Assembly: GCF_900104535.1 (NCBI RefSeq) | Contig: NZ_LT629710.1 | Span: 2,604,001-2,668,000 of the forward strand | DNA length: 64,000 bases | Reading direction: 5' to 3' | DNA from: Nakamurella panacisegetis | Lineage (GTDB): Bacteria > Actinomycetota > Actinomycetes > Mycobacteriales > Nakamurellaceae | Shown: positions 1 through 64,000 of the stretch, in pieces | Layout: each line of letters begins with the position of its first letter | How positions within the stretch are numbered: position 1 is the first letter of the stretch | Notes under the pieces: model-generated | The model's input: the letters and a program-made list of their open reading frames with translations, nothing else | What the model was told of the DNA's origin: nothing | The model's database searches: none | Made by a program: the position numbers and the translations under genes

Positions 1-23
1 GCCGAAGCGTCCGGCGGCACGAC

Positions 24-968
24 GTGAGGGGTGCGCCGCCGACGATCGTCGAATTGCGGGCGGCCGACGGGGATTCGGTCAGTCTGGCCGTCAAGGGCTT
101 CTCCGCCGACGGGGCACTGCTGGCCACGGTGAGCGACGCCACGCTGCTCCGGGCCGCGGAGCGAGGGTATTTGCATTGCACGCCTGACCTTCTCGACGCA
201 GTGGCGGCGACGCCGGCGTCGGCCCGACCGACCAAACGGTCGACCGCACTGGTGTTGCTCGGTGGTCCCGGACTGGCGCCGCCCTCGAACCTCGGTACGG
301 CCGCGGCGGCCGACTGGCTCCGGGCCGATGACGTCCGGACCGATGCCGACCACTGGTTCCTGGGCACCTGGGAGCGGGACGGTCAAGTTCACCGCGCCGT
401 CTGGGACTACCTGCATCCGTCCGCTGGTCAGGCCGCCGCGGACTCCCTCTCGGCCGCACTGCAATTCGTTCTCGACCGTCAACCCGGCATGCCGATCGAC
501 GTGATCGAGGCCAACCGGCTGCTGATGTCCCTGACGGTCGACGCCGGCCGGGACCCGCTGGGTGAACTGGCCGGCGTGCTCGAGGCGCTGGGCGTCCGGT
601 CGGACCTGCTGCACGAGGACGGTCCGCTCGGATTCTCGATGGGTGGCGAGACGGTCGACTGGGACTGCCTGGCCGAGATCGTCGACCGCACCTGGCTCGT
701 CGTGTATGCGATGCTGCCGATCGTCATCGACGGGAGCCGGCTCGCCGACGCGCCCCGACTGGCCGGGCAGATCAACGCGCGCCTCCAGATCGGTTGTCTG
801 CTGGTCGAAGAGGAATCCGGTACCACCATGTACCGCGCGGCCATCGACCTGAGCGCGCCGAGCGGCCACACGTCGTCGATCCGCCGGCTCCTGGACCAGG
901 TGCACCGCGACGTCGTGGCCTGCCTGCAACTGCTCGACGACGAACCCGCGGTCGAGGCGGTTCGGTAG
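24..968 (+). CDS. YbjN-like domain protein, possibly 5'-truncated by the window
   Basis: A 314-residue protein of uncertain function. The second half (about residues 165-300) has the layout of YbjN-type domains, which share the fold of type III secretion chaperones: a helix, strands around FSMGGETVDWD, a hydrophobic strand (WLVVYAMLPIVI), the INARLQIGCLLVEE segment, and a final helix. The first 100 residues look like a separate alpha/beta region that I do not recognise. The reading frame is open to the left edge of the window, so the GTG at 24 may not be the true start. It runs in the same direction as the retron and ends 58 nt before the left arm of the retron RNA, so it could be a passive neighbour or an accessory gene. 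The family call is inference from strand pattern only. Confidence 0.45.
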   Translation: MRGAPPTIVELRAADGDSVSLAVKGFSADGALLATVSDATLLRAAERGYLHCTPDLLDAVAATPASARPTKRSTALVLLGGPGLAPPSNLGTAAAADWLRADDVRTDADHWFLGTWERDGQVHRAVWDYLHPSAGQAAADSLSAALQFVLDRQPGMPIDVIEANRLLMSLTVDAGRDPLGELAGVLEALGVRSDLLHEDGPLGFSMGGETVDWDCLAEIVDRTWLVVYAMLPIVIDGSRLADAPRLAGQINARLQIGCLLVEEESGTTMYRAAIDLSAPSGHTSSIRRLLDQVHRDVVACLQLLDDEPAVEAVR

Positions 969-1026
969 CCGCAGCGCGCAAGAAACTCTCGACCGCTCCG
1001 CCCATGATGTGAGAGTCTCGGCCCAG

Positions 1027-1204
1027 GTCGACGACGGCAGGCGAGACTGCTGGTTCGCCTCCGAGTGGTCAGCGGGGCCGATCAGCTGCTCCGGGGATAC
1101 CCCGGGGCCGGTTGTGGTGGTATCGCAGCACGTCACAGGCATGATGCCGCGCTCCGCGCAGGGCAATGCCCGTCAGGCAGGACAGGTCGCCTGCCGTCGT
1201 CGAC
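1027..1204 (+). ncRNA. Retron msr-msd non-coding RNA
   Basis: Perfect 18-bp inverted repeats, GTCGACGACGGCAGGCGA at 1027-1044 and its exact reverse complement at 1187-1204, flank 142 nt directly upstream of a retron reverse transcriptase. This matches the a1/a2 arms that close a retron RNA. The base right after a1 is G1045, the position where the branching guanosine of other retrons (for example Ec86) lies. Inside, 1047-1052 can pair with 1070-1075, CCGGGG (1091-1096) pairs with CCCCGG (1100-1105) across a 3-nt loop (msr hairpins), and 1138-1152 folds with 1156-1170 into a long, slightly bulged hairpin that would be the msd core. The a2 arm ends 24 nt before the RT start codon. Pairing was found by eye; the exact msr/msd border is not determined. 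Confidence 0.8.
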
Positions 1205-1228
1205 GTCCGGGGGTGAGGGGGAGACTGG

Positions 1229-2560
1229 ATGCGCGCACGGGATCGCCTGGCGGCCGCACTGGCCGACGGGATGCTGGCGGGGGACTGGGCCGGGGCGCCT
1301 ATGCGGGCCCAGGGCGCTCTGGTGCTGGGGGAGCGGCACGCCTGGATCCGCCGCCTCGTCCGAGAGGTGCTCGAGTTCTATCCGGAGCCTCCGGCGGACC
1401 GGCCGCGTGAGTTGGCCCGTCTCATCGGACGGACCCGGACGATGGAGGAGCTCGAGCGCCGCGCCCGCCGCCGGCGCCGACGGTTGCCGATTCCGCAGCA
1501 CCGGGTGACCACCCCGACCACCACCGTGCGGCGGCCCTTCCCGGTCGTCAGCATCAACGACGCCACAGCCCTCGCCGAGTGTCTCGGCCTGTCGGTTCCC
1601 GACCTTCTGTGGTTTGCCGACACCAAAGGTCTGCAGCGGCGGGCCGCGTCCGTTGGCCTGCACCACTACCGCTCGACCTGGGTCGGCACCCGGTCCGGAA
1701 GTCGGCTGCTCGAAGCTCCGCGGCCACGCCTGAAGGAGGTGCAGCGCCAGATTCTGCAGCAGTTGCTGGCGCCGATCCCGGTCCACGAAGCTGCTCACGG
1801 ATTTGTCGCCGGGCGCAGCGCGGTGACCGGAGCCCGTCCGCACGTCGATGCGGCCACCGTTATCAGCCTGGATCTCGAGTCGTTCTTCTCGTCGGTGAGC
1901 GGCCGGCGGATCTACGGGCTCTTCCGCATGGCCGGGTTCCCGGAACCGGTCGCGCACCTGCTCACCGGTCTGTGCACCCAGGCGACCCCGGTGGATGTCC
2001 TGCGCCGCATGCCGTCGGGCCACCCGGCGGCGTTCCGGCTGCGCCGCAAACTCGCGGAGCCGCACCTGCCTCAGGGGGCGCCGACCTCTCCCCACCTGGC
2101 CAACCTGGCCGCCTTCGGACTGGACCGTCGGCTGGCCGCCTATGCGAGCCGGATCGGTGCCAGGTACACCCGGTACGCCGACGACCTGACGTTCTCCGGA
2201 CCGGATCTGCGCCGCCGCAGCCGTGGGGTGGTCGCGGCGGTGGCGCGGATCGTCGCGGAGGAGGGCTTTGCGCTGAACACCACGAAGACCAGGGTCCGAG
2301 GTCAGGACGACCGCCAGACGGTGACCGGCGTTGTGGTGAATCGACACCCGACCGTTTCCCGAGCGGAGTACGACACCCTCCGGGCGATACTGCACAATTG
2401 TGTCCGCTTCGGTCCCGAATCGCAGAATCGCTTGCTGCACACCGACTTCCGTAGCCATCTCCGAGGGCGGGTGGCCTGGGTGGCCGCGCTGGACCCAGAA
2501 CGCGGTCGTCGGCTCCTGGCCACCTACAGTCAGATCGACTTCAGCCCGTCCGGAACATGA
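1229..2560 (+). CDS. Retron-type reverse transcriptase
   Basis: 443 residues, about 120 longer than a minimal retron RT such as Ec86. The fingers/palm contain VISLDLESFF (catalytic D215), LPQGAPTSPHLANL (280-293) and YTRYADDLTFS with catalytic D318 and D319. The retron-specific VTG motif of region Y is present (365-367, QTVTGVVVN). The NAxxH motif of region X reads GARPH (201-205), so Ala and His are kept but Asn is Gly. The first 100 or so residues form an extra N-terminal domain with a very basic stretch (RRARRRRRR near 78-85); a longer N-terminus is also known from the myxobacterial Mx162 RT. The start is ATG behind a purine-rich GGGGAG. It would prime from G1045 of the upstream RNA and make a branched RNA-DNA hybrid. 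No maturase domain is present, which argues against a group II intron. Confidence 0.9.
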   Translation: MRARDRLAAALADGMLAGDWAGAPMRAQGALVLGERHAWIRRLVREVLEFYPEPPADRPRELARLIGRTRTMEELERRARRRRRRLPIPQHRVTTPTTTVRRPFPVVSINDATALAECLGLSVPDLLWFADTKGLQRRAASVGLHHYRSTWVGTRSGSRLLEAPRPRLKEVQRQILQQLLAPIPVHEAAHGFVAGRSAVTGARPHVDAATVISLDLESFFSSVSGRRIYGLFRMAGFPEPVAHLLTGLCTQATPVDVLRRMPSGHPAAFRLRRKLAEPHLPQGAPTSPHLANLAAFGLDRRLAAYASRIGARYTRYADDLTFSGPDLRRRSRGVVAAVARIVAEEGFALNTTKTRVRGQDDRQTVTGVVVNRHPTVSRAEYDTLRAILHNCVRFGPESQNRLLHTDFRSHLRGRVAWVAALDPERGRRLLATYSQIDFSPSGT

Positions 2561-2572
2561 GATGAGTGCCCC

Positions 2573-4156
2573 ATGGCCACGTTGCTCTTGGTTGTCGCCC
2601 TGACCGTCATCACCGTCGTCCTGGTCGGTGTCGGCCGTCGGGTCCGTCTGCCCTGGCCGGCCCTGATGGTGGTGGTGTCGGCCGGTGTGGCCTTCATCCC
2701 GGCGGTGTCGCGGATAGCGATCGATCCCGAGTTGATCCTGCCGTTGTTCCTGCCGCCCTTGCTGTTCGCCACCGCTCAGCGCACGTCCCTCTCGCTGTTC
2801 CGGGCGCGATGGCGATCGATCTTGGGTCTGGCCATCGCGTTGGTCGCGGTCACCATCACGGCGGTCGCCGCGACGGCGGTCGCATTGGTTCCGGGTATCA
2901 CGCTGACGGCCGCCATCGCCCTCGGAGCGGCGGTGGCTCCGCCCGATCCGGTGGCCGTCGACGCCGTCGCCGGGCCACTGCGGATACCGCGCCGGCTGGT
3001 GGGGGTGCTGCAGACCGAGGGTCTGTTCAATGACGCTACCTCGCTGGTGGTGTTCCAGACCGCCCTGGCCGCCCTGATGACCAGCCGCGGCGGCGGTCTC
3101 AACGGATCGGTGGCGTGGCGATTCGTCTACGGTGTGGTGGCGGCGGCGGTCATCGGGTGGGTCACCGCCTGGTTGGTCCGCCGCCTGACCGACCGGATCC
3201 AGGACGTGGCCGGGCGGAATGCCCTGACCCTCATCCTCCCGTTCGCCGTGTACCTGGCGGCCGACGAGGCCCGTGCGTCCGGGGTCATCGCGGTGGTCGT
3301 GGCTGCCCTTGCCCTCGGAAGCAGTCAGCAGGCGGACGCCATCGAGGATCGGCTGACCGGTGAGGCGTTCTGGAGTGTGGTCGAGCTGGTCGTCACCGGC
3401 GTGGCCTTCGGTCTGATCGGGGTCGAGCTGCGATCGGTGATCAGGGAGGCGGGCCGGCAGCTACCGCACATGCTCGGGCACGCGGCGCTCGTGTGCGGCG
3501 TGGTGGTTGCGGTGCGGGCGGTCTGGTTGACGGTGGCGCTCCAGACGATCGCCCGGTCCGAGGATCCGGATCGGTCCCCCCGCAACCTTCGTGAGGTGAT
3601 GATCCTGACCTGGTGCGGGATGCGGGGGCTGGCCACCCTGGCCCTCGCGCTGGCCCTTCCGGCCACCGTCTTCGAGGGCGCGGTGTTTCCCGCGCGCACC
3701 GAGATCGTGGTGATCGCATGCTCGGTCCTGGTGGTGACCCTGTTGATTCCGGCCTTCACCCTCCCGGCGTTGGTCAAGGCGCTGGGGATCGCCGACGACG
3801 CCGACGCCGAGGATGCGGCCGAGCGGCCGATCGCCGACCGGGCCCGGGCTGCGGTGATGAATGCGTTGCAGGACAACGATCTTCCTCCCGGCACATCGGA
3901 CCGGGTGAAGGAGTTCGTCCGCCTCGGGACGGCCTTGATGACTGCCCGGGTGGCCGGTGACGACGAGTTCGACCGGTATCGCGAGGTGTACGCCGAGGTG
4001 CAGGAGCAACGTCGACTGATGGTGGACCTGGAAGGACGGGCGCTGTCGGCGGCGCGGGCGGAGGTGCTCAAGGTGCGGGGGGAGCCGGGCGTCGACCCGG
4101 ACGCCGCGGACCGCGTACTGCGCCGCCTGGACGTCAAGAGCCTTCGGCTCGGTTAG
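2573..4156 (+). CDS. Na+/H+ antiporter, CPA1 (NhaP-like) family
   Basis: 527-residue inner-membrane protein with about 11-12 hydrophobic segments in the first 400 residues and a soluble, charged C-terminal tail of about 125 residues. CPA1 hallmarks are PPDPVAVDA (123-131) and EGLFNDATSLV (149-159) with the paired N153-D154 expected in the ion path. It should exchange protons for Na+ or K+ to control pH and salt. The ATG lies 12 nt after the RT stop, so it may be co-transcribed with the retron. The end overlaps the converging marR gene by 4 nt. Whether it is functionally tied to the retron is open; antiporters of this kind are common housekeeping genes. Confidence 0.88.
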   Translation: MATLLLVVALTVITVVLVGVGRRVRLPWPALMVVVSAGVAFIPAVSRIAIDPELILPLFLPPLLFATAQRTSLSLFRARWRSILGLAIALVAVTITAVAATAVALVPGITLTAAIALGAAVAPPDPVAVDAVAGPLRIPRRLVGVLQTEGLFNDATSLVVFQTALAALMTSRGGGLNGSVAWRFVYGVVAAAVIGWVTAWLVRRLTDRIQDVAGRNALTLILPFAVYLAADEARASGVIAVVVAALALGSSQQADAIEDRLTGEAFWSVVELVVTGVAFGLIGVELRSVIREAGRQLPHMLGHAALVCGVVVAVRAVWLTVALQTIARSEDPDRSPRNLREVMILTWCGMRGLATLALALALPATVFEGAVFPARTEIVVIACSVLVVTLLIPAFTLPALVKALGIADDADAEDAAERPIADRARAAVMNALQDNDLPPGTSDRVKEFVRLGTALMTARVAGDDEFDRYREVYAEVQEQRRLMVDLEGRALSAARAEVLKVRGEPGVDPDAADRVLRRLDVKSLRLG

Positions 4157-4647
4157 TCGTCCTTCATCTGGGACAGGACGGTTTCGCAGATCTCGCGGAA
4201 GTCGGCCAGCTGGGCGTCCGACAGCGGGTCGAACATGGTGGAGCGCACCGTCTCCGCGTGACTGGGGGCCACCTCGACCAAGCGGGTGTGTCCCGCTTCG
4301 GTGAGCACCGCGAGCTGCCCGCGCTTGTCGCCCGGGGCCGGTTCGCGGCGAACCCATCCGTAGTCCTCCAGCCGCGCCACGGCGTGGGAGAGCCGAGATT
4401 GCGAGGCCTGCACGACATCGGCCAGTTGGTGCATCCGCAACGAGCGGCCCGGCGCCTCGGACAGCATGGCCAGGATCAGGTAGTACGCGTGGGGCATCCC
4501 GGCCGCCTGTTGCAGGTCCCGCTCGATCCGGGCGTTGAGCGCGGCCGTCATCGCCAGGTAGGCCCGCCAGGTCTGCTGCTGCTCGGAATTGAGCCAGGGA
4601 TTGTCGCGCACCGGATCAGTGTAGCGGGAAGGTACTTGAACGCTCAT
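4153..4647 (-). CDS. MarR-family transcriptional regulator
   Basis: 164-residue dimeric winged-helix repressor type. The DNA-binding core lies around residues 60-115 (MHQLADVVQASQSRLSHAVA recognition region, then a wing with the basic GDKRGQ turn). It is transcribed divergently from the extradiol-type dioxygenase gene, with only 23 nt between the two start codons, so a bound dimer would cover both promoters. MarR proteins next to such enzymes usually sense an aromatic ligand; the ligand here is unknown. The 3' end overlaps the antiporter stop by 4 nt. Confidence 0.85.
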   Translation of the reverse strand: MSVQVPSRYTDPVRDNPWLNSEQQQTWRAYLAMTAALNARIERDLQQAAGMPHAYYLILAMLSEAPGRSLRMHQLADVVQASQSRLSHAVARLEDYGWVRREPAPGDKRGQLAVLTEAGHTRLVEVAPSHAETVRSTMFDPLSDAQLADFREICETVLSQMKDD

Positions 4648-4670
4648 ATAAATCTGGATACTCTGGGTTC

Positions 4671-5462
4671 ATGACCGATCCCGTCGCCGCCCGCATGCCC
4701 GTCCTGTACGTCTCGCACGGGGCGCCGCCGCTCGCCGACGACGCCACATGGACCGGCGAACTGCGGCGCTGGGGCAAGGATCTGCCCCGGCCGTCGTCGA
4801 TCCTGGTCGTCTCGGCGCACTGGGAATCGGCGCCGCTCACCGTCGGCGCGACCGAGCAGGTTCCGCTGACCTACGACTTCGGTGGATTTCCCCAGCACTA
4901 CTACGAGGTCGAGTACAAGGCGCCGGGCGCGCCGGAGCTGGCCCAGGATGTCGCGAAACTGGTTGCCCAGCCGGGCAATCCGGTCTACCAGGACCCGAAC
5001 CGCGGCCTCGACCACGGGGCCTACGTGCCGCTGGTGGAAATGTTCCCGGAGGCCGACGTGCCCGTGCTGCAGGTGTCGATGCCGACCCTGGACCCGGTGC
5101 AGCTGTTCGAGCTGGGCCGCACGTTGGCCCCGCTCCGGGACGAAGGTGTGCTGATCATCGGGTCCGGGTTCACCACGCACAATCTGCGGGAGGCGGTCTT
5201 CGGTGACGTGTCCGGTGCCGCCCCGCAGTGGGGTCGGGAATTCGATGCCTGGGCCAAGGAAGCCGTCGAGGGCGGGGACATCGACGCGGTGCTGGATTTC
5301 CAGCGCCGGGCGCCGGCCGCGCTGCGCGCGCACCCCCGCACGGAGCATTTCGCCCCGCTGTTCGTGGCTCTCGGTGCGGGGTCGGAATCCGGTGTCGACG
5401 CCACCAGCGAGGTCGACGGCTTCTGGTACGGCATGGCCAAGCGGTCGTTCCAGTTCAACTGA
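4671..5462 (+). CDS. DODA-type (YgiD-like) extradiol dioxygenase
   Basis: 263 residues, typical for the class III extradiol dioxygenase family that includes 4,5-DOPA dioxygenase YgiD. Candidate metal and catalytic residues sit in the family motifs LYVSHGAPPL (H16), VVSAHWE (H50), DHGAYVPL (H115), GFTTHNL (H170) and RTEHFAP near residue 232. It would open a catecholic ring with O2. The start codon is close to a possible promoter (TTGAAC at 4636, GATACT at 4657), so the message may be leaderless. It is divergent from a MarR gene that probably controls it. The natural substrate is not evident. Confidence 0.85.
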   Translation: MTDPVAARMPVLYVSHGAPPLADDATWTGELRRWGKDLPRPSSILVVSAHWESAPLTVGATEQVPLTYDFGGFPQHYYEVEYKAPGAPELAQDVAKLVAQPGNPVYQDPNRGLDHGAYVPLVEMFPEADVPVLQVSMPTLDPVQLFELGRTLAPLRDEGVLIIGSGFTTHNLREAVFGDVSGAAPQWGREFDAWAKEAVEGGDIDAVLDFQRRAPAALRAHPRTEHFAPLFVALGAGSESGVDATSEVDGFWYGMAKRSFQFN

Positions 5463-5567
5463 CCTCTCCGGGCCGCTCGGCCCGACTTCCGGTCGACATC
5501 CGGATTGACGACGTTCGTGACCGCGTCGGCTGATCCCGCGGGCCGCACGTGCGGCACACTCGCGGGT

Positions 5568-6611
5568 GTGAACGAAGCGGAGAGGCAGGCACTCGAGCTG
5601 GCGGTCGAACTCGCAGCGCGCGGAGCCGGGACGGTGTTGCCGAACCCGGTGGTGGGGTGCGTCCTGCTGTCTCCGTCCGGCCAGATCGTCGGCCGGGGCT
5701 GGCATCAGCGAGCCGGCGGCCCGCACGCGGAGGTGGTCGCCCTGGCCGATGCCGGCGACGCCGCTCGCGGGGCGACGGCGGTCGTCACCCTGGAGCCGTG
5801 CAACCACACCGGGCGCACGGGCCCTTGTTCCCAGGCCCTCATCGCGGCCGGTGTGGCCAAGGTGATCGTCGCCGTTCGGGACCCGTGGCCGGCAGCGGCC
5901 GGCGGCGTCGACGTCCTGCGGGCGGCCGGCGTCGAGGTGCACGAGGTCGGCGATACGGATTCGCCGGCCGAGGACGTCAACCGGGTCTGGCTGACCGCCA
6001 CCCGCAAGCGACGGGCTTTCGTCACCTTCAAGGCCGGGATGACGATCGACGCCCGCGTCGCGGCCGCCGACGGCACCAGCCGATGGATCACCTCGCCGGA
6101 GTCACGGGCCGACGTCCATCGCCTCCGCGGCGAGGTCGACACCATGATGGTCGGGGTGGGCACCGTCCTGGCCGACGATCCGCTCCTCACGGTGCGGGAT
6201 GCCGACGGCGAACTGGTTGGACGCCAACCACTTCGGGTCGTCATCGACTCACCCGGACGGACCCCGTCCGACGCCCGGGTCCGCAACGACGACGCCGAGA
6301 CGCTGATCGCCACCGCCGCCGAGTTCGGCCACGGGCGTCGGGTCGACGTCGGTGCCGTCCTGAGTGAGCTCTATCGGCGCGGGCGCCGGCACGTCCTGCT
6401 CGAGGGCGGCCCCCGGCTCGCCACGTCGATGCTGGACGCCGGCCTGGTCGACGAGGTGGTGGTCTACATCGCCCCGTTGCTCCTCGGCGCCGGCCGCAGC
6501 CTGCTCGACGGCAGCGCCGTCGACACGTTGACCGCGGCCCATCGCGCCGAGTTGGTGGCCGTCGACCGGTTCGGGCCGGATGTCCGGCTCCGCTACACGG
6601 TCCGCGGCTGA
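5568..6611 (+). CDS. ribD: Bifunctional riboflavin deaminase/reductase RibD
   Basis: 347 residues. The N-terminal cytidine-deaminase-like domain has the zinc motifs HAEVVAL and LEPCNHTGRTGPCS; the C-terminal half is the 5-amino-6-ribosylaminouracil reductase domain (FVTFKAGMTIDARVAAADG, MVGVGTVLADDPLLTVR, LLEGGPRLATSM). It catalyses two successive steps of riboflavin synthesis. I chose GTG at 5568 because family homology begins with NEAERQALELA; the frame is open further upstream to 5505. Other rib genes expected beside it (ribE, ribH) are absent here, so it stands alone, 105 nt after the dioxygenase. Confidence 0.9.
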   Translation: MNEAERQALELAVELAARGAGTVLPNPVVGCVLLSPSGQIVGRGWHQRAGGPHAEVVALADAGDAARGATAVVTLEPCNHTGRTGPCSQALIAAGVAKVIVAVRDPWPAAAGGVDVLRAAGVEVHEVGDTDSPAEDVNRVWLTATRKRRAFVTFKAGMTIDARVAAADGTSRWITSPESRADVHRLRGEVDTMMVGVGTVLADDPLLTVRDADGELVGRQPLRVVIDSPGRTPSDARVRNDDAETLIATAAEFGHGRRVDVGAVLSELYRRGRRHVLLEGGPRLATSMLDAGLVDEVVVYIAPLLLGAGRSLLDGSAVDTLTAAHRAELVAVDRFGPDVRLRYTVRG

Positions 6612-6614
6612 GAG

Positions 6615-7007
6615 CTACTTGACGGCGACCTTCTCGATGCTCATCACCAGGATGACGCGGTCGGCGCGGTCCGGCGGCGGCTGCTGATCGGGGTTGCCGT
6701 AGCGCTTCCCGAGGGTCACGTAGAACGCGCCCGTCGGGTCGGGGACCACCTCGACCAGCTTCCCGCGCAGTTCGATGAAGTCGTAAGGGTTCTCCGGATC
6801 GGAGACGGACAGGCTCATCGACGGGTTGTGCTGCAGGTTGCGGAACTTGGCCCGCTTCGTGGTGTGGGTGAACCGGAGGTGCTCGCCGTCGTAGAGGAAC
6901 CACATCGGGTTGACCTGCACCGTGTCGTCGGGCCGGATGGTGCCCAGGTTGCCGTAGTTCGGGTCTTCCAAGAAGCGGAGGTACCGCTCGGGGATGGTGG
7001 CTGTCAT
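6615..7007 (-). CDS. PPOX-class (split beta-barrel) F420/FMN-dependent oxidoreductase
   Basis: 130-residue flavin or F420-binding split-barrel protein. Visible features are IPERYLRFLEDPNYGNLGTI at the start, VNPMWFLYDGEHLRFTHT in the core, and the strand ending VEVVPDPTGAF. Members of this family in actinobacteria use F420 or FMN to reduce varied substrates; the substrate here is unknown. I start at the ATG encoding MTATIPERY (7007) rather than the upstream in-frame start at 7088, since homology begins there. It converges on ribD with 3 nt between stop codons. Confidence 0.82.
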   Translation of the reverse strand: MTATIPERYLRFLEDPNYGNLGTIRPDDTVQVNPMWFLYDGEHLRFTHTTKRAKFRNLQHNPSMSLSVSDPENPYDFIELRGKLVEVVPDPTGAFYVTLGKRYGNPDQQPPPDRADRVILVMSIEKVAVK

Positions 7008-7137
7008 GTCTGGTCCAACCCCGGCTGGCGCCGAGGGATTCCGACAGGCGGCCTGCTCGACTCGCCCCGCGAATCTTCGGCCGTTCACGGTCCCAGGAAG
7101 TATGTCTCGATCCGACGCCCTCTGACCTGGTTACACG

Positions 7138-7210
7138 TGGGCCCCGTGGGACTCGAACCCACAACCCGCGGATTAAAAGTCCGCTGCTCTGCCAATTGAG
7201 CTAGAGGCCC
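7138..7210 (-). tRNA. tRNA-Lys (anticodon TTT)
   Basis: Full cloverleaf on the minus strand. The acceptor stem pairs GGGCCTC at the 5' end with GGGGCCC, the D-arm reads AGCTCAATTGGCAGAGC, the anticodon stem GCGGA/TCCGC encloses CTTTTAA (anticodon TTT), and the T-arm is GTGGGTTCGAGTCCCAC. The 3' CCA is not encoded. Confidence 0.95.
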
Positions 7211-7544
7211 TCAGGACCGGCTGGTTCTGTGGCGGACAATCCGAAGTCATGATCAACTTCGGTGGCCCGTGCACTGGCTCCGGTCGGTCCTTGGTGCTCC
7301 GGTGGGCGTTGCGGCCGCCAGGGCGGCTCCGAGAGCTTGTTCAGGGTAGCCGATGCGCCGATGGGGGCTGAATCTGCAGGTCAGGGGCGAATCGAGCAGC
7401 GCGTGATCGCCGCCGGCGGTGCCGCTGCGATGGTGGTGACCTGCAGGTCACGGCCCGAGTTCGCCCGGCGGCGTCGAGCGCCACGGGTTCGAGGCCAATT
7501 CGCGGCCAGGGAAGCCTGACCCTGGATGGCCGCGAGATCGGCTC
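7211..7544. other. Gene-free interval containing a 16-bp perfect palindrome
   Basis: About 330 nt between tRNA-Lys and thiE with no convincing gene; the one plus-strand frame of 85 codons has no family resemblance or RBS. The only structure I see is the perfect palindrome GTGACCTGCAGGTCAC at 7436-7451, with a related CTGCAGGTCA at about 7375. The tRNA promoter should lie just right of 7210. Confidence 0.4.
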
Positions 7545-8192
7545 TCAGTCGATCTCACGAAGTCGTGCGGCGGCTGCCGCGGCTGCGGCCGCTGGGTCTT
7601 CGGCGTCGGTGATCATCCGGACCACGACGACCCGGCGGGCACCGTGCGCGATCACCTGGTCGAGTCGCTCCAGCGTGTTGATCCCGCCGATGGCGAACCA
7701 GGGCCGCCCGGCCCGGGTGCGGGCGTGATCGAGGAATCCGAGACCGGTTCCGGGCCGTCCCGGTTTGGTGGGGGTAGCCCACGTCGGACCGGCGCAGTAG
7801 TAGTCCACCGCCGGTTCGGTGTGAGCGGCGTCGAGCTGCTCGGGGGTGTGGGTCGACCGCCCGATGACCACGTCCGGTCCGACGATGCGGCGGGCGACTG
7901 ACACAGGAAGATCGTCCTGCCCGAGGTGCAGGACGTCGGCCTTCGAGGCCAGCGCGATGTCGGCCCGGTCGTTCACCGCGAACAGCTTCCCGTGGCGGCG
8001 GGCGGCGTCGGCGACGATCTCCAGCAGGGCGAGCTCGGCCCGCGCCTCCAAACCCTTCTCCCGGAGTTGAACGATGTCCACCCCGGCGCCGAGAACGGCG
8101 TCCAGGAACTCGGCGAAGTCGCCTCTCTCGGAACGGGAATCAGTACACAGGTACAGCCGGGCGTCGGCGAGCGCGGAACGGGGATCAGGCAT
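7545..8192 (-). CDS. thiE: Thiamine-phosphate synthase ThiE
   Basis: 215-residue TIM-barrel enzyme joining the HMP-PP pyrimidine to the thiazole phosphate. Family motifs are [38 protein letters not shown] and [17 protein letters not shown], the last being the phosphate loop. The C-terminal part has an alanine run ([12 protein letters not shown]). The start is the ATG at 8190-8192 before [17 protein letters not shown]; the frame extends upstream but without homology and into the TPP riboswitch region. It is divergent from thiOSG, and the two transcription units share about 220 nt. Confidence 0.92.
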
Positions 8193-8283
8193 TCGCGCCA
8201 CATTACGACAAGCGCATCTCAGTCTCATGTCCCCGAGCCCTTCCGTGGGCGGGTGCCCCTGGCGGGTTAGAGTGGCGCTTTCA

Positions 8284-8371
8284 CGGGAGCTCGGAGTACC
8301 GGGCTGAGAGGGCTGCTGCGAGCGGCCGACCGTCCGATCTGATCCGGGCAATGCCGGTCAGGGAGTTCCGC
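8284..8371 (+). promoter_or_regulatory. TPP riboswitch (THI box)
   Basis: Sequence elements match the TPP aptamer: CGGAGTACCGGGCTGAGAG (with the conserved CTGAGA) in the pyrimidine-sensing arm, then GATCTGATCCGGGCAATGCC in the pyrophosphate-sensing arm, then AGGGAG. P1 can form between GGAGCT (8286-8291) and AGTTCC (8364-8369). It lies 41 nt before the thiO start and should shut down thiOSG when thiamine pyrophosphate is plentiful, probably by hiding the ribosome-binding site. Confidence 0.93.
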
Positions 8372-8411
8372 GGACGTGCGCGCTCGCCCGACGCGGAAGG
8401 CGCACACCCCG

Positions 8412-9598
8412 ATGACCGACGCCGCGTCGCCTGCACCCGGGAACGCTGTGGACGTCGCGGTGATCGGTGGCGGCCTGATCGGCCTGGGAATTGCCTGGCG
8501 CTGCGCGCAGCGCGGCCTGGCGGTGACCGTCTTCGACCCGGCGCCCGGATCCGGCGCCTCATGGACCGCGGCGGGAATGCTCGCACCCGTCACGGAGCTG
8601 CGGTACGGCGAGCAGTCCCTGTTCGCGCTCAATCTGTTGTCGGCCCAGCGGTATCCCGAGTTTGTCGAGGAACTGCAGTCGGCGGCCGGAATGGACGTCG
8701 GTTACCGGCTCACCGGCTCCGTGGTCGCCGCCTGGGACGCCGCCGACCTCGCATCGCTGCGGGACCTGGCGGTGTTCGCGAAATCGCTGGGGCATCCGGT
8801 AGAGGTGTTGACGGGACGGGAGCTGCGCCGCGAGTCGCCGTTGCTGAGCCCAGGCCTGCCCGGCGGCATCATCGCTCCCGACGATCACCAGGTGAACAAC
8901 CGAAAATTGCACGCCGCGCTCCGCGCGGCGTTCTCGGCCGCCGGCGGCCGGGTCGTCACCGAGCGGGTCACCGCCGTCTGGTCGCCCCGTGGCCGCGTCG
9001 CCGGTGTCGTCCTCGCCGACGGTACGGTCGCCCCCGCCGGGATCACCGTGCTGGCCGCCGGCGCCTGGTCCCGGCAGGTCGACGGGGTGCCCCCGGAATT
9101 GATGCCCCGGGTGCGGCCGGTAAAGGGGCAGACGTTGCGGCTCCGACTTCCCAGTGGCGAGGTCCTGGGACGGGTGGTCCGTGGAACGGTGCGCGGCTCG
9201 CCGGTCTACCTCGTCCCCCGCGAGGACGGGGAGCTGGTGGTGGGGGCATCCAGCGAGGAGACCGGGTTCGGTCTGACGCCTCGGGCCGGCGCCGTGTACG
9301 AGCTGCTACGCGACGCCCAGTCGCTGCTGCCGATCGTGGCCGAAGCCCACCTGGAGGACGTCAGCACCAGCCTGCGCCCTGGCTCGCCGGACAACGCCCC
9401 GATGATCGGGCCCAGCAGGATCGAGGGTCTGGTGTTCGCGACCGGGCACTACCGCAACGGTGTGCTGCTCACACCGGTGACCGCCGACGGCGTCGCCGAC
9501 CTGATCACGAACGGCACCCTGCCAATCGAACTCCTGCCGTTCCGGCCGGACCGGTTCTCTACCCATCCCGACACCCACCGACCTGCGGAGGTTCCCGC

Positions 9599-9602
<4 letters not shown>
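8412..9602 (+). CDS. thiO: Glycine oxidase ThiO
   Basis: 396-residue FAD enzyme of the DAO family. The Rossmann motif VAVIGGGLIGLGIAW is at about residues 15-29, followed by a GMLAPVTE segment typical of ThiO, and the C-terminal LRPGSPDNAPMIG and TGHYRNGVLLTP blocks that bind flavin and substrate. It oxidises glycine to dehydroglycine for the thiazole ring. The start at ATG 8412 (MTDAASPAPG) follows the riboswitch; an in-frame start at 8376 would overlap the aptamer's end. The stop overlaps the thiS start (ATGA). Confidence 0.92.
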
Positions 9603-10580
<978 letters not shown>

Positions 10581-10591
10581 GCTGGAAACAA

Positions 10592-10642
10592 GGGGCGGGA
10601 GCCGAATGCACGAGTAGGTCAGCCCGGTGATGGCTCCGCCCC
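10592..10642 (+). repeat. GC-rich inverted repeat between thiG and ribBA
   Basis: GGGGCGGGAGCC (10592-10603) pairs with GGCTCCGCCCC (10632-10642) with a single bulged G, enclosing a 28-nt loop. There is no T-run, so it could be a factor-assisted terminator for the thi operon or an RNA element in the ribBA leader. It lacks the ACCGGCGGT-type core of an FMN riboswitch. Confidence 0.45.
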
Positions 10643-10713
10643 GCGTGGGATGATGAAGTCGCTCCACCGCGCGCCCGTCCAGACCAGCAGATCCTGACAG
10701 ATGGAGAACTCCG

Positions 10714-11922
10714 ATGCCCGTGCCGTCGAGAACCTCGGGTATCGAGTTGCCCGCTCGCCGGCACGAGGTGCCCCGCGGTCGGCCGAACGCGAAGCTCGAC
10801 AGCGTCGAGTTCGCCGTGGCCGAGATCGCCTCCGGGCGCCCGGTGGTGGTGGTCGACGACGAGGGCCGTGAGAACGAGGGAGACCTGATCTTCGCGGCTG
10901 AGCTGGCCACGCCGGAGGTGGTCGCCTTCACCGTGCGTTTCACCTCGGGTTACATCTGCGTGCCGGTGACCGAGGAAGAGGCCGACCGGCTCGATCTGCC
11001 CCCCATGTCGCGGGTCAACCAGGACCCCCGCGGCACCGCCTACACCGTGACCGTCGACGCGAAGAACGTCGAGACCACCGGCATCTCGGCCCAGGACCGG
11101 GCCCGAACGATCCGCCTGCTGGCCGATCCGGACGCCCGGGCCGAGGACTTCAGCCGGCCCGGCCACGTCGTGCCGTTGCGGTCCCGCGACGGCGGTGTCC
11201 TGGTCCGCCCGGGCCACACCGAGGCCGCCACCGATCTGGCCGTGATGGCCGGTCTGCGCCCGGCGGGCGTGCTCTGCGAGATCGTCAGCGAGAAGGATCC
11301 GCTGGAGATGGCTCGCCTGGACGAACTGCGGGTGTTCTGCGACGACCACGACCTGGCGCTGATCTCGATCGCGCAGTTGATCGCCCACCGGCTCGAGCAC
11401 GAGCGGCAGATCGAGAAGGTCGCCGTGACCTCGCTGCCGATGGCCCAGGGCCGATTCATCGTGCACGGGTACCGCAGCATCGTGACCGGTCGCGAGTTGA
11501 TCGCCCTGGTCTACGGCGAAATCGGGGACGGCACCGACCTTCTGGTCCGCGTGCACTCCGAGTGCGTCACGGGAGACGTCTTCCACTCCCTGCGGTGCAA
11601 CCACCACGCACAGCTCACCGCCGCTCTGGAGACGATCGCCGCCGAGGGGCGCGGGGTACTGCTGTACATCCGCGGACACGAGGGCCGCGGGGTGGGATTG
11701 CTGGAGAAGCTGCAGGCCTACGAACTCCAGGACACCGGGGTGGACGTTCCGCTGCCGGCGCTCGAGGCGCCGGCTGACGAACGGGAATATGGATCCGGCG
11801 CGCAGGTTCTGGCCGACCTGGGGGTCCGGTCGATGCGTCTGCTCACCAACCACCCGACCCGCCGGGCCGGCATTGTCGGTTACGGCCTCACCATCCTGGA
11901 CTACGTGCCCCTGTCCACCTAG
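10714..11922 (+). CDS. ribBA: RibBA-like DHBP synthase / GTP cyclohydrolase II
   Basis: 402 residues in two domains. Residues 28-235 are 3,4-dihydroxy-2-butanone-4-phosphate synthase with the acidic RENEGD loop (52-57), [10 protein letters not shown] and PGHTEAA. Residues 236-400 are GTP cyclohydrolase II with [19 protein letters not shown] and [10 protein letters not shown]. The zinc site normally reads C-x10-C-x-C; here it is C284, C295 and then His297 (RCNHHAQL), so the third cysteine is replaced. This may alter zinc binding or product. The start ATG follows GGAGAA with good spacing. It stands apart from ribD, which suggests a paralogue or a divergent single copy. Confidence 0.85.
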
Positions 11923-12000
11923 TCGGCGCCAGCCGCGCAGCGCACCGCGATGGATTGCTCTCTGCGGAACCGTCCCGAGGGTAGAAAGTCCGCCCCGTCA

Positions 12001-12061
12001 TTGAGATTTTGACGTCAGCGCCCTAGAATCGACTAGCGAGTCCGTAGCGAATAGCCATTCA
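12001..12061 (+). promoter_or_regulatory. Promoter and SorC-type operator before the sugar isomerase
   Basis: A sigma-70-like promoter, TTGAGA (12001-12006), 17-nt spacer, TAGAAT (12024-12029). The palindromic element CGAATAGCCATTCA lies at 12048-12061, about 12 nt after the expected transcription start, so bound repressor would block early elongation. The element recurs at four other promoters of the region. Confidence 0.6.
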
Positions 12062-12139
12062 CCGTTTTCGGTGACGACCCTTCCGACCATCGACGGCCGG
12101 TCGCGGCGCGGCGGACCACGATCGAGAAGGGCTTCAACG

Positions 12140-13126
12140 GTGAGCAACGATCAGCAGCTGTTCGGCGCAGGCATCTGGCACTTCGCCACGTACGTCGACC
12201 GTTACGCGACCGACGGCTACGGGGAGCCGCGGAGCATCCTGGACGCCATCAAGTTGGCCGGCCAGGTCGAGGATCTGTCGGTGGTCGATCTGAACTATCC
12301 GTTCTTCGGCGGTGACTTCACCCGGGAGCAGGTCAAGGCCGAACTCGATGCGGCGAACCTGAGCGTCGTCGGTATCACTCCGGAGATCTACACCCGGGTG
12401 TTCGCCAAGGGATCGTTCACCAACCCGGACCCGGGGGTGCGCCGCCTCGCCCACGAATTGATCACCGAGGCGGCGGACGTGGTCCGCTACTTCGGCGCCG
12501 ACTACGTGAAGCTGTGGCCGGGCCAGGACGGCTGGGACTACCCGTTCCAGGTCGATCACGGTGCGCTGTGGAAGAACTCCATGGACGGGGTGGCGGCGTT
12601 GGCCTCGGAGAATCCCGACCTGAAATTCGCCATCGAGTACAAGCCGAGGGAACCGCGGGTACACATGAGCTACAGCTCCGTGGCCCGCACGTTGCTGGGC
12701 ATCGAAAAGATCGGGTTGCCGAACGTCGGCATTCTGCTGGACTTCGGCCACGCCCTGTTCGGTGGCGAGTCGCCCGCCGATTCGGCCCAGTTGGCCATCG
12801 ACTACGGCCGGCTGTTCGGAATGGATGTCAACGACAACCTCCGCCAGTGGGACGACGACATGATCGCCGGAACCGTCCACCCCATCGAGCTTTTCGAGTT
12901 CTTCTACACGCTGGAGAAGAACAATTGGAAGGGAGTGTGGCAGCTCGACCAGTTCCCGTTCCGGGAGGATTCGGTCGCCGCGGCCACCAGTGCCATCGAC
13001 TTCCTCAAGACGGTTCAACGGGCGCTGGGCAAGCTGGACTTCGCGGCGATGCAGGAGGCCCAGGACAACCACGACGCGATCGGCGCTCTGCGCCTGGCCC
13101 AGAAGGCGCTGTACACCTCGTACTGA
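12140..13126 (+). CDS. TIM-barrel sugar isomerase (xylose-isomerase-like)
   Basis: 328-residue cytoplasmic isomerase of the AP-endonuclease/xylose-isomerase-like superfamily. Probable metal ligands lie in [13 protein letters not shown] (Glu, His), [13 protein letters not shown] (Asp, His) and the [12 protein letters not shown] segment; this pattern resembles L-rhamnose isomerase-like enzymes that act on free sugars. The GTG start at 12140 has GAGAAGG 9 nt upstream. It is under the shared SorC-type operator and converges on the repressor gene. With the kinase and split transketolase nearby it could be a D-apiose isomerase, but erythrulose- or xylulose-type substrates also fit; the substrate is not readable from the sequence. 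Confidence 0.8.
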
Positions 13127-13219
13127 GCCAATGGTCACCGGGTCGGCGGCCGTTGGGATTGTCCTACGGCTGCCGGCTCGCGCCGCTCTGCCTGTGCGGC
13201 AACCGGTCTCGGGTGCCGG

Positions 13220-14212
13220 TCAGTCTTCGGCGACGAGGCGCCGGGCCATCTCAAGATCGGTGATCAGCACGTTGACCCAGCCGCCGCGCAGTGCCGCCCG
13301 GATGGCCGAGAATTTCCGGCTGCCTCCGGCCACTCCGATGCGTCGGGGAATCTGCATCAATTCCCGTGGCGTGATGCCGATGAGTCGCTGATCGAGATTG
13401 GAGGACACCGACTTTCCGTCGGCGTCGAAATAGCGGAAGCACACGTCGCCCACCGCGCCGAGGGAACGGAGTTCTTCCTGTTCGGTCTCGGCCAGCGCGT
13501 TTCCGCTGCGCTGCAGCAGCGGCGACGGTTCCAGGCTGCCGATGCCGACCAGGGCCACGGTGAGCCGGGACCACAGTTCCGTCACCTCTTTCACCGAGGG
13601 ATCGCGCATCAGGGCCTTGCGGATGGCCGGGCTACCGACCAGACCAGGCGCGGACAGGAAGACCGGGGTGCCGCCGGTGAGATCGGCCAGGCGCCCGGTG
13701 AGTCGGGTGGCCTGCATCTGAACGGCGGGATCGCCGAGGCCGCCGACGATCTGGACCACCTTGTCGACCACGGTGATGTTCTTGGGCCGCATGACGTCGA
13801 CCGCCGCGATCAGCGACTCGCTCCAGGACGACACCCCGATGACATGGCCACCGGTGAGGGTGACGTCCAGGTAGTCGGCGGTGGCTGCACCCAGGGCGGG
13901 CAGAACCGCATCACCGGCACCGGACGCGTCGACCACGACCACGTCACGCATCCCGTATCGCTCCTGGATGGCGTCCTCGAGTTCGGTGTACGTACCCGGC
14001 GGCATCGTCACCACGGTCCGCACGATGCCGACCTCGGTGGCCTGCCGCAGCAGACGGGACACCCGGGGCTGGGAGAGGCTCAGCTCGGCCGCGATCTGCG
14101 GCTGGCGGATGCCCCGCTCGTAGTACATGCGGGCGACCTTGCCCAACAGGCGCAGCTGGTCGGGTTCGGGCTCTCGGCCGGCGCGGGCACGGGGAGTGTG
14201 TGGGTTGGTCAT
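13220..14212 (-). CDS. SorC/DeoR-type sugar-responsive repressor
   Basis: 330 residues. The N-terminus carries a HTH (about residues 25-60: ARMYYERGIRQPQIAAEL, then SLSQPRVSRLLRQA), followed by the SorC sugar-phosphate-binding domain with VVVVDASGAGDAV, VIGVSSWSESL, VALVGIGSLE and a C-terminal GGSRKFSAIRAAL block. Such proteins are tetramers released from DNA by a phosphorylated pathway sugar. The ATG at 14212 is preferred over in-frame upstream codons because homology starts near DQLRLLGKVA. The shared operator at 14307-14320 lies upstream, so it probably represses itself. Confidence 0.88.
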   Translation of the reverse strand: MTNPHTPRARAGREPEPDQLRLLGKVARMYYERGIRQPQIAAELSLSQPRVSRLLRQATEVGIVRTVVTMPPGTYTELEDAIQERYGMRDVVVVDASGAGDAVLPALGAATADYLDVTLTGGHVIGVSSWSESLIAAVDVMRPKNITVVDKVVQIVGGLGDPAVQMQATRLTGRLADLTGGTPVFLSAPGLVGSPAIRKALMRDPSVKEVTELWSRLTVALVGIGSLEPSPLLQRSGNALAETEQEELRSLGAVGDVCFRYFDADGKSVSSNLDQRLIGITPRELMQIPRRIGVAGGSRKFSAIRAALRGGWVNVLITDLEMARRLVAED

Positions 14213-14306
14213 CTGGTCGAACCGCTCCCGTCGCCCGGCGTTGTGCCGGCCATTGACGCCTCGTCTCACCGGTCCACACCGGGCCGGTTGTCGTTCCACA
14301 TGGTAC

Positions 14307-14320
14307 TGACTATCTATTCA
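14307..14320 (-). promoter_or_regulatory. Operator copy upstream of the SorC-type repressor
   Basis: TGACTATCTATTCA, matching the regional consensus YGAAT-N4-ATTCA with one half degenerate. It sits 95 nt before the repressor start codon (minus strand), consistent with autoregulation. Confidence 0.5.
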
Positions 14321-14371
14321 ACAAGCGAGCCGGACGAAGGGGCTCGATCGGGATCGGCCGGCCCGTCCCGG

Positions 14372-15844
14372 TCAGCGGAGTACCGGTGGTCGCGACCGCA
14401 GCACGGCCGTGGACCAGCCGCGCTGGCGGCTCTCTCGCTCGTCGGCCGACACGGACGGAACGAAGGTCTGACGCTTGCGGGGCAGCCGCTGCAGGTCGTC
14501 GGTGGACCACAGACCGACCTGGCGCCCGGCCAGGTGTGCGGCGCCCAACGAGGACAGATCCGCGTCGGCCGCCCGGGCCACCAGACGGCCGCTGGTATCG
14601 GCCTGCAACTGCATCAGGACCGGATTGCCGGAGGCACCGCCGTCGGCGAGCAGCAGGCTCACCGGCACCCCGGAGCGGTCGATCGCGGCGACCACGTCCT
14701 CGACCTGGAACGCGACGGATTCCAATGCGGCGCGGGCGATCTGGGGCAGCTCGGTGCCCAGGGTCAGTCCGGAGAGCAGTCCGACCGCATCGCGGTCCCA
14801 GTACGGCGCGCCGAGCCCGTTGAAAGCGGGGACGATGTGCACACCGTCGCTGGTGGCGGTATCGGCCAGCGCGGCCAGGGCGGCCGGCGATTGCCCGAAC
14901 AGCCGCGACAGCCAGTTCAGCGTGGCGCCGCTGGAGCGGATGTTGCCCTCCATCGCCAGGTTCGGGCCCGCCCCGGTGTCCCAGGCGATGGTGAGACACA
15001 GCCCGGGACTCACCGTGGCGCCGGGCGGGCACAGGCCCATGACCGAGGACCCGGTGCCGTACGTCGCCTTGACCGTGCCCGGGTTCCAGCCGGCGTGGGC
15101 GAACAGGGCGGCATGGGAGTCACCGAGGACGGCCGTGATGGGGGTGTCGGCGCGGAGCGGGTCAAGGCCTCGGGCGGTGGGAAACGGTCCGGTCGAGGCC
15201 ACGACCTCACCGAGAACCTGGGCCGGCACACCGAACAAGGTCAGCAGGTCCTCGTCCCATTTCCCGGTGTGGATGTCGAGCAGCTGGGTGCGCGAGGCAT
15301 TCCCGACCTCGATCAGGTGCTGCGCACCGAATCGGCTGATCAGCCAGGAGTCCACGGTGCCCAGACACAGGCGTCCGGCTCGGCTGTTGGACCGGTCCGG
15401 ATCGTAGGCGTCGAGCAGCCAGGTCGCCTTGGTGGCCGAGAACATCGGGTCCAGCGGCAGTCCGGACCGGCTGCGCACCAGGTCGGCGTGTCCGGCCTCG
15501 GCGAGGACCTGGCACTGCCCGGCGCTGCGTTGGTCCTGCCAACTGATCAACGGGCTGATCGGGTGGCCGGTCCGGCGGTCCCAGAGGAGCAGTGATTCGC
15601 GCTGGGTGGAGAACCCCACCGCGACGACAGCGGACGGGTCGTGCCCCTGCATGATCCGGGCGACGACGCCCCGGACGCTGTCCAGGATCTCGGCGGGCGA
15701 CTGCTCCACCCACCCCGGCCGCGGGTAGGTGCTGGCGACCGGAACGGACGCAGATGCCACGACGGCGCCGCTGGACGAGACCAGCAGCGCCTTCGTGGAA
15801 CCTGAACCTTGGTCGACCGCGAGCACAAGGTTGTCCTGGCTCAT
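14372..15844 (-). CDS. FGGY-family carbohydrate kinase
   Basis: 490 residues with the two-domain ASKHA fold: phosphate-1 motif LAVDQGSGSTKALLV at the start, GFSTQRESLLLWDR, the LISWQDQRS block, ATYGTGSSVMG (phosphate 2) and the adenosine motif LLADGGASGNPVLMQ near residue 400. It would phosphorylate a ketose or alditol with ATP. Its start overlaps the stop of the transketolase C-terminal subunit by 4 nt, so it is the third gene of a tktN-tktC-kinase operon. In D-apiose pathways the equivalent enzyme is D-apulose kinase; other pentuloses or tetritols are possible. Confidence 0.86.
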   Translation of the reverse strand: MSQDNLVLAVDQGSGSTKALLVSSSGAVVASASVPVASTYPRPGWVEQSPAEILDSVRGVVARIMQGHDPSAVVAVGFSTQRESLLLWDRRTGHPISPLISWQDQRSAGQCQVLAEAGHADLVRSRSGLPLDPMFSATKATWLLDAYDPDRSNSRAGRLCLGTVDSWLISRFGAQHLIEVGNASRTQLLDIHTGKWDEDLLTLFGVPAQVLGEVVASTGPFPTARGLDPLRADTPITAVLGDSHAALFAHAGWNPGTVKATYGTGSSVMGLCPPGATVSPGLCLTIAWDTGAGPNLAMEGNIRSSGATLNWLSRLFGQSPAALAALADTATSDGVHIVPAFNGLGAPYWDRDAVGLLSGLTLGTELPQIARAALESVAFQVEDVVAAIDRSGVPVSLLLADGGASGNPVLMQLQADTSGRLVARAADADLSSLGAAHLAGRQVGLWSTDDLQRLPRKRQTFVPSVSADERESRQRGWSTAVLRSRPPVLR

Positions 15845-16791
15845 CGTGCGGATAGCTCCCTTGCGGCGCTCGCGATGCCGGCGGCATTGAGCCCAAAGTA
15901 GTCCAGCAGGAACTCGGTGCTTCCCGTCGGCGCGAACTGGCGATCGATGCCGAGGATCCGCATCGGGGTCGGTCGGTGCTGGGACAGCAGGCTGGCCACT
16001 GCGGCGCCCAGACCGCCGGTGGACGTGGCCTCCTCAGCGGTGATCACCCCCGCGGTCTCCTCGGCCGCCCGCAGGATCGCCTCGGTGTCCAGCGGCTCGA
16101 TGAACGACACGTTCAGCACGCGAAGCGAGATACCCTCGGCCCGAAGGGTTTCGGCTGCCTCCAGGGCTCGCGAGACCATGGTTCCGGTGGCGACCACGGT
16201 GATGTCGACGCCGTCGGTCAGTTGGTTGATCCGGCCTGGTTCGAAGACGGTGTCGTCTGCGTGCACGGCCGGCACGGGGAACCGTCCGATCCGCAGGTAG
16301 CTGGGCCCGGAGTGGTAAGCCGCCCAGCGGACGGCCGCGCGCGTCTGCGCCGGATCTGCGGGCACGACGATCGGGAGGTCGGCCACGGCCCGGATCCAGG
16401 ACAGGTCCTCGATGGAGTGGTGGGTCGGGCCGAGTTCGCCGTAGGCCATCCCGGGGGACTGCCCGCAGAGCACGACCTTGGCCCGGCTGTAGGCGATGTC
16501 GGCCTTGATCTGTTCCAGGGCCCGCCCGGTGAGGAACGGGGCGGCGGCGGAGACGAACGGGATCATCCCGCCGTTGGCCAGGCCGGCGCCGACGCCGACC
16601 AGGTCCTGCTCGGCGATGCCGACGTTGATGAGCCGGTCCGGGAACTCGTCCCGGAACCCGGTGAGGTTGCTGGACCCGACCGAATCGTTGCAGACGGCGA
16701 CGATCCGGTCGTCCTCGCGAGCGAGGGCGATGAGCTCCTCGGCGAATGCCTTGCGGCAATCGAAGGTGGGGACCTGCACGGCGGCGGTCAT
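15841..16791 (-). CDS. Transketolase C-terminal subunit (pyrimidine and C domains)
   Basis: 316 residues equal to the second half of a transketolase: INVGIAEQDLVGVGAGLANGG holds the Glu that activates thiamine diphosphate, followed by GPTHHSIEDLSWIRAV, and the C domain with AEEATSTGGLGAAVAS. It pairs with the N-terminal subunit encoded immediately upstream (ATGA overlap). Split transketolases of this kind often belong to specialised sugar pathways, such as apulose-4-phosphate transketolase, rather than the pentose phosphate pathway. Start chosen at ATG 16791, where homology begins and the overlap is 4 nt. Confidence 0.9.
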   Translation of the reverse strand: MTAAVQVPTFDCRKAFAEELIALAREDDRIVAVCNDSVGSSNLTGFRDEFPDRLINVGIAEQDLVGVGAGLANGGMIPFVSAAAPFLTGRALEQIKADIAYSRAKVVLCGQSPGMAYGELGPTHHSIEDLSWIRAVADLPIVVPADPAQTRAAVRWAAYHSGPSYLRIGRFPVPAVHADDTVFEPGRINQLTDGVDITVVATGTMVSRALEAAETLRAEGISLRVLNVSFIEPLDTEAILRAAEETAGVITAEEATSTGGLGAAVASLLSQHRPTPMRILGIDRQFAPTGSTEFLLDYFGLNAAGIASAARELSAR

Positions 16792-17675
16792 CGGTTCAGC
16801 TCCTCGAGTGCGGCTTCGACCTGTTCGGTGGTGGGTACCTTGTGGTGCCATTCGACGCGGTCCTCGATGAAGGACACGCCCTTTCCCTTGACGGTGTTGG
16901 CGATGACGACCACCGGCCGGGCGGTGGTCGACGGTTCGAACGCCGTCAGTAGCTGGTCGTAGTCGTGCCCGTCGATCTCGCGGACCTCGAACCCGAAACT
17001 GGTCCACTTGTCCGACAGCGGTTCGAGCTGCTTGGTGTCCTCGGTGCGAGCGCCCTGCTGCAGGCGGTTCCGGTCGACCACCGCGGTCAACGACGACAGG
17101 TGATAGTGCGAGGCAGTCATCGCGGCTTCCCAGTTGCTGCCCTCCTGCAGTTCGCCGTCACCCATCACCACGAAAGTGCGACGGGCCGAACCCTGCAGCT
17201 TCGCGGCCAGCGCGTGGCCGACGGCCACCGGGAATCCGTGGCCAAGGGGCCCGGTGTTGGTCTCCACGCCGGGAACCTTGACCCGGTTGGGATGGCCGTT
17301 GAGGGCCGAGAGCGGTTGGGCGAAGGTTTCCAGTTCGTCGAGCGGGAAGAACCCGCAGTGGGCCAGGGTGGAGTACAGAGCGCCGGCACTGTGGCCCTTG
17401 GACAGGATGAACCGGTCGCGTTCGGGATCGGTGGGATGGTGCGGGTCGATGTTGAGCACGGCCCCGTAGAGGGTGGCCAGGATGTCCGCGACGGAGAAGT
17501 CCCCGCCGATATGGCCGAGCTGGGCGCGGTTGATCATCTGCACGTCGCTGGAGCGCACGGCGCGGGCAAGGTCCCGCAGCGCGGTGACGATCCGGTCGCG
17601 GCTGGTCTCGCCCAGCCCTCGACGCGACGCGAGGAAGGCGTCCGCCGAAGCGGAATCCACGGTCAGGGTACTCAT
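16788..17675 (-). CDS. Transketolase N-terminal subunit (ThDP-binding domain)
   Basis: 295 residues corresponding to the pyrophosphate-binding half of transketolase. Visible are GHIGGDFSVADILATLYG, DRFILSKGHSAGALY, GPLGHGFPVAVGHA and the thiamine-diphosphate motif GDGELQEGSNWEAA ending in DRN. It needs the adjacent C-terminal subunit for activity. It is the first gene of the catabolic operon, about 210 nt from its promoter. Start at ATG 17675 (MSTLTVDSAS). Confidence 0.9.
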   Translation of the reverse strand: MSTLTVDSASADAFLASRRGLGETSRDRIVTALRDLARAVRSSDVQMINRAQLGHIGGDFSVADILATLYGAVLNIDPHHPTDPERDRFILSKGHSAGALYSTLAHCGFFPLDELETFAQPLSALNGHPNRVKVPGVETNTGPLGHGFPVAVGHALAAKLQGSARRTFVVMGDGELQEGSNWEAAMTASHYHLSSLTAVVDRNRLQQGARTEDTKQLEPLSDKWTSFGFEVREIDGHDYDQLLTAFEPSTTARPVVVIANTVKGKGVSFIEDRVEWHHKVPTTEQVEAALEELNR

Positions 17676-17860
17676 TGCTGTCCTTCCATTGACGGAGCTG
17701 GGCCCAGACCGGCTGCGCGGCTGCACCATTTGGCCGAATCGGCGCATGGCGCGACGACCCGGACCGGTGATCGGTCAGCCGGACTGGGCCGTCTCGTCTC
17801 AGGTCTGGTGAGCACGGCCGGATGTCCCTGGTTCCACGCTAAGCCGGAAGGGCCCAACGT

Positions 17861-17922
17861 CGAATAGTCATTCAGTCACGACTGACTAGTCAGAGACTAG
17901 GGGGCCACTGACCGACTGTCAA
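17861..17922 (-). promoter_or_regulatory. Strong promoter and operator of the transketolase-kinase operon
   Basis: Read on the minus strand: TTGACA (17922-17917), 17-nt spacer, TAGTCT (17899-17894), then the operator TGAATGACTATTCG (17874-17861) about 14 nt after the expected start. The consensus -35 and optimal spacing predict strong expression when the repressor leaves. A second dyad, GACTAGTC, lies between the two. Confidence 0.65.
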
Positions 17923-18087
17923 CGGAAGTCCTTCGTCCTGCATCGAAGTACCTGCCGGGCAACACCAATGCGCATCAGCGGCGGTCGGGAGGTCATGACG
18001 GCCGGACCTCGATCGGCCGGGGCCGACCCGGGGGCGGCCGGTGGAGTCCGTGTGGCGCTCAGCCGTCCGGCAGCTGAACACTGCCTA

Positions 18088-18151
18088 TTGACGACGCTCG
18101 CCGACCCCTGCATGATGGGTGCGTGTTCAATCAATGTCGATTAGCTATTCA
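18088..18151 (+). promoter_or_regulatory. Promoter and operator of the DUF2291-ABC importer operon
   Basis: TTGACG (18088-18093), 17-nt spacer, CATGAT (18111-18116), and the operator CGATTAGCTATTCA (18138-18151) about 15 nt downstream of the predicted start. The geometry equals that of the isomerase and transketolase promoters. The rest of the 489-nt gap between the two operons (17676-18164) holds no gene that I can support. Confidence 0.58.
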
Positions 18152-18164
18152 GCGCCGCGTCCGG

Positions 18165-18782
18165 ATGATTGTGCTCCTGGCCGCCGCCGTGGTGTTCCTG
18201 GCGGGATGCAGCATGCCTGGTCTGTGGACCTACGAATCAAATGGGCAGGGCACCAGCGGCGCCGGCGCCTTCGACGCCACCACCTACGTAGACGGCATCT
18301 GGTCCAGCAAAGTGGTGACAACGGTCGAGCAGAAGGCGGTCGACGCCGCGACCCTGCTCCCGGCGATCAAGGCCGACAAGGCAGCCGCCGCCACCAAGTA
18401 CGGGGTGGCGGCCACGGCCACCGGCGGCTCTCCCACCTTCCTGATCAAAGGCAGCGGCAAGGTCACCAAGCTCGACGCGACGAACCCGAACGGACCGGTC
18501 ACCGTGTCGGTCGGCGGGCAGGACGTCCAGATCGTGACCGGACCGGTCATCATCGGCACCGCTCTGCGCGATGCGGTCGGGATCACCTTCAGCGAATTCA
18601 CCAACCAGATCGACTACCAGAACGTCGGCACGCAGCTGAACAACCGCGTCAAGAAGGATGTGGTGGCACCGGTCAAGAGCAGCCTCGCGGTCGGCAAGAC
18701 CGTCGCCTTCGACGGTGTCTTCACCTTGCTGTCACCGACCAGCATCAGCATCGTGCCGACGAAACTGGCGGTCTCGTCATGA
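18165..18782 (+). CDS. DUF2291 lipoprotein of a sugar ABC importer operon
   Basis: 205-residue predicted lipoprotein with a short signal peptide (MIVLLAAAVVFLAGC) and a lipobox LAGC that would anchor it to the outer face of the membrane. The DUF2291 family occurs almost only beside ribose-type ABC transporters; its role is unknown. The ATG at 18165 is used because an upstream in-frame GTG (18123) would place the operator inside the coding region. The stop overlaps the ATPase start by 4 nt. Confidence 0.82.
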   Translation: MIVLLAAAVVFLAGCSMPGLWTYESNGQGTSGAGAFDATTYVDGIWSSKVVTTVEQKAVDAATLLPAIKADKAAAATKYGVAATATGGSPTFLIKGSGKVTKLDATNPNGPVTVSVGGQDVQIVTGPVIIGTALRDAVGITFSEFTNQIDYQNVGTQLNNRVKKDVVAPVKSSLAVGKTVAFDGVFTLLSPTSISIVPTKLAVSS

Positions 18783-20332
18783 CTTCGGCCGACCCGGTGG
18801 GGCCGCCGACGCCGGACGACGTCCTGTTGGTGGCCGAGAACGTCAGCAAGAACTACGGCGGTGTCATGGCCCTCAAGGACGTGAACTTCAAGGCCTACCG
18901 CGGCAAGGTGAACGTCCTGGTCGGCGAGAACGGTGCCGGCAAATCGACCCTCATGAAGATCCTTTCCGGGTCGGTGGAACCGACCACCGGGCGGATCTTG
19001 ATCGAGGGTGAACCGGTCAGCCTGGGCAGCCCCCGCGAGGCGCAGGCCCTCGGCATCGGCATCATCCACCAGGAACTCAGCCTGTTTCCGAACATGTCCA
19101 TCGCCGAGAACATGTTCGCCGGACGGGAACCACGCAAAGGTCGCCGCTTCGTCGACTTCAACCGGGAACGCAGCCAGGCCCGCGCGGTGCTGGCCCGACT
19201 CGGCCAGAACCTGAATCCGAACACCCTGGTCTCCGACCTGCCGATCGGCCAGCAGCAGTTGGTCGAGATCGGAAAGGTCCTCCTGGAGGACGTGCGCATC
19301 CTGATCATGGACGAGCCGACTTCGGCCCTGTCCAACCACGAGGTGGATGTCCTGTTCGGGGTGATGGAGGACCTCCGCAAGCAGGACGTCACGATCATCT
19401 ACATCTCGCACAAACTGGACGAATTCCGCCGAATCGGGGACTACGTCACGGTCTTCCGGGACGGCAACCTGGTCGCGTCGGAATCGATGACCCGGACGGA
19501 CACTGCCTGGATCGTCCGGCAGATGGTCGGCCGGGACCCCAATAGCCTGTTCAGCCGCAGTGGCGTAGCGCCCGGTGAGGTCATCCTGGACGTCTCCCAC
19601 CTCACCGCACCCGGCCCGGTGCGGCCCCTGGTGGACGACGTCTCCCTGACCGTCGCCGCCGGCGAGATCGTCGGAATCTACGGCCTGATGGGAGCCGGAC
19701 GGACCGAGCTCATGGAATGCCTGATGGGCACCCGGGAAGCCGCCGCCGGTGAGGTCCGGATCAAAGGTCAGCTGGAAACCGAGGGAACCGTCCAGAGCCG
19801 GCTGCGAGCCGGCTTGGCCCTGGTTCCCGAGGATCGGCAGCGCGACGGTCTGGTCCAGGTGATGTCGGTCAAGGACAACGTGGTGCTCTCGGTCCTGGGC
19901 AAGCTGAAGAAGTGGGGCGTCCTGCCCCCGGGCAACGTGCACCAGATCGCCGCCCAGAAGGTGAAGGATCTGACCATCAGGATCCCCGGGCTCGACGCTC
20001 CGGTGACCTCCCTGTCCGGCGGCAATCAGCAGAAGGTCGTCCTCGCCCGCGCGCTGCTCACCGAACCGGTCGTACTACTGCTCGACGAACCGACGCGGGG
20101 CGTCGACGTCGGCGCGAAATCGCAGATCGCCACGATCATGGCCGATCTGGCTCGCGAAGGTTACGGCGTCCTGTTCATCTCCTCCGAACTGGCCGAAGTC
20201 ATCGCGATGGCCGACCGCGTGATCGTGATGGCCAAGGGTCGTGTGACCGCGCAGTTCTCGGCTGAAGACGTGACCGAAGAGAAGTTGGTTGCCGCCTCGG
20301 CTTCCGACAGTGTTCTGGAAGGAATCCAATGA
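18779..20332 (+). CDS. Sugar ABC transporter ATPase (RbsA-like, two nucleotide-binding domains)
   Basis: 517 residues with tandem ABC domains. The first has Walker A VGENGAGKSTLMK and Walker B ILIMDEPTSAL with the variant signature LPIGQQQLVEI; the second has a degenerate Walker A (YGLMGAGRTELME), signature LSGGNQQKVVLA and VVLLLDEPTRGVDVG. This asymmetry is typical of the CUT2 family. It powers import through the permease encoded next (ATGA overlap). Family substrates include ribose, xylose, allose and apiose. Confidence 0.92.
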   Translation: MTSADPVGPPTPDDVLLVAENVSKNYGGVMALKDVNFKAYRGKVNVLVGENGAGKSTLMKILSGSVEPTTGRILIEGEPVSLGSPREAQALGIGIIHQELSLFPNMSIAENMFAGREPRKGRRFVDFNRERSQARAVLARLGQNLNPNTLVSDLPIGQQQLVEIGKVLLEDVRILIMDEPTSALSNHEVDVLFGVMEDLRKQDVTIIYISHKLDEFRRIGDYVTVFRDGNLVASESMTRTDTAWIVRQMVGRDPNSLFSRSGVAPGEVILDVSHLTAPGPVRPLVDDVSLTVAAGEIVGIYGLMGAGRTELMECLMGTREAAAGEVRIKGQLETEGTVQSRLRAGLALVPEDRQRDGLVQVMSVKDNVVLSVLGKLKKWGVLPPGNVHQIAAQKVKDLTIRIPGLDAPVTSLSGGNQQKVVLARALLTEPVVLLLDEPTRGVDVGAKSQIATIMADLAREGYGVLFISSELAEVIAMADRVIVMAKGRVTAQFSAEDVTEEKLVAASASDSVLEGIQ

Positions 20333-21420
20333 GTGTCGACGCCGAAGTCGATAAGAGCGCCCCGCCGCCCGACCCAGCAGCCAAGGCCCCGAGGCAGCGC
20401 CCGAAGATGAGCGCCGGACAGATCGCCCTCCTGCTGGTGCGCGGACGGACCCTCGTCGTTCTCGTTCTGCTCGTCATCATCTTCGGGGCGTTGTCCCCGG
20501 ACTACCTGAGCCAGAGCAACTTGATCACCATGACCAAGCACGTCTCGATCAACGCCATCCTGGCCATCGGAGTCACGTTCGTCATCCTCACCGGCGGCAT
20601 CGATCTGTCCGTCGGGTCCATCGCCGGATTCGCCAGCATGATCTCCGGCGGGCTCCTGTTCAACGGCCTGTCGCTGGGCGACGGGAAGATCTTCTTCTCC
20701 GCCGCGATGGTGATCCTGATCGGCATCGTCGTCGGTGCCCTGGTCGGAGCGCTCAACGGCACGGTCATCACCCGATTCGGGGTGGCACCGTTCATCACCA
20801 CCCTCGGCATGCTCTACGTTGCCCGCGGTTTCGCCCAACTGCGCAGCAACGGGGGTACCTTCCCCGACTTGTCCGGAACGTCGGCGCGCGGCAACGAAGG
20901 CTTCCACATCATTGGTGTCGACTCCTGGCTCGGGATTCCGGTCGCGGTGTGGATCATGGTCGTGGTTGCTGCCGCCGCCATCATCGTGACCACCCGGACC
21001 CCCTTCGGCCGAAGGGTTTTCGCGGTCGGCGGCAACGAACGGGCGGCCGAGCTGTCCGGTATCCGCACGAAGCGGATCAAGATCGCGGTGTACGTCATCT
21101 CCGGAGCCTGCGCCGCCCTGGCCGGACTGCTGCTGACGTCCGAACTGGGCGCCGCCTACCCCGACACCGCCACCACGTACGAACTCAACGCCATCGCCGC
21201 CGCCGTCCTGGGCGGCACCGCGCTGAGCGGGGGCCGCGGCACCATCATCGGGACCGTGATGGGCGCATTCGTGATCGGCTTTCTCACCGACGGACTGGTT
21301 CTGGTCGGCGTTTCCACTTTCTGGCAGTCCGTCGTCAAGGGCGCCGTCATCATTCTGGCCGTCATCACCGAGCAGGCCCAGCAGAAATTGCAGCGCCGGC
21401 TCTCCTCCCGCACTGCTTGA
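20329..21420 (+). CDS. Sugar ABC transporter permease (RbsC-like)
   Basis: 363-residue membrane protein with about 9-10 hydrophobic segments. Family markers are GVTFVILTGGIDLSVGS, GALVGALNGTVITRFGVAPFI, and the EELN-type coupling region TYELNAIAAAVLGGTALSGGRG. It forms the channel of the CUT2 importer with the preceding ATPase and following binding protein. Confidence 0.92.
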   Translation: MSVDAEVDKSAPPPDPAAKAPRQRPKMSAGQIALLLVRGRTLVVLVLLVIIFGALSPDYLSQSNLITMTKHVSINAILAIGVTFVILTGGIDLSVGSIAGFASMISGGLLFNGLSLGDGKIFFSAAMVILIGIVVGALVGALNGTVITRFGVAPFITTLGMLYVARGFAQLRSNGGTFPDLSGTSARGNEGFHIIGVDSWLGIPVAVWIMVVVAAAAIIVTTRTPFGRRVFAVGGNERAAELSGIRTKRIKIAVYVISGACAALAGLLLTSELGAAYPDTATTYELNAIAAAVLGGTALSGGRGTIIGTVMGAFVIGFLTDGLVLVGVSTFWQSVVKGAVIILAVITEQAQQKLQRRLSSRTA

Positions 21421-22635
<1,215 letters not shown>

Positions 22636-22660
22636 TCTTTCGGGCTTGCCCGACCGCAGA

Positions 22661-22701
22661 GGGCGGGGTCACGCCGGTATCCGGTGTGACCCCGCCCTTT
22701 T
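22661..22701 (+). terminator. Intrinsic terminator after the importer operon
   Basis: A perfect 12-bp stem (GGGCGGGGTCAC with GTGACCCCGCCC), 13-nt loop, then TTTT. Confidence 0.85.
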
Positions 22702-22758
22702 GGCATTTCATTTCGCATTCAAAGCCAATTGCCCCATCTCGGCATTTCCATTCAGTAC

Positions 22759-22826
22759 TTGACTCGTTCAGGGCGCCAACACAAACTGAGATGGACCGAA
22801 CTCATTCAGAGCTGAATGGACATTCA
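22759..22826 (+). promoter_or_regulatory. Promoter and operator of the secreted nucleoside-hydrolase-like gene
   Basis: TTGACT (22759-22764), 17-nt spacer, a weak CAAACT (22782-22787), then two overlapping dyads: CATTCAGAGCTGAATG (22803-22818) and TGAATGGACATTCA (22813-22826). The second matches the regional SorC-type operator, placing this gene in the same regulon. Confidence 0.55.
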
Positions 22827-22842
22827 GTTCGGAGAGGACCTC

Positions 22843-24453
22843 ATGCGTTCCACGTTGAAGTTCCGCGACAGGGGCGGGATCGGCTTGAAATTGAGCGCCG
22901 CCCTTCTTCTCGCCACCACCACGATCGGGCTGGGGGTAGGCGCCGACGCGAGTGCCAGTGCTCCGCGCAGTCCGCACAGCGAGACAGCGTCGATCACGCC
23001 CGCGGGTCATTCCGAGTCGAAGAAGCCTCGAACGGTCGTGACCACCGACATGGAGCAGGACGACCTGGCCTCGCTGATCCGGTACCTGTTCTACACCAAC
23101 GACCTGGACACCGAGGGCATCATCTACACCAGCAGCCGGTACCACTTTGCCGGCGATGGCAAGGGCACCCCGTTCTTCCTGCCCGGCCGGGAATACACCA
23201 CGCCGCAGACGTCCTGGCGGTGGACCGGCACCAGCACGATCCAGAACGACGTCCTCACGGCGTACGCCAAGGTCTACCCGAACCTGAAGAAGCAGGACCC
23301 GGACTACCCGGCACCGTCCGGCCTGCTGTCCAGGGTCAAGGTCGGCAACATCGACTTCGAGGGGGAGATGGACCACGACACGGCCGGTTCGGATCTGATC
23401 AAGAAGCTGTTGCTGGACAACGATCCCCGCCCCCTGTACCTCCAGGCCTGGGGAGGGACTAACACGATCGCGCGGGCGCTGCAGTCCATCAGCGAGCAGT
23501 ACTCCAAGTCTCCGCGGTGGGCCGACATCAAGGCGAAGGTGACCCACAAGGCCGTCATCCTGGCCAGCGGCTTCCAGGACGAGACCTACGCCAACTACAT
23601 CTCGGTCAAGTGGCCACTGCTCAAGGTCGAGCAGCTCTCCGCCGGCTACAGCACCTGGGGCTACAACTGCAACCGGGGCGCCGGGAACCTCCGCGGACTT
23701 CCGGATGACGGCAAGTACTTCCAGGGAGCATGGATCAAGGCGAACATCCAGGTCGGTCCATTGGGTTCGCTGTACCGGTCCTGGCTGGACGGCCAGTCGA
23801 TGCCGGGTGACCCGCTGGACATCTTCGGTGACCCGGTCGCCGCCAAAACCGGGTGGTGCCCGCCCCAGAACAAGTACGACTTCCTGTCCGAGGGTGACAA
23901 TGTCGCCTATCTCCCGCTGTTGAACACGGGGATCGAAGATCCGGCCGACCCGCTCCTGGGCAGCTGGGGCGGCCGCGCCACCCAGACCACCACGTCCCCC
24001 AACCTGTGGACCATGGTGCCGACCGAGCTCGGGGCCGACGGGACAGCGGTCAAGAACTACACCACCGCCCGCTGGCAGGCGGCCGTACAGAATGACTTCG
24101 CCGCTCGCGTGCAGTGGAGCCTGACGCCGCGTTACCGAGACGCGAACCACGCGCCCAGGGTCACCATTGCCGCCGGCCCCACCATCAACGTGGTGGCCGG
24201 GCAGACACTCGCCCTGCGCGGGAGCACCAGCGACCCCGATCGCGATCGAGTCGCCGTCAAGTGGTGGCAGTACGCCGAGGAGGGCACATATGCCGGCTCG
24301 GTGACCTTCAGTCGGGGCACCTCGTCATCGACCACGGTGACCGTGCCGGCCGACGCCCGACCGGGCCAGACCATCTCCGTGATCCTGCAGGGCACGGACA
24401 ACGGGGAGTTCCCGCTCACCCGGTATGCGCGGGTGACGCTGCAGGTCGTGTGA
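22843..24453 (+). CDS. Secreted nucleoside-hydrolase-like protein (DUF1593/Sde182 type)
   Basis: 536 residues. An N-terminal signal peptide (LKLSAALLLATTTIGLGVG, cleaved near ADASASA) is followed by a nucleoside-hydrolase-like domain (VVTTDMEQDDLASLIRYLF, GEMDHDTAGSDLIKK, LYLQAWGGTNTIARAL) and, from about residue 435, a beta-rich domain (RVTIAAGPTINVVAGQTLAL) as in Sde182 of Saccharophagus. Such proteins are linked to polysaccharide use, but no reaction is established to my knowledge. The ATG at 22843 has GGAGAGG upstream; an earlier ATG at 22816 lies inside the operator. Shared regulation with the importer suggests it frees the sugar from a plant or microbial conjugate. Confidence 0.8.
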   Translation: MRSTLKFRDRGGIGLKLSAALLLATTTIGLGVGADASASAPRSPHSETASITPAGHSESKKPRTVVTTDMEQDDLASLIRYLFYTNDLDTEGIIYTSSRYHFAGDGKGTPFFLPGREYTTPQTSWRWTGTSTIQNDVLTAYAKVYPNLKKQDPDYPAPSGLLSRVKVGNIDFEGEMDHDTAGSDLIKKLLLDNDPRPLYLQAWGGTNTIARALQSISEQYSKSPRWADIKAKVTHKAVILASGFQDETYANYISVKWPLLKVEQLSAGYSTWGYNCNRGAGNLRGLPDDGKYFQGAWIKANIQVGPLGSLYRSWLDGQSMPGDPLDIFGDPVAAKTGWCPPQNKYDFLSEGDNVAYLPLLNTGIEDPADPLLGSWGGRATQTTTSPNLWTMVPTELGADGTAVKNYTTARWQAAVQNDFAARVQWSLTPRYRDANHAPRVTIAAGPTINVVAGQTLALRGSTSDPDRDRVAVKWWQYAEEGTYAGSVTFSRGTSSSTTVTVPADARPGQTISVILQGTDNGEFPLTRYARVTLQVV

Positions 24454-24473
24454 CCGAACGGTCGACAGCACAT

Positions 24474-24512
24474 CTGATGGGCCGGAGCGCAAAAGCTGCT
24501 CCGGCCCATCAG
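24474..24512 (+). terminator. Terminator-like hairpin
   Basis: A perfect 15-bp stem, CTGATGGGCCGGAGC with GCTCCGGCCCATCAG, around a 9-nt loop, 20 nt after the preceding stop. It has no clear T-run. Confidence 0.7.
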
Positions 24513-24669
24513 TCATGTTCCGGCGTCGTCGGATCAGGAGCGGACCCGCGGGCGCGTCCGATGGGCTGACCCGCGGATCGCCTGGTGGAGGAGATACGCC
24601 CACTCAGCAGGTGTGCGCGGTTCGGCAAGAGGCCGTGCATCTACGGCCAAGGTAGCCGTCGTTCCGGAG

Positions 24670-24683
24670 TGTTCTATCGAACA
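24670..24683 (+). promoter_or_regulatory. Palindromic operator candidate before the GMC oxidoreductase
   Basis: TGTTCTATCGAACA, a perfect 5+5 dyad with a 4-nt centre, lies 53 nt before the start codon. It differs from the SorC-type operator upstream and the PaaR-type site downstream, so another repressor is likely involved. Confidence 0.4.
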
Positions 24684-24736
24684 GCGGTGGCGCAGGTCAC
24701 CGTGGTTCGCACTCATCTCGACGGCAAGGAGGCCGG

Positions 24737-26306
24737 ATGACTGATGGGCAGAGCACCACCACTGATTACGTCGTGGTGGGTGCCGGATCGGCGGGCAGCG
24801 TGGTGACGCGCCGGCTGCTGGACGCGGGGTTCAGCGTCCACGTCCTGGAGGCCGGTCCGGTGGACACCGATCCGAACATTCATTCCCCACAGGGCTGGCC
24901 CGCGCTGCTGGGCGGCTCGCAGGACTGGGCCGTGATGACGGTGCCGCAGGCCCACGCCAACAACCGCTCGCTGTTCTGGCCGCGCGGAAAGGTCCTGGGG
25001 GGCAGCAGCTCTTTGAACGGGATGATCTACATCCGCGGGCACCGCAGCGACTACGACGGGTGGGCCGCGGCCGGTTGCACCGGCTGGGACTGGGACAGCG
25101 TGCGCCCGCTGTTCCTGCGGTCGGAGGATCACGAAGACGGGGCGAGCGAGCATCACGGGGCCGCTGGGCCGTTGCCCGTGTCCAAGGTGCACGCGCCGAA
25201 CCCGACCGCCCAGGCGTTCGTTGAGGCGGCGAAGTCGCTCGGACACAAGGAGACCGAGGACTTCAACGGCGAGCAGATGGTCGGGGTCGGGTTCAACCAC
25301 ATGACGACCAAGGACGGCGAGCGTGCCGGCCTGGAAGAGCTTCGTCGTACCTCTGGGGGACCACCCCAATCTGACCGTGACCACCGGGGCGCTGGCCACC
25401 CGGATCCTGCTCCAGGACGGACGCGCGATCGGGGTCGAGTACACCGTGGGCGATACGGCGCCCGGATCGACCGTCTCCGGCACCTCGCACCGCGCACTGG
25501 CCCGCGCCGAGGTGATCGTCTCGGCCGGCACCATCGGCTCGCCGAAACTGCTGCTGCTCAGCGGCATCGGCCCGGCGGAACATCTCAGGGACGTCGGCGT
25601 GCCGGTCACGGTGGATCTGCCCGGGGTGGGCGAGAACCTCCACGATCACCTGCTGGTGAGCAACACCTACGAATCGCGCAAGCCGGTACCGGCCGGGGTG
25701 AACAACCTGTTGGAGGCGAAGTTCTACTCGTTCAGCCGGGGCGCGACGACCGAGGCGCCCGACCTGCAACCGTTGTTCCTGCACCTGGTCTATCCGGCCG
25801 AGAGCTACCCGGTGCCCGAACAGGGCTACACCATCGCCCCGGGCCTGGTCGCGCCGAAGTCCCGGGGAACGCTGCGGCTCGCCTCCACTGATCCGGCCGC
25901 CGCTCCGCTGGTCGACCCCAACATCCTGTCCGATCCGTACGACCTGGAAGCGATGGTCGACGCCGCCGAGATGTGCCGCGAGATCGGGCAGGCGGCGGCC
26001 TTCGACGAATGGCGTGGCGCCGAGGTGGCCCCCGACCCGTCGGCCACGATCCGGGACGAACTGCGCGATTATGTGCGCCGAGCGGTCGGCACCCACCACC
26101 ACCGGGTCGGGACCTGCAAGATGGGCGACCCCGACACGGACGCATCGGTTGTCGTCACGCCCGAACTCAAAGTGGTTGGCGTGCAGGGCCTGCGGGTCAT
26201 CGACGCGTCCATCATCCCGACCGTCCCGGCCGGCAACACCAACGCCCCGTCGATCATGATCGGCGAAAAGGGCTCGGATCTCATCTTGAACGGAGCTTCG
26301 TCATGA
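24737..26306 (+). pseudogene. GMC-family alcohol dehydrogenase/oxidase, frameshifted
   Basis: Two frames together give one complete GMC flavoenzyme of about 520 residues. The first frame (24737 to about 25328) has the FAD motif YVVVGAGSAGSVVTRRLL and WPRGKVLGGSSSLNG; the second (about 25326 to 26306) has SAGTIGSPKLLLLSGIGPA, PGVGENLHDH, the active-site His region VGTHHHRVGTCKMG and AGNTNAPSIM. The shift (one extra base or two missing) is near 25326-25331, in GCCGGCC. RBS AAGGAGG precedes the ATG. It may be a genuine lesion or an assembly error. By position, next to an aldehyde dehydrogenase and paaK, it could oxidise an aryl alcohol such as 2-phenylethanol; choline-like substrates are the main alternative. 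Confidence 0.8.
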
Positions 26307-27776
26307 CCAACACGCTGGACCTGGACACCACGCCGATCACCACCGAACTGTTCATCGGCGGCCGGTGGCGGGCCAGTTCGGACGGTGGCACGTTCACCGA
26401 TCTCAACCCGGCCGACGAAAGCCCCATCGCCGAGATCTCCCCCGGTTCGGCATCGGACATCGACGCTGCCGTCGGCGCGGCCCGCCAGGCCCTGGAGGGG
26501 GAGTGGGGGGGCGACTCCGGGCCCGGCGCGAGCCCTCGTGCTGAACCGGATCGCCGACCTGATCGAACGAGACGGCGCCCTTCTGGCCCAGCTGGAAGCA
26601 TTGGACATCGGCAAGCCCCTGGCCCAGCCGGGAATGCTGGACATCCCCAACGCGGTGGCGACCTTCCGGCACTTCGCCGGCTGGGCGGACAAGGTGGCCG
26701 GGGCCGCCATTCCTACCGCGGGCTACTTCGGCCGCCCGACCCACTCCTTCACGGTGCGCGAGCCGGTTGGCGTGATCGGCGCGATCGTCCCGTGGAACAC
26801 GCCGTTGATGATCACTGCCTGGAAGCTCGCCCCGAATCTGGCCGCCGGGAACACCGTGGTGATCAAGCCGCCGGAGGACGCGCCCCTGTCGATCCTGCAC
26901 CTGGCCACCCTGCTGCAGGAGGCCGGCCTCCCGGCGGGAACGGTCAACGTGGTGCCCGGTCTGGGCCGGACCGCCGGGCAGGCGCTGGTCGACCATCCCG
27001 GGGTCGACAAGATCAGCTTCACCGGCAGCCCCGAGGTCGGCCGCCGGATCCAGTTCAGCGCGGCGCAGACGTTCAAGCGCGTGACGCTGGAACTCGGCGG
27101 GAAGACACCGCAGATCATCTGCGCCGACGCGAACGTCGAGGCCGCGGTCGGCGGCACGGCGATGGGACTGTTCTTCAACCAGGGCGAGGTGTGCGCGGCC
27201 GGGACCAGGGTCCTGGTCCATCGTTCGCTCTACGCCGACGTCGTCGATGCCCTCGCCGCAGCGGCCGAGGCGCAGGTCCTGGGCGATCCGTTCGACCAGG
27301 GCACCACCATGGGCGCGTTGATCAACGCCAAGCAGCGGGACCGGGTCGAAGGCTACGTCGCCCGCGGTGCGGCCGAAGGGGGCCGGGTGGTGGCCGGCGG
27401 CCGCAAGCACGACGGCGCCGGGTTCTTCGTGCGGCCGACGATCTTCGCTGACGTGGACAACGACATGACGGTCGCCCGGGAGGAGATCTTCGGGCCGGTC
27501 GGCGTCGTCATCCCGTTCGACGACAACGAGGAGGCGCTCCGGCTGGCCAACGCCACCCAGTACGGGCTGGCCGCGAGCATCTGGACCCAGGACGTCACCA
27601 CGGCCCACACGCTGGCCGCGAAGGTGCGGGTCGGCGCGGTCTGGGTCAACGGTTGGGCGGCTCTGGACCCCGCGCTGCCCTGGGGCGGGATGAAGACCAG
27701 TGGTATCGGGCGGGAACTGGGCTGGAGTGGCATCCTGGCCAACACCGAGGAGAAGGTCATCACCGTCGTCCTCTGA
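26303..27776 (+). pseudogene. Aldehyde dehydrogenase, frameshifted at a G7 run
   Basis: Starts by ATGA overlap with the GMC gene. The first frame gives ELFIGGRWRASSDGGTF and ends in EGEW; a run of seven G at 26505-26511 then shifts the frame, and removing one G gives a continuous protein of about 490 residues. The rest is intact: PWNTPLMITAWKLAPNLAAG, LELGGKTPQI (general-base Glu), FFNQGEVCAAGTRV (catalytic Cys) and EEIFGPVGVVIPF. It would turn an aldehyde into the acid with NAD(P)+. Being 94 nt before paaK, phenylacetaldehyde is a plausible substrate; betaine aldehyde is an alternative. A homopolymer error in the assembly is possible. Confidence 0.82.
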
Positions 27777-27870
27777 CGCTGCCCCGCCACCTCGGCCGGC
27801 GGTGACTCGCAGCAGTTGCCGCCGGTCGACTCCGCCCGCACCGACCACAAGCATCGTGAGGCAAGCAATC

Positions 27871-29181
27871 ATGCAGGACCGAACCCCCAGCCCGGAGTCA
27901 CTCGAACCGATCGAACGAGCCTCGGTGGATGAGATCCGGGCGCTGCAACTGCAGCGGCTGCAGGACACCGTCCGCCGGACCTACGCGAACGTGCCCCATT
28001 ACCGGGCCGCGTTCGACGCGGCCGGCGTTCATCCGGACGATATCCGGCAGTTGTCCGATCTCGCCCGGTTGCCGTTCACCACCAAGTCCGATCTGCGGGA
28101 CAACTATCCGTTCGGCATGTTCGCCGTCCCGCGGGAGCAGGTCTCGCGGGTCCACGCGTCGTCGGGTACCACCGGCAAGGCGACCGTGGTCGGCTACACC
28201 AAGCAGGACATCACCACCTGGGCCGGTCTGATGGCCCGCAGCCTGCGGGCCGGTGGGGTGCGACCCAGCGACCGGGTCCACGTCGCCTATGGCTACGGGC
28301 TGTTCACCGGCGGGCTCGGAGCCCACTACGGAGCCGAAGCCCTTGGCTGCACGGTCATTCCGGTGTCCGGCGGTATGACCGAACGGCAGGTGACCCTCAT
28401 CCGGGACTTCGAACCGGAGGTCATCATGGTCACCCCGAGCTACATGCTGGCCATCGTCGACGAGATGGAACGGCAAGGAGTCGACCCGGCCTCGACGTCC
28501 CTGCGGGTCGGGGTGTTCGGGGCCGAACCGTGGACCACGGACATGCGGGCGGCGATGGAACAACGGCTGGATCTGCATGCGGTCGACATCTACGGGCTCT
28601 CCGAGGTGATGGGACCCGGGGTGGCCATGGAATGTGTGGACACCAAGGACGGACTGCACGTCTGGGAGGACCACTTCTATCCGGAGATCATCGATCCGAT
28701 CACCGATGAGGTGCTGCCGGACGGACGGGAGGGGGAGCTGGTGTTCACCTCGCTGACCAAGGAGGCGATGCCGGTGATCCGTTACCGCACCAGGGATCTG
28801 ACGCGGCTGCTGCCGGGTACCGCCCGCCCGATGCGCCGGATCCAGAAGATCACGGGCCGGACCGACGACATGATCATCCTCCGCGGGGTGAACCTGTTCC
28901 CGACCCAGATCGAGGAGCTGATCCTGCAGACGCCCGCCCTCTCGGCCCACTTCCAGTGCGTCCTGCACCGCGACCACGGGCCGATGGACGAGATGACGGT
29001 GCACGTCGAACGGCGTCCGGATGCGACCGCGGCCGATGCGGAGGCCGCCGCGACCAGCCTCCGGACGCTGGTCAAGAACGTCATCGGGGTGAGCGTCGTC
29101 GTGCGCGTGCTGGAGCCGGAAGGGGTGGAACGGTCGGCCGGCAAGATGCGCCGGGTCGTCGATCGGCGACCCGCCCGTTGA
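27871..29181 (+). CDS. paaK: Phenylacetate-CoA ligase PaaK
   Basis: 436-residue adenylate-forming enzyme that activates phenylacetate with ATP and CoA. The P-loop is HASSGTTGKATVVGYT (about residues 92-107), with DIYGLSEVMGPGV and YRTRDLTRLLPG as later core motifs and the hinge/C-domain from ITGRTDDMIILRGVNLFP. ATG at 27871 begins MQDRTPSPESLEP, with homology starting soon after. It may be co-transcribed with the GMC and ALDH genes and converges on the TetR gene. Confidence 0.92.
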   Translation: MQDRTPSPESLEPIERASVDEIRALQLQRLQDTVRRTYANVPHYRAAFDAAGVHPDDIRQLSDLARLPFTTKSDLRDNYPFGMFAVPREQVSRVHASSGTTGKATVVGYTKQDITTWAGLMARSLRAGGVRPSDRVHVAYGYGLFTGGLGAHYGAEALGCTVIPVSGGMTERQVTLIRDFEPEVIMVTPSYMLAIVDEMERQGVDPASTSLRVGVFGAEPWTTDMRAAMEQRLDLHAVDIYGLSEVMGPGVAMECVDTKDGLHVWEDHFYPEIIDPITDEVLPDGREGELVFTSLTKEAMPVIRYRTRDLTRLLPGTARPMRRIQKITGRTDDMIILRGVNLFPTQIEELILQTPALSAHFQCVLHRDHGPMDEMTVHVERRPDATAADAEAAATSLRTLVKNVIGVSVVVRVLEPEGVERSAGKMRRVVDRRPAR

Positions 29182-29194
29182 CCCCGTCAGGCCG

Positions 29195-29794
29195 TCACGT
29201 AGCAGTCCGCAGACCGTCGAAAACGACCCCGCAGACCACATCACCCAGGTCGGCCGCCGTCTGCTTGCTGGTCGGTTTGAGCCATTCGGTCAGCGAGTTG
29301 ACCGTGCCGAACAGCAGGCGGGCGACCACCGCCGGATCCAGATCCGATCGCAGTGCACCGTCGCCGACCGCCTCCTTGACCAGGTCGGTGACCAGGTGGT
29401 CGATCCGGCGTCGGCGGGCCAGCGCCTGCCGTTCGACATCACTGTTGCCGCGGACCCGGAGCAACAACGTCACGAACGGCAACCGGTCGACCAGCACGGA
29501 GATGCTGCGCCGCAGCAACAGTTCCAGACGCTCGACCGCCGGTCCGTCGGAGGACTTGATCTCTTCGGCAGCCTCCTCCAGGCCGGTGAGGGCCTGGTCG
29601 AGCGCCAGGCGGAGCAGTTCCTCCTTGCTCTCGACGTGGTGGTAGATCGAGGATTTGCCGATGCCGAGGCGGGCTGAGAGGTCCTCCATGCTGGTGCCGT
29701 CGTAGCCGCGCTCGTTGAACACCTCGACCGAGGCGGCCAGAACCGAGGCCACATCGTGTCCGGGCCGGCCGCGCCGGCGAACTGGTGTGGTCAT
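29195..29794 (-). CDS. paaR: TetR-family regulator, PaaR-like
   Basis: 199 residues with a TetR HTH at about 20-65 (GTSMEDLSARLGIGKSSIYHH) and a helical ligand domain. It is divergent from the crotonase gene, and the 233-nt gap holds the palindrome CCGAACGTTCGG. In actinobacteria PaaR is a TetR repressor released by phenylacetyl-CoA; position and operator shape support that role here. I start at the ATG at 29794 (MTTPVRRRGRPGHD). Confidence 0.78.
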   Translation of the reverse strand: MTTPVRRRGRPGHDVASVLAASVEVFNERGYDGTSMEDLSARLGIGKSSIYHHVESKEELLRLALDQALTGLEEAAEEIKSSDGPAVERLELLLRRSISVLVDRLPFVTLLLRVRGNSDVERQALARRRRIDHLVTDLVKEAVGDGALRSDLDPAVVARLLFGTVNSLTEWLKPTSKQTAADLGDVVCGVVFDGLRTAT

Positions 29795-29971
29795 GGCATC
29801 CGCTTCCTGATCTGCTCGACTGCATCTGCTCGCCTGCGGCCACGAGACGGCGACGATCTCGCGGCCGTCATGGTCCGGTCCGGGCCGGCCGAAACGATGC
29901 GTGCCGGCCGCGGTCGGATCGAGAATATCGCCGACCGGCGGATGTGACACGGCCCTCCCCGACTGGACCAG

Positions 29972-29985
29972 ACCGAACGTTCGGG
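29972..29985 (+). promoter_or_regulatory. PaaR-type operator between paaR and the crotonase gene
   Basis: ACCGAACGTTCGGG contains a perfect 12-bp palindrome (29973-29984) and follows the ACCG-N2-CG-N2-CGGT layout I recall for actinobacterial PaaR. An AATAAT that may be the -10 of the plus-strand gene lies 4-10 nt downstream. Confidence 0.55.
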
Positions 29986-30027
29986 TGAATAATAGCCGGA
30001 AATCGACTCGATGGGGAGGTCCTTGGC

Positions 30028-30774
30028 GTGAGCGAACCGACCGGGGGGGCATTGCTGGTGGACGATCGGGCCGACCGGATGGTCGTGACGCTGAATCGTC
30101 CGGCGGCCCGCAATGCGATCGACCAAGCCATGATCGGCGAACTGCACGCCGTCTGTGACCGGTTGGAAGCCGGACCCCGCCCGCTGATCATCATCGGGTC
30201 GGGCGGCGTCTTCGCCGGCGGGGCCGACATCGCCCAGCTACGCGACCGCCGCCGCGGGGAAGCGTTGCTGGGCATCAACAGTCGGCTGTTCGATCGCATC
30301 GCGAAACTGCCGCAGCCCACCGTGGCCGCGGTCGCCGGGCCCGCCCTGGGCGGGGGCGCCGAACTGGCCTATGCCTGTGACATCCGGTTGGCCGCGCCGA
30401 CCGCCCGATTCGGCAACCCGGAGCCCGGGCTCGGCATTCTGGCCGCGGCCGGGGCCAGCTGGCGCCTGTCGGAACTCGTCGGCCGCTCGGTGGCCAAGCA
30501 GGTGCTGCTGGGCGGGTCGACCCTGGACGCGGAGCGAGCGCTGCGGGTGGGCCTGGTGGCGGACATCGTCCAGGAGGCCGACCTTCTCGGTGCCGCGCAC
30601 GCCCTGGTCGACCGGATGCTCCGGGCCGTTCCGCTGGCCCTGCGGCTGACCAAACTGGTCCTCGATGCGCCAGGGCCGCACCCGGTGGCCGATGACCTGG
30701 CCCAGGCCATCCTGTTCGAGACCGAGGAGAAACACGAACGCATGACCCAATTCCTGGAACGGAGCCGGAAGTGA
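30028..30774 (+). CDS. Enoyl-CoA hydratase/isomerase family protein of phenylacetate degradation
   Basis: 248-residue crotonase. The oxyanion-hole segments are GVFAGGADI and ALGGGAELAYACDI; both Glu residues used by hydratases are present (GGAELA and GNPEPGLG). In the Paa pathway crotonases act as PaaG (oxepin-forming isomerase) or PaaF (hydratase); I cannot assign which. Start GTG at 30028 with GGGGAGG upstream. The stop overlaps the dehydrogenase gene by 4 nt. Confidence 0.85.
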   Translation: MSEPTGGALLVDDRADRMVVTLNRPAARNAIDQAMIGELHAVCDRLEAGPRPLIIIGSGGVFAGGADIAQLRDRRRGEALLGINSRLFDRIAKLPQPTVAAVAGPALGGGAELAYACDIRLAAPTARFGNPEPGLGILAAAGASWRLSELVGRSVAKQVLLGGSTLDAERALRVGLVADIVQEADLLGAAHALVDRMLRAVPLALRLTKLVLDAPGPHPVADDLAQAILFETEEKHERMTQFLERSRK

Positions 30775-31628
30775 CGTCCCCCCGGAATGGCGTGATCGCG
30801 GTCATCGGTGGCGGACGGATGGGCGCCGGGATCGCCCAGGTGTTCGCCGGTGTCGGCTATGACGTGGTGGTCGCGGAGGGCGACCCGGCCGCCGCCGCCG
30901 CGGCCCGCGACCGGATCCGCGCGTCGCTGGAGCGCGCTTCGGCCAAGGGAGCGCTGACCGAACCGGTACCGGATGTGCTGGATCGGCTCACCGTGGTCCC
31001 GGCGATCGGCGAGTTGCCGGCCGATGCGTGCCTGCTGGTCGAGGCGGTGCCCGAGAACCCCGAACTGAAGCGGGACGTGCTGATCCGGGCGGCGGCCGTC
31101 GTGGGTGAGAACTGTGTCCTGGCCAGCAATACCAGTTCGCTGTCGATCACCGAGCTCGGTGCCGGTCTGCCGAACCCGGGCCGATTCATCGGGATGCACT
31201 TCTTCAACCCGGTCCCGGCCTCCACTCTGGTCGAGGTCGTGGTCGGTGACCGGACGGATCCACGTGTCGCCGAGCGGGCGACCGACTGGGTGGGGCAACT
31301 GGGCAAGCAGAGCATCGTCGTCCGGGACAGTCCGGGATTCGCCACCAGCCGACTCGGTGTCCTGCTGGGTCTGGAGGCGATCCGCATGCTCGAGGAGGGG
31401 GTCGCCGACGCGGCGTCCATCGATCGGGCCATGGAGTTGGGCTACCGGCACCCGATGGGACCGCTGCGGTCCACCGACCTGGTCGGCCTTGACGTCCGGC
31501 TGGCCATCGCCGACCACCTGGCCGCCACCCTGGGGGATCGCTTCCGGGCGCCGCAACTGTTGCGGGACAAGGTGGCTCGGGGGGAACTGGGCCGGAAATC
31601 GGGGCAAGGGTTTTTCACCTGGCCGTGA
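30771..31628 (+). CDS. paaH: 3-hydroxyacyl-CoA dehydrogenase (PaaH-like)
   Basis: 285 residues. NAD-binding motif VIGGGRMGAGIAQVFA at the N-terminus, catalytic His in IGMHFFNPVPAS, and the helical C-terminal dimer domain (MELGYRHPMGPLRSTDLVGL). Would oxidise 3-hydroxyadipyl-CoA to 3-oxoadipyl-CoA. Length matches single-domain HBDH enzymes. GTG start overlaps the crotonase stop, indicating coupled translation. Confidence 0.87.
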   Translation: MTSPRNGVIAVIGGGRMGAGIAQVFAGVGYDVVVAEGDPAAAAAARDRIRASLERASAKGALTEPVPDVLDRLTVVPAIGELPADACLLVEAVPENPELKRDVLIRAAAVVGENCVLASNTSSLSITELGAGLPNPGRFIGMHFFNPVPASTLVEVVVGDRTDPRVAERATDWVGQLGKQSIVVRDSPGFATSRLGVLLGLEAIRMLEEGVADAASIDRAMELGYRHPMGPLRSTDLVGLDVRLAIADHLAATLGDRFRAPQLLRDKVARGELGRKSGQGFFTWP

Positions 31629-31685
31629 TCGAGCGATTCCGTCCGTCGTCGCAGGTGCGCCGGCGCGCTGCCCGGTCCGCGCACG

Positions 31686-31738
31686 TTGACTTCGATCACC
31701 GTGCAACGGCATAATAACTGAACGAACAGACGGTCGGT
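31686..31738 (+). promoter_or_regulatory. Promoter and imperfect PaaR-type site before paaZ
   Basis: TTGACT (31686-31691), 18-nt spacer, CATAAT (31710-31715). Right after it, ACTGAACGAACAGACGGTCGG (31717-31737) contains a good CGGTCGGT half-site and a degraded left half. This suggests that paaZABCDE is a second unit under the same repressor. Confidence 0.5.
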
Positions 31739-31768
31739 ATATCCCTGGTTCGCGGAGTTCAGGTCGAG

Positions 31769-33838
31769 ATGGAGGATGTTGTGACAGTGCTGTCCAGCTA
31801 CGTACGAGGCAACTGGCACACCCCGGACGGTGACGGCGCTGCCGTGTACGACGCGGTGACCGGCGACGAGATCGCCCGCCTGTCCACCGCCGGTATCGAC
31901 ATGGCCGCGGTCCTTGACTACGGACGGCAGGTCGGCGGCCCAGCCTTGCGGGCGTTGACCTTCCACCAACGGGCGGCGTTGCTCAAGGCGCTCGCGTCCT
32001 ATCTCCGTGAGCACCGGGAGGAGCTCTACGCCCTCTCCGCGCGCACCGGGGCGACCAAGGGCGATTCCATGTTCGACGTCGACGGCGGGTTCGGGGTCCT
32101 GTTCAGCTACGCCAGCAAGGGACGGCGCGAACTGCCAAGCGGCACGGTCCTGCTGGACGGCCCGACCGAGCCCCTGGGCAAGGGCGGAACCTTTCTGGGT
32201 CAACACATCTGGACCCCGCTGCGTGGCGTCGCGGTGCAGATCAACGCGTTCAACTTCCCGGTCTGGGGGCCGCTGGAGAAATTCGCCCCCGCTTTCCTGG
32301 CCGGGGTTCCGAGCGTCGTCAAGCCGGCCAGCCCGACCGCGTACGTCACGCACCGCCTGGTGGAGCTGATCGTCGCGTCCGGCCTGCTCCCGGCCGGGTC
32401 GATCCAGTTGATCACCGGCAGGGCCGGCGATCTGCTGGATCACCTGACCGAGCAGGACCTGGTCGGTTTCACCGGCTCGGCCAGCACGGCCCGGAAGCTG
32501 CGGACCCATCCGGCCATCGTCGCCGCGGGTGTGCGGTTCACCGGCGAGGCCGACTCGCTCAACTGCTCCATCCTCGGCCCCGACGCAGTTCCCGGCACGC
32601 CGGAGTTCGACCTGTTCGTCAAGTCCCTGACCACCGAGATGACGGTCAAGGCGGGCCAGAAATGCACCGCGATCCGGCGGGCGATCGTTCCCGAGTCCTT
32701 GCTCGACGCGGTCGGGGAGGCGGCCTCGGCCCGGCTGGCCAAGGTGGTTGTCGGGAACCCGGCGGACCCGTCGGTCCGGATGGGTGCCCTGGCCGGTCTC
32801 GAGCAGCGGGAGGACGTCCGCCGGTCCCTCAAGGCGCTGCTGGACGTCTCGACTGTTGTCTTCGGGGATCCCGACCATGTCGACGTGGTCGGCGCGGACA
32901 CCGACCGCGGGGCCTTCATGTCCCCGATCCTGTTGCGGGCCACCAGCGATCGGGCCGAGCCGCACGAGGTCGAGGCGTTCGGCCCGATCAGCACCCTGAT
33001 CGGATACTCCTCGCTCGAGGACGCGATCGCCCTGGCCGCCCGGGGCAAGGGCAGCCTGGTCGGGTCGCTGATCACGCACGATCCGGCGGTCGCCCGGGAG
33101 GTGGTGCTCGGTCTCGCGCCATGGCACGGACGGCTGCTGGTGCTGGATCGGGACGACGCCGGCGAGTCGACCGGGCACGGGTCGCCGCTGCCGGCCCTGG
33201 TGCACGGCGGGCCCGGTCGGGCCGGTGGCGGCGAGGAAATGGGCGGACTGCGCGGCGTCCAGCACCACATGCAACGCACCGCCGTCCAGGCGTCCCCGGA
33301 CATGCTGACGGCGGTCACCGGTCGCTGGACCACCGGGGCCCACCGCATCCAGACCGGTACCCATCCGTTCCGGAAGTCGTTGGCGCAGCTGCAGATCGGC
33401 GACACCGTGGTGGCCGGCCCGCGCACCGTCACCATCGAGGACATCGACCACTTCGCCGATTTCACCGGCGACACGTTCTACGCCCACACCGACGAGCAGG
33501 CCGCCGCGGCCAACCCGTTCTTCGACGGCCGGGTCGCCCACGGCTATCTGGTTGTCTCGTTCGCGGCCGGGCTGTTCGTCGATCCGGCGCCGGGACCCGT
33601 CCTGGCCAACTACGGACTGGACAATCTGCGCTTCCTGACCCCCACCTATCCCGGCGACGAACTCACCGTCACCCTGACCGCCAAGGCCATCACGCCGCGC
33701 GACGGTGACTACGGGGAGGTGCGGTGGGATGCCGATCTGACCAAGCAGGACGGCACGTCGGTCGCCAAGTACGACGTGTTGACCATGGTCGCCAAACAGT
33801 GGCCGTTGCCCACCGAGCCGGAAGGGACCACACCGTGA
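31769..33838 (+). CDS. paaZ: PaaZ: oxepin-CoA hydrolase / aldehyde dehydrogenase
   Basis: 689 residues in two domains. Residues 1-525 form an ALDH with [20 protein letters not shown], the Glu in [10 protein letters not shown] and the catalytic Cys in [11 protein letters not shown]. Residues 545-680 are a MaoC-like hot-dog hydratase with the D/H pair in DTFYAHTDE. It opens the oxepin ring and oxidises the aldehyde. The ATG at 31769 has no clear RBS; a GTG at 31781 has GGAGGA in front and is a good alternative start. The stop overlaps the paaA start. Confidence 0.92.
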
Positions 33839-34788
33839 CCGTGATCAGCGATCAGACGCAGCCCGACGAGCTGCAGTCGCACTTCGACGAGACGATTGCC
33901 CGCGAACGACGGATCGAGCCGCGGGACTGGATGCCCGAGGCATACCGCAAGACGATGATCCGGCAGATCGCGCAGCACGCGCACTCCGAGATCATCGGCA
34001 TGCAACCCGAGGGCAACTGGATCACCCGGGCGCCGTCGCTGCGGCGAAAAGCAGTGCTGCTGGCCAAGGTCCAGGACGAGGCCGGCCACGGGATGTACCT
34101 GTACTCGGCGGCCGAGACGCTCGGCGCCGATCGCGCCGACCTCACGGATCGGCTGGTGCACGGGCGCCAGAAGTACTCCTCGATCTTCAACTACCCGACG
34201 CTGTCCTACGCCGACGTCGGCGTGATCGGCTGGCTGGTCGACGGAGCCGCCATCTGCAACCAGGTCCCGTTGTGCCGCAGCAGCTACGGGCCCTACGGCC
34301 GGGCCATGGTGCGGATCTGCAAAGAGGAGTCCTTCCACCAGCGGCAGGGTTACGAGCTCCTGATGACGATGATGCGGGGGACCGACTCCCAGCGGGACAT
34401 GGTGCAGCAGGCGGTCGATCGTTTCTGGTGGCCGGCCCTGATGATGTTCGGCCCACCGGACGACGAATCGCCCAACACGGAGCAGTCGATGGCCTGGGGC
34501 GTCAAACGCCACACCAACGACGAGCTGCGGCAGCGGTTCGTCGACATGTCGGTCCCGCAGGCCGAGAAGCTCGGCGTCACTTTCCCGGATCCGGACCTCC
34601 GCTGGAACGCCGAGCGAGGTCATTACGACTTCGGTACCCCGGACTGGGACGAGTTCTGGGCCGTGGTGAAGGGGAACGGCCCGTGCAATGCGCAGCGGGT
34701 GGCTCATCGCAAGTCGGCCCATGACGAAGGCGCGTGGGTCAGGGAAGCGGCGCTCGCCCACGCCGCGAAGTCGGCGGGTCGGCGATGA
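33835..34788 (+). CDS. paaA: Phenylacetyl-CoA epoxidase catalytic subunit PaaA
   Basis: 317-residue ferritin-like di-iron protein. Iron ligands are expected in [27 protein letters not shown] and [15 protein letters not shown]. With PaaC it epoxidises the aromatic ring of phenylacetyl-CoA. The GTG at 33835 overlaps the paaZ stop (GTGA) and gives the expected family N-terminus. Confidence 0.94.
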
Positions 34789-35069
34789 AGACCGACTGGC
34801 CCCTGTACGAGGTGTTCCTCCGCGGCAAGCGGGGCCTGAACCATGTGCATGTCGGGTCGCTCCATGCGGCGGACCCGCAGATGGCCCTGCATCACGCGCG
34901 TGACCTGTACACCAGGCGCAACGAGGGGGTCAGCATCTGGGTCGTCCCCGCGGCCGAGATCACGGCCAGCAGTCCGGACGAGAAGGACCCGTTCTTCGCT
35001 CCGTCCGGCGACAAGGTCTACCGACACCCGACGTTCTACGAGATTCCCGACGACGTCCCCCATATGTGA
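34785..35069 (+). CDS. paaB: Phenylacetyl-CoA epoxidase subunit PaaB
   Basis: 94-residue small subunit that links PaaAC dimers. Recognised by [20 protein letters not shown] near the start and [16 protein letters not shown] overlap with paaA sets the start at 34785. Confidence 0.93.
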
Positions 35070-35080
35070 GGAGCGCAAAG

Positions 35081-35971
35081 ATGAGTGACTCACTCGAAGA
35101 CGACTTCGCCGCCCACGCGCTGAGCGAGGAGACCGAGGACCACCGCTGGGCCTTCGGAACCGGGTTCACCGACGCCCTCCAAGGCGTCGACACCACGGTT
35201 CCGGCCGATGTCGACGGGCAGGCCCTGGCCACCTACTGCCTGATGCTGGGGGACGACGCGCTCATCCTGAGCCACCGCCTGCAGCAGTGGATGACCCGCG
35301 CGCCGGAGCTGGAGGAAGAGACGGCGATCGGCAACATCGCCCTCGACCTCCTCGGTCAGGCCCGGATGCTGCTGGCCCGCGCCGGCAAGGCCGACGGAAC
35401 CGATCGGGACGAGGACCGGTTCGCGTTCTGGCGGGCCGAGCGGGAGTTCCGCAACGTCCGTCTGGTGGAACGGGCCGACGCCGACTTCGCCGAGATGGTC
35501 GCCCGCCTGCTGGTCTTCTCGACCTGGCGGCTGGCCCAGTTCGAGGCGCTGCGGACCTCCCGGGATCCGGTCCTGGCGGCCATCGCCGCCAAGGGCGTGA
35601 AAGAGCTGACGTATCACCGGGACTACGCCGCCCGCTGGGTGGTCCGGCTCGGTGACGGCACGGCGGAGTCCCATCGGCGGATGCAGGCCGGGTTCGAGGC
35701 GATCTGGCCGCTGGTCGACGAATTGTTCCGTCCGCACCCGGTGGAGACCTCGCTGCCGGCCGTCGCGGTCGACGCCGCCGGCCTGCGTGACGGCGTCGAT
35801 GTCATCCTCGACACCGTCCTGGCCACCGCCACGCTGGATCGGCCGGACGCGCGCCCGCTGGCCGGCGTCCGCGGTCAGTACGGACGGGACGGCCTGCACA
35901 CCGAGGCGTTCGGGTACATCCTGGCCGAGTTGCAGAGCGTCGCCCGAGCCCACCCGGACGCGACATGGTGA
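35081..35971 (+). CDS. paaC: Phenylacetyl-CoA epoxidase structural subunit PaaC
   Basis: 296 residues, ferritin-like fold that pairs with PaaA but usually does not hold iron. Motifs are LGDDALILSHRLQQWM, IGNIALDLLGQARMLL and KELTYHRDYAARWVVRLGDG. The ATG at 35081 follows GAGGAG. It overlaps paaD by 7 nt. Confidence 0.93.
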   Translation: MSDSLEDDFAAHALSEETEDHRWAFGTGFTDALQGVDTTVPADVDGQALATYCLMLGDDALILSHRLQQWMTRAPELEEETAIGNIALDLLGQARMLLARAGKADGTDRDEDRFAFWRAEREFRNVRLVERADADFAEMVARLLVFSTWRLAQFEALRTSRDPVLAAIAAKGVKELTYHRDYAARWVVRLGDGTAESHRRMQAGFEAIWPLVDELFRPHPVETSLPAVAVDAAGLRDGVDVILDTVLATATLDRPDARPLAGVRGQYGRDGLHTEAFGYILAELQSVARAHPDATW

Positions 35972-36492
35972 TCACCACGACGAATCCGAATTCGGTGCGG
36001 CGCGAGCGGGCCTGGGCGGTCGCGGCGCGGGTGCCCGATCCCGAGCTGCCCATGGTGACGCTGGCCGATCTGGGCATCCTGCGTGACGTGCGGGTCGACG
36101 CGGCCGGCGTCACCGTCACGATCACGCCCACCTACTCCGGTTGCCCGGCCATGCGGGAGATCAGCCACGACCTCCAGCTCCGCCTGGCGCAGGCCGGCTT
36201 CGACGACATCAAGATCCGGACCGAGTTGTCGCCGCCGTGGAGTAGCGACTGGATCACCCCGGACGGGCGGGCCAAGCTGTCGGCGGCCGGCATCGCCCCG
36301 CCCAATGCTGCCGGAAGCCGTCCGGGGGGCCCGATTCCGCTGACCCTGGCGCCCATCGCCCGTGATGTCGCGTGTCCTCGGTGCGGTTCGCGCCGGACCG
36401 AGGAAACCTCGGCCTTCAGCGCCACCGCGTGCAAGGCGCTGTACCGGTGCCGCGATTGCGCGGAGCCGTTCGAATACGTCAAGGAAATCTGA
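35965..36492 (+). CDS. paaD: PaaD, Fe-S cluster assembly factor of the epoxidase
   Basis: 175 residues. An N-terminal MIP18/DUF59 domain (VPDPELPMVTLADLGILRDV, TPTYSGCPAM with a conserved Cys) and a C-terminal zinc ribbon (CPRCGS ... CRDC). It is thought to mature the iron-sulfur cluster of PaaE. Confidence 0.92.
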   Translation: MVITTTNPNSVRRERAWAVAARVPDPELPMVTLADLGILRDVRVDAAGVTVTITPTYSGCPAMREISHDLQLRLAQAGFDDIKIRTELSPPWSSDWITPDGRAKLSAAGIAPPNAAGSRPGGPIPLTLAPIARDVACPRCGSRRTEETSAFSATACKALYRCRDCAEPFEYVKEI

Positions 36493-36497
36493 AGGCA

Positions 36498-37547
36498 ATG
36501 GCCCGTAACGACTTTCATTCCCTGCGGGTGGCCGACATCGAGCCCTTGACCGACGATTCGGCCGCGGTCAGGTTCGAGATCCCGGACGACCTGGTCGACG
36601 CTTTCCGCTTCGCCCCCGGCCAGTCGCTGACGCTGCGGCGAGGCGAGGAGCGTCGGTCGTACTCGATCTGCGCCCCGGCCGGGAGATCGCCCCGCATCGG
36701 GGTCCGGGAAGTGGCCGGCGGCCTGTTCTCCGGATGGCTGATCCACCAGGTCCGGCCGGGAGACGTCATCGAGGTGCAGCGTCCGGCCGGGAGCTTCAGC
36801 CCTGACCTGGAGGTCCCCGGCCGTCACGTCCTGATCGCCGCCGGATCGGGGATCACCCCGATGCTCTCGATCGCCGCCTCGGTGCTGGCCGCTCACCCCG
36901 AGTCAACGGTCACGCTGATCTACGGCAACCGGCGCAGCGACTCGGTGATGTTCGCCGACGAGGTCGCCGACCTCAAGGATGCCTTCCCATCCCGGATGCA
37001 CCTGGTCCACGTGCTGTCGCGCGAGCCGCAGGAGGTGGAACTGTTCTCGGGCCGGCTCGATGCCGACCGTCTCCGACGGTTGCTGCCGGCCACCGTCGAC
37101 GTCGAGGGCGTCGATCACTTTTGGCTGTGTGGGCCGTTCGGGATGGTGACCGACGCCATCGAGGTGCTCACCGCATTCGGCGTTCCCGGTGACCGCATCC
37201 ACCGCGAGCTGTTCTACGTCGGCGACGAACCGCCGGTCGAGACCCGCCATGAGGACGCGCCGGCCGGGCCCGGCGCGGAGGTGACCGTGATCCTCGACGG
37301 CCGCAGCACCATTGCCACCGTCCCCCCGAACGTCACGGTGCTGGACGGAGCGCAGAAGGTTCGCCCCGATCTGCCCTTCGCCTGCAAGGGCGGAGTGTGC
37401 GGAACGTGCCGAGCGTTGGTGACGCACGGCGAGGTGCACATGCGCCGGAACTTCGCGCTGGAGAAGGCGGAGGTCGACGCCGGTTACGTCCTGACCTGCC
37501 AGGCCCTTCCGGTGTCCGATGCGGTGACCGTGGACTTCGATTCCTGA
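36498..37547 (+). CDS. paaE: Phenylacetyl-CoA epoxidase reductase PaaE
   Basis: 349 residues: FAD domain (RRSYSICAPAG), NAD(P) domain (LIAAGSGITPMLSIA) and a C-terminal plant-type [2Fe-2S] domain (CKGGVCGTC with a last Cys in VLTCQALP). It feeds electrons to PaaA. ATG at 36498 is 6 nt after the paaD stop. It is the last gene of the cluster seen here. Confidence 0.92.
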   Translation: MARNDFHSLRVADIEPLTDDSAAVRFEIPDDLVDAFRFAPGQSLTLRRGEERRSYSICAPAGRSPRIGVREVAGGLFSGWLIHQVRPGDVIEVQRPAGSFSPDLEVPGRHVLIAAGSGITPMLSIAASVLAAHPESTVTLIYGNRRSDSVMFADEVADLKDAFPSRMHLVHVLSREPQEVELFSGRLDADRLRRLLPATVDVEGVDHFWLCGPFGMVTDAIEVLTAFGVPGDRIHRELFYVGDEPPVETRHEDAPAGPGAEVTVILDGRSTIATVPPNVTVLDGAQKVRPDLPFACKGGVCGTCRALVTHGEVHMRRNFALEKAEVDAGYVLTCQALPVSDAVTVDFDS

Positions 37548-37593
37548 CGTCGCGGGCCGGCCCGACCAGGGCGGCACCGGCGGCCGAGATATT

Positions 37594-37662
37594 TAGTTGC
37601 GTCGGCACAAGTAGCGGTGCATTATTGCGGGCGGCAACTAGATGCAGGCTGCAAGCAATTGC
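37594..37662 (+). promoter_or_regulatory. Operator candidates of the MarR-exporter operon
   Basis: TAGTTGC (37594-37600) and GCAACTA (37634-37640) form a 7-bp inverted repeat 33 nt apart, and a GCAATTGC palindrome follows at 37655-37662. The block sits in an AT-richer patch that probably holds the promoter, 40-110 nt before the MarR gene. Confidence 0.45.
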
Positions 37663-37702
37663 AGCCGGGCCGGCCGCGAATCGCAGGAAGGGGAGGGGAA
37701 CG

Positions 37703-38302
37703 ATGACGGGTGACACCTCCGTGGGCGCGCCGTCCTGGGCCGGCGAGCCGGCCGACATCGACCGACCGGCGGGTGCCGATCAGGCCGCCGAGATCGCCGA
37801 TTCGATCATCACGATGATGCGCATCTACGGAAGTATCAAGGCGCGGATCGCCTCGGCCGCCGATCCCGAGACGACCGCCCTGTTCCCCCTGGTGCGGCTG
37901 GTCAAGGAGGGCCCGCGCCGGGCCAAGGAACTCGCCGAATCGATGAACGCCGACCCCTCCACGGTCTCCCGTCAAGTGGCGACCCTGGTCCGGACGGGCA
38001 TGGTCGAGCGCAAGGCCGACCCGGACGACGGTCGGGCGTCGATCCTGGTGCCGACCGAGCTCGGCGTCTGTCGCGTTCAGGAGCACTTCGTGAATCGGGG
38101 CCAGATGATCGAGCCGATGATCGCCGACTGGCCGGCCGAGGACCGGAGCAACTTCTTGCGGCTGCTCCGGCGCTACACGCAAAGTCTCGAGGACCACCGA
38201 GACGAGGTCCTGACCAGCATGAACAGATCGCATCACCTGCACGCCGCCGCCTCTGCAGGGACTCCACCACGACCGCAAGCCAGCATCGAGAGGTCCAACT
38301 GA
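37703..38302 (+). CDS. MarR-family regulator of the adjacent exporter
   Basis: 199 residues with a winged HTH at about 70-135 (AKELAESMNADPSTVSRQVA, then KADPDDGRASIL as the wing). It sits directly before an exporter gene (1-nt stop/start overlap), the usual arrangement for a drug-responsive self-repressor. ATG at 37703 follows AAGGGGAGGGG. The C-terminal 25 residues are Ala/Pro/His-rich. Confidence 0.86.
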   Translation: MTGDTSVGAPSWAGEPADIDRPAGADQAAEIADSIITMMRIYGSIKARIASAADPETTALFPLVRLVKEGPRRAKELAESMNADPSTVSRQVATLVRTGMVERKADPDDGRASILVPTELGVCRVQEHFVNRGQMIEPMIADWPAEDRSNFLRLLRRYTQSLEDHRDEVLTSMNRSHHLHAAASAGTPPRPQASIERSN

Positions 38303-40188
38303 TGGCCACCACCGAATCAACGGCCGCCACCGCGGCTCCACCGAGTCCGGCCGGGCTCACCCACAAGCAGATCATGACCATCCTGGTCGGTCTGCTGCTG
38401 GGCATGCTGCTCGCCGCGCTCGACCAGACGATCGTCTCCACCGCTATCCGCACCATCGGTGACGACCTGCACGGCCTGAACATCCAGGCCTGGGTCACCA
38501 CCGCCTACCTGATCACCTCGACCGTGACGACGCCGCTCTACGGCAAGCTGTCGGACATCTACGGACGCCGGCCGCTGTTCCTGACGGCCATCACCCTGTT
38601 CATCATCGGATCCGCCGCCAGTTCGTTCGCCACGTCGATGCCGATGCTGGCCGCGTTCCGCGCCTTCCAGGGTCTGGGCGCCGGCGGTCTGTTCTCCATG
38701 GCCTTCGCGGTGCTGGCCGACATCGTCTCGCCGCGGGAACGGGCCAAGTACCAGGGCTACTTCCTGGCCGTCTTCGGCACCTCGTCGGTGATCGGCCCGT
38801 TGGTCGGCGGATTCTTCGCCGGAGCGACCAGCATCCTGGGGATCGCCGGCTGGCGCTGGGTCTTCCTGGTCAACGTCCCGATCGGCTTCGTGGCCCTCGT
38901 CGTGGTGTGGAAGGTGCTGCACATCCCGCACGTTCGCCGTGACCACCGGATCGACTGGTGGGGTGCACTGGCCCTGGTCGTCGGCATCGTCCCGATCCTG
39001 ATCGTGGCCGAACAGGGCAGCGAATGGGGTTGGGGGTCCGGTCGCATCCTGGGCCTGATCGCCGTCGCGGTCGTCGGCATCATCGCGTTCATCCTGATCG
39101 AACTCCGGATGAAGGACGAGGCGTTGATCCCGATGCGCCTGTTCAAGCAGGCGACGTTCAGCCTCGGCCTGGGCGTCAACGTCCTGGTCGGCGTCGGTAT
39201 GTTCGGCGCGATCTCCATGCTGCCGCTGTACCTGCAGCTGGTGAAGGGGGCCACCCCCACCGGGTCCGGCCTGCTGCTGTTGCCGCTGATGGTGGGTCTG
39301 ATGGCCGGCTCCATCGTGTCCGGTCAGCTCACCTCCCGCACCGGCAAGTACAAGATCTTCCCGGTGATCGGCACCGCCATCCTGACCGTCGCCTTCGTCC
39401 TGCTGCTGACCATCAAGGTGCAGACCGGGTTCTTCCAGCTCGACGTGTACTTCCTGTTGATCGGCCTCGGCCTCGGGCTGTGCATGCAAACCCTGCTGAT
39501 CGCCGTCCAGAACGCGGTCCCGGCCCGGGACATCGGGGTGGCCACCTCCTCGGCCACGTTCTTCCGCCAGCTCGGCGGCACGCTCGGTGTGGGAATCTTC
39601 CTGTCGCTGCTGTTCAACACCCTCGGTGACAACACGGCGAAGGCGCTGAAGGTCTCCGTCACGGAGCCGTCATTTCTGCAGGCGGCCGGCAAGGCTGCGG
39701 CGAAGGCCGGTCAGAACGTGGAGGCCTACCTCGGTTCCCTCGGACAGCAGCTCAAGATCGATTCATCGTTCCTGTCCAAGATCGACCAGGTGGTCGCTCA
39801 CCCGTACCAGGTCGGGTTCGTCAACTCCACGCACGTCGTCTACGTGTGCGGCGCGATCTGCATGCTGGTGGCCTTCGCGCTGGTGATCATGATCAAGCAG
39901 ACCCCGCTGCGCACCATGTCGGCGCTGCAGGAGACGCAGATGGAACAGGCCAGCATGGCCGCCGAGACCCTGCCGGCCTCGGAGCAGCAGGTCACCGCGC
40001 CGATGGGTGTTGCCGCCGAACGCACCGAAGAGGCCGCGGCGGCTCGCGAAGAGGCCCGAGAGCATGCGCCGGCCCATTCACCTGAGGCCGGCGGCGAGCA
40101 CGTCGCGGTGGCCGACCTGGTCGCCGGGTCCGATATCCGGCCCGACGGGACGGCGGCCGCTCCGGACCACGGCAAGCACGAAGTCTGA
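38302..40188 (+). CDS. DHA2-family (14-TM) drug/proton antiporter
   Basis: 628-residue MFS exporter. The DHA2 signatures are LLAALDQTIVSTAIRTIGDD in the first helix, LSDIYGRRPLFL between helices 2 and 3, and GPLVGGFFAG in helix 5. About 14 hydrophobic segments end near residue 530, followed by a long charged Ala/Glu-rich cytoplasmic tail of about 95 residues, longer than is usual. It is co-transcribed with MarR. Substrate unknown. Confidence 0.9.
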   Translation: MATTESTAATAAPPSPAGLTHKQIMTILVGLLLGMLLAALDQTIVSTAIRTIGDDLHGLNIQAWVTTAYLITSTVTTPLYGKLSDIYGRRPLFLTAITLFIIGSAASSFATSMPMLAAFRAFQGLGAGGLFSMAFAVLADIVSPRERAKYQGYFLAVFGTSSVIGPLVGGFFAGATSILGIAGWRWVFLVNVPIGFVALVVVWKVLHIPHVRRDHRIDWWGALALVVGIVPILIVAEQGSEWGWGSGRILGLIAVAVVGIIAFILIELRMKDEALIPMRLFKQATFSLGLGVNVLVGVGMFGAISMLPLYLQLVKGATPTGSGLLLLPLMVGLMAGSIVSGQLTSRTGKYKIFPVIGTAILTVAFVLLLTIKVQTGFFQLDVYFLLIGLGLGLCMQTLLIAVQNAVPARDIGVATSSATFFRQLGGTLGVGIFLSLLFNTLGDNTAKALKVSVTEPSFLQAAGKAAAKAGQNVEAYLGSLGQQLKIDSSFLSKIDQVVAHPYQVGFVNSTHVVYVCGAICMLVAFALVIMIKQTPLRTMSALQETQMEQASMAAETLPASEQQVTAPMGVAAERTEEAAAAREEAREHAPAHSPEAGGEHVAVADLVAGSDIRPDGTAAAPDHGKHEV

Positions 40189-40206
40189 TCCTTTCGCAGA
40201 ACGAAT

Positions 40207-40240
40207 CGAAGGGCCCGGCGGTCATCCGCCGGGCCCTTCG
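40207..40240 (+). terminator. Bidirectional terminator hairpin
   Basis: A perfect 15-bp stem CGAAGGGCCCGGCGG/CCGCCGGGCCCTTCG with a TCAT loop between the exporter and the converging aminotransferase gene; it could serve both. Confidence 0.8.
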
Positions 40241-40272
40241 TCGTGCGCGGCTGCGTCCGCAACCGGTGACGG

Positions 40273-41709
40273 CTATTGCCAGGGGGCGATGACGGGCAGT
40301 TCGCGGTCGTCGACGGCCGGGGTGGGCCGGCCGTCGACCACGACGTACCGGCGCCGCGGACCGCGCGAGGCGATGGATTCCACCGCGTCGACCAGGCGGT
40401 CGACGTGCTCGGTGGTGCTGCCCAGCCCGACCGAGGCGCGGATGGCGTGGCCGGTGCCGTCCTGGACATCGCACCCGGCCGCGCCGAGCAACCGACGAAC
40501 GAACGGCTGTGCGCAGAACGCGCCGTCCCGGACGCCGATACCGTGCTCGGCCGACAGGGCAGCGGCGACGACGGCCGAGTTCTGGCCGGCGACGGTGAAC
40601 GTGACCACTCCGATCGTCTGGACCTGATCGCCGAACAACGAATGCACGGTGACGCCAGGGATGTCGAGCAGACCGTCCCGCAGCCGCTCGGTCAGCGCCT
40701 GCTCGGACGCGGCCAGGCCTTCCCGGTCGGCCGCGGCCAGCGCGTGGCAGGCCGTGGCCAGGGCGACGGCGCCGGGGACGTTCGGGGAACCGGCCTCGTG
40801 ACGGTCGGGCACCGGCTTGAAGGTGGTCTCCTCGTCGGTGACCGTCGCCGTGGCGCCCCCGCCGACCAGGTAGGGAGGGGCCAGCTCCAGCCAATCGGCC
40901 CGGCCGATCAGCGCGCCAGACCCGTACGGGGCGTACAGCTTGTGTCCGGACAGGGCGACGTAGTCGACCCCCAGTTCCCGGATGGAGAACGGGCGGTGCG
41001 GAGCCAACTGCGCGGCATCCAGGGCCACCCGGGCGCCGCGGGCGCGGGCCACCGCGGCCAGGGCCGTCACCGGCCAGATCTCGCCGGTGACGTTGGAGGC
41101 GCCGGTAACCACCAGCAGGGCCGGACCGGCCGGCCGGGTGCGCAGCGCGTGATCAACCGCCGACACCGCCTCGCCCGGTGAGGCCGGCGCGGCCAGCCGC
41201 ACCACGTTGATGCCGTCGCGGTCCTCCCACGGCAGCAGCGCCGCGTGGTGCTCGGTCTCGAAGACGACGACCGTGGTGCGAGCCGGCAGGCAGTGGGCCA
41301 GCAGGTTGAAGGAGTCGGTGGTGTGCTTGGTGAAGATCACGGCGTCGTCGCTGCGGCCGCCGACGAAGTCGCGGATCGGGCGGCGGGCTCCCTCGTACAG
41401 GGCGGTGCAGACCTTCGAGTGCCAGCCGGCGCCGCGGTGCACGCTGGCGTAACGCTCCAACAGGGCGTCGACGGTGTCGCGGACGACGCGCAGGGCCGGA
41501 GCCGAGGCACCGTGATCCAGGTTCGCGTACTCCACGAATCCACCGCCGGCCAATGGCACCTGGGCGTGGGCCCCGACGATCTCCAGTCCGGGAGCGTGCG
41601 GGTGGCGGACACCGGGGCGCGGAGCGATCGGGGCTTCGGCGGACCAACGCACCGGGTGGGTGGGCGCGGTCGCGGAGAGCCAGTCGGGACGGTCGAGAAC
41701 AGCGGTCAT
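40273..41709 (-). CDS. Class V aminotransferase, cysteine-desulfurase-like
   Basis: 478 residues, PLP fold type I. The PLP lysine is in ALSGHKLYAPYG, the cofactor Asp/His context in ARVALDAAQLAPH, and the phosphate contacts in FTKHTTDSFNLLA. The family includes SufS/IscS and related C-S lyases; length and N-terminal extension (about 60 residues) are larger than SufS. A SAM-IV riboswitch directly upstream places it in methionine/cysteine metabolism, so a C-S lyase or sulfur-mobilising role is likely. The start is ATG 41709 with GAGGA 6 nt before it. Confidence 0.8.
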   Translation of the reverse strand: MTAVLDRPDWLSATAPTHPVRWSAEAPIAPRPGVRHPHAPGLEIVGAHAQVPLAGGGFVEYANLDHGASAPALRVVRDTVDALLERYASVHRGAGWHSKVCTALYEGARRPIRDFVGGRSDDAVIFTKHTTDSFNLLAHCLPARTTVVVFETEHHAALLPWEDRDGINVVRLAAPASPGEAVSAVDHALRTRPAGPALLVVTGASNVTGEIWPVTALAAVARARGARVALDAAQLAPHRPFSIRELGVDYVALSGHKLYAPYGSGALIGRADWLELAPPYLVGGGATATVTDEETTFKPVPDRHEAGSPNVPGAVALATACHALAAADREGLAASEQALTERLRDGLLDIPGVTVHSLFGDQVQTIGVVTFTVAGQNSAVVAAALSAEHGIGVRDGAFCAQPFVRRLLGAAGCDVQDGTGHAIRASVGLGSTTEHVDRLVDAVESIASRGPRRRYVVVDGRPTPAVDDRELPVIAPWQ

Positions 41710-41779
41710 CAAAGATCCTCAGGAATCCTTGGACTCCCGGCCGAGCCGGGTGGTCCGCGCTTGCCTGATGCACCTCGCA

Positions 41780-41866
41780 CCAAGCCAGGTCTTCATCCGG
41801 GGCACCCCACCGCGGTAGGAGGGTTGCCGGCCAGCAAGCCGGAGCTATCCGCTGGCACTCATGACC
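41780..41866 (-). promoter_or_regulatory. SAM-IV riboswitch
   Basis: Minus-strand sequence matches the SAM-IV consensus: GGTCATGAGTGCCAGCG at the 5' side, CCGGCTTGCTGGCCGGCAAC (SAM-binding arm), CCCTCC, GCGGTGGGGTGCCCCGG, and the closing ATGAAGACC. It lies about 70 nt before the aminotransferase start and should repress it when S-adenosylmethionine is high. Borders are approximate; the downstream pseudoknot may extend towards 41750. Confidence 0.88.
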
Positions 41867-42156
41867 TTCGAGGTGAAGGGTAGCAAGCCGTCGGGGATCG
41901 CGAAAGCCCCGCGGCCGGGCGGCCGCCACCGCTGCCCGGTGTGACCTGGGTAACGCCGGAACGGCCCAACTCCGGTCAGGGGCTTCGGTGTTGTGCCATC
42001 CATGCAGGTCAGGACAATGGTGCGAGAGGCCGCCGGCAGGTCTCGGCATCGTTTTGGAGGTGGGTCCGATGATGTCGTATGCTTCCGTAGCTCCCAACGG
42101 ACAGCCGTTGAAGCCGGTGAGGTCAGGTAGTACTTCTCCCCGGTGACGACGTCTAG

Positions 42157-42229
42157 GCCCCCATCGTCTAGCGGCCTAGGACTCCGCCCTTTCACGGCGG
42201 CAGCACGGGTTCGAATCCCGTTGGGGGTA
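42157..42229 (+). tRNA. tRNA-Glu (anticodon TTC)
   Basis: Cloverleaf with anticodon stem CCGCC/GGCGG around CTTTCAC (TTC), T-arm ACGGGTTCGAATCCCGT and acceptor GCCCCCA/TGGGGGT. Confidence 0.94.
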
Positions 42230-42286
42230 CGCAGAAATGCAGACTAAGGTCTGGGTAGATGTATGCAGTTGGTCTTGATTCATCAA

Positions 42287-42360
42287 GGCCCCGTAGCGCA
42301 GTTGGTTAGCGCGCCGCCCTGTCACGGCGGAGGTCGCGGGTTCAAGTCCCGTCGGGGTCG
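42287..42360 (+). tRNA. tRNA-Asp (anticodon GTC)
   Basis: Anticodon stem CCGCC/GGCGG around CTGTCAC (GTC), T-arm GCGGGTTCAAGTCCCGT, acceptor GGCCCCG/CGGGGTC; CCA is encoded directly after. Confidence 0.94.
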
Positions 42361-42408
42361 CCAAGCATCGGCCGGGCTCAGGTCTCCTGGGTCCGGCCTG
42401 TTGTTTGA

Positions 42409-42482
42409 GGCCAGGTAGCTCAGTCGGTACGAGCGTCCGCCTGAAAAGTGGAAGGTCGCCGGTTCGATCCCGGCCCTGGCCA
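42409..42482 (+). tRNA. tRNA-Phe (anticodon GAA)
   Basis: Anticodon loop CTGAAAA (GAA) in stem TCCGC/GTGGA with one G-T pair, T-arm GCCGGTTCGATCCCGGC, acceptor GGCCAGG/CCTGGCC, CCA encoded after. Confidence 0.94.
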
Positions 42483-42489
42483 CCACAGT

Positions 42490-42530
42490 GATCCCCGTTC
42501 GGCCGGTTGGCCGAGCGGGGATCTTCTTGT
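42490..42530 (+). terminator. Intrinsic terminator of the tRNA cluster
   Basis: GATCCCCG pairs with CGGGGATC and an inner TCGGCC with GGCCGA, with one mismatch pair between, then a T-rich TTCTTGTTT. Confidence 0.8.
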
Positions 42531-42563
42531 TTGGGGGCCGGGCGGGACGCGCGGCGAGCACAG

Positions 42564-43448
42564 CTACGGGGCGCGCGCGGGATCCGGTGTCAGCCAGGCG
42601 AACTCGTCGGTGGTCGCCGGGATCACCGGATTGGACAGGACGCCGACGGATTCGATCTCGATGACGACGGTATCGCCCGATTGCAGGTCGAAATCCATCT
42701 CGGGCACCAGGCCGGTTCCGGTGGAAAGCACGACGCCGTCCGGGAAGGAGGCGTGACGCCGCAGGAATCCGACCAGGTCGGCCGGGGTGCGGTTGAGCAT
42801 GTCGGTGTTGGTCGAGCCGGCCCATGCGGTCTCCCCGGACCGCTCGACCCGGACCTGGATGTTCAGGCTCTGCAGATCCTCGATCTCCCAGATCGGCCGG
42901 ATCCCCGGGCCGATCGCACACGATCCGGAATAGACCTTGGCCTGGGGGAGATACAGCGGATTCTCACCCTCGATCGAGCGGGAGGAGACGTCGTCGCAGA
43001 TGGTGGCGCCGACGATCTCGCCCGCAGCATTGACCACCACGGCGAGCTCGGCCTCGGGCACGTTGATCTCCGAATCGGGACGGACGCCGATCGGTTCGTC
43101 GTGACCGACCACTCGCCACGGGACGCTCTTGAAGAACAGCTCCGGACGGTCGGCCTCATACACCCGGGCGTACACGTCGGCGACGACGCTCTCCTCCTGA
43201 CGGGCCATGCTCGACCGGCGGTAGGTGACGCCGCTGGCCCACACCTCGGTCAGCCCGTCGACGGGCGGCAACATCCGGAGGTCGGCCGTCTCGACCACCC
43301 CTCCGGTCTCGACCAGGGCCCTCAGGACCGGGAACGGCAGCCGGAGCAACTCGGCCAGCGACCGCGCGGCCAGCCGCCTGACCGTTCCGTCCTCGGACCG
43401 GATTCCGACGTGAACCTTCGACTCGGCAACGTATCTGATGATCTCCAT
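42564..43448 (-). CDS. FAH-family hydrolase, AraD1-like sugar-acid dehydratase
   Basis: 294 residues. The fumarylacetoacetate-hydrolase fold shows metal-site motifs [29 protein letters not shown] and [19 protein letters not shown]. The last block resembles 2-keto-3-deoxy-pentonate dehydratases (AraD1) more than true FAH. It would dehydrate a 2-keto-3-deoxy sugar acid in a non-phosphorylating pathway. Divergent from an SDR that could supply an earlier oxidation. Substrate uncertain. Confidence 0.75.
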
Positions 43449-43809
43449 TGATCAACCTTTCCGGGGGATCGGTCCCACCTGCTTCTCGCGGACGACGTCG
43501 TGCTGGGCCCTGGGCCGCCGATCGCGTCAAACCGACCGGGTGGCCGTCGCGGCCGGCGGTGCTCCTGGCCGAGGACAGTAGCAACCAGCGCGCGGGAACC
43601 GGACGAAACGGCCCCGCGACCCCGGATGCATCCACCGCCGGACAACCGTCGATGATGTGGGCCTGCACGGTGACGGGTGTGGCGACCGGGCGATCTGACG
43701 GCGGTGACTCCGGCCGCATCGAGCTGGATCTCCACGCGAGCTCTCCGTCGGTTGGTGCTCCTGAGTCGGACCCGGGTGGCGGGCGCATGAATGAAGGAAG
43801 GGTCTCCAG
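43449..43809. other. Divergent intergenic region, no gene seen
   Basis: 361 nt between the dehydratase-like gene and the SDR. It should hold both promoters and possibly a shared operator. I see no strong dyad and no -35/-10 pair that I would defend. Confidence 0.5.
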
Positions 43810-44568
43810 ATGGGGCAGTTGAACGGGTTGCGGGCATTGATCACCGGTGGCGCATCGGGCATCGGATTCGCGGTGGCGCAAGCCTTCTCGGTCGAGGGTG
43901 CGCAGGTCGTGGTACTGGACCGATCGGAACGACCGGCCGATCTGCCGGACGGGTGGGGCTACGTGCGGGCCGACGTGACGGACGATCCTTCCGTGCGCTC
44001 GGCCGTTGCAGCGGCCGTGGAGCAGCTGGGCGGCCTGGATCTGCTGGTGAACAACGCCGGCATGGGTGCGCAGGGGGCCGTGCAGGACAGCACCGACGAG
44101 GAGTGGCACCGCGTGCTCGACGTGAACGTGGTGGGTACCGCCCGGGTCTCGCGCGCTGCGTGGCCGCACCTTCGGGCCTCGGAACACGCCGCCGTGGTGA
44201 ACACCTCGTCGGTCGCGGCCACCGCCGGCCTGCCGCAACGTGCCGTCTACAGCGCGAGCAAGGGCGCGGTGTCGGCTCTGACCCGCGCCATGGCCGCCGA
44301 CGGCATGGCCGATGGCGTCCGGGTGAATGCGGTCAACCCAGGCACCGCCGACACACCGTGGATCCAGGGGCTGCTCCGGTCGGCACCCGATCCGGCCGCT
44401 GAGCTGGCCGCTTTGGCCGCCCGCCAGCCGCACGGGCGCCTGGTCGCCGCGAGCGAGGTGGCCGCGGCGGTGGTCTACCTGGCGTCCCCGGCCGCCGGCT
44501 CCACCACCGGGGCGGACCTGGCGGTCGACGGCGGGATGTCCGGGCTCCGGCTGCGGCCCCGGACGTAG
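43810..44568 (+). CDS. Short-chain dehydrogenase/reductase
   Basis: 252 residues, classical SDR: TGGASGIG cofactor loop (about 11-18), NNAG, catalytic Ser in VVNTSSVAAT and the YSASK Tyr-Lys pair, ending in a DGGMSG C-terminus. It would oxidise or reduce a sugar or alcohol with NAD(P). Divergence from the AraD1-like dehydratase suggests sugar oxidation (for example L-fucose or L-rhamnose type), but this is inference. Confidence 0.85.
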   Translation: MGQLNGLRALITGGASGIGFAVAQAFSVEGAQVVVLDRSERPADLPDGWGYVRADVTDDPSVRSAVAAAVEQLGGLDLLVNNAGMGAQGAVQDSTDEEWHRVLDVNVVGTARVSRAAWPHLRASEHAAVVNTSSVAATAGLPQRAVYSASKGAVSALTRAMAADGMADGVRVNAVNPGTADTPWIQGLLRSAPDPAAELAALAARQPHGRLVAASEVAAAVVYLASPAAGSTTGADLAVDGGMSGLRLRPRT

Positions 44569-44587
44569 GAGTCGACCCGCCCGGGTG

Positions 44588-46402
44588 TCATTCCCCGGCC
44601 GACTCCAGGGCCGATGTCGGGAGCCACGAGACCCCAAGGGCCGCCGCCACCTCGCCCAGCGCCGCACTGTCCGCGCCGGCGGTGTGGTCCGCGGCGAAGA
44701 ACCGTCCGATCATGATCTGGGCGATGGTCTCCTCGACCGTGCCTTCGGCGTACCCGAGCCACCACGGGCAGACCTGACCGTCGCGATGTGACCGGCCGAG
44801 GATCTGGCGGCCCTGCAGGCCGGAATACCGCACGTTGTGCATCAGGCCTTCCCGGGTGGCCGGGCTGGCGGGGCCGCCGGGCAGTAGCTCGCCCGCGTGC
44901 AGGGACAGGGAGGTGGAAGGGGTGAACACGACCACCGGCGCGCCGCCGCGCTGGAACCGCAACCGCTGCTCCTCGAGATCCTGCGTGCCGTACAGCCGGG
45001 CCACGGGAATGCCTGCGGCCTCGAGGTTCTCGGCGATGGGCTCGGCGGCGGCCGAGATGAACTCGCAGGAGATGACGGCCTGCCGCCCGGCCTTGACCAC
45101 GGCGGTGGCCCACTGTGCGGTGGAAGCCACCCGCAACAGAGACGCCTTCTGCCGCAACCGCAACACGGCGGCGCGACCGGAAGCGGTCCGCCGGGCCGGC
45201 CGGGCCATCACCTCACGGTCGGCAGCCAGATCGGCCAGTGCCCGCTGGAACTGGGTCCACGCGGTCCGGTAGGCCAGGGTCTCGTCCGGACTGAGCTGCA
45301 CCGGGAGCAGTTCCAGCGGGGCGGGACCCCACGGCGCCGGGCGATGCAGGGTCAACGGGGGGCGGGCGTCGGCCAGCCAACCACGCACCGTCGCCGACCC
45401 CTGCGCCCGGATCCCGCCGTCGGCCCCGGCCCGGTCGTTCCAGGTCCACTTGCCATAGGCCCGGGCCAACGGCAGTTCGGCCTCGAGCAGGCGGTTGCCG
45501 AAGTCGGTCCAGCGGGCCACCGGCTCGCCGTGCACCTGGGCCAGCAGCGGCGCCAGATAGGTCAGCTCGGCCGGATGGTTGGCCGGCGTGGCCGTCAGGT
45601 GGATGACGAACGGGGCCTTGTGGTGCGGGTCGGTGAATCGGGTGACGCGCCGGAAACGTTGCACCCGCTGGGTTTCCACGTTGCGGTAGAGGTGGGATTC
45701 GTCAGCGATGACGATGTCCATCGTCCACCGGGGCCGCCCCCGCACCAGAAGCCGGCCCAATTCGTCGGGCGAACAGATCAGCACCCGCAAGCCGTCGGTC
45801 CCGGCGGCCAGGATGGTGCGTCTCCAGTGCGGGATGGTGATCTGCTTGGGCCGGTCGACCAGGACGAGTACGTTGCGCGCCCCGCGCTCGCGCGCGACGG
45901 CCAGCAGGCCGAGCCAGGCGGTCAACGTCTTGCCCGTGCCGACGTCGTCGGTGAGCAGTACCCCACGCGCCGGGGCACCACCGATCTCGCTGGTCGCGGC
46001 GGCCAGAATCATTGCCGCGCCTTCGGTCTGCAGGGCTCGCGGGGTCATCCCGGCCGGTTCGGCGGTGATCCGGCCGTCGGTGGAGTTGGCGTCGTCCTCC
46101 AACCAGCGCAGCCAGGTCAGCGGTTGCGAGCGATACGGGACGAGATCCGGCGGTAGCTCGGCACCGGCGTGGACGTAGACCTTGCGGGCGGCGTCGTAGG
46201 TGGTGCCCGGGACCTTGATGCCGAACGGCACGTCCAGCAGCCACAGCCGCCCCTCGGACGGAACGGGGATCGGATCCGGTCGGGTCGTCCGCCCGGCGGT
46301 TCCGGTGGTCCGCCGCCTGCTGGTCCGGCGGCGCGAGGTCGGCGGCACGCGGCCACTGTACGGGGCGGCCGAGGGAGCCTGGGTGGATGCCGGGCTACCC
46401 AC
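44588..46402 (-). CDS. SF2 (SNF2-like) helicase
   Basis: About 604 residues from GTG 46402. Helicase motifs are all present: I (LLTDDVGTGKT), II (IADESH), III (HLTATPAN), and V/VI (GLQGRQILGRSHRDGQV). A compact SNF2/DEAD-type ATPase of this size, without extra chromatin-type domains, is typical of phage-borne or defence-associated helicases. The frame is open to 46567, which would overlap the divergent PLD-like gene by 51 nt; the upstream part is low-complexity Pro/Arg/Thr-rich, so the true start is uncertain. It diverges from that gene, as a pair sharing a promoter region. Confidence 0.8.
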   Translation of the reverse strand: MGSPASTQAPSAAPYSGRVPPTSRRRTSRRRTTGTAGRTTRPDPIPVPSEGRLWLLDVPFGIKVPGTTYDAARKVYVHAGAELPPDLVPYRSQPLTWLRWLEDDANSTDGRITAEPAGMTPRALQTEGAAMILAAATSEIGGAPARGVLLTDDVGTGKTLTAWLGLLAVARERGARNVLVLVDRPKQITIPHWRRTILAAGTDGLRVLICSPDELGRLLVRGRPRWTMDIVIADESHLYRNVETQRVQRFRRVTRFTDPHHKAPFVIHLTATPANHPAELTYLAPLLAQVHGEPVARWTDFGNRLLEAELPLARAYGKWTWNDRAGADGGIRAQGSATVRGWLADARPPLTLHRPAPWGPAPLELLPVQLSPDETLAYRTAWTQFQRALADLAADREVMARPARRTASGRAAVLRLRQKASLLRVASTAQWATAVVKAGRQAVISCEFISAAAEPIAENLEAAGIPVARLYGTQDLEEQRLRFQRGGAPVVVFTPSTSLSLHAGELLPGGPASPATREGLMHNVRYSGLQGRQILGRSHRDGQVCPWWLGYAEGTVEETIAQIMIGRFFAADHTAGADSAALGEVAAALGVSWLPTSALESAGE

Positions 46403-46516
46403 CCGAGCCGCCGGCCCGGCCAGGGCGGTGTTGTGCGTCGGCGAGGGCCGTGATGCTCGCCCCAGCGGGCCCTGGGTGGTCTGCGCGGTGTGCTCGCCTG
46501 AGACATACTGCTGAGC

Positions 46517-47797
46517 ATGGGGAAACGCACCTTGGACCTGGACGACAGGTCCGCCCGACTGATCCACGGGACCGACGTCTGGTCCGAGATCAGTGATCTG
46601 CTGTACGCGTACACCAACATCCAGGCGGCGCTCACCGTCGTGGGACGCGACGCCGACGCGTTCCTGCCCCTCCGCGGACCGGCCACCATCGTGGTCGACG
46701 CCGGCGTCAAGGCGTTCGAATCAGGACAGACCGATCCCGAAGTGCTCCTGGGCTGGACCCGGCGTGGCGTCCGGGTGTACTCGCTCCCGATGTTGCACGC
46801 CAAGGTCATCCTGGCCGAGGGCGACCCGTCGTTCGTGCTCGTCGGCTCGGCCGACGCGGTCAGACCGCTGCCGAAGCGGGCCGAGGCCGTGCTGCTGGCC
46901 GACGAACCCGATACCGTCGAAGAAGTACGTTCCGCGATGGCCGAATGGAAGGCGCTGGCCGGCGAACCGCTGACCGACGACTTCCTGCAGGCTGCCGTGG
47001 AGAAGTACCGGCCCGCTGCCCCGGCTCATCCGGCCGACCGTGTGGTGGAGCGCATTCCCGATCGGCGGCCCACCCCGCCGCGGCCAACCAGTCCGGCCCG
47101 TCCCGAACCTGAGACCCGCTCGGCTCAACCAGTAGGGACCCCCGACGCCGTGACGCAGTCTGCCGCACCATCAACCCCGCCCACGGTCGCCGGCCCAGCT
47201 GCGGCCCCGGCGACCGCCGCCCGGACGGCCGCGCCGGAGCCGCAGAACTGGCTCAGCGAGGACGATGACGAGATCGGCGCGATCGGGCCCATCGTCTGGG
47301 ACCGGCCGAAGTACATCTACCTCGCACCGCTGAGCCGCGAGGGCCGCGCGTCGCTGTCCGCGCTGGAGCGCCTCAAGCACCTGCGCCGGGAGTTCAGGGT
47401 GCGCAGCGAGGACGACGGACGTCCGGTCCTCGAGGTGGAGATGTTCTGGCGCGAGGAGGTCACCAAGCCGGGTGCCAAGCCGGGTGTGGTGTACCGGGAG
47501 GGTTGGCACGTCGTGCCGATCCAGATGATGGGCACCGTGCGCCCGACGACGACGTCCCAGCTCAGTTCGCCCGGGAAGGTGCTGCAGTCCTACACCGACT
47601 ACTCGGCCCACCCGGCCCGCACGTACTACTACCTGCAGACCAACACCGCCGGGCGCACCATGGCCTACCGGATCCTGCGCGACCTGCTGGCTGAACTGGG
47701 CGAACGTCCCTCGTTCGACCACGCGTACATGATGCAGCACAAGGTCGACGCGATCCTGAACCTGTGGCCGGAGATCAGCTACTCCGACGCCGGGTAG
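46517..47797 (+). CDS. PLD-like (degenerate HKD) protein with a C-terminal unknown domain
   Basis: 426 residues in three parts. Residues 15-150 resemble a single phospholipase-D-like domain: the catalytic motif reads HAKVILAE (94-101) followed by GSAD (110-113), versus H-x-K-x4-D and GSxN in active enzymes, so Asp is Glu and Asn is Asp. Residues 165-240 are a Pro/Ala/Thr-rich linker. Residues 255-420 form a folded domain I do not recognise (YIYLAPLSREGRASLSALER ... YYYLQTNTAGRTMAYRIL). Divergent from an SF2 helicase. Together they could act on DNA, as PLD nuclease plus helicase, but enzymatic activity is unproven. Confidence 0.55.
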   Translation: MGKRTLDLDDRSARLIHGTDVWSEISDLLYAYTNIQAALTVVGRDADAFLPLRGPATIVVDAGVKAFESGQTDPEVLLGWTRRGVRVYSLPMLHAKVILAEGDPSFVLVGSADAVRPLPKRAEAVLLADEPDTVEEVRSAMAEWKALAGEPLTDDFLQAAVEKYRPAAPAHPADRVVERIPDRRPTPPRPTSPARPEPETRSAQPVGTPDAVTQSAAPSTPPTVAGPAAAPATAARTAAPEPQNWLSEDDDEIGAIGPIVWDRPKYIYLAPLSREGRASLSALERLKHLRREFRVRSEDDGRPVLEVEMFWREEVTKPGAKPGVVYREGWHVVPIQMMGTVRPTTTSQLSSPGKVLQSYTDYSAHPARTYYYLQTNTAGRTMAYRILRDLLAELGERPSFDHAYMMQHKVDAILNLWPEISYSDAG

Positions 47798-48873
47798 GAC
47801 AGCACCTTCTTCCACGCGCCTTCGTAGCCGATCGGGACGAAGCCGAGCGCCTCGTTGACGTCGAGCATCGGCCGGTTCTCCTCGGCGTTGAACGTCAGGA
47901 CCGCCGGGTGGCCCGGGTGATCCCGCTGCAGCGTGACCAGGTTGGCCAGCTTGAGCAGGAGACCGAGGCCGTGTCCGCGCGACCCGGGCAGCACCAGGGT
48001 GTCGCGCTGACTGACCGGCGCAGACAGGTCTCGGGGGACCGCCAGTTCGGTGTAGCCGACCAGATGCCCGGTGACGGCGTCCTCCACGGCGGCCAGCAGA
48101 CGCACGTCGGGGCGGTCGGCGTTGTTCGCCTCGGTGTCCAGCACCCGCTGCGCGGACCATTCGTCACGCGGTTCGTCGAGTCCCGCCGACGGTTCCTCGA
48201 CGCTCATGTTCGTGTAGAGATTGGCCATGTCGTCCAGCCAGCGCTCCGGTGTGTGGTCGGCCCAGTGATGCCGGACGAACCGCGGACCCGACCGCAGGAC
48301 CGCCGCGTCCAGCCGTCGGCGCAGATCCGCTTCCGGGATCGGTAGCGCGAGCCGACTGCCCCGGACCACCTGCTCGAGCGTCCATCCCCGGACGAGCAGG
48401 AACCGGACCTCCGGGTTGTCGGCCGGGAGCGACCCGAACCCGGTGGGCGACCACAGGCGATCGAGGCGCCCCTGACGGTCGGGGGAAGGGACGTAGGTAG
48501 CGAGACGGGCTCGGCCCTGCGCCCGGCCCAGGCTCACCAGATGCGCGGCCATCGCCGAGCCCAGGCCTCGTCCGCGGTGTTCGGGCAGCACCCGGACGTC
48601 GGTCCAGGCAACGTCGGGCTCGCCGGTGACCCAGTGGTAGACGCCGCGGGCGACGATCCGGCCGTCCTGCCGGATGACGAACAGCCGCTTCGGTTCGTAC
48701 TGCTGGTTCCGGTAGCTGGGCAGCAACTCGTCTGCCGTGATCGCCATCTCGGGCGTGCCGTACGCATCCACTTCGACCGCACTGCTCACCGCCACGCTCT
48801 CGATGAAGTCAGCCGCGTCGGGGCCGTCCAGAGCGGCTGGAATTGCTAGCTCTTCGACCGTGATCGTGTCCAT
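47779..48873 (-). CDS. Tandem GNAT acetyltransferase
   Basis: 364 residues containing two GNAT folds. The first has the acetyl-CoA loop VLPEHRGRGLGSAMAAHL at about 95-112; the second has VLPGSRGHGLGLLLK near 290. Double-GNAT proteins of this type are common in actinobacteria (MshD-like and resistance-type), and the substrate is unknown. The end overlaps the converging PLD-like gene by 19 nt. Confidence 0.82.
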   Translation of the reverse strand: MDTITVEELAIPAALDGPDAADFIESVAVSSAVEVDAYGTPEMAITADELLPSYRNQQYEPKRLFVIRQDGRIVARGVYHWVTGEPDVAWTDVRVLPEHRGRGLGSAMAAHLVSLGRAQGRARLATYVPSPDRQGRLDRLWSPTGFGSLPADNPEVRFLLVRGWTLEQVVRGSRLALPIPEADLRRRLDAAVLRSGPRFVRHHWADHTPERWLDDMANLYTNMSVEEPSAGLDEPRDEWSAQRVLDTEANNADRPDVRLLAAVEDAVTGHLVGYTELAVPRDLSAPVSQRDTLVLPGSRGHGLGLLLKLANLVTLQRDHPGHPAVLTFNAEENRPMLDVNEALGFVPIGYEGAWKKVLSYPASE

Positions 48874-49147
48874 TGCCTTCCGCTCCTGACGGATCGCACC
48901 AGGTCAGCCGTAGCGTCGGGCCGAGCGGTGGAATCGGGTTCCTCTCGCAGTCTCCGCGCTGCCACCCCGCCGCTCCACCCATTTACGTCGCGGCGGCTCG
49001 GCCGGCCGGTGCCTTGATCACCCTCGGTGAGGCGGTGGACACCCGCGTGCGCATGCGAGTGGCCGTGTCCCCTCGCAGCGACAAATGCGGTCCGGGCAGG
49101 CCACACTGGACCCCGAGCGGCGCGGCGGGCCGATCGGTCCGTGCTCG

Positions 49148-50215
49148 GTGACCGTCGCAGATGGGCGGTTTCTTCTCGTGGGTGCAGCAGCGTTCGGTCG
49201 CAGATTCGCGTCGATGGTCACGACCGTGGCCCTGGCCGCCGCCGGCCTGGTCGTGGTGTCGGTGGTGACGGCTCCGGCCGCTTCGGCCGACGCCAGCCCG
49301 GCTCCGGCGAACAGCCGGCAGATCATCTCCGTGACCGCCCCGACCTCCGGTTCCACCACCGCGGTCCTGCGCGCGTACCAGAAGGGTGGCGACGGGATCT
49401 GGCACCTGGTCATCGGGCCGGTCTCGGCTCACGTCGGGCAGGACGGCGTCGGAAAGGCGTCCGAGGGCAGCGGACGCACCCCGGCCGGCGCCTTCGCGCT
49501 GACGCAGGCCTTCGGGCGGCAGCCCAACCCGGGTACGAAGGTGCCGTACTTCCGCAGCACTCCGCTCGACTGGTGGGACGAGAACCCGTCGTCGCCGACC
49601 TACAACCTCCACGTCCGGCGCGCCACCAGCCCCGGCGGGGCCAGCGAGAACCTGTACTACTCGGGCAGCGTGTACGACTACGTGGTCAACATGGACTACA
49701 ACCTGGCCCGTGTCCCCGGAGCCGGATCGGCATTCTTCCTCCACGTCTCGGACGGCACGCCGACCGCCGGGTGTGTATCGGTACCCAGCGCATCGATGGT
49801 GCAGATCCTGCGTTGGCTCGATCCGTCCCAACACCCGTACATCTACATCAAGGTCGGCGCGGCCTGGCGGCCTCCGATCCCGCCGACGCCGGTCGGCCGC
49901 ACGGACACCCTGACCGCGATCGCCGGTGGCCGGCTGAGCATCACCGGCTGGGCCGTGAACCCAGCGACACCACTGATCTGGATGCGCATCCGGGTCAAGG
50001 TCGCCGGGCCCAAGGGCTCCGCCTTCTTCTCCACGACGACCGGGGTGCCGCGCCCTGACGTGTCCAAGACGTACTACTGGGCCGGCCCGCGAACCGGCTA
50101 CCGGATCGTCGTCCCGTCGATGGGCGCTGGAACGAACCAGGTCTGCGTGGCCGAGATCATCGCCGCCACCGGCGTGGCCCGCAACATCGTCTGCCGGGCG
50201 GTCACCGTGCGCTAG
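49148..50215 (+). CDS. Secreted L,D-transpeptidase-like (YkuD) protein
   Basis: About 355 residues. Signal peptide from FGRRFASMVTTVALAAAG to a cleavage site near PAASADA. The catalytic YkuD motif is FFLHVSDGTPTAGCVSVP (His and Cys), preceded by GSGRTPAGAFALTQAFG. After residue 250 comes a beta-rich tail. It probably cross-links or modifies peptidoglycan outside the membrane. Several starts are possible (GTG 49148, GTG 49181, ATG 49214); none has a good RBS. Its stop overlaps the converging transporter gene by 4 nt. Confidence 0.78.
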   Translation: MTVADGRFLLVGAAAFGRRFASMVTTVALAAAGLVVVSVVTAPAASADASPAPANSRQIISVTAPTSGSTTAVLRAYQKGGDGIWHLVIGPVSAHVGQDGVGKASEGSGRTPAGAFALTQAFGRQPNPGTKVPYFRSTPLDWWDENPSSPTYNLHVRRATSPGGASENLYYSGSVYDYVVNMDYNLARVPGAGSAFFLHVSDGTPTAGCVSVPSASMVQILRWLDPSQHPYIYIKVGAAWRPPIPPTPVGRTDTLTAIAGGRLSITGWAVNPATPLIWMRIRVKVAGPKGSAFFSTTTGVPRPDVSKTYYWAGPRTGYRIVVPSMGAGTNQVCVAEIIAATGVARNIVCRAVTVR

Positions 50216-51741
50216 CGATGCGCCTCGACCGTCGGCGCCGGGCGGCGCTTCCGGTTCATCGTCTCCATCGACATGGCCTCGAGTTCGACACCCTTGGTCT
50301 CCCGGATCTTGGCCAGCACGAAGAAGTACGACAGCAGTGCGAACAGCGCGTACAGCCCGTAGGTGAAGCCGAGCGAGAAGTCCCGCAACGGCGGGAACGT
50401 CACCGTGATCAGGAAGTTGAAGATCCAGTTCGCGGCGGTGGCGATCGCCATCGCCATGGCCCGGACCCGGTTGGGGAACATCTCGCCCAGCAACACCCAC
50501 ATCACCGGGCCCCAGGACGCGCCGAAGAACACGACGAACAGGTTCGCGCAGATCAGGGTGGCCACCCCCCAGAACCCGGACAGCTGCGGGGCCAGTACCC
50601 CCTTCGCGTCGGGCACCAATGTGGCCTGCGCGAAACCCAGCGACATCACGGCCAGGGAGACGAACATCCCGGCCGAGCCGACCAGCAGCAGTCGCCGTCG
50701 GCCGATCCGGTCGACCAGCAGGATCGCGATGACGGTGACCACCACGTTCGTCACGGAAGTGATCACGGAGGCCGTGTAGGAGAACGAGTCCTGGAATCCG
50801 ACCGACTTCCACAGCGACGTCGAGTAGTAGAAGATCACATTGATCCCGACCAACTGCTGGAACGCGGCGAGCAGGATGCCGACCCAGACCAACGGATGCA
50901 GACCGAAACGCTTGCCGCGCAGGTCATTGAAGGACGGCTTGTCCTCACGGGTCACCGATTTCCGGATGTCCTCGATGCGCTCGTCGATCTGGTCCGGGGT
51001 CTCCCCGAGCACCCGCCGCAGCACCTTCTTGGCCGCCGCGTCCTTGCCGCGGGCGACCAGGAACCGAGGGGACTCCGGGATGCCGAGCGACAGCAATCCG
51101 TAGATCACCGACGGCACCACGCCGACCAGGAACATCCACCGCCACGCTTCGAGGCCGAACCACTTGGTCCCGAGCGCGCCGCCGTTGCCGCCGGCCAGCC
51201 ATGCGTCGGACAGCAGAGCCACGAAGATGCCCAGGACGATCGCCATCTGCTGCAGGGACGCCAACCGCCCGCGCAGGCTCGCCGGGGCCACCTCGGAGAT
51301 GTAGGTGGGCCCGATCACCGACGCGACACCGATGCCCAGGCCGCCGATGAAGCGCCAGATGCCGAGCTCCCAGACCGAGAACGACAGTCCCGATCCGAGC
51401 GAGGACACCAGGAACAGCACGGCCCCGACCATCATGACCTTGGGACGCCCCCATCGGTCGGCCAGCATGCCGGCGTACCAGGCGCCGACCGCCGATCCGA
51501 TCAGGGCGACCGCGACGACGAAGCCGGTGATCCCGGACCCCAGCGAGAAGTGGCTCTCGATCGAGTCGACCGCCCCGTTGATGACCGAGGTGTCGAAGCC
51601 GAACAGGAAGCCACCGACGGCGGCGGCGATGGAGATCGCGGTGGCCCGGGCCGGGTGGCGCTCGCCGTGGTCGGCGTATCGGGGATCCGCGCGGCGCGGA
51701 TCGCTCCCGGCGATCGCGCTCGATCCGATGTCTTCGACCAT
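50212..51741 (-). CDS. Sugar:proton symporter (MFS, SP family)
   Basis: 509 residues, 12 predicted TM segments. Signature motifs: GGFLFGFDTSVINGA in TM1, DRWGRPKVMM, PTYISEVAPASLRGRLASLQ, the PESPRFL after TM6, QQLVGINVIFYYS in TM7 and GPVMWVLLGEMFPNRVRAMA. Family substrates are glucose, xylose, inositol. ATG at 51741 is chosen; the frame is open further upstream without homology. Confidence 0.9.
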   Translation of the reverse strand: MVEDIGSSAIAGSDPRRADPRYADHGERHPARATAISIAAAVGGFLFGFDTSVINGAVDSIESHFSLGSGITGFVVAVALIGSAVGAWYAGMLADRWGRPKVMMVGAVLFLVSSLGSGLSFSVWELGIWRFIGGLGIGVASVIGPTYISEVAPASLRGRLASLQQMAIVLGIFVALLSDAWLAGGNGGALGTKWFGLEAWRWMFLVGVVPSVIYGLLSLGIPESPRFLVARGKDAAAKKVLRRVLGETPDQIDERIEDIRKSVTREDKPSFNDLRGKRFGLHPLVWVGILLAAFQQLVGINVIFYYSTSLWKSVGFQDSFSYTASVITSVTNVVVTVIAILLVDRIGRRRLLLVGSAGMFVSLAVMSLGFAQATLVPDAKGVLAPQLSGFWGVATLICANLFVVFFGASWGPVMWVLLGEMFPNRVRAMAMAIATAANWIFNFLITVTFPPLRDFSLGFTYGLYALFALLSYFFVLAKIRETKGVELEAMSMETMNRKRRPAPTVEAHR

Positions 51742-51897
51742 GGCTGCCTGCTCTCTCGGCGTGATCCTGAGCGCCGCCGCCCGGCGATGCGCAGTCGTTT
51801 TCCGAACCCGTTCCCCGTCCGCCGCCGCCCCAATCGGTCGGACAAGCTCGCTCCCTGGTCCTACCGCCGCCTCGGTCGGGTCCCTACCATCGACGGT

Positions 51898-52221
51898 ATG
51901 GCCAGGGGTGCGGTGGAGGTGCCGGACGTAGTGGGTCTCACGTTCAGCGGCGCGGTGGCGATCGGTCGCCGGGCCGGGTTCGCCGTGGTCGGCCGCACCC
52001 CCGACGGCAGCGTCGTGGCGGTCGACTCCGAGGGCCTGGTGGTCGAGCAGGATCCGCTGCCGGGAGCCAGGGGGCGAGCCGGACAGGCGTTGACGCTGCG
52101 AGTCGGTCGGGGTGACGGCGGCTCCAAGGATCCGGAGCCCCGTCGTCCTGACCCGTTGGTGCGTAGCGACTTCGGCGACATCGATGATCCGGACCCTGAC
52201 ATGGAGATGGTGCCGGTCTGA
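51898..52221 (+). CDS. Small PASTA-domain protein
   Basis: 107 residues. One PASTA repeat spans about residues 7-70 (VPDVVGLTFSGAVAIGRRAG ... VVEQDPLPGARGRAGQALTL), followed by an acidic tail (DFGDIDDPDPDMEM). There is no kinase domain and no signal peptide, so it is cytoplasmic or an orphan. PASTA domains sense muropeptides or beta-lactams in PknB/PBP2x; its role here is unknown. Confidence 0.78.
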   Translation: MARGAVEVPDVVGLTFSGAVAIGRRAGFAVVGRTPDGSVVAVDSEGLVVEQDPLPGARGRAGQALTLRVGRGDGGSKDPEPRRPDPLVRSDFGDIDDPDPDMEMVPV

Positions 52222-52283
52222 TCCGGCCGGGCCGGGCCGGAGCATGATGCGGGCTCCAATGGTTCCCCAGCGAGGAGAGCGTG

Positions 52284-52856
52284 ATGTGGCACAGCCTGTT
52301 CGTCGTACAGATCCCGGTGCTGGAGAAGATCATCCGGACGGTCGCGGTGTACGTGCTGATCGTGCTGATCTTCCGGATCATCGGTAAGCGGTCGATCTCC
52401 TCGCTGAACACCATGGACTTCGTGGTGATGTTCCTGCTCTCGAACGTGGTGCAGAACGCCATCATCGGCAACGACAACTCCTACCTGGGGGGTGCGATCG
52501 GCGCGGTGACCCTGGTGGCCACGAACACCCTGGTCACCCGGCTGGCCCTCGTCTCGCCGGCCTTCCGCCGGCTGGTCGAGGGCACGGCGGTCGACGTCAT
52601 CACCGACGGTGTGGCCGACCGGGCGGCGCTGCGCCGGCTCGGGATACGGAGGGACGAGCTCGACCACGCCATCCGCACGCAGAACGGCGACGACATCACT
52701 GAGATCGGGAAGGGCACCCTCGAACCCGGGGGTCAACTGGTGCTCACCCTGAAACCGTCCGAACAGGACGCGACCCACGGCGATATCAGCGAACTGACCA
52801 CCCGGCTGGAGCGGATCGAGGCCCTGCTCCTTGCGCGGTCCGACGGACCGGCCTGA
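52284..52856 (+). CDS. DUF421/YetF-family membrane protein
   Basis: 190 residues: three TM helices at the N-terminus (VAVYVLIVLIFRIIGKRSI marks the second) and a soluble YetF domain with RRLGIRRDELDHAIRTQNG. The ATG at 52284 has GAGGAGA in front. YetF-like proteins are implicated in spore or lipid-domain functions in Bacillus; the actinobacterial role is unknown. Confidence 0.83.
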   Translation: MWHSLFVVQIPVLEKIIRTVAVYVLIVLIFRIIGKRSISSLNTMDFVVMFLLSNVVQNAIIGNDNSYLGGAIGAVTLVATNTLVTRLALVSPAFRRLVEGTAVDVITDGVADRAALRRLGIRRDELDHAIRTQNGDDITEIGKGTLEPGGQLVLTLKPSEQDATHGDISELTTRLERIEALLLARSDGPA

Positions 52857-53087
52857 CCTCGATGGATGCTGCTGGGCATTTCCGGGCTGGTGGGTGTACA
52901 AATGACGGCATGTGTTGGCTACCCGTCCTCGAGCCGTTCTGGCCAGGGCGGCGTGGCGACGCGTTCGACGGCTGGTGTCTACGGGGCTGAACGCCGCCCA
53001 CGGAGAGTTCCGATCCGTGTTGGTGCCGGCGTCGGCCCTCCCGCCGTCCACCCGCTCGGCTCTCTCACCGACAAGGCCTCCCGCATC

Positions 53088-53612
53088 ATGACCGTCACCG
53101 ACGAGTACGCGCCTGCCCGGCGTCTGAAAGGCCTTCTCACCTTTCCGAACCCGGTGAACGAATACGCCGCCCGGTCCACCGCCGGGTTGGTGGTGCTCCT
53201 GACCGCCGTCACCCTCGCGGTGCGCAGTCCCTGGCTGCTCTGGATCCTGGCCGTCGGTTTCCTGCTGCGGCTGGCCGCCGGGCCGCGTTTCTCGCCGTTC
53301 GGGCAACTGTCGGTGCGAGTGATCGCCCCGCGCATCGGGCCGGCCAAGCTGGTGCCGGGGCCGCCGAAGCGCTTCGCCCAGGGCATCGGCTCGGTCCTGT
53401 CGGTCGCGGCCGCGGTCAGCTACTACGCCTGGACCCCGACCGCGTCGTGGGTGCTCGTCGCCCTGATCACGGTCGCCGCCACGCTGGAGTCGGTATTCGG
53501 ACTGTGCCTGGGCTGCATCATCTTCGGTCGCCTGCAGGCGATCGGCCTGATCCCGGTCTCGGTGTGCGAGGCGTGCAGCGACATCCGGCTGCGACAGAAG
53601 GTCGCAGCCTGA
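53088..53612 (+). CDS. DUF4395 membrane protein
   Basis: 174 residues with four hydrophobic segments and two conserved Cys clusters, CLGC near residue 145 and CEAC near 165, as in DUF4395. The family often sits beside thiosulfate or thioredoxin-type genes; none is adjacent here. The 230 nt before it hold no gene I can support; ATG at 53088 is the first start with homology. Confidence 0.75.
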   Translation: MTVTDEYAPARRLKGLLTFPNPVNEYAARSTAGLVVLLTAVTLAVRSPWLLWILAVGFLLRLAAGPRFSPFGQLSVRVIAPRIGPAKLVPGPPKRFAQGIGSVLSVAAAVSYYAWTPTASWVLVALITVAATLESVFGLCLGCIIFGRLQAIGLIPVSVCEACSDIRLRQKVAA

Positions 53613-53648
53613 GAATCGGCCAGCGGTCTCCAGGTCGCGGCACCCGGT

Positions 53649-54557
53649 TCATCTGATCGATCGCGGCGCTGACGCCGCCCCGGGTGCGAATGCTCGTCCG
53701 GCGTGCTCCAGCAGCCGGTCCAGGGCCGCGTTGGGCATGCGCCGCCACACCAATGCCAGCAGAGCCGGGGTCCGGATGCCGGTGATCGGAAGGATCTCCA
53801 TCCGGTCCCGGTAGAACGAAGCCATGGTGTCCGTGAGCACCGCCACCCCCAGGCCTCGACCGGCCAGGTCCACGACTGCGTCCGGGGCGCTGGCCTGCAG
53901 GGTGAGGTTCGCGTGCAGCCCCTGCGCCTCGCAGTCCCGATCGAACACGGCGCGGACCCCGGTGCCCCGCGGCAGGCAGATGGTCGGGTGCGTGACGAGT
54001 TCGGCCAGGGCGATCCGGCGTCGCCCCGCCAAGGGGTGCCCGGACGGGACCACGGCGCTGAGCCGTTCCCGGATGACGATGCGTGATGCGAGGTCGTCCG
54101 GTACCTGACCGGCCAGGCCGACCAGGGCGAGGTCCAATCGGCCATCGCGGATCCGGTCGACCAGGACGTCGGAGTTGTCCTCGACGAGCGACAGTTCGAT
54201 GGTCGGATGGGCACGGTGGAAGTCGGCCAGCGCGTCGAACAGGGGCGTGACCGTGCAAGCGGTCACCATGCCGACGGTCAAACGCCCACGGACGACACCG
54301 GTGACCTCGTCGACCGCCCGGCGGACCGCCTCCGCCGAGGCCAGGGCGGCGCGGGCCGGGGTGAGCGCAGCGCGCCCGGCCGACGTCAGCGTGGCCGTCC
54401 GGCCGGACCGATCGATCAGCTCGGCACCGAGCTGTCCTTCGAGCTGCCGGATCTGCGCGCTGACCCCGGACTGGCTGATGTGCACCCGCTCGGCCGCCCG
54501 AGTGAAGTTGGCCTCCTCGGCCACCGCGACGAAGTATTCGAGCTGGCGAAGTTCCAT
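53649..54557 (-). CDS. LysR-family regulator
   Basis: 302 residues. HTH at about 17-38 (NFTRAAERVHISQSGVSAQI), then a type-2 periplasmic-like effector domain. It diverges from a SnoaL-like gene, 99 nt apart; such pairs usually share a T-N11-A box. Inducer unknown. Confidence 0.87.
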   Translation of the reverse strand: MELRQLEYFVAVAEEANFTRAAERVHISQSGVSAQIRQLEGQLGAELIDRSGRTATLTSAGRAALTPARAALASAEAVRRAVDEVTGVVRGRLTVGMVTACTVTPLFDALADFHRAHPTIELSLVEDNSDVLVDRIRDGRLDLALVGLAGQVPDDLASRIVIRERLSAVVPSGHPLAGRRRIALAELVTHPTICLPRGTGVRAVFDRDCEAQGLHANLTLQASAPDAVVDLAGRGLGVAVLTDTMASFYRDRMEILPITGIRTPALLALVWRRMPNAALDRLLEHAGRAFAPGAASAPRSIR

Positions 54558-54656
54558 ACGCCAGGATTCTAGTGGACAGAAGAACTATTCGTTGGACTTC
54601 TGATTTGCGCAGCGCAATCCTGAGGTTGTCAACTGTTGCGAAGGAAGGTGGTTGCC

Positions 54657-55022
54657 TTGTCGGTCCACGAAAAGGCGCAGAAGCCGGAGGATCTCACTCG
54701 ACTGTTCGTCGAACGAGCGAACGCGAGGGATGCGGCCGGGATCGCCGCGCTGTACGAACCGGATGCGGTGATGGCCTATCCGGCCGGGAGTCAGACGGTC
54801 GGACGGGCGGCGATCCGAGAACTGTGGGAGCGGGTGTTGGCCCATGCCCCGCGCTTCGAGCCGGAGGCGCCGCTGCCCACGCTGATCAGTGGTGACATCG
54901 CTCTCACCTCGACCCCGCCCAAGGATGGCAGCGGGGCAAGGGCGCAGGTGGTTCGCCGGCAGAGCGATGGCACCTGGCTCCGTCTGATCGACCAGCCGGA
55001 GTTCAACCCCCCGACGCCGTAG
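54657..55022 (+). CDS. SnoaL/DUF4440-like NTF2-fold protein
   Basis: About 121 residues from TTG 54657, which has AAGGAAGG upstream. The NTF2-like fold is recognised by LTRLFVERANARDAAGIAAL, YEPDAVMAYP and the final WLRLIDQPEFNP strand. These proteins catalyse or bind small hydrophobic molecules; the function is unknown. Divergent from a LysR gene that may control it. Confidence 0.75.
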   Translation: MSVHEKAQKPEDLTRLFVERANARDAAGIAALYEPDAVMAYPAGSQTVGRAAIRELWERVLAHAPRFEPEAPLPTLISGDIALTSTPPKDGSGARAQVVRRQSDGTWLRLIDQPEFNPPTP

Positions 55023-55023
55023 G

Positions 55024-55767
55024 TCAGGCGTGGGGGAGCTGCCAGAGGGGCAGAAGCGCGTCGATCTGGTCGAGGCCAGGGATGACGATGTCGGCGCCAA
55101 GGCCGGCCATCGACGCCAGTGAGTGCCGGCCGGTGGCGACCAGGGCGCATCGCACGCCGATCGCCCTGGCGCAGGCCAGATCTCGGGGGGTATCGCCGAC
55201 GATCCAGCACTGGTCGAGGTTGTGTACCCAACCAGCGGCCACCAGTCGGTCGACGGCCAGTGCGGCCACCGCGGCCCGGTTCTCGCCCAGATCGCCGAAG
55301 CCGCCAAGGTCTGGGTCGATGAACGGCACCAGCCCGGCGAACTGGAGTTTCAGCCGCCCGATGCTTTCCATGTTGCCGGTCACCACGGTCTGGTGCACAC
55401 CGGCGTCGGCCAGTCGGGCCAGCGTCGCGTGCACGCCGGGCAGGGGAGCGACCTTGGTCCGGAACTCGTCGATTCGTGACATGACGATGGTGCGCAGTCG
55501 GTCCAGTACATCCGGCACCAGGGAGGGGTCGGCGTCGACCGAGAGCAGCAGGGTGGTGGCGATCTCGGCGTCGATCCGGCCGCCCAGATCGAGGTCGCGG
55601 CCGTCCGGGCGCGTTCCGGCGACGTCACGGACCGCGTCCAGGAAGGCGCCGCTGGAGAAGCCGCCGGTGGTGGACAGGGTGCCGTCGATGTCCCACAACA
55701 CGGCGGTGACCGGGCGGCTCGGAGGGACCGCGGGTGCGGGGTTCGACGGTGTGGTGGGCAGGGACAC
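55024..55767 (-). CDS. HAD-family phosphatase
   Basis: 247 residues. HAD motif I is VLWDIDGTL (nucleophile and acid Asp), motif II TVVTGN, motif IV WIVGDTPRDLACA. An alpha-helical cap (subfamily IA, phosphoglycolate phosphatase-like) lies between. Substrate unknown. It converges on the SnoaL-like gene with 1 nt between stops. Confidence 0.85.
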   Translation of the reverse strand: MSLPTTPSNPAPAVPPSRPVTAVLWDIDGTLSTTGGFSSGAFLDAVRDVAGTRPDGRDLDLGGRIDAEIATTLLLSVDADPSLVPDVLDRLRTIVMSRIDEFRTKVAPLPGVHATLARLADAGVHQTVVTGNMESIGRLKLQFAGLVPFIDPDLGGFGDLGENRAAVAALAVDRLVAAGWVHNLDQCWIVGDTPRDLACARAIGVRCALVATGRHSLASMAGLGADIVIPGLDQIDALLPLWQLPHA

Positions 55768-55833
55768 GGATGGCCTTTCCTGGCGGGGATCTCCCTACAG
55801 GAGACCACATGCCGCCGACGTCGGGGTGGTCGA

Positions 55834-56403
55834 TCAGGCTCCGGAGCCGTGCCGGCGCGCACCGAACCCGTCCAGGATCAGGGACAGGCCCAGCTCGAAC
55901 TCGGCCGACCGGTCCTCCGGCTCGGACTTGAGGACACCTACGCTGCTGGCCTGATGCTGCGTCTGCTCGTCCACCACGGCACCGAACACGAAGTGCACCA
56001 GGGTGTTCGCCGCGACCCGAGCCAACGACGGATCGTCGGTGGCGTGCGCCATGATCACCGTCAACCGCTGGGCGGGCGAGATGGTGCCCAACTCGAAGGC
56101 ATGGATCGTGGCGATGAGTTCGGCGCCGTCGCGGTGGCCCAGCATCGCTCCCCGAAGTGCCCGCGTCTCCGCGAGAACGGCGTCGCGCCAGGGCTTCCCG
56201 GTGCTGTCCGGCAGGTCCGCCTGCTCGAGGATCTGGTCTGCCACGGCCGCCAGTAGCGACTGCTTGTTCGGGAAGTGCCAGTAGAGCGCACTCGGTGCGA
56301 CACCCAGTTCGGCGCCCAGCCGTCTCATCGACAGATCGGCCAGTCCGTGCTGATCGAGCACGGCGAGGGCCCTTCGCACTACGTCGGCCCGGTGGTACCG
56401 CAC
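55834..56403 (-). CDS. bioQ: TetR-family biotin-operon repressor, BioQ-like
   Basis: 189 residues from GTG 56403 (GGGAGGAC upstream). HTH with LGAELGVAPSALYWHFPNKQ. It is divergent from bioYMN and the gap contains the TGAAC-N3-GTTCA dyad, which resembles the motif described for BioQ of Corynebacterium. It should repress biotin uptake when biotin is ample. Confidence 0.75.
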   Translation of the reverse strand: MRYHRADVVRRALAVLDQHGLADLSMRRLGAELGVAPSALYWHFPNKQSLLAAVADQILEQADLPDSTGKPWRDAVLAETRALRGAMLGHRDGAELIATIHAFELGTISPAQRLTVIMAHATDDPSLARVAANTLVHFVFGAVVDEQTQHQASSVGVLKSEPEDRSAEFELGLSLILDGFGARRHGSGA

Positions 56404-56468
56404 GTCGTCGTCCTCCCTGTGTGTGGCGGGGGGTCGCTGGTCCTCGCCGGTCCGGCGACCAGCTAACC

Positions 56469-56481
56469 TGAACACCGTTCA
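56469..56481 (+). promoter_or_regulatory. BioQ-type operator
   Basis: TGAACACCGTTCA, a perfect 5+5 dyad with a 3-nt centre, in the gap between bioQ and bioY. The layout matches the TGAAC-N3-GTTAC consensus I recall for BioQ. Confidence 0.62.
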
Positions 56482-56513
56482 AGTCAGGTCGCACATCCAG
56501 GAGCAATGACACC

Positions 56514-57110
56514 ATGGCCGAAGCCCGTACCGCCACCGAGCCCCATTCCCGGTCCGCCACGACCGATCTCGCCCTGGTCGCGGTCTTCGCCGCACTGATC
56601 GCCGGCTGCGCGCTCATGCCGGCGATCAACGTGAGTGCTCTGGTGCCGATCACCTTGCAGACGTTCGGTGTATTGCTCACCGGCGCGGTGCTCGGCGCCC
56701 GGAGAGGGTTCCTGGCCGTGCTGCTGTACCTGGCCGTCGGCGCGGCCGGGCTCCCGGTGTTCTCCGGCGGCCGATCCGGGCTCAGCGTGTTCAGCGGCCC
56801 CACCGTCGGCTACCTGGTCGCCTTTCCGCTGGCCGCGGCGTTGTGCGGCCTCATCGTCGAACGGTTGCCGCGTCGTTCCGCCGCGCGCAGCGTACCGCTG
56901 GTGTTCCTGGCCGGCCTGGTCGGCAGCGCGGTCTTCATCCACACCTTCGGTGTGCTCGGCCTGATGTGGCGGGCGCACCTCTCGTTCGGGGCCGCTTTCG
57001 ACGTCGACCGGGTCTTCTGGGTCGGCGACATCCTGAAGAACGTGCTGATGGCCCTGGTCGCGACGGCCGTGCACCGCGCATTTCCCGACCTGCTGCGAAA
57101 GCGCCGTTGA
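56514..57110 (+). CDS. bioY: Biotin ECF transporter substrate-binding protein BioY
   Basis: 198 residues, six TM segments. BioY hallmarks are VPITLQTFGVLLTGAVLGARRG and the GLPVFSGG region that binds biotin. With the ATPase and permease genes that follow it forms an ECF importer. ATG start at 56514 (ACCATGGCC). Confidence 0.92.
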   Translation: MAEARTATEPHSRSATTDLALVAVFAALIAGCALMPAINVSALVPITLQTFGVLLTGAVLGARRGFLAVLLYLAVGAAGLPVFSGGRSGLSVFSGPTVGYLVAFPLAAALCGLIVERLPRRSAARSVPLVFLAGLVGSAVFIHTFGVLGLMWRAHLSFGAAFDVDRVFWVGDILKNVLMALVATAVHRAFPDLLRKRR

Positions 57111-57112
57111 CT

Positions 57113-57829
57113 ATGCCGCGCATCGAGTTCGTCGACGTCGAGGTGACCGTCCCGATCGAGGACGGTGACCTCGAGATCCTGCGACGGACATCCTTGGTGC
57201 TCAGCGAGCACCGGATCGGCGTGATCGGGGCGAACGGATCGGGCAAGTCCACCCTGGCTCGCCTGATCAACTCCCTGGTGGAACCGACTCGTGGCACGGT
57301 CGCGGTGGACGGGCTCAGCACCTCCCGGGATGCCGCCGCCGTCCGGCGCCGAGTCGGCTTCGTCTTCACCGACCCGGCGGCGCAGTTGGTGATGCCGACC
57401 GTGGTCGAGGACGTGCAACTGTCCCTGCGGCGCAGTCACAGTCGCCGCTCGGAACGGCAACGCGCCGCTCTGGCCGTGCTCGACCGGTACGGCTTGGCCG
57501 CCCTGGCCCATCGCAGTGTCCACACCCTCTCCGGTGGGCAACGCCAATTGCTGGCCATGGCCGGGGTGCTGGCCACCGACCCAGCGATCCTGGTGGCCGA
57601 CGAACCCACCACGTTGCTCGATCTGGGCAACACCCGCATGATCGGCGATCTGCTGTTCTCGTTGCCCCAGCAACTGATCCTGCTGACCCACGACCTCGAT
57701 CTGGCCCGCCGGTGTGATCGGGTGCTCGTGGTGGCCGACGGCCGGGTGGTGTTCGACGGGGACGCCGGGCCGGCGGTGGAGTCCTACATCCGGTCGGTGG
57801 AGGGCATCCCGGTGCAGGACCCGGCGTGA
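57113..57829 (+). CDS. bioM: ECF transporter ATPase BioM
   Basis: 238 residues with Walker A GANGSGKSTL, signature LSGGQRQLLAMA and Walker B ILVADEPTTLLD. Energises biotin uptake. ATG at 57113 is 3 nt after the bioY stop; frames further upstream have no homology. Confidence 0.9.
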   Translation: MPRIEFVDVEVTVPIEDGDLEILRRTSLVLSEHRIGVIGANGSGKSTLARLINSLVEPTRGTVAVDGLSTSRDAAAVRRRVGFVFTDPAAQLVMPTVVEDVQLSLRRSHSRRSERQRAALAVLDRYGLAALAHRSVHTLSGGQRQLLAMAGVLATDPAILVADEPTTLLDLGNTRMIGDLLFSLPQQLILLTHDLDLARRCDRVLVVADGRVVFDGDAGPAVESYIRSVEGIPVQDPA

Positions 57830-58437
57830 GCGGCGCGCTGCTCGGGCTCTACCGGCCGGGAAGCACGCCGCTGCACCGCTGGGCGGCGGGGCCGAAGCTG
57901 GCCGGTCTGCTCGGGGTCGGGGTGGCCACCGTGCTGTTGACCGGTCCGGTCGCCGCAACGGGCGGATTCCTCGCGATGCTCGCCGTTGCCGCCTCCGCGC
58001 GGATCGGGGTCGGTCGGGCCCTCCGGTCCTTGTTGCCGGTCCTGGTGGCCGCGGCGCTGTTGGCCGCCTATCACCTGTGGCAGGACGACTGGCGGAACGC
58101 GGTCGAGCTGAGCCTGGACCTGCTCACTCTGGCGCTGGCCGCGACGGTGTTGACCGCGACCACGCCGCTCGACGGGATGCTGGACGCCATCGCCGGCGGA
58201 CTGCGCCCGTTGCGCCGATTCGGCGTCGACCCGGAGCGGATCGGCCTGGCCTTCGCCCTGATGATCCGCAGCGTGCCGGAGATCCTGTTGATCGCGAGCC
58301 AGACCCGCGCCGCGGCCATCGCCCGTGGCGTGCAGCGGGATCCGCGGGCCCTGTTGACGCCCACGGTCATCCGGGTGGTGGCCCGGGCGCGGCAGACCGG
58401 TGACGCGCTGATCGCCCGGGGCATCGGGGACGACTGA
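57826..58437 (+). CDS. bioN: ECF transporter transmembrane component BioN (EcfT)
   Basis: 203 residues, about five TM segments plus the EcfT coupling helix with ARG motifs (RAAAIARGVQ and ALIARGIGDD). Couples BioM to BioY. GTG at 57826 overlaps the bioM stop by 4 nt. Confidence 0.88.
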   Translation: MSGALLGLYRPGSTPLHRWAAGPKLAGLLGVGVATVLLTGPVAATGGFLAMLAVAASARIGVGRALRSLLPVLVAAALLAAYHLWQDDWRNAVELSLDLLTLALAATVLTATTPLDGMLDAIAGGLRPLRRFGVDPERIGLAFALMIRSVPEILLIASQTRAAAIARGVQRDPRALLTPTVIRVVARARQTGDALIARGIGDD

Positions 58438-58489
58438 TCACTCCCGGGCGACCGTGCGCTGGTCGGCCCGGCTGTAACCCGCCCGCCGG

Positions 58490-59242
58490 TCAGGCTTCCG
58501 GCACCGTCACGGACAGGAAATCGGTCACCCGGCGAAGCCGAAATCCGATCGACTCGTACAGGCGGATCGCGTTGGTGTTGCTCGCCGCGGCATGCATGAA
58601 CGGGCGGTCACCGCGTTCGGCGATGCCGTGGGCCACGGCCCGGACGAGTCGTGTGCCGAGCCCCTGCCCGCGGTAGGCCGGATCCGTGCACACGGCGCTG
58701 ATCTCGGTCCAACCCGGCGGGTGCAACCGCTCACCGGCCATCGCGATCAACTCCCCGCCGCGGCGGATCCCCAGGTAGGTGCCCAGTTCGATGGTGCGTG
58801 GCCGGAACGGGCCGGGACGGTTGCGCGCCACCAGGGCGAGCATCTCCGGAACGTCCTCGGGCCCCAGGAACGATGTCTCGGGATCAGGTCCCTTCTCCAG
58901 CGCCACGTCCACCAGTTGGACGCCGCCGCCGACCGACATCCAGGTCCATCCGGCCGGGACGGTGGCCGCGGACCCGGCCAGCGCGAAGCTCTCGCCCGGC
59001 CCGATCAGTTGCGCCGCATCGGCCCAGGCCTGCGGGTTCGCCGGGTCGGCCAGAGCAACGAACACCGACACGTCGGGGTCATACCGGCTGGCCAGGCCCC
59101 GGCGCTCCGCGAAGCGGGCCTGCGGTCCGGTGAGAGCGGCCCAGACCGCGTTGTCCAGTATCGGATCGCCGATACTCGGGTCTTGTCGGGCCAGGAGATC
59201 GTCCAGGCCAGGATGAGCAGTCAGATCCGCAGTCACGCCCAC
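58490..59242 (-). CDS. GNAT-family acetyltransferase
   Basis: 250 residues. The acetyl-CoA motif is AYRGQGLGTRLVRAVAHGI near 190, preceded by the acceptor-side strand WTEISAVCT. The N-terminal 110 residues form an FR47-like extra domain. Substrate unknown. Its start overlaps the end of the upstream flavin monooxygenase gene by 10 nt, so it may be the last gene of that SAM-IV operon. Confidence 0.8.
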   Translation of the reverse strand: MGVTADLTAHPGLDDLLARQDPSIGDPILDNAVWAALTGPQARFAERRGLASRYDPDVSVFVALADPANPQAWADAAQLIGPGESFALAGSAATVPAGWTWMSVGGGVQLVDVALEKGPDPETSFLGPEDVPEMLALVARNRPGPFRPRTIELGTYLGIRRGGELIAMAGERLHPPGWTEISAVCTDPAYRGQGLGTRLVRAVAHGIAERGDRPFMHAAASNTNAIRLYESIGFRLRRVTDFLSVTVPEA

Positions 59243-60624
59243 GATGCTGCCTCAGACTCTGCAGAGACCCGCGCCCGGGGCGTCCGAGCGGCCAGACCGA
59301 GGTGCTCACGAAGGGTAGACCCGGCGTAGTCAGTGCGGAACACCCCGCGTTCCTGCAGGATCGGGACGACTTTGTCGGCGAATTCGCTCAGCCCGTCCGG
59401 GGTGATGTGCGGGACCAGAATGAACCCGTCGCTGGCGTCCGCCTGGACGTACTGGTCGATGGCGGCGGCCACGGTCGCCGGGGTTCCGATGAAGTTCTGC
59501 CGGGCGGTCTTCTCGACCACGACGTCCCGGAGCGAAAGGGCCTTGGCCACTGCGAGTTCGCGCCACTCGTGGGCCACTGCGATTGGGTCGGCGTTCATGC
59601 GGACGCTGGCTCGCCCCTTGGCGATGGTGTTCTCGCCGACCAAGGGGTCGACCTCGGGCAGCGGGCCGTCGGGGTCGTAGGCGCTCAGGTCGCGGTTCCA
59701 GAGCTGCTCGGCGAACTTGATGGCCGTCTGTCCGCTGACCTGCTGTCGACGAACCTGCGCGGCGTACTCCTGGGCCTCGGCATCGGTGTCGCCCAGGATG
59801 AAGGTCGCCGCGGGTAGCACCAGCAGCTCCTCGTGACGCCGATTGAACTTGGCCAGCCGACCCTTGATGTCCGCGTAGAACGCCTGCCCGGCCCCCAGGG
59901 TGCCGTGCCGAGTGAAGATGGCGTCCGCGGACTCGGCGGCGAACTCCCGGCCGGCGTCGGAATCGCCGGCCTGGAAGATGACTGGCCGGCCCTGCGGACT
60001 GCGCGGCACGTTGAAATTGCCGTGGATATCGAAGTGGTTGTCGCGCACGGAGAATCCGCCCGGGTGGCCGTGGGTGAGGAATTGACCCGAGACCTTGTCG
60101 GCAAGGATCTCATCACCCACCCAAGAGTCGAACAGCTCGACGGTGGCGTTCAGGAACCGCTGGGCCCGCTCGTACCGCTGCTCCTGGGCCAGAAACCCGC
60201 CACGGCGGAAGTTCTCGCCGGTGAAGGCGTCCCAGGAGGTGACCACGTTCCAGGCCGCCCGGCCGTTGGACAGGTGGTCCAGGCTGGCGAACTGCCGCGC
60301 CACGTCGTACGGCTCGTTGAAGGTGGAGTTGATGGTGCCGGTGAGGCCGATGTGGTCGGTGACGGCAGCCAGGGCGGTGAGGATGCCGAACGTGTCCGGG
60401 CGACCGACGACGTCGAGGTCATAGATCTTCCCGTTCTGCTCGCGCAGTCGCAGGCCCTCGGCCAGAAAGATGAAGTCGAATCTTGCCCGCTCGGCGATCT
60501 GTGCGAACCGGCGGAACGACTCGAATTCGATGTGGCTACCCGATCGTGGGTCACTCCACACCGTGGTGTTGTTCACGCCCGGGAAGTGTGCGGCGAGATG
60601 GATCTGCTTGCGGGGCTTGGTCAT
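59233..60624 (-). CDS. Flavin-dependent monooxygenase, NtaA/SnaA/DszA family
   Basis: 463-residue bacterial-luciferase-like enzyme. Typical pieces are the N-terminal strand KQIHLAAHFPGVNN, SFRRFAQIAERARFDFIFLA, NVVTSWDAFTGENFRRGG and PVIFQAGDSDAGREFAA. The family uses FMNH2 and O2 to cleave C-S or C-N bonds (DszA, SnaA, NtaA). SAM-IV control and a second flavin monooxygenase gene upstream point to release of sulfur from an organosulfur compound; the exact one is unknown. ATG at 60624, 7 nt after the preceding stop. Confidence 0.87.
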   Translation of the reverse strand: MTKPRKQIHLAAHFPGVNNTTVWSDPRSGSHIEFESFRRFAQIAERARFDFIFLAEGLRLREQNGKIYDLDVVGRPDTFGILTALAAVTDHIGLTGTINSTFNEPYDVARQFASLDHLSNGRAAWNVVTSWDAFTGENFRRGGFLAQEQRYERAQRFLNATVELFDSWVGDEILADKVSGQFLTHGHPGGFSVRDNHFDIHGNFNVPRSPQGRPVIFQAGDSDAGREFAAESADAIFTRHGTLGAGQAFYADIKGRLAKFNRRHEELLVLPAATFILGDTDAEAQEYAAQVRRQQVSGQTAIKFAEQLWNRDLSAYDPDGPLPEVDPLVGENTIAKGRASVRMNADPIAVAHEWRELAVAKALSLRDVVVEKTARQNFIGTPATVAAAIDQYVQADASDGFILVPHITPDGLSEFADKVVPILQERGVFRTDYAGSTLREHLGLAARTPRARVSAESEAASWA

Positions 60625-60631
60625 CGTGGAT

Positions 60632-61849
60632 TCAGACCCTTCCTGTGATCGGAGCCGGAACGGCGTAGCGGTTTGTCGGGCGGCCCAGACCCAGCAGCCC
60701 GCGGAGGGTGTCGGATTCGTACTCGGTGCGGAAGGCGCCACGAGACTGGAGTTCGGGAACCAGGTCCTCGGTGATGGCGGTCAGGTCGTCCGGGAGAGTT
60801 CCGGGACGCAGCCGGAAGCCGGTGTAGCCGATCGACTGCCAGGCCAGGAGCAGATCCGCTAAATCACCGGCCGAACCGGCGAAGATGTACGCGTCGGAAA
60901 CGTAGGGCGCACCCGAGAGGGCGTCCAATCGAGCTCTTCTCGCCTCGCCGGTCTCGGTCGGCGAATCCAGGAAGACCACGACATCGGCGTAGACGGCTAG
61001 TTCGCCCTCCGGGCGGCCGACGCCCCTGAGCTCCGTCCGGACCTCGTCCAGGATCCGGCGCGCGCTCTGGGTGTCGGCCGGGGTGACGAAGACGACATCG
61101 GCGCTGCGGGCGGCGAACCGGTAGACGATCGGTGAGTGGGCCAACGCGGTCACCAGCGGTTGGCCCTGAGGCGGGCGCGGCACGATCGACGGTCCCTTGA
61201 CCGAGAAGAACTGACCCTGGAAATCGATGTAGTGGATCTTGTCGCGGTCGATGAACCGTCCGGTGGTGACGTCACGGATCTCGGCGTTGTCCTCCCAGCT
61301 GTCCCACAGCCGGCGGATCACCTCGACGAAGTCCGTCGCCTCGTCGAGCAGAACCGAGAGAGCCTGCTGGGCCGCCGGTTCGAAATAGTTCTCCTGGGTG
61401 ATCAGGGGGAGCTGCCGGCGGCCGACGTGCGCGGCCTCGGCCGCTCGGGCCGATACCTGCACCCGCACGCCCCCTCGGCCGGTACTGACGTGGTCGAGGG
61501 TGGCGATGGCCTTGGAGATGTGGAACGGCTCGGTGTGTGTGGCCAGCACCGTCGGCACCAGGCCGATGTGTCGTGTCGTCGGGGCCACCCGGTCCGCGAT
61601 CAACACGGCATCCAGCCGACCGCGGACCTGATTGGTGTCGTCCTCGTCGGTCGACAGGCCGGTGGCATCCAGGGAGAAAGAGTCCTCGATGGTGAGGAAG
61701 TCGGCCAGACCACGCTCGGCCAGAGCGACCAGATCGAGCCAGTAGTCGGCTCCGAACAGGTCAGCCGGACGGGCCGACGGTTCACGCCAGGCAGCCGGAT
61801 GCCATCCGGCTCCCTCGAGGGCGATGGCCAGATGGAGAGGTGATGACAT
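60632..61849 (-). CDS. Luciferase-like flavin monooxygenase
   Basis: 405 residues in the same superfamily as the following gene but a different branch, with LALAERGLADFLTIEDSFSL-like N-terminal TIM-barrel strands, ATLDHVSTGRGGVRVQVSAR and a KGPSIVPRPPQGQPLVTALA segment. It is the first gene behind SAM-IV riboswitch 61941-62027. It probably acts with the second monooxygenase on an organosulfur substrate. Confidence 0.83.
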   Translation of the reverse strand: MSSPLHLAIALEGAGWHPAAWREPSARPADLFGADYWLDLVALAERGLADFLTIEDSFSLDATGLSTDEDDTNQVRGRLDAVLIADRVAPTTRHIGLVPTVLATHTEPFHISKAIATLDHVSTGRGGVRVQVSARAAEAAHVGRRQLPLITQENYFEPAAQQALSVLLDEATDFVEVIRRLWDSWEDNAEIRDVTTGRFIDRDKIHYIDFQGQFFSVKGPSIVPRPPQGQPLVTALAHSPIVYRFAARSADVVFVTPADTQSARRILDEVRTELRGVGRPEGELAVYADVVVFLDSPTETGEARRARLDALSGAPYVSDAYIFAGSAGDLADLLLAWQSIGYTGFRLRPGTLPDDLTAITEDLVPELQSRGAFRTEYESDTLRGLLGLGRPTNRYAVPAPITGRV

Positions 61850-61940
61850 GAGTAGACCTTCACAAGGGGGATGGGATGGGTTCGGGCTTGTCAGGAGGCG
61901 GCCGGCGGGCCGACTCGCGCTTGCGACCGCCGATCGGCGA

Positions 61941-62027
61941 TCACCAGGTCGTCACCTGGAGCACCCCGCCGCGAAGGAGGGTTGCCGGCCAGCAAGCCAG
62001 GGCTGCACGCTGACACTCATTACCTGC
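61941..62027 (-). promoter_or_regulatory. SAM-IV riboswitch of the monooxygenase operon
   Basis: Minus strand: AGGTAATGAGTGTCAGCG, CTGGCTTGCTGGCCGGCAAC, CCCTCC, GCGGCGGGGTGCTCCAGG, closing with TGACGACCT. A -10-like TATGTT (62038-62033) is 6 nt upstream, so transcription would start at the aptamer. About 90 nt separate it from the first gene. Confidence 0.87.
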
Positions 62028-62178
62028 CGAACAACATAACACCGCGAAAAATGCCCAGTTCGAGGGCCCGACCGCCGGCCGGCGTTCCCGACCGTTAATC
62101 GCTTCAGGGGAAATGGCTGCGCGGGGGCGACCATTCGCGAGTTGACCGGCGTGCTTCCCGGTGTTAGCTTCGTTCCAC

Positions 62179-62275
62179 GGTCATGAGATTCAGCGACAAG
62201 CTCCGGCTCGCTGGGCGGCAACCCTCGGTGCACATCAAGTGCCGAACACGGTGGGGTGCTCCGGATGACGACCAG
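62179..62275 (+). promoter_or_regulatory. SAM-IV riboswitch of the ABC importer operon, with promoter
   Basis: GGTCATGAGATTCAGCG, CCGGCTCGCTGGGCGGCAAC, CCCTCGG, then ACGGTGGGGTGCTCCGG and ATGACGACC. The middle insertion (CATCAAGTGCCGAA) is longer than in the other two copies. A promoter, TTGACC (62142-62147) and TAGCTT (62165-62170) with a 17-nt spacer, would start transcription near 62177, at the aptamer's first base. Confidence 0.85.
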
Positions 62276-62347
62276 GCGGTGCTCGACCCCGAGCCCCGCA
62301 AGCGTGGGGCCACTGCTGTGGCCGGACGAACGGACGAGACGATCAAC

Positions 62348-62476
62348 ATGAAAGCCCAGGCCAGTACCGGTCTTGCGGCAATCGCCCACGTCGTGGCGCG
62401 GTTGCGGTCACTGTTGGGCGTCTCACGTCGTCACGTCGATCTCCAGCGGGTCTCCAGCGCGCTCTGTAAGGCCTGA
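62348..62476 (+). CDS. Cysteine-type regulatory leader peptide
   Basis: Up to 42 codons from ATG 62348; a shorter form from GTG 62393 would also fit. The C-terminal part SRRHVDLQRVSSALCKA carries the R-H-V-D-L-x-R-x-x-S-A-x-C pattern that I know from actinobacterial leader peptides ahead of sulfur-assimilation genes. Stalling at the Cys codon (62465-62467) when charged tRNA-Cys is scarce would change folding of the following hairpin. It lies after the SAM-IV aptamer and before the importer genes. Confidence 0.7.
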   Translation: MKAQASTGLAAIAHVVARLRSLLGVSRRHVDLQRVSSALCKA

Positions 62477-62486
62477 CCGACAGGCC
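62470..62486 (+). promoter_or_regulatory. Attenuator-like hairpin at the leader peptide stop
   Basis: GGCCTG (62470-62475) pairs with CAGGCC (62481-62486) around ACCGA. The stem includes the leader's stop codon (62474-62476), so translation of the leader would open it. No T-run follows, so control might be on translation or through Rho. Confidence 0.5.
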
Positions 62487-62625
62487 GTCCGTACCCACGG
62501 CGGCACCCCACAAACCGCAGTCCTGCGCCATCAGCGCGCCAGGGCGATTTGTGCAACCGTTCAGTCCTTTCGATCGACGTCCCAGCGATCATTGCTGCCG
62601 TCGACGCCATTGATGGAGATATCTC

Positions 62626-63633
62626 TTGTCCACCACTCCGCTCGAAAAGAATGTGACGAGCGCCCCGCCGACGCTCGCCACGTCAGCTGCGAGACCGAAA
62701 ACGGCTCTGCAGCGAGTGATTCCGCTGCGCCATCCGGGCCGGTGGATCGCCATCGCCGTTGTCGTGGTGATCTTCGCCCAGTTCGGTCACGGGCTCATCA
62801 CCAACCCGTTCTACCAGTGGTCCCGCTTCCGCTACTGGTTCCTCCGGCCGGTCATCCTCGACGGGCTGGTGGTCACCCTGCAGGTGGCCGCCTACAGTGC
62901 CGTCCTCGGGCTGATCGGCGGCATCATCCTGGCCGTCGGGCGATCGTCGAGGAATCCGCTGCTGTCCGGCCTGTCCTGGCTGTACATCTGGGTGTTCCGA
63001 TCCATTCCGCTGATCGTCGTGTTGATCTTCGTGTACAACTTCAGCGCGCTCTATCCGCGGTTGTCGTTCGGTGTCCCGTTCGGGCCGGCGTTCTTCTCCG
63101 TCGACGAGTCGAAGCTGTTCTCCTACATGGCGATCGCGGTCATCGGGCTCAGTCTGAACGAAGCGGCCTACGCGGCCGAGGTAGTCCGGTCGGGGCTGCT
63201 CTCGGTGGACCAGGGACAGCTCGAGGCAGCCACCGCGCTCGGTATGTCCAAGGGGCGGACCTTCCGGCGCGTCCAACTCCCGCAGGCCCTGCGCACCATC
63301 GTGCCGTCCTATGTCAATCAGCTGATCGGTCTGATCAAGGGCACCTCGATCGTGTTCTACGTGTCCCTGCTCGATCTGTTCGGGCAGGTCGAGACCATGG
63401 GGAGTACCTACCCGGAGGACATCATCCCGCTGCTGATGGTGGCCACCGTCTGGTATCTCGTCCTGACCACGGTCCTGTCGGTCGTGCAGTACTACGTGGA
63501 ACGGGCCTACTCCAAGGGTGCCCTCCGCACCATGCCGCTGACGCCGCTGCAGAAGGCCCGAAAGAGCGTGACCGACCTGCGGGCCCGATTCCGCGATTCG
63601 TCCGACGCCTCCCGATTCGGCGTGACCCAGTGA
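62626..63633 (+). CDS. Amino-acid-type ABC transporter permease
   Basis: 335 residues, HisM/GlnP type. Five or more TM segments with GLVVTLQVAAYSAVLGLIGG, and the ATPase-contact motif EAATALGMSKGRTFRRVQLP. Start is TTG 62626. Under SAM-IV and the Cys leader it probably imports cystine, methionine or another organosulfur amino acid. The stop overlaps the ATPase start by 4 nt. Confidence 0.88.
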   Translation: MSTTPLEKNVTSAPPTLATSAARPKTALQRVIPLRHPGRWIAIAVVVVIFAQFGHGLITNPFYQWSRFRYWFLRPVILDGLVVTLQVAAYSAVLGLIGGIILAVGRSSRNPLLSGLSWLYIWVFRSIPLIVVLIFVYNFSALYPRLSFGVPFGPAFFSVDESKLFSYMAIAVIGLSLNEAAYAAEVVRSGLLSVDQGQLEAATALGMSKGRTFRRVQLPQALRTIVPSYVNQLIGLIKGTSIVFYVSLLDLFGQVETMGSTYPEDIIPLLMVATVWYLVLTTVLSVVQYYVERAYSKGALRTMPLTPLQKARKSVTDLRARFRDSSDASRFGVTQ

Positions 63634-64000
63634 CGCGGGCCGACGCTGTGCTGAATGCAACGGCCGTCACCGAACATCCACCGGTGGTCGAGATCGTCAA
63701 CGCGCACAAGGCGTACGGCGCCAATCAGGTGTTGGACGGCATCGATCTGGCGATCGCCAAGGGGACCGTCACGGTCATCCTCGGCCCGTCCGGTTCGGGC
63801 AAGTCGACCTTGCTCCGCGCGATCAACCATCTGGAGCGGCTCGACGTCGGGTACGTCGCCGTGCACGGTGAACCGATCGGGGTGAAGCGCCACGGGCAGC
63901 GCCTGAAGGAACTGCCCGAGCGAGCCATCCTGAAGCAGCGGGCCAAGATCGGTTTCGTGTTCCAGAACTTCAACCTCTTCCCGCATCTGACCGTGCTGGA
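63630..64000 (+). CDS. Amino-acid ABC transporter ATPase, cut by the window end
   Basis: The first 123 residues are visible from GTG 63630. Walker A is LGPSGSGKSTLLR and the Q-loop is FVFQNFNLFPHLTVL. The rest, including signature and Walker B, lies beyond position 64000. It pairs with the preceding permease; a binding protein should follow. Confidence 0.88.
   Translation, partial: MTRADAVLNATAVTEHPPVVEIVNAHKAYGANQVLDGIDLAIAKGTVTVILGPSGSGKSTLLRAINHLERLDVGYVAVHGEPIGVKRHGQRLKELPERAILKQRAKIGFVFQNFNLFPHLTVL

What the first reader, a model, noticed from the sequence alone, without database searches (positions are those of the whole stretch)
1027..2560. A complete-looking retron with a perfect 18-bp a1/a2 repeat
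Seen: perfect 18-bp inverted repeats at 1027-1044 and 1187-1204 bracket a structured 142-nt segment, with a retron RT starting 24 nt later. G1045 is exactly where the branching guanosine should be, and a long hairpin at 1138-1170 fits the msd. Known: retrons make branched msDNA and many act as anti-phage systems. Inference: this is a working retron of an actinobacterium, from a lineage with few studied examples.
Basis: partly seen in the sequence, partly recalled or inferred. Interest (0 to 1): 0.88.

Follow-up and report, generated by a model that had tools for sequence, protein, structure and literature searches.

The report
Effector-less actinobacterial retron, family-wide RNA
This is a genuine retron - a reverse transcriptase gene preceded by the structured RNA it is expected to turn into a small DNA-RNA hybrid - from a poorly studied lineage that mostly follows its hosts' family tree and shows no obvious toxic partner gene, so what it does is an open question.

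The parts
1027..1044 (+). a1 arm of the msr-msd RNA (GTCGACGACGGCAGGCGA)
   Evidence: 18/18 complementary to 1187-1204; all 17 modelled pairs of this helix have two-sided changes in relatives, 94.9% of cells paired
1045..1045 (+). predicted branching guanosine (2'-5' priming site)
   Evidence: directly 3' of a1; G there in 68 of 69 aligned hits; chemistry inferred from known retrons (PMC6868368, passages)
1045..1070 (+). first msr stem-loop (variable in relatives)
   Evidence: minimum-energy fold of 1020-1210; not part of the covariance consensus, so weaker than the other helices
1089..1107 (+). msr stem-loop CTCCGGGG-ATA-CCCCGGGG, the most conserved element of the family
   Evidence: GGGG-N3-CCCC core in 68 of 69 aligned hits, the exception being the false hit in L012; outer pairs vary
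1136..1173 (+). msd hairpin (core 1138-1170, tip GCGC-TCC-GCGC 1149-1159); ends approximate
   Evidence: consensus helices; hairpin also in the DNA fold of the opposite strand
1108..1186 (-). predicted reverse-transcribed DNA, about 60-80 nt, starting opposite G1186
   Evidence: inference from retron biochemistry; G directly 5' of a2 in 68 of 69 aligned hits, the exception being the false hit in L012; the other end cannot be determined here
1187..1204 (+). a2 arm
1229..2560 (+). retron reverse transcriptase, 443 aa
1229..1474 (+). N-terminal five-helix domain of the RT (residues 1-82)
   Evidence: model helices 3-17, 22-33, 38-50, 59-68, 70-81 at mean pLDDT 95.4; no Pfam family for the window's copy, no PDB match at E<=0.001

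Best explanation
A retron of an actinobacterium (probably Nakamurella; recalled from a genome length, no call names it). One transcript carries the msr-msd RNA and the RT message. The a1 and a2 arms pair; the RT binds the RNA (probably through the conserved GGGG-N3-CCCC stem-loop), primes from the 2'-OH of G1045 and copies leftwards from G1186 through the hairpin at about 1136-1173, giving a branched RNA-DNA hybrid with a 60-80 nt hairpin DNA. The RNA and the RT are shown by sequence and covariation; transcript, RT contact, priming, product and its length are inferred. No effector gene was found to recur beside it, so the msDNA-RT complex acts either on its own, with its N-terminal helical domain as platform, or with a partner encoded elsewhere. 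The confidence is for the retron identity and msDNA mechanism, not for a biological role.
For: RNA: perfect a1/a2 beyond chance. Model R1, built from ten genus loci, the window among them, hits 68 of 100 loci not used to build it on the RT strand, ending between 29 nt after and 685 nt before the first aligned RT codon, and 32 of 57 further sources (the window scores 130.1 bits there by construction). Pair counts on the 69 matches: 91.6% of cells paired, 35 of 41 pairs with two-sided changes, score 0.660 versus 0.187 shuffled and at most 0.112 slid. RNA and RT are in the same 11 of 17 genus genomes, one RNA each, neither found in the other 6. Protein: PADLOC RT_other 585 and RT_outgroup 551 bits; PDB sequence and fold matches are retron RTs first; VTG and YADD present. 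Selection: codon-position differences to the nearest relative 0.257/0.198/0.501.
Against: No msDNA has been seen. The single-sequence RNA fold does not show the msd hairpin and pairs G1045. 32 of the 100 loci give no hit: 14 of the XIII-type sister branch, 2 cut by contig ends, 6 Planctomycetota, 10 others (9 Burkholderiales, 1 Verrucomicrobiia) (grouping). The six planctomycete loci do have a long a1/a2 with G directly after it and GGGG-N3-CCCC (by eye). The region-X motif is GARPH, not NAXXH. Alignment A2 was fitted to the model, which favours its structure. In one genus genome (G009) the RNA lies 3.9 kb from the RT.
Confidence: 0.93

Rival explanations
1. It is a tripartite anti-phage retron whose effector is present but hidden: the fused N-terminal helical domain, an unlinked gene, or in this strain the co-directional Na+/H+ antiporter that starts 12 nt after the RT stop.
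For: Retrons typically comprise a toxic effector (PMC12548924, abstract as listed). The N-terminal domain is found in 77 of 166 RTs of my set at E<=1 (56 at E<=1e-10), in several phyla (37 of the set were in the profile). The antiporter starts at 2573, just after 2560, same strand.
Against: The N-terminal domain is found in 0 of 15 Amycolatopsis RTs (most of these start near query residue 98-108), its alignment has only A12 invariant and L16, W20 nearly so, and it has no convincing fold match. The antiporter had no match near the RT in the 10 other genus loci; a homologue lies near the RT in two beta-proteobacterial loci on the other strand. No gene family recurs next to the RT across phyla.
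Confidence: 0.42
2. It is an effector-less retron kept for a chromosomal, non-defence role (for example regulation or DNA stress), comparable to the vertically inherited myxobacterial retrons.
For: No neighbour recurring across phyla. RT tree follows host groups: 23 label changes with a least possible of 21, shuffled mean 94.6. No close phage relative: 27 phage records match, best identity among the 20 listed 33.2%; of 80 viral-contig loci kept from 233 relatives the best E-value has 36% identity and the highest identity is 40% over part of the RT, and R1 hits 0 of these 80. Vertical inheritance of myxobacterial retrons is reported (PMC6868368, passages).
Against: Patchy: 11 of 17 genus genomes and 91 of 397 order genomes, with different neighbours within the genus. 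The genus RTs fall in three places of the tree and Rhodococcus rhodnii sits among Kibdelosporangium. Relatives as close as those of other host families lie on plasmid records (47-49% identity in Burkholderia and a 250-kb Tsukamurella plasmid, 44% in Dietzia). Defence genes can also be inherited vertically for a time.
Confidence: 0.32
3. A relic: RNA and RT no longer make msDNA in this strain.
For: Three order genomes have the RT match in two pieces (G143, G279, G291; assembly errors not excluded), and G009 has the RNA parted from the RT.
Against: In the window the a1/a2 helix is perfect, the RT open and its YADD intact, with third-position-biased change to relatives.
Confidence: 0.05
4. A non-retron reverse transcriptase (DRT or group II-like) next to a chance or terminator-like inverted repeat.
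For: The RT fold is shared with group II and DRT enzymes.
Against: Retron RTs rank above all others by sequence and fold; the RNA is conserved, covaries and co-occurs with the RT; 0 of 60 shuffles give such a repeat.
Confidence: 0.02

Closest known systems
PADLOC RT_other (PDLC02949) / RT_outgroup (PDLC03740) retron RTs
   Same: The RT matches over nearly its whole length, N-terminal domain included: 585 and 551 bits.
   Different: These are profiles only; the call gave no effector, RNA or function for them. The window RNA matches no Rfam family.
PADLOC RT_XIII retrons, with the myxobacterial RTs of about 486-codon open frames found here (possibly Mx162-like; a guess)
   Same: Sister branch in the tree; long a1/a2 upstream; extended N-terminus.
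   Different: Window RT scores 319 bits there against 585 for RT_other. XIII-type loci mostly have a longer inter-arm gap (187-207 nt; L070 differs), a different N-terminus (0 hits of the N-terminal profile), are not hit by R1, and 13 of them share an upstream gene of 778-884 aa.
Retron Ec86 (Eco1) and Ec67 (Eco2)
   Different: About 22-29% identity. Ec86 has an effector (PDB title) and Ec67 a fused Toprim (PMC12405507, abstract as listed); here neither is found.
Rfam msr (RF00170, recalled)
   Same: Same kind of RNA.
   Different: No match to the window segment even at E<=10.

Membership tests
Retron (classical: RT + msr-msd) | RT of the retron lineage | tested here: met
Retron (classical: RT + msr-msd) | VTG motif in region Y (PMC4244168 section 13, read) | tested here: met
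   V365-T366-G367
Retron (classical: RT + msr-msd) | NAXXH motif in region X (identified in 59% of retron-like RTs, PMC4244168 section 13) | tested here: inconclusive
   GARPH at 201-205: A and H kept, N not; H205 invariant in 65 RTs
Retron (classical: RT + msr-msd) | a1/a2 inverted repeat bracketing a structured RNA upstream of the RT, conserved in relatives | tested here: met
Retron (classical: RT + msr-msd) | Guanosine directly 3' of a1 | tested here: met
   G1045; 68 of 69 aligned hits
Retron (classical: RT + msr-msd) | Branched msDNA product | not testable with these tools
   needs RT-DNA extraction
Tripartite anti-phage retron (RT + RNA + effector) | Effector gene adjacent or fused, recurring in relatives | tested here: inconclusive
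   No adjacent gene recurs across phyla; local ones do, and the N-terminal domain of unknown function remains possible
Tripartite anti-phage retron (RT + RNA + effector) | Phage defence | not testable with these tools
   no phenotype data
PADLOC type XIII retron | Best RT profile is RT_XIII | tested here: not met
   319 bits versus 585 for RT_other; the tree separates my XIII rows with support 100
PADLOC RT_other / RT_outgroup lineage | Best RT profile, near full length | tested here: met
   residues 3-440 on profile positions 67-472 of 481

The most novel reading that the evidence does not exclude
The lineage is a retron without any toxic effector: RNA and RT alone, with an unrecognised five-helix RT domain, inherited mostly along host lines in actinobacteria, myxobacteria and proteobacteria, whose msDNA complex does a chromosomal job other than abortive phage defence.
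Probability: 0.27. Interest if true: 0.72.

Novelty: new member of a known kind. Interest (0 to 1): 0.45.

Why it matters
Retrons are now mostly understood as toxin-guarding phage defences, from a few well-studied types. A lineage with a strongly selected RNA and RT, no effector found beside it, and largely host-congruent inheritance is a clean place to ask what msDNA does by itself. The RNA model and boundaries given here (a1, branching G, near-universal GGGG-N3-CCCC loop, msd hairpin) make that testable and also point to a high-GC retron for DNA production in actinobacteria.

Tried and rejected
Pentapeptide-repeat partner: in 12 Pseudonocardiaceae loci a pentapeptide-repeat gene begins within -7 to +68 nt of the RT stop, and in 2 more at +469/+481. 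Not accepted as a partner: relatives are in 182 of 397 order genomes against 91 of 397 with the RT; in the window's own genome it lies at 2,931,059, away from the retron; genomes G066, G167 and G277 carry close copies (92-98%) without an RT match at E<=1e-30. A dnaE2-like polymerase upstream in 16 loci (name recalled from its sequence) looks like shared chromosomal position.

Na+/H+ antiporter as effector: no match near the RT in the 10 other genus loci.

Operon test: by my home-made gene caller 66 of 101 next downstream genes lie on the opposite strand and 14 of 105 loci have a co-directional gene within 60 nt. I give this little weight: the caller takes some antisense frames for genes and missed the pentapeptide genes of at least six of these loci, so the true number is at least 20 of 105.

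Rfam: no retron match at the gathering score, only two implausible matches at E<=10. Mestre et al. 2020, recalled as the main classification of retron types, is not held, so I could not check whether this RNA or lineage is described there. Paper searches; 'retrons' with 'Nakamurella' gave 0 papers.

Full report
OBSERVATION. In the whole window the next longest perfect repeat with a 60-250 nt gap is 13 nt, and 0 of 60 dinucleotide shuffles reached 18 (longest 16). The segment folds better than all 200 shuffles (z -4.19). The RT ORF is 1229-2560, 443 aa, starting 24 nt after a2.

RELATIVES. The one scan of genome contigs kept the best 80 of 103 relatives. Ten of 16 other genomes of the genus carry a relative, as do 91 of 397 genomes of the order at E<=1e-30, in 27 of 85 genera, and 48 of 144 of a myxobacterial order at E<=1e-20 (some tested there are XIII-type). 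The genus is probably Nakamurella: the length of G010 (6,060,298) is the one I recall for N. multipartita; no call names it.

THE RNA. Ten of the 11 genus loci with an RT, all but G009, were aligned from a1 to a2. RNAalifold predicts 41 pairs, 23 with two-sided changes. The covariance model R1 from these ten was run on 100 loci not used to build it (all 80 and the 20, of 40 fetched): 69 matches at E<=0.1, of which 68 lie on the RT strand directly 5' of the RT and one (L012, antisense) is false. Of the 32 loci without a match, 14 are XIII-type, 2 are cut at the contig end, 6 are Planctomycetota, 9 Burkholderiales and 1 Verrucomicrobiia. On 57 further sources 32 had a match (34 matches), the window among them by construction; I did not check by script where those lie. 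Pair counting on the 69 matches: 91.6% paired, 35 of 41 pairs with two-sided changes, score 0.660 against 0.187 (shuffled) and at most 0.112 (slid); the alignment was fitted to the structure, so this leans towards it. The base after a1 is G in 68 of 69 rows and the base before a2 is G in 68 of 69; the exceptions are L007 and the false hit in L012, respectively. The core GGGG-N3-CCCC is in 68 of 69, all but the false hit. Known branching guanosines lie in TAGC, CAGA, CAGC, GAGC or ACGC contexts (PMC6868368, passages); here it is GAGA.

CO-OCCURRENCE. A whole-genome search with R1 (150 candidates scored per genome) finds the RNA once in each of 11 of 17 genus genomes, and these are exactly the 11 with the RT. 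In G009 the RNA is 3.9 kb from the RT, with small genes and an ABC-transporter-like gene (by eye) between.

NO EFFECTOR FOUND. Gene calls were made by a simple script, not a trained gene finder, and it is known to have missed some genes (see Tried and rejected). In the genus no gene is shared next to the RT in all 11 loci; a marR gene lies downstream in G000, G013 and G001. Over 105 non-XIII loci no family recurs next to the RT across phyla. Local ones exist: a pentapeptide-repeat gene in Pseudonocardiaceae and a gene of about 416-447 aa in Variovorax. XIII-type loci, by contrast, share an upstream gene of 778-884 aa in 13 loci. PADLOC found nothing in the window's neighbours 24-965 and 2573-4153. 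That some retrons lack an obvious effector is known (PMC8867640, passages).

INHERITANCE. In a quick maximum-likelihood tree of 129 RTs (SH-aLRT only), my XIII rows separate with support 100, and 22 labels of mine, mostly host groups, need 23 changes with a least possible of 21; shuffled mean 94.6. Exceptions: the genus falls in three places, and Rhodococcus rhodnii lies among Kibdelosporangium. Plasmid records hold relatives at 47-49% identity in Burkholderia and Tsukamurella and 44% in Dietzia (134 records with any match); the Tsukamurella and one Burkholderia plasmid are typed non-mobilizable. Among phage records 27 match, best identity of the 20 listed 33.2%. Of 80 viral-contig loci kept from 233, the best E-value has 36% identity and the highest identity is 40% over residues 154-389; R1 finds the RNA in 0 of these 80. 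Codon-position differences to the nearest relative are 0.257, 0.198 and 0.501, as expected for a protein under purifying selection.

MECHANISM. Shown: a conserved, covarying RNA tied to a retron RT. Inferred: priming at G1045, copying from G1186 leftwards through the hairpin at about 1136-1173, a branched product of 60-80 nt. Unknown: product in vivo, partner, biological role. Both a hidden effector and a non-defence role remain open.

VERDICT. A real retron, new as a locus, in a lineage already covered by PADLOC profiles; the RNA matches no Rfam family. Whether its RNA was described before could not be checked, because the classification paper I recall is not held.

Noticed in passing
window 61912-62024 (-), 62179-62310 (+), 41752-41866 (-): Three SAM-IV riboswitches in the window, two of them back to back and divergent.
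   Followed up: no
window 2573-4156: A CPA1-type Na+/H+ antiporter starts 12 nt after the RT stop on the same strand; no match near the RT in the 10 other genus loci.
   Followed up: partly
window 24-968: A 314-aa protein directly upstream of the retron has no Pfam, NCBIfam or PADLOC match.
   Followed up: no
L099 (G009): The retron RNA and its RT are 3.9 kb apart, with small genes that look like a toxin-antitoxin pair and an ABC transporter (both by eye) in between.
   Followed up: partly
L004, L007, L008, L010, L012, L014, L017, L021, L025, L026, L032, L148: A pentapeptide-repeat protein gene begins within -7 to +68 nt of the RT stop in these Pseudonocardiaceae loci, and a dnaE2-like gene often lies upstream; probably chromosomal position, since the pentapeptide gene is common without the retron.
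   Followed up: yes
L036, L038, L040, L049, L050, L054, L056, L068: In Variovorax a gene of about 416-447 aa follows the RT closely (7 of these loci, L038); the L036 copy has no Pfam match. It could be a lineage-specific partner.
   Followed up: partly
L063, L065, L067, L069, L070, L072, L075-L081: XIII-type loci share an upstream gene of 778-884 aa, and 7 loci share another of 545-745 aa.
   Followed up: no
L284 (Tsukamurella plasmid record): A relative of the RT is plasmid-borne, followed 28 nt later by a HAD hydrolase-like gene on the same strand.
   Followed up: no
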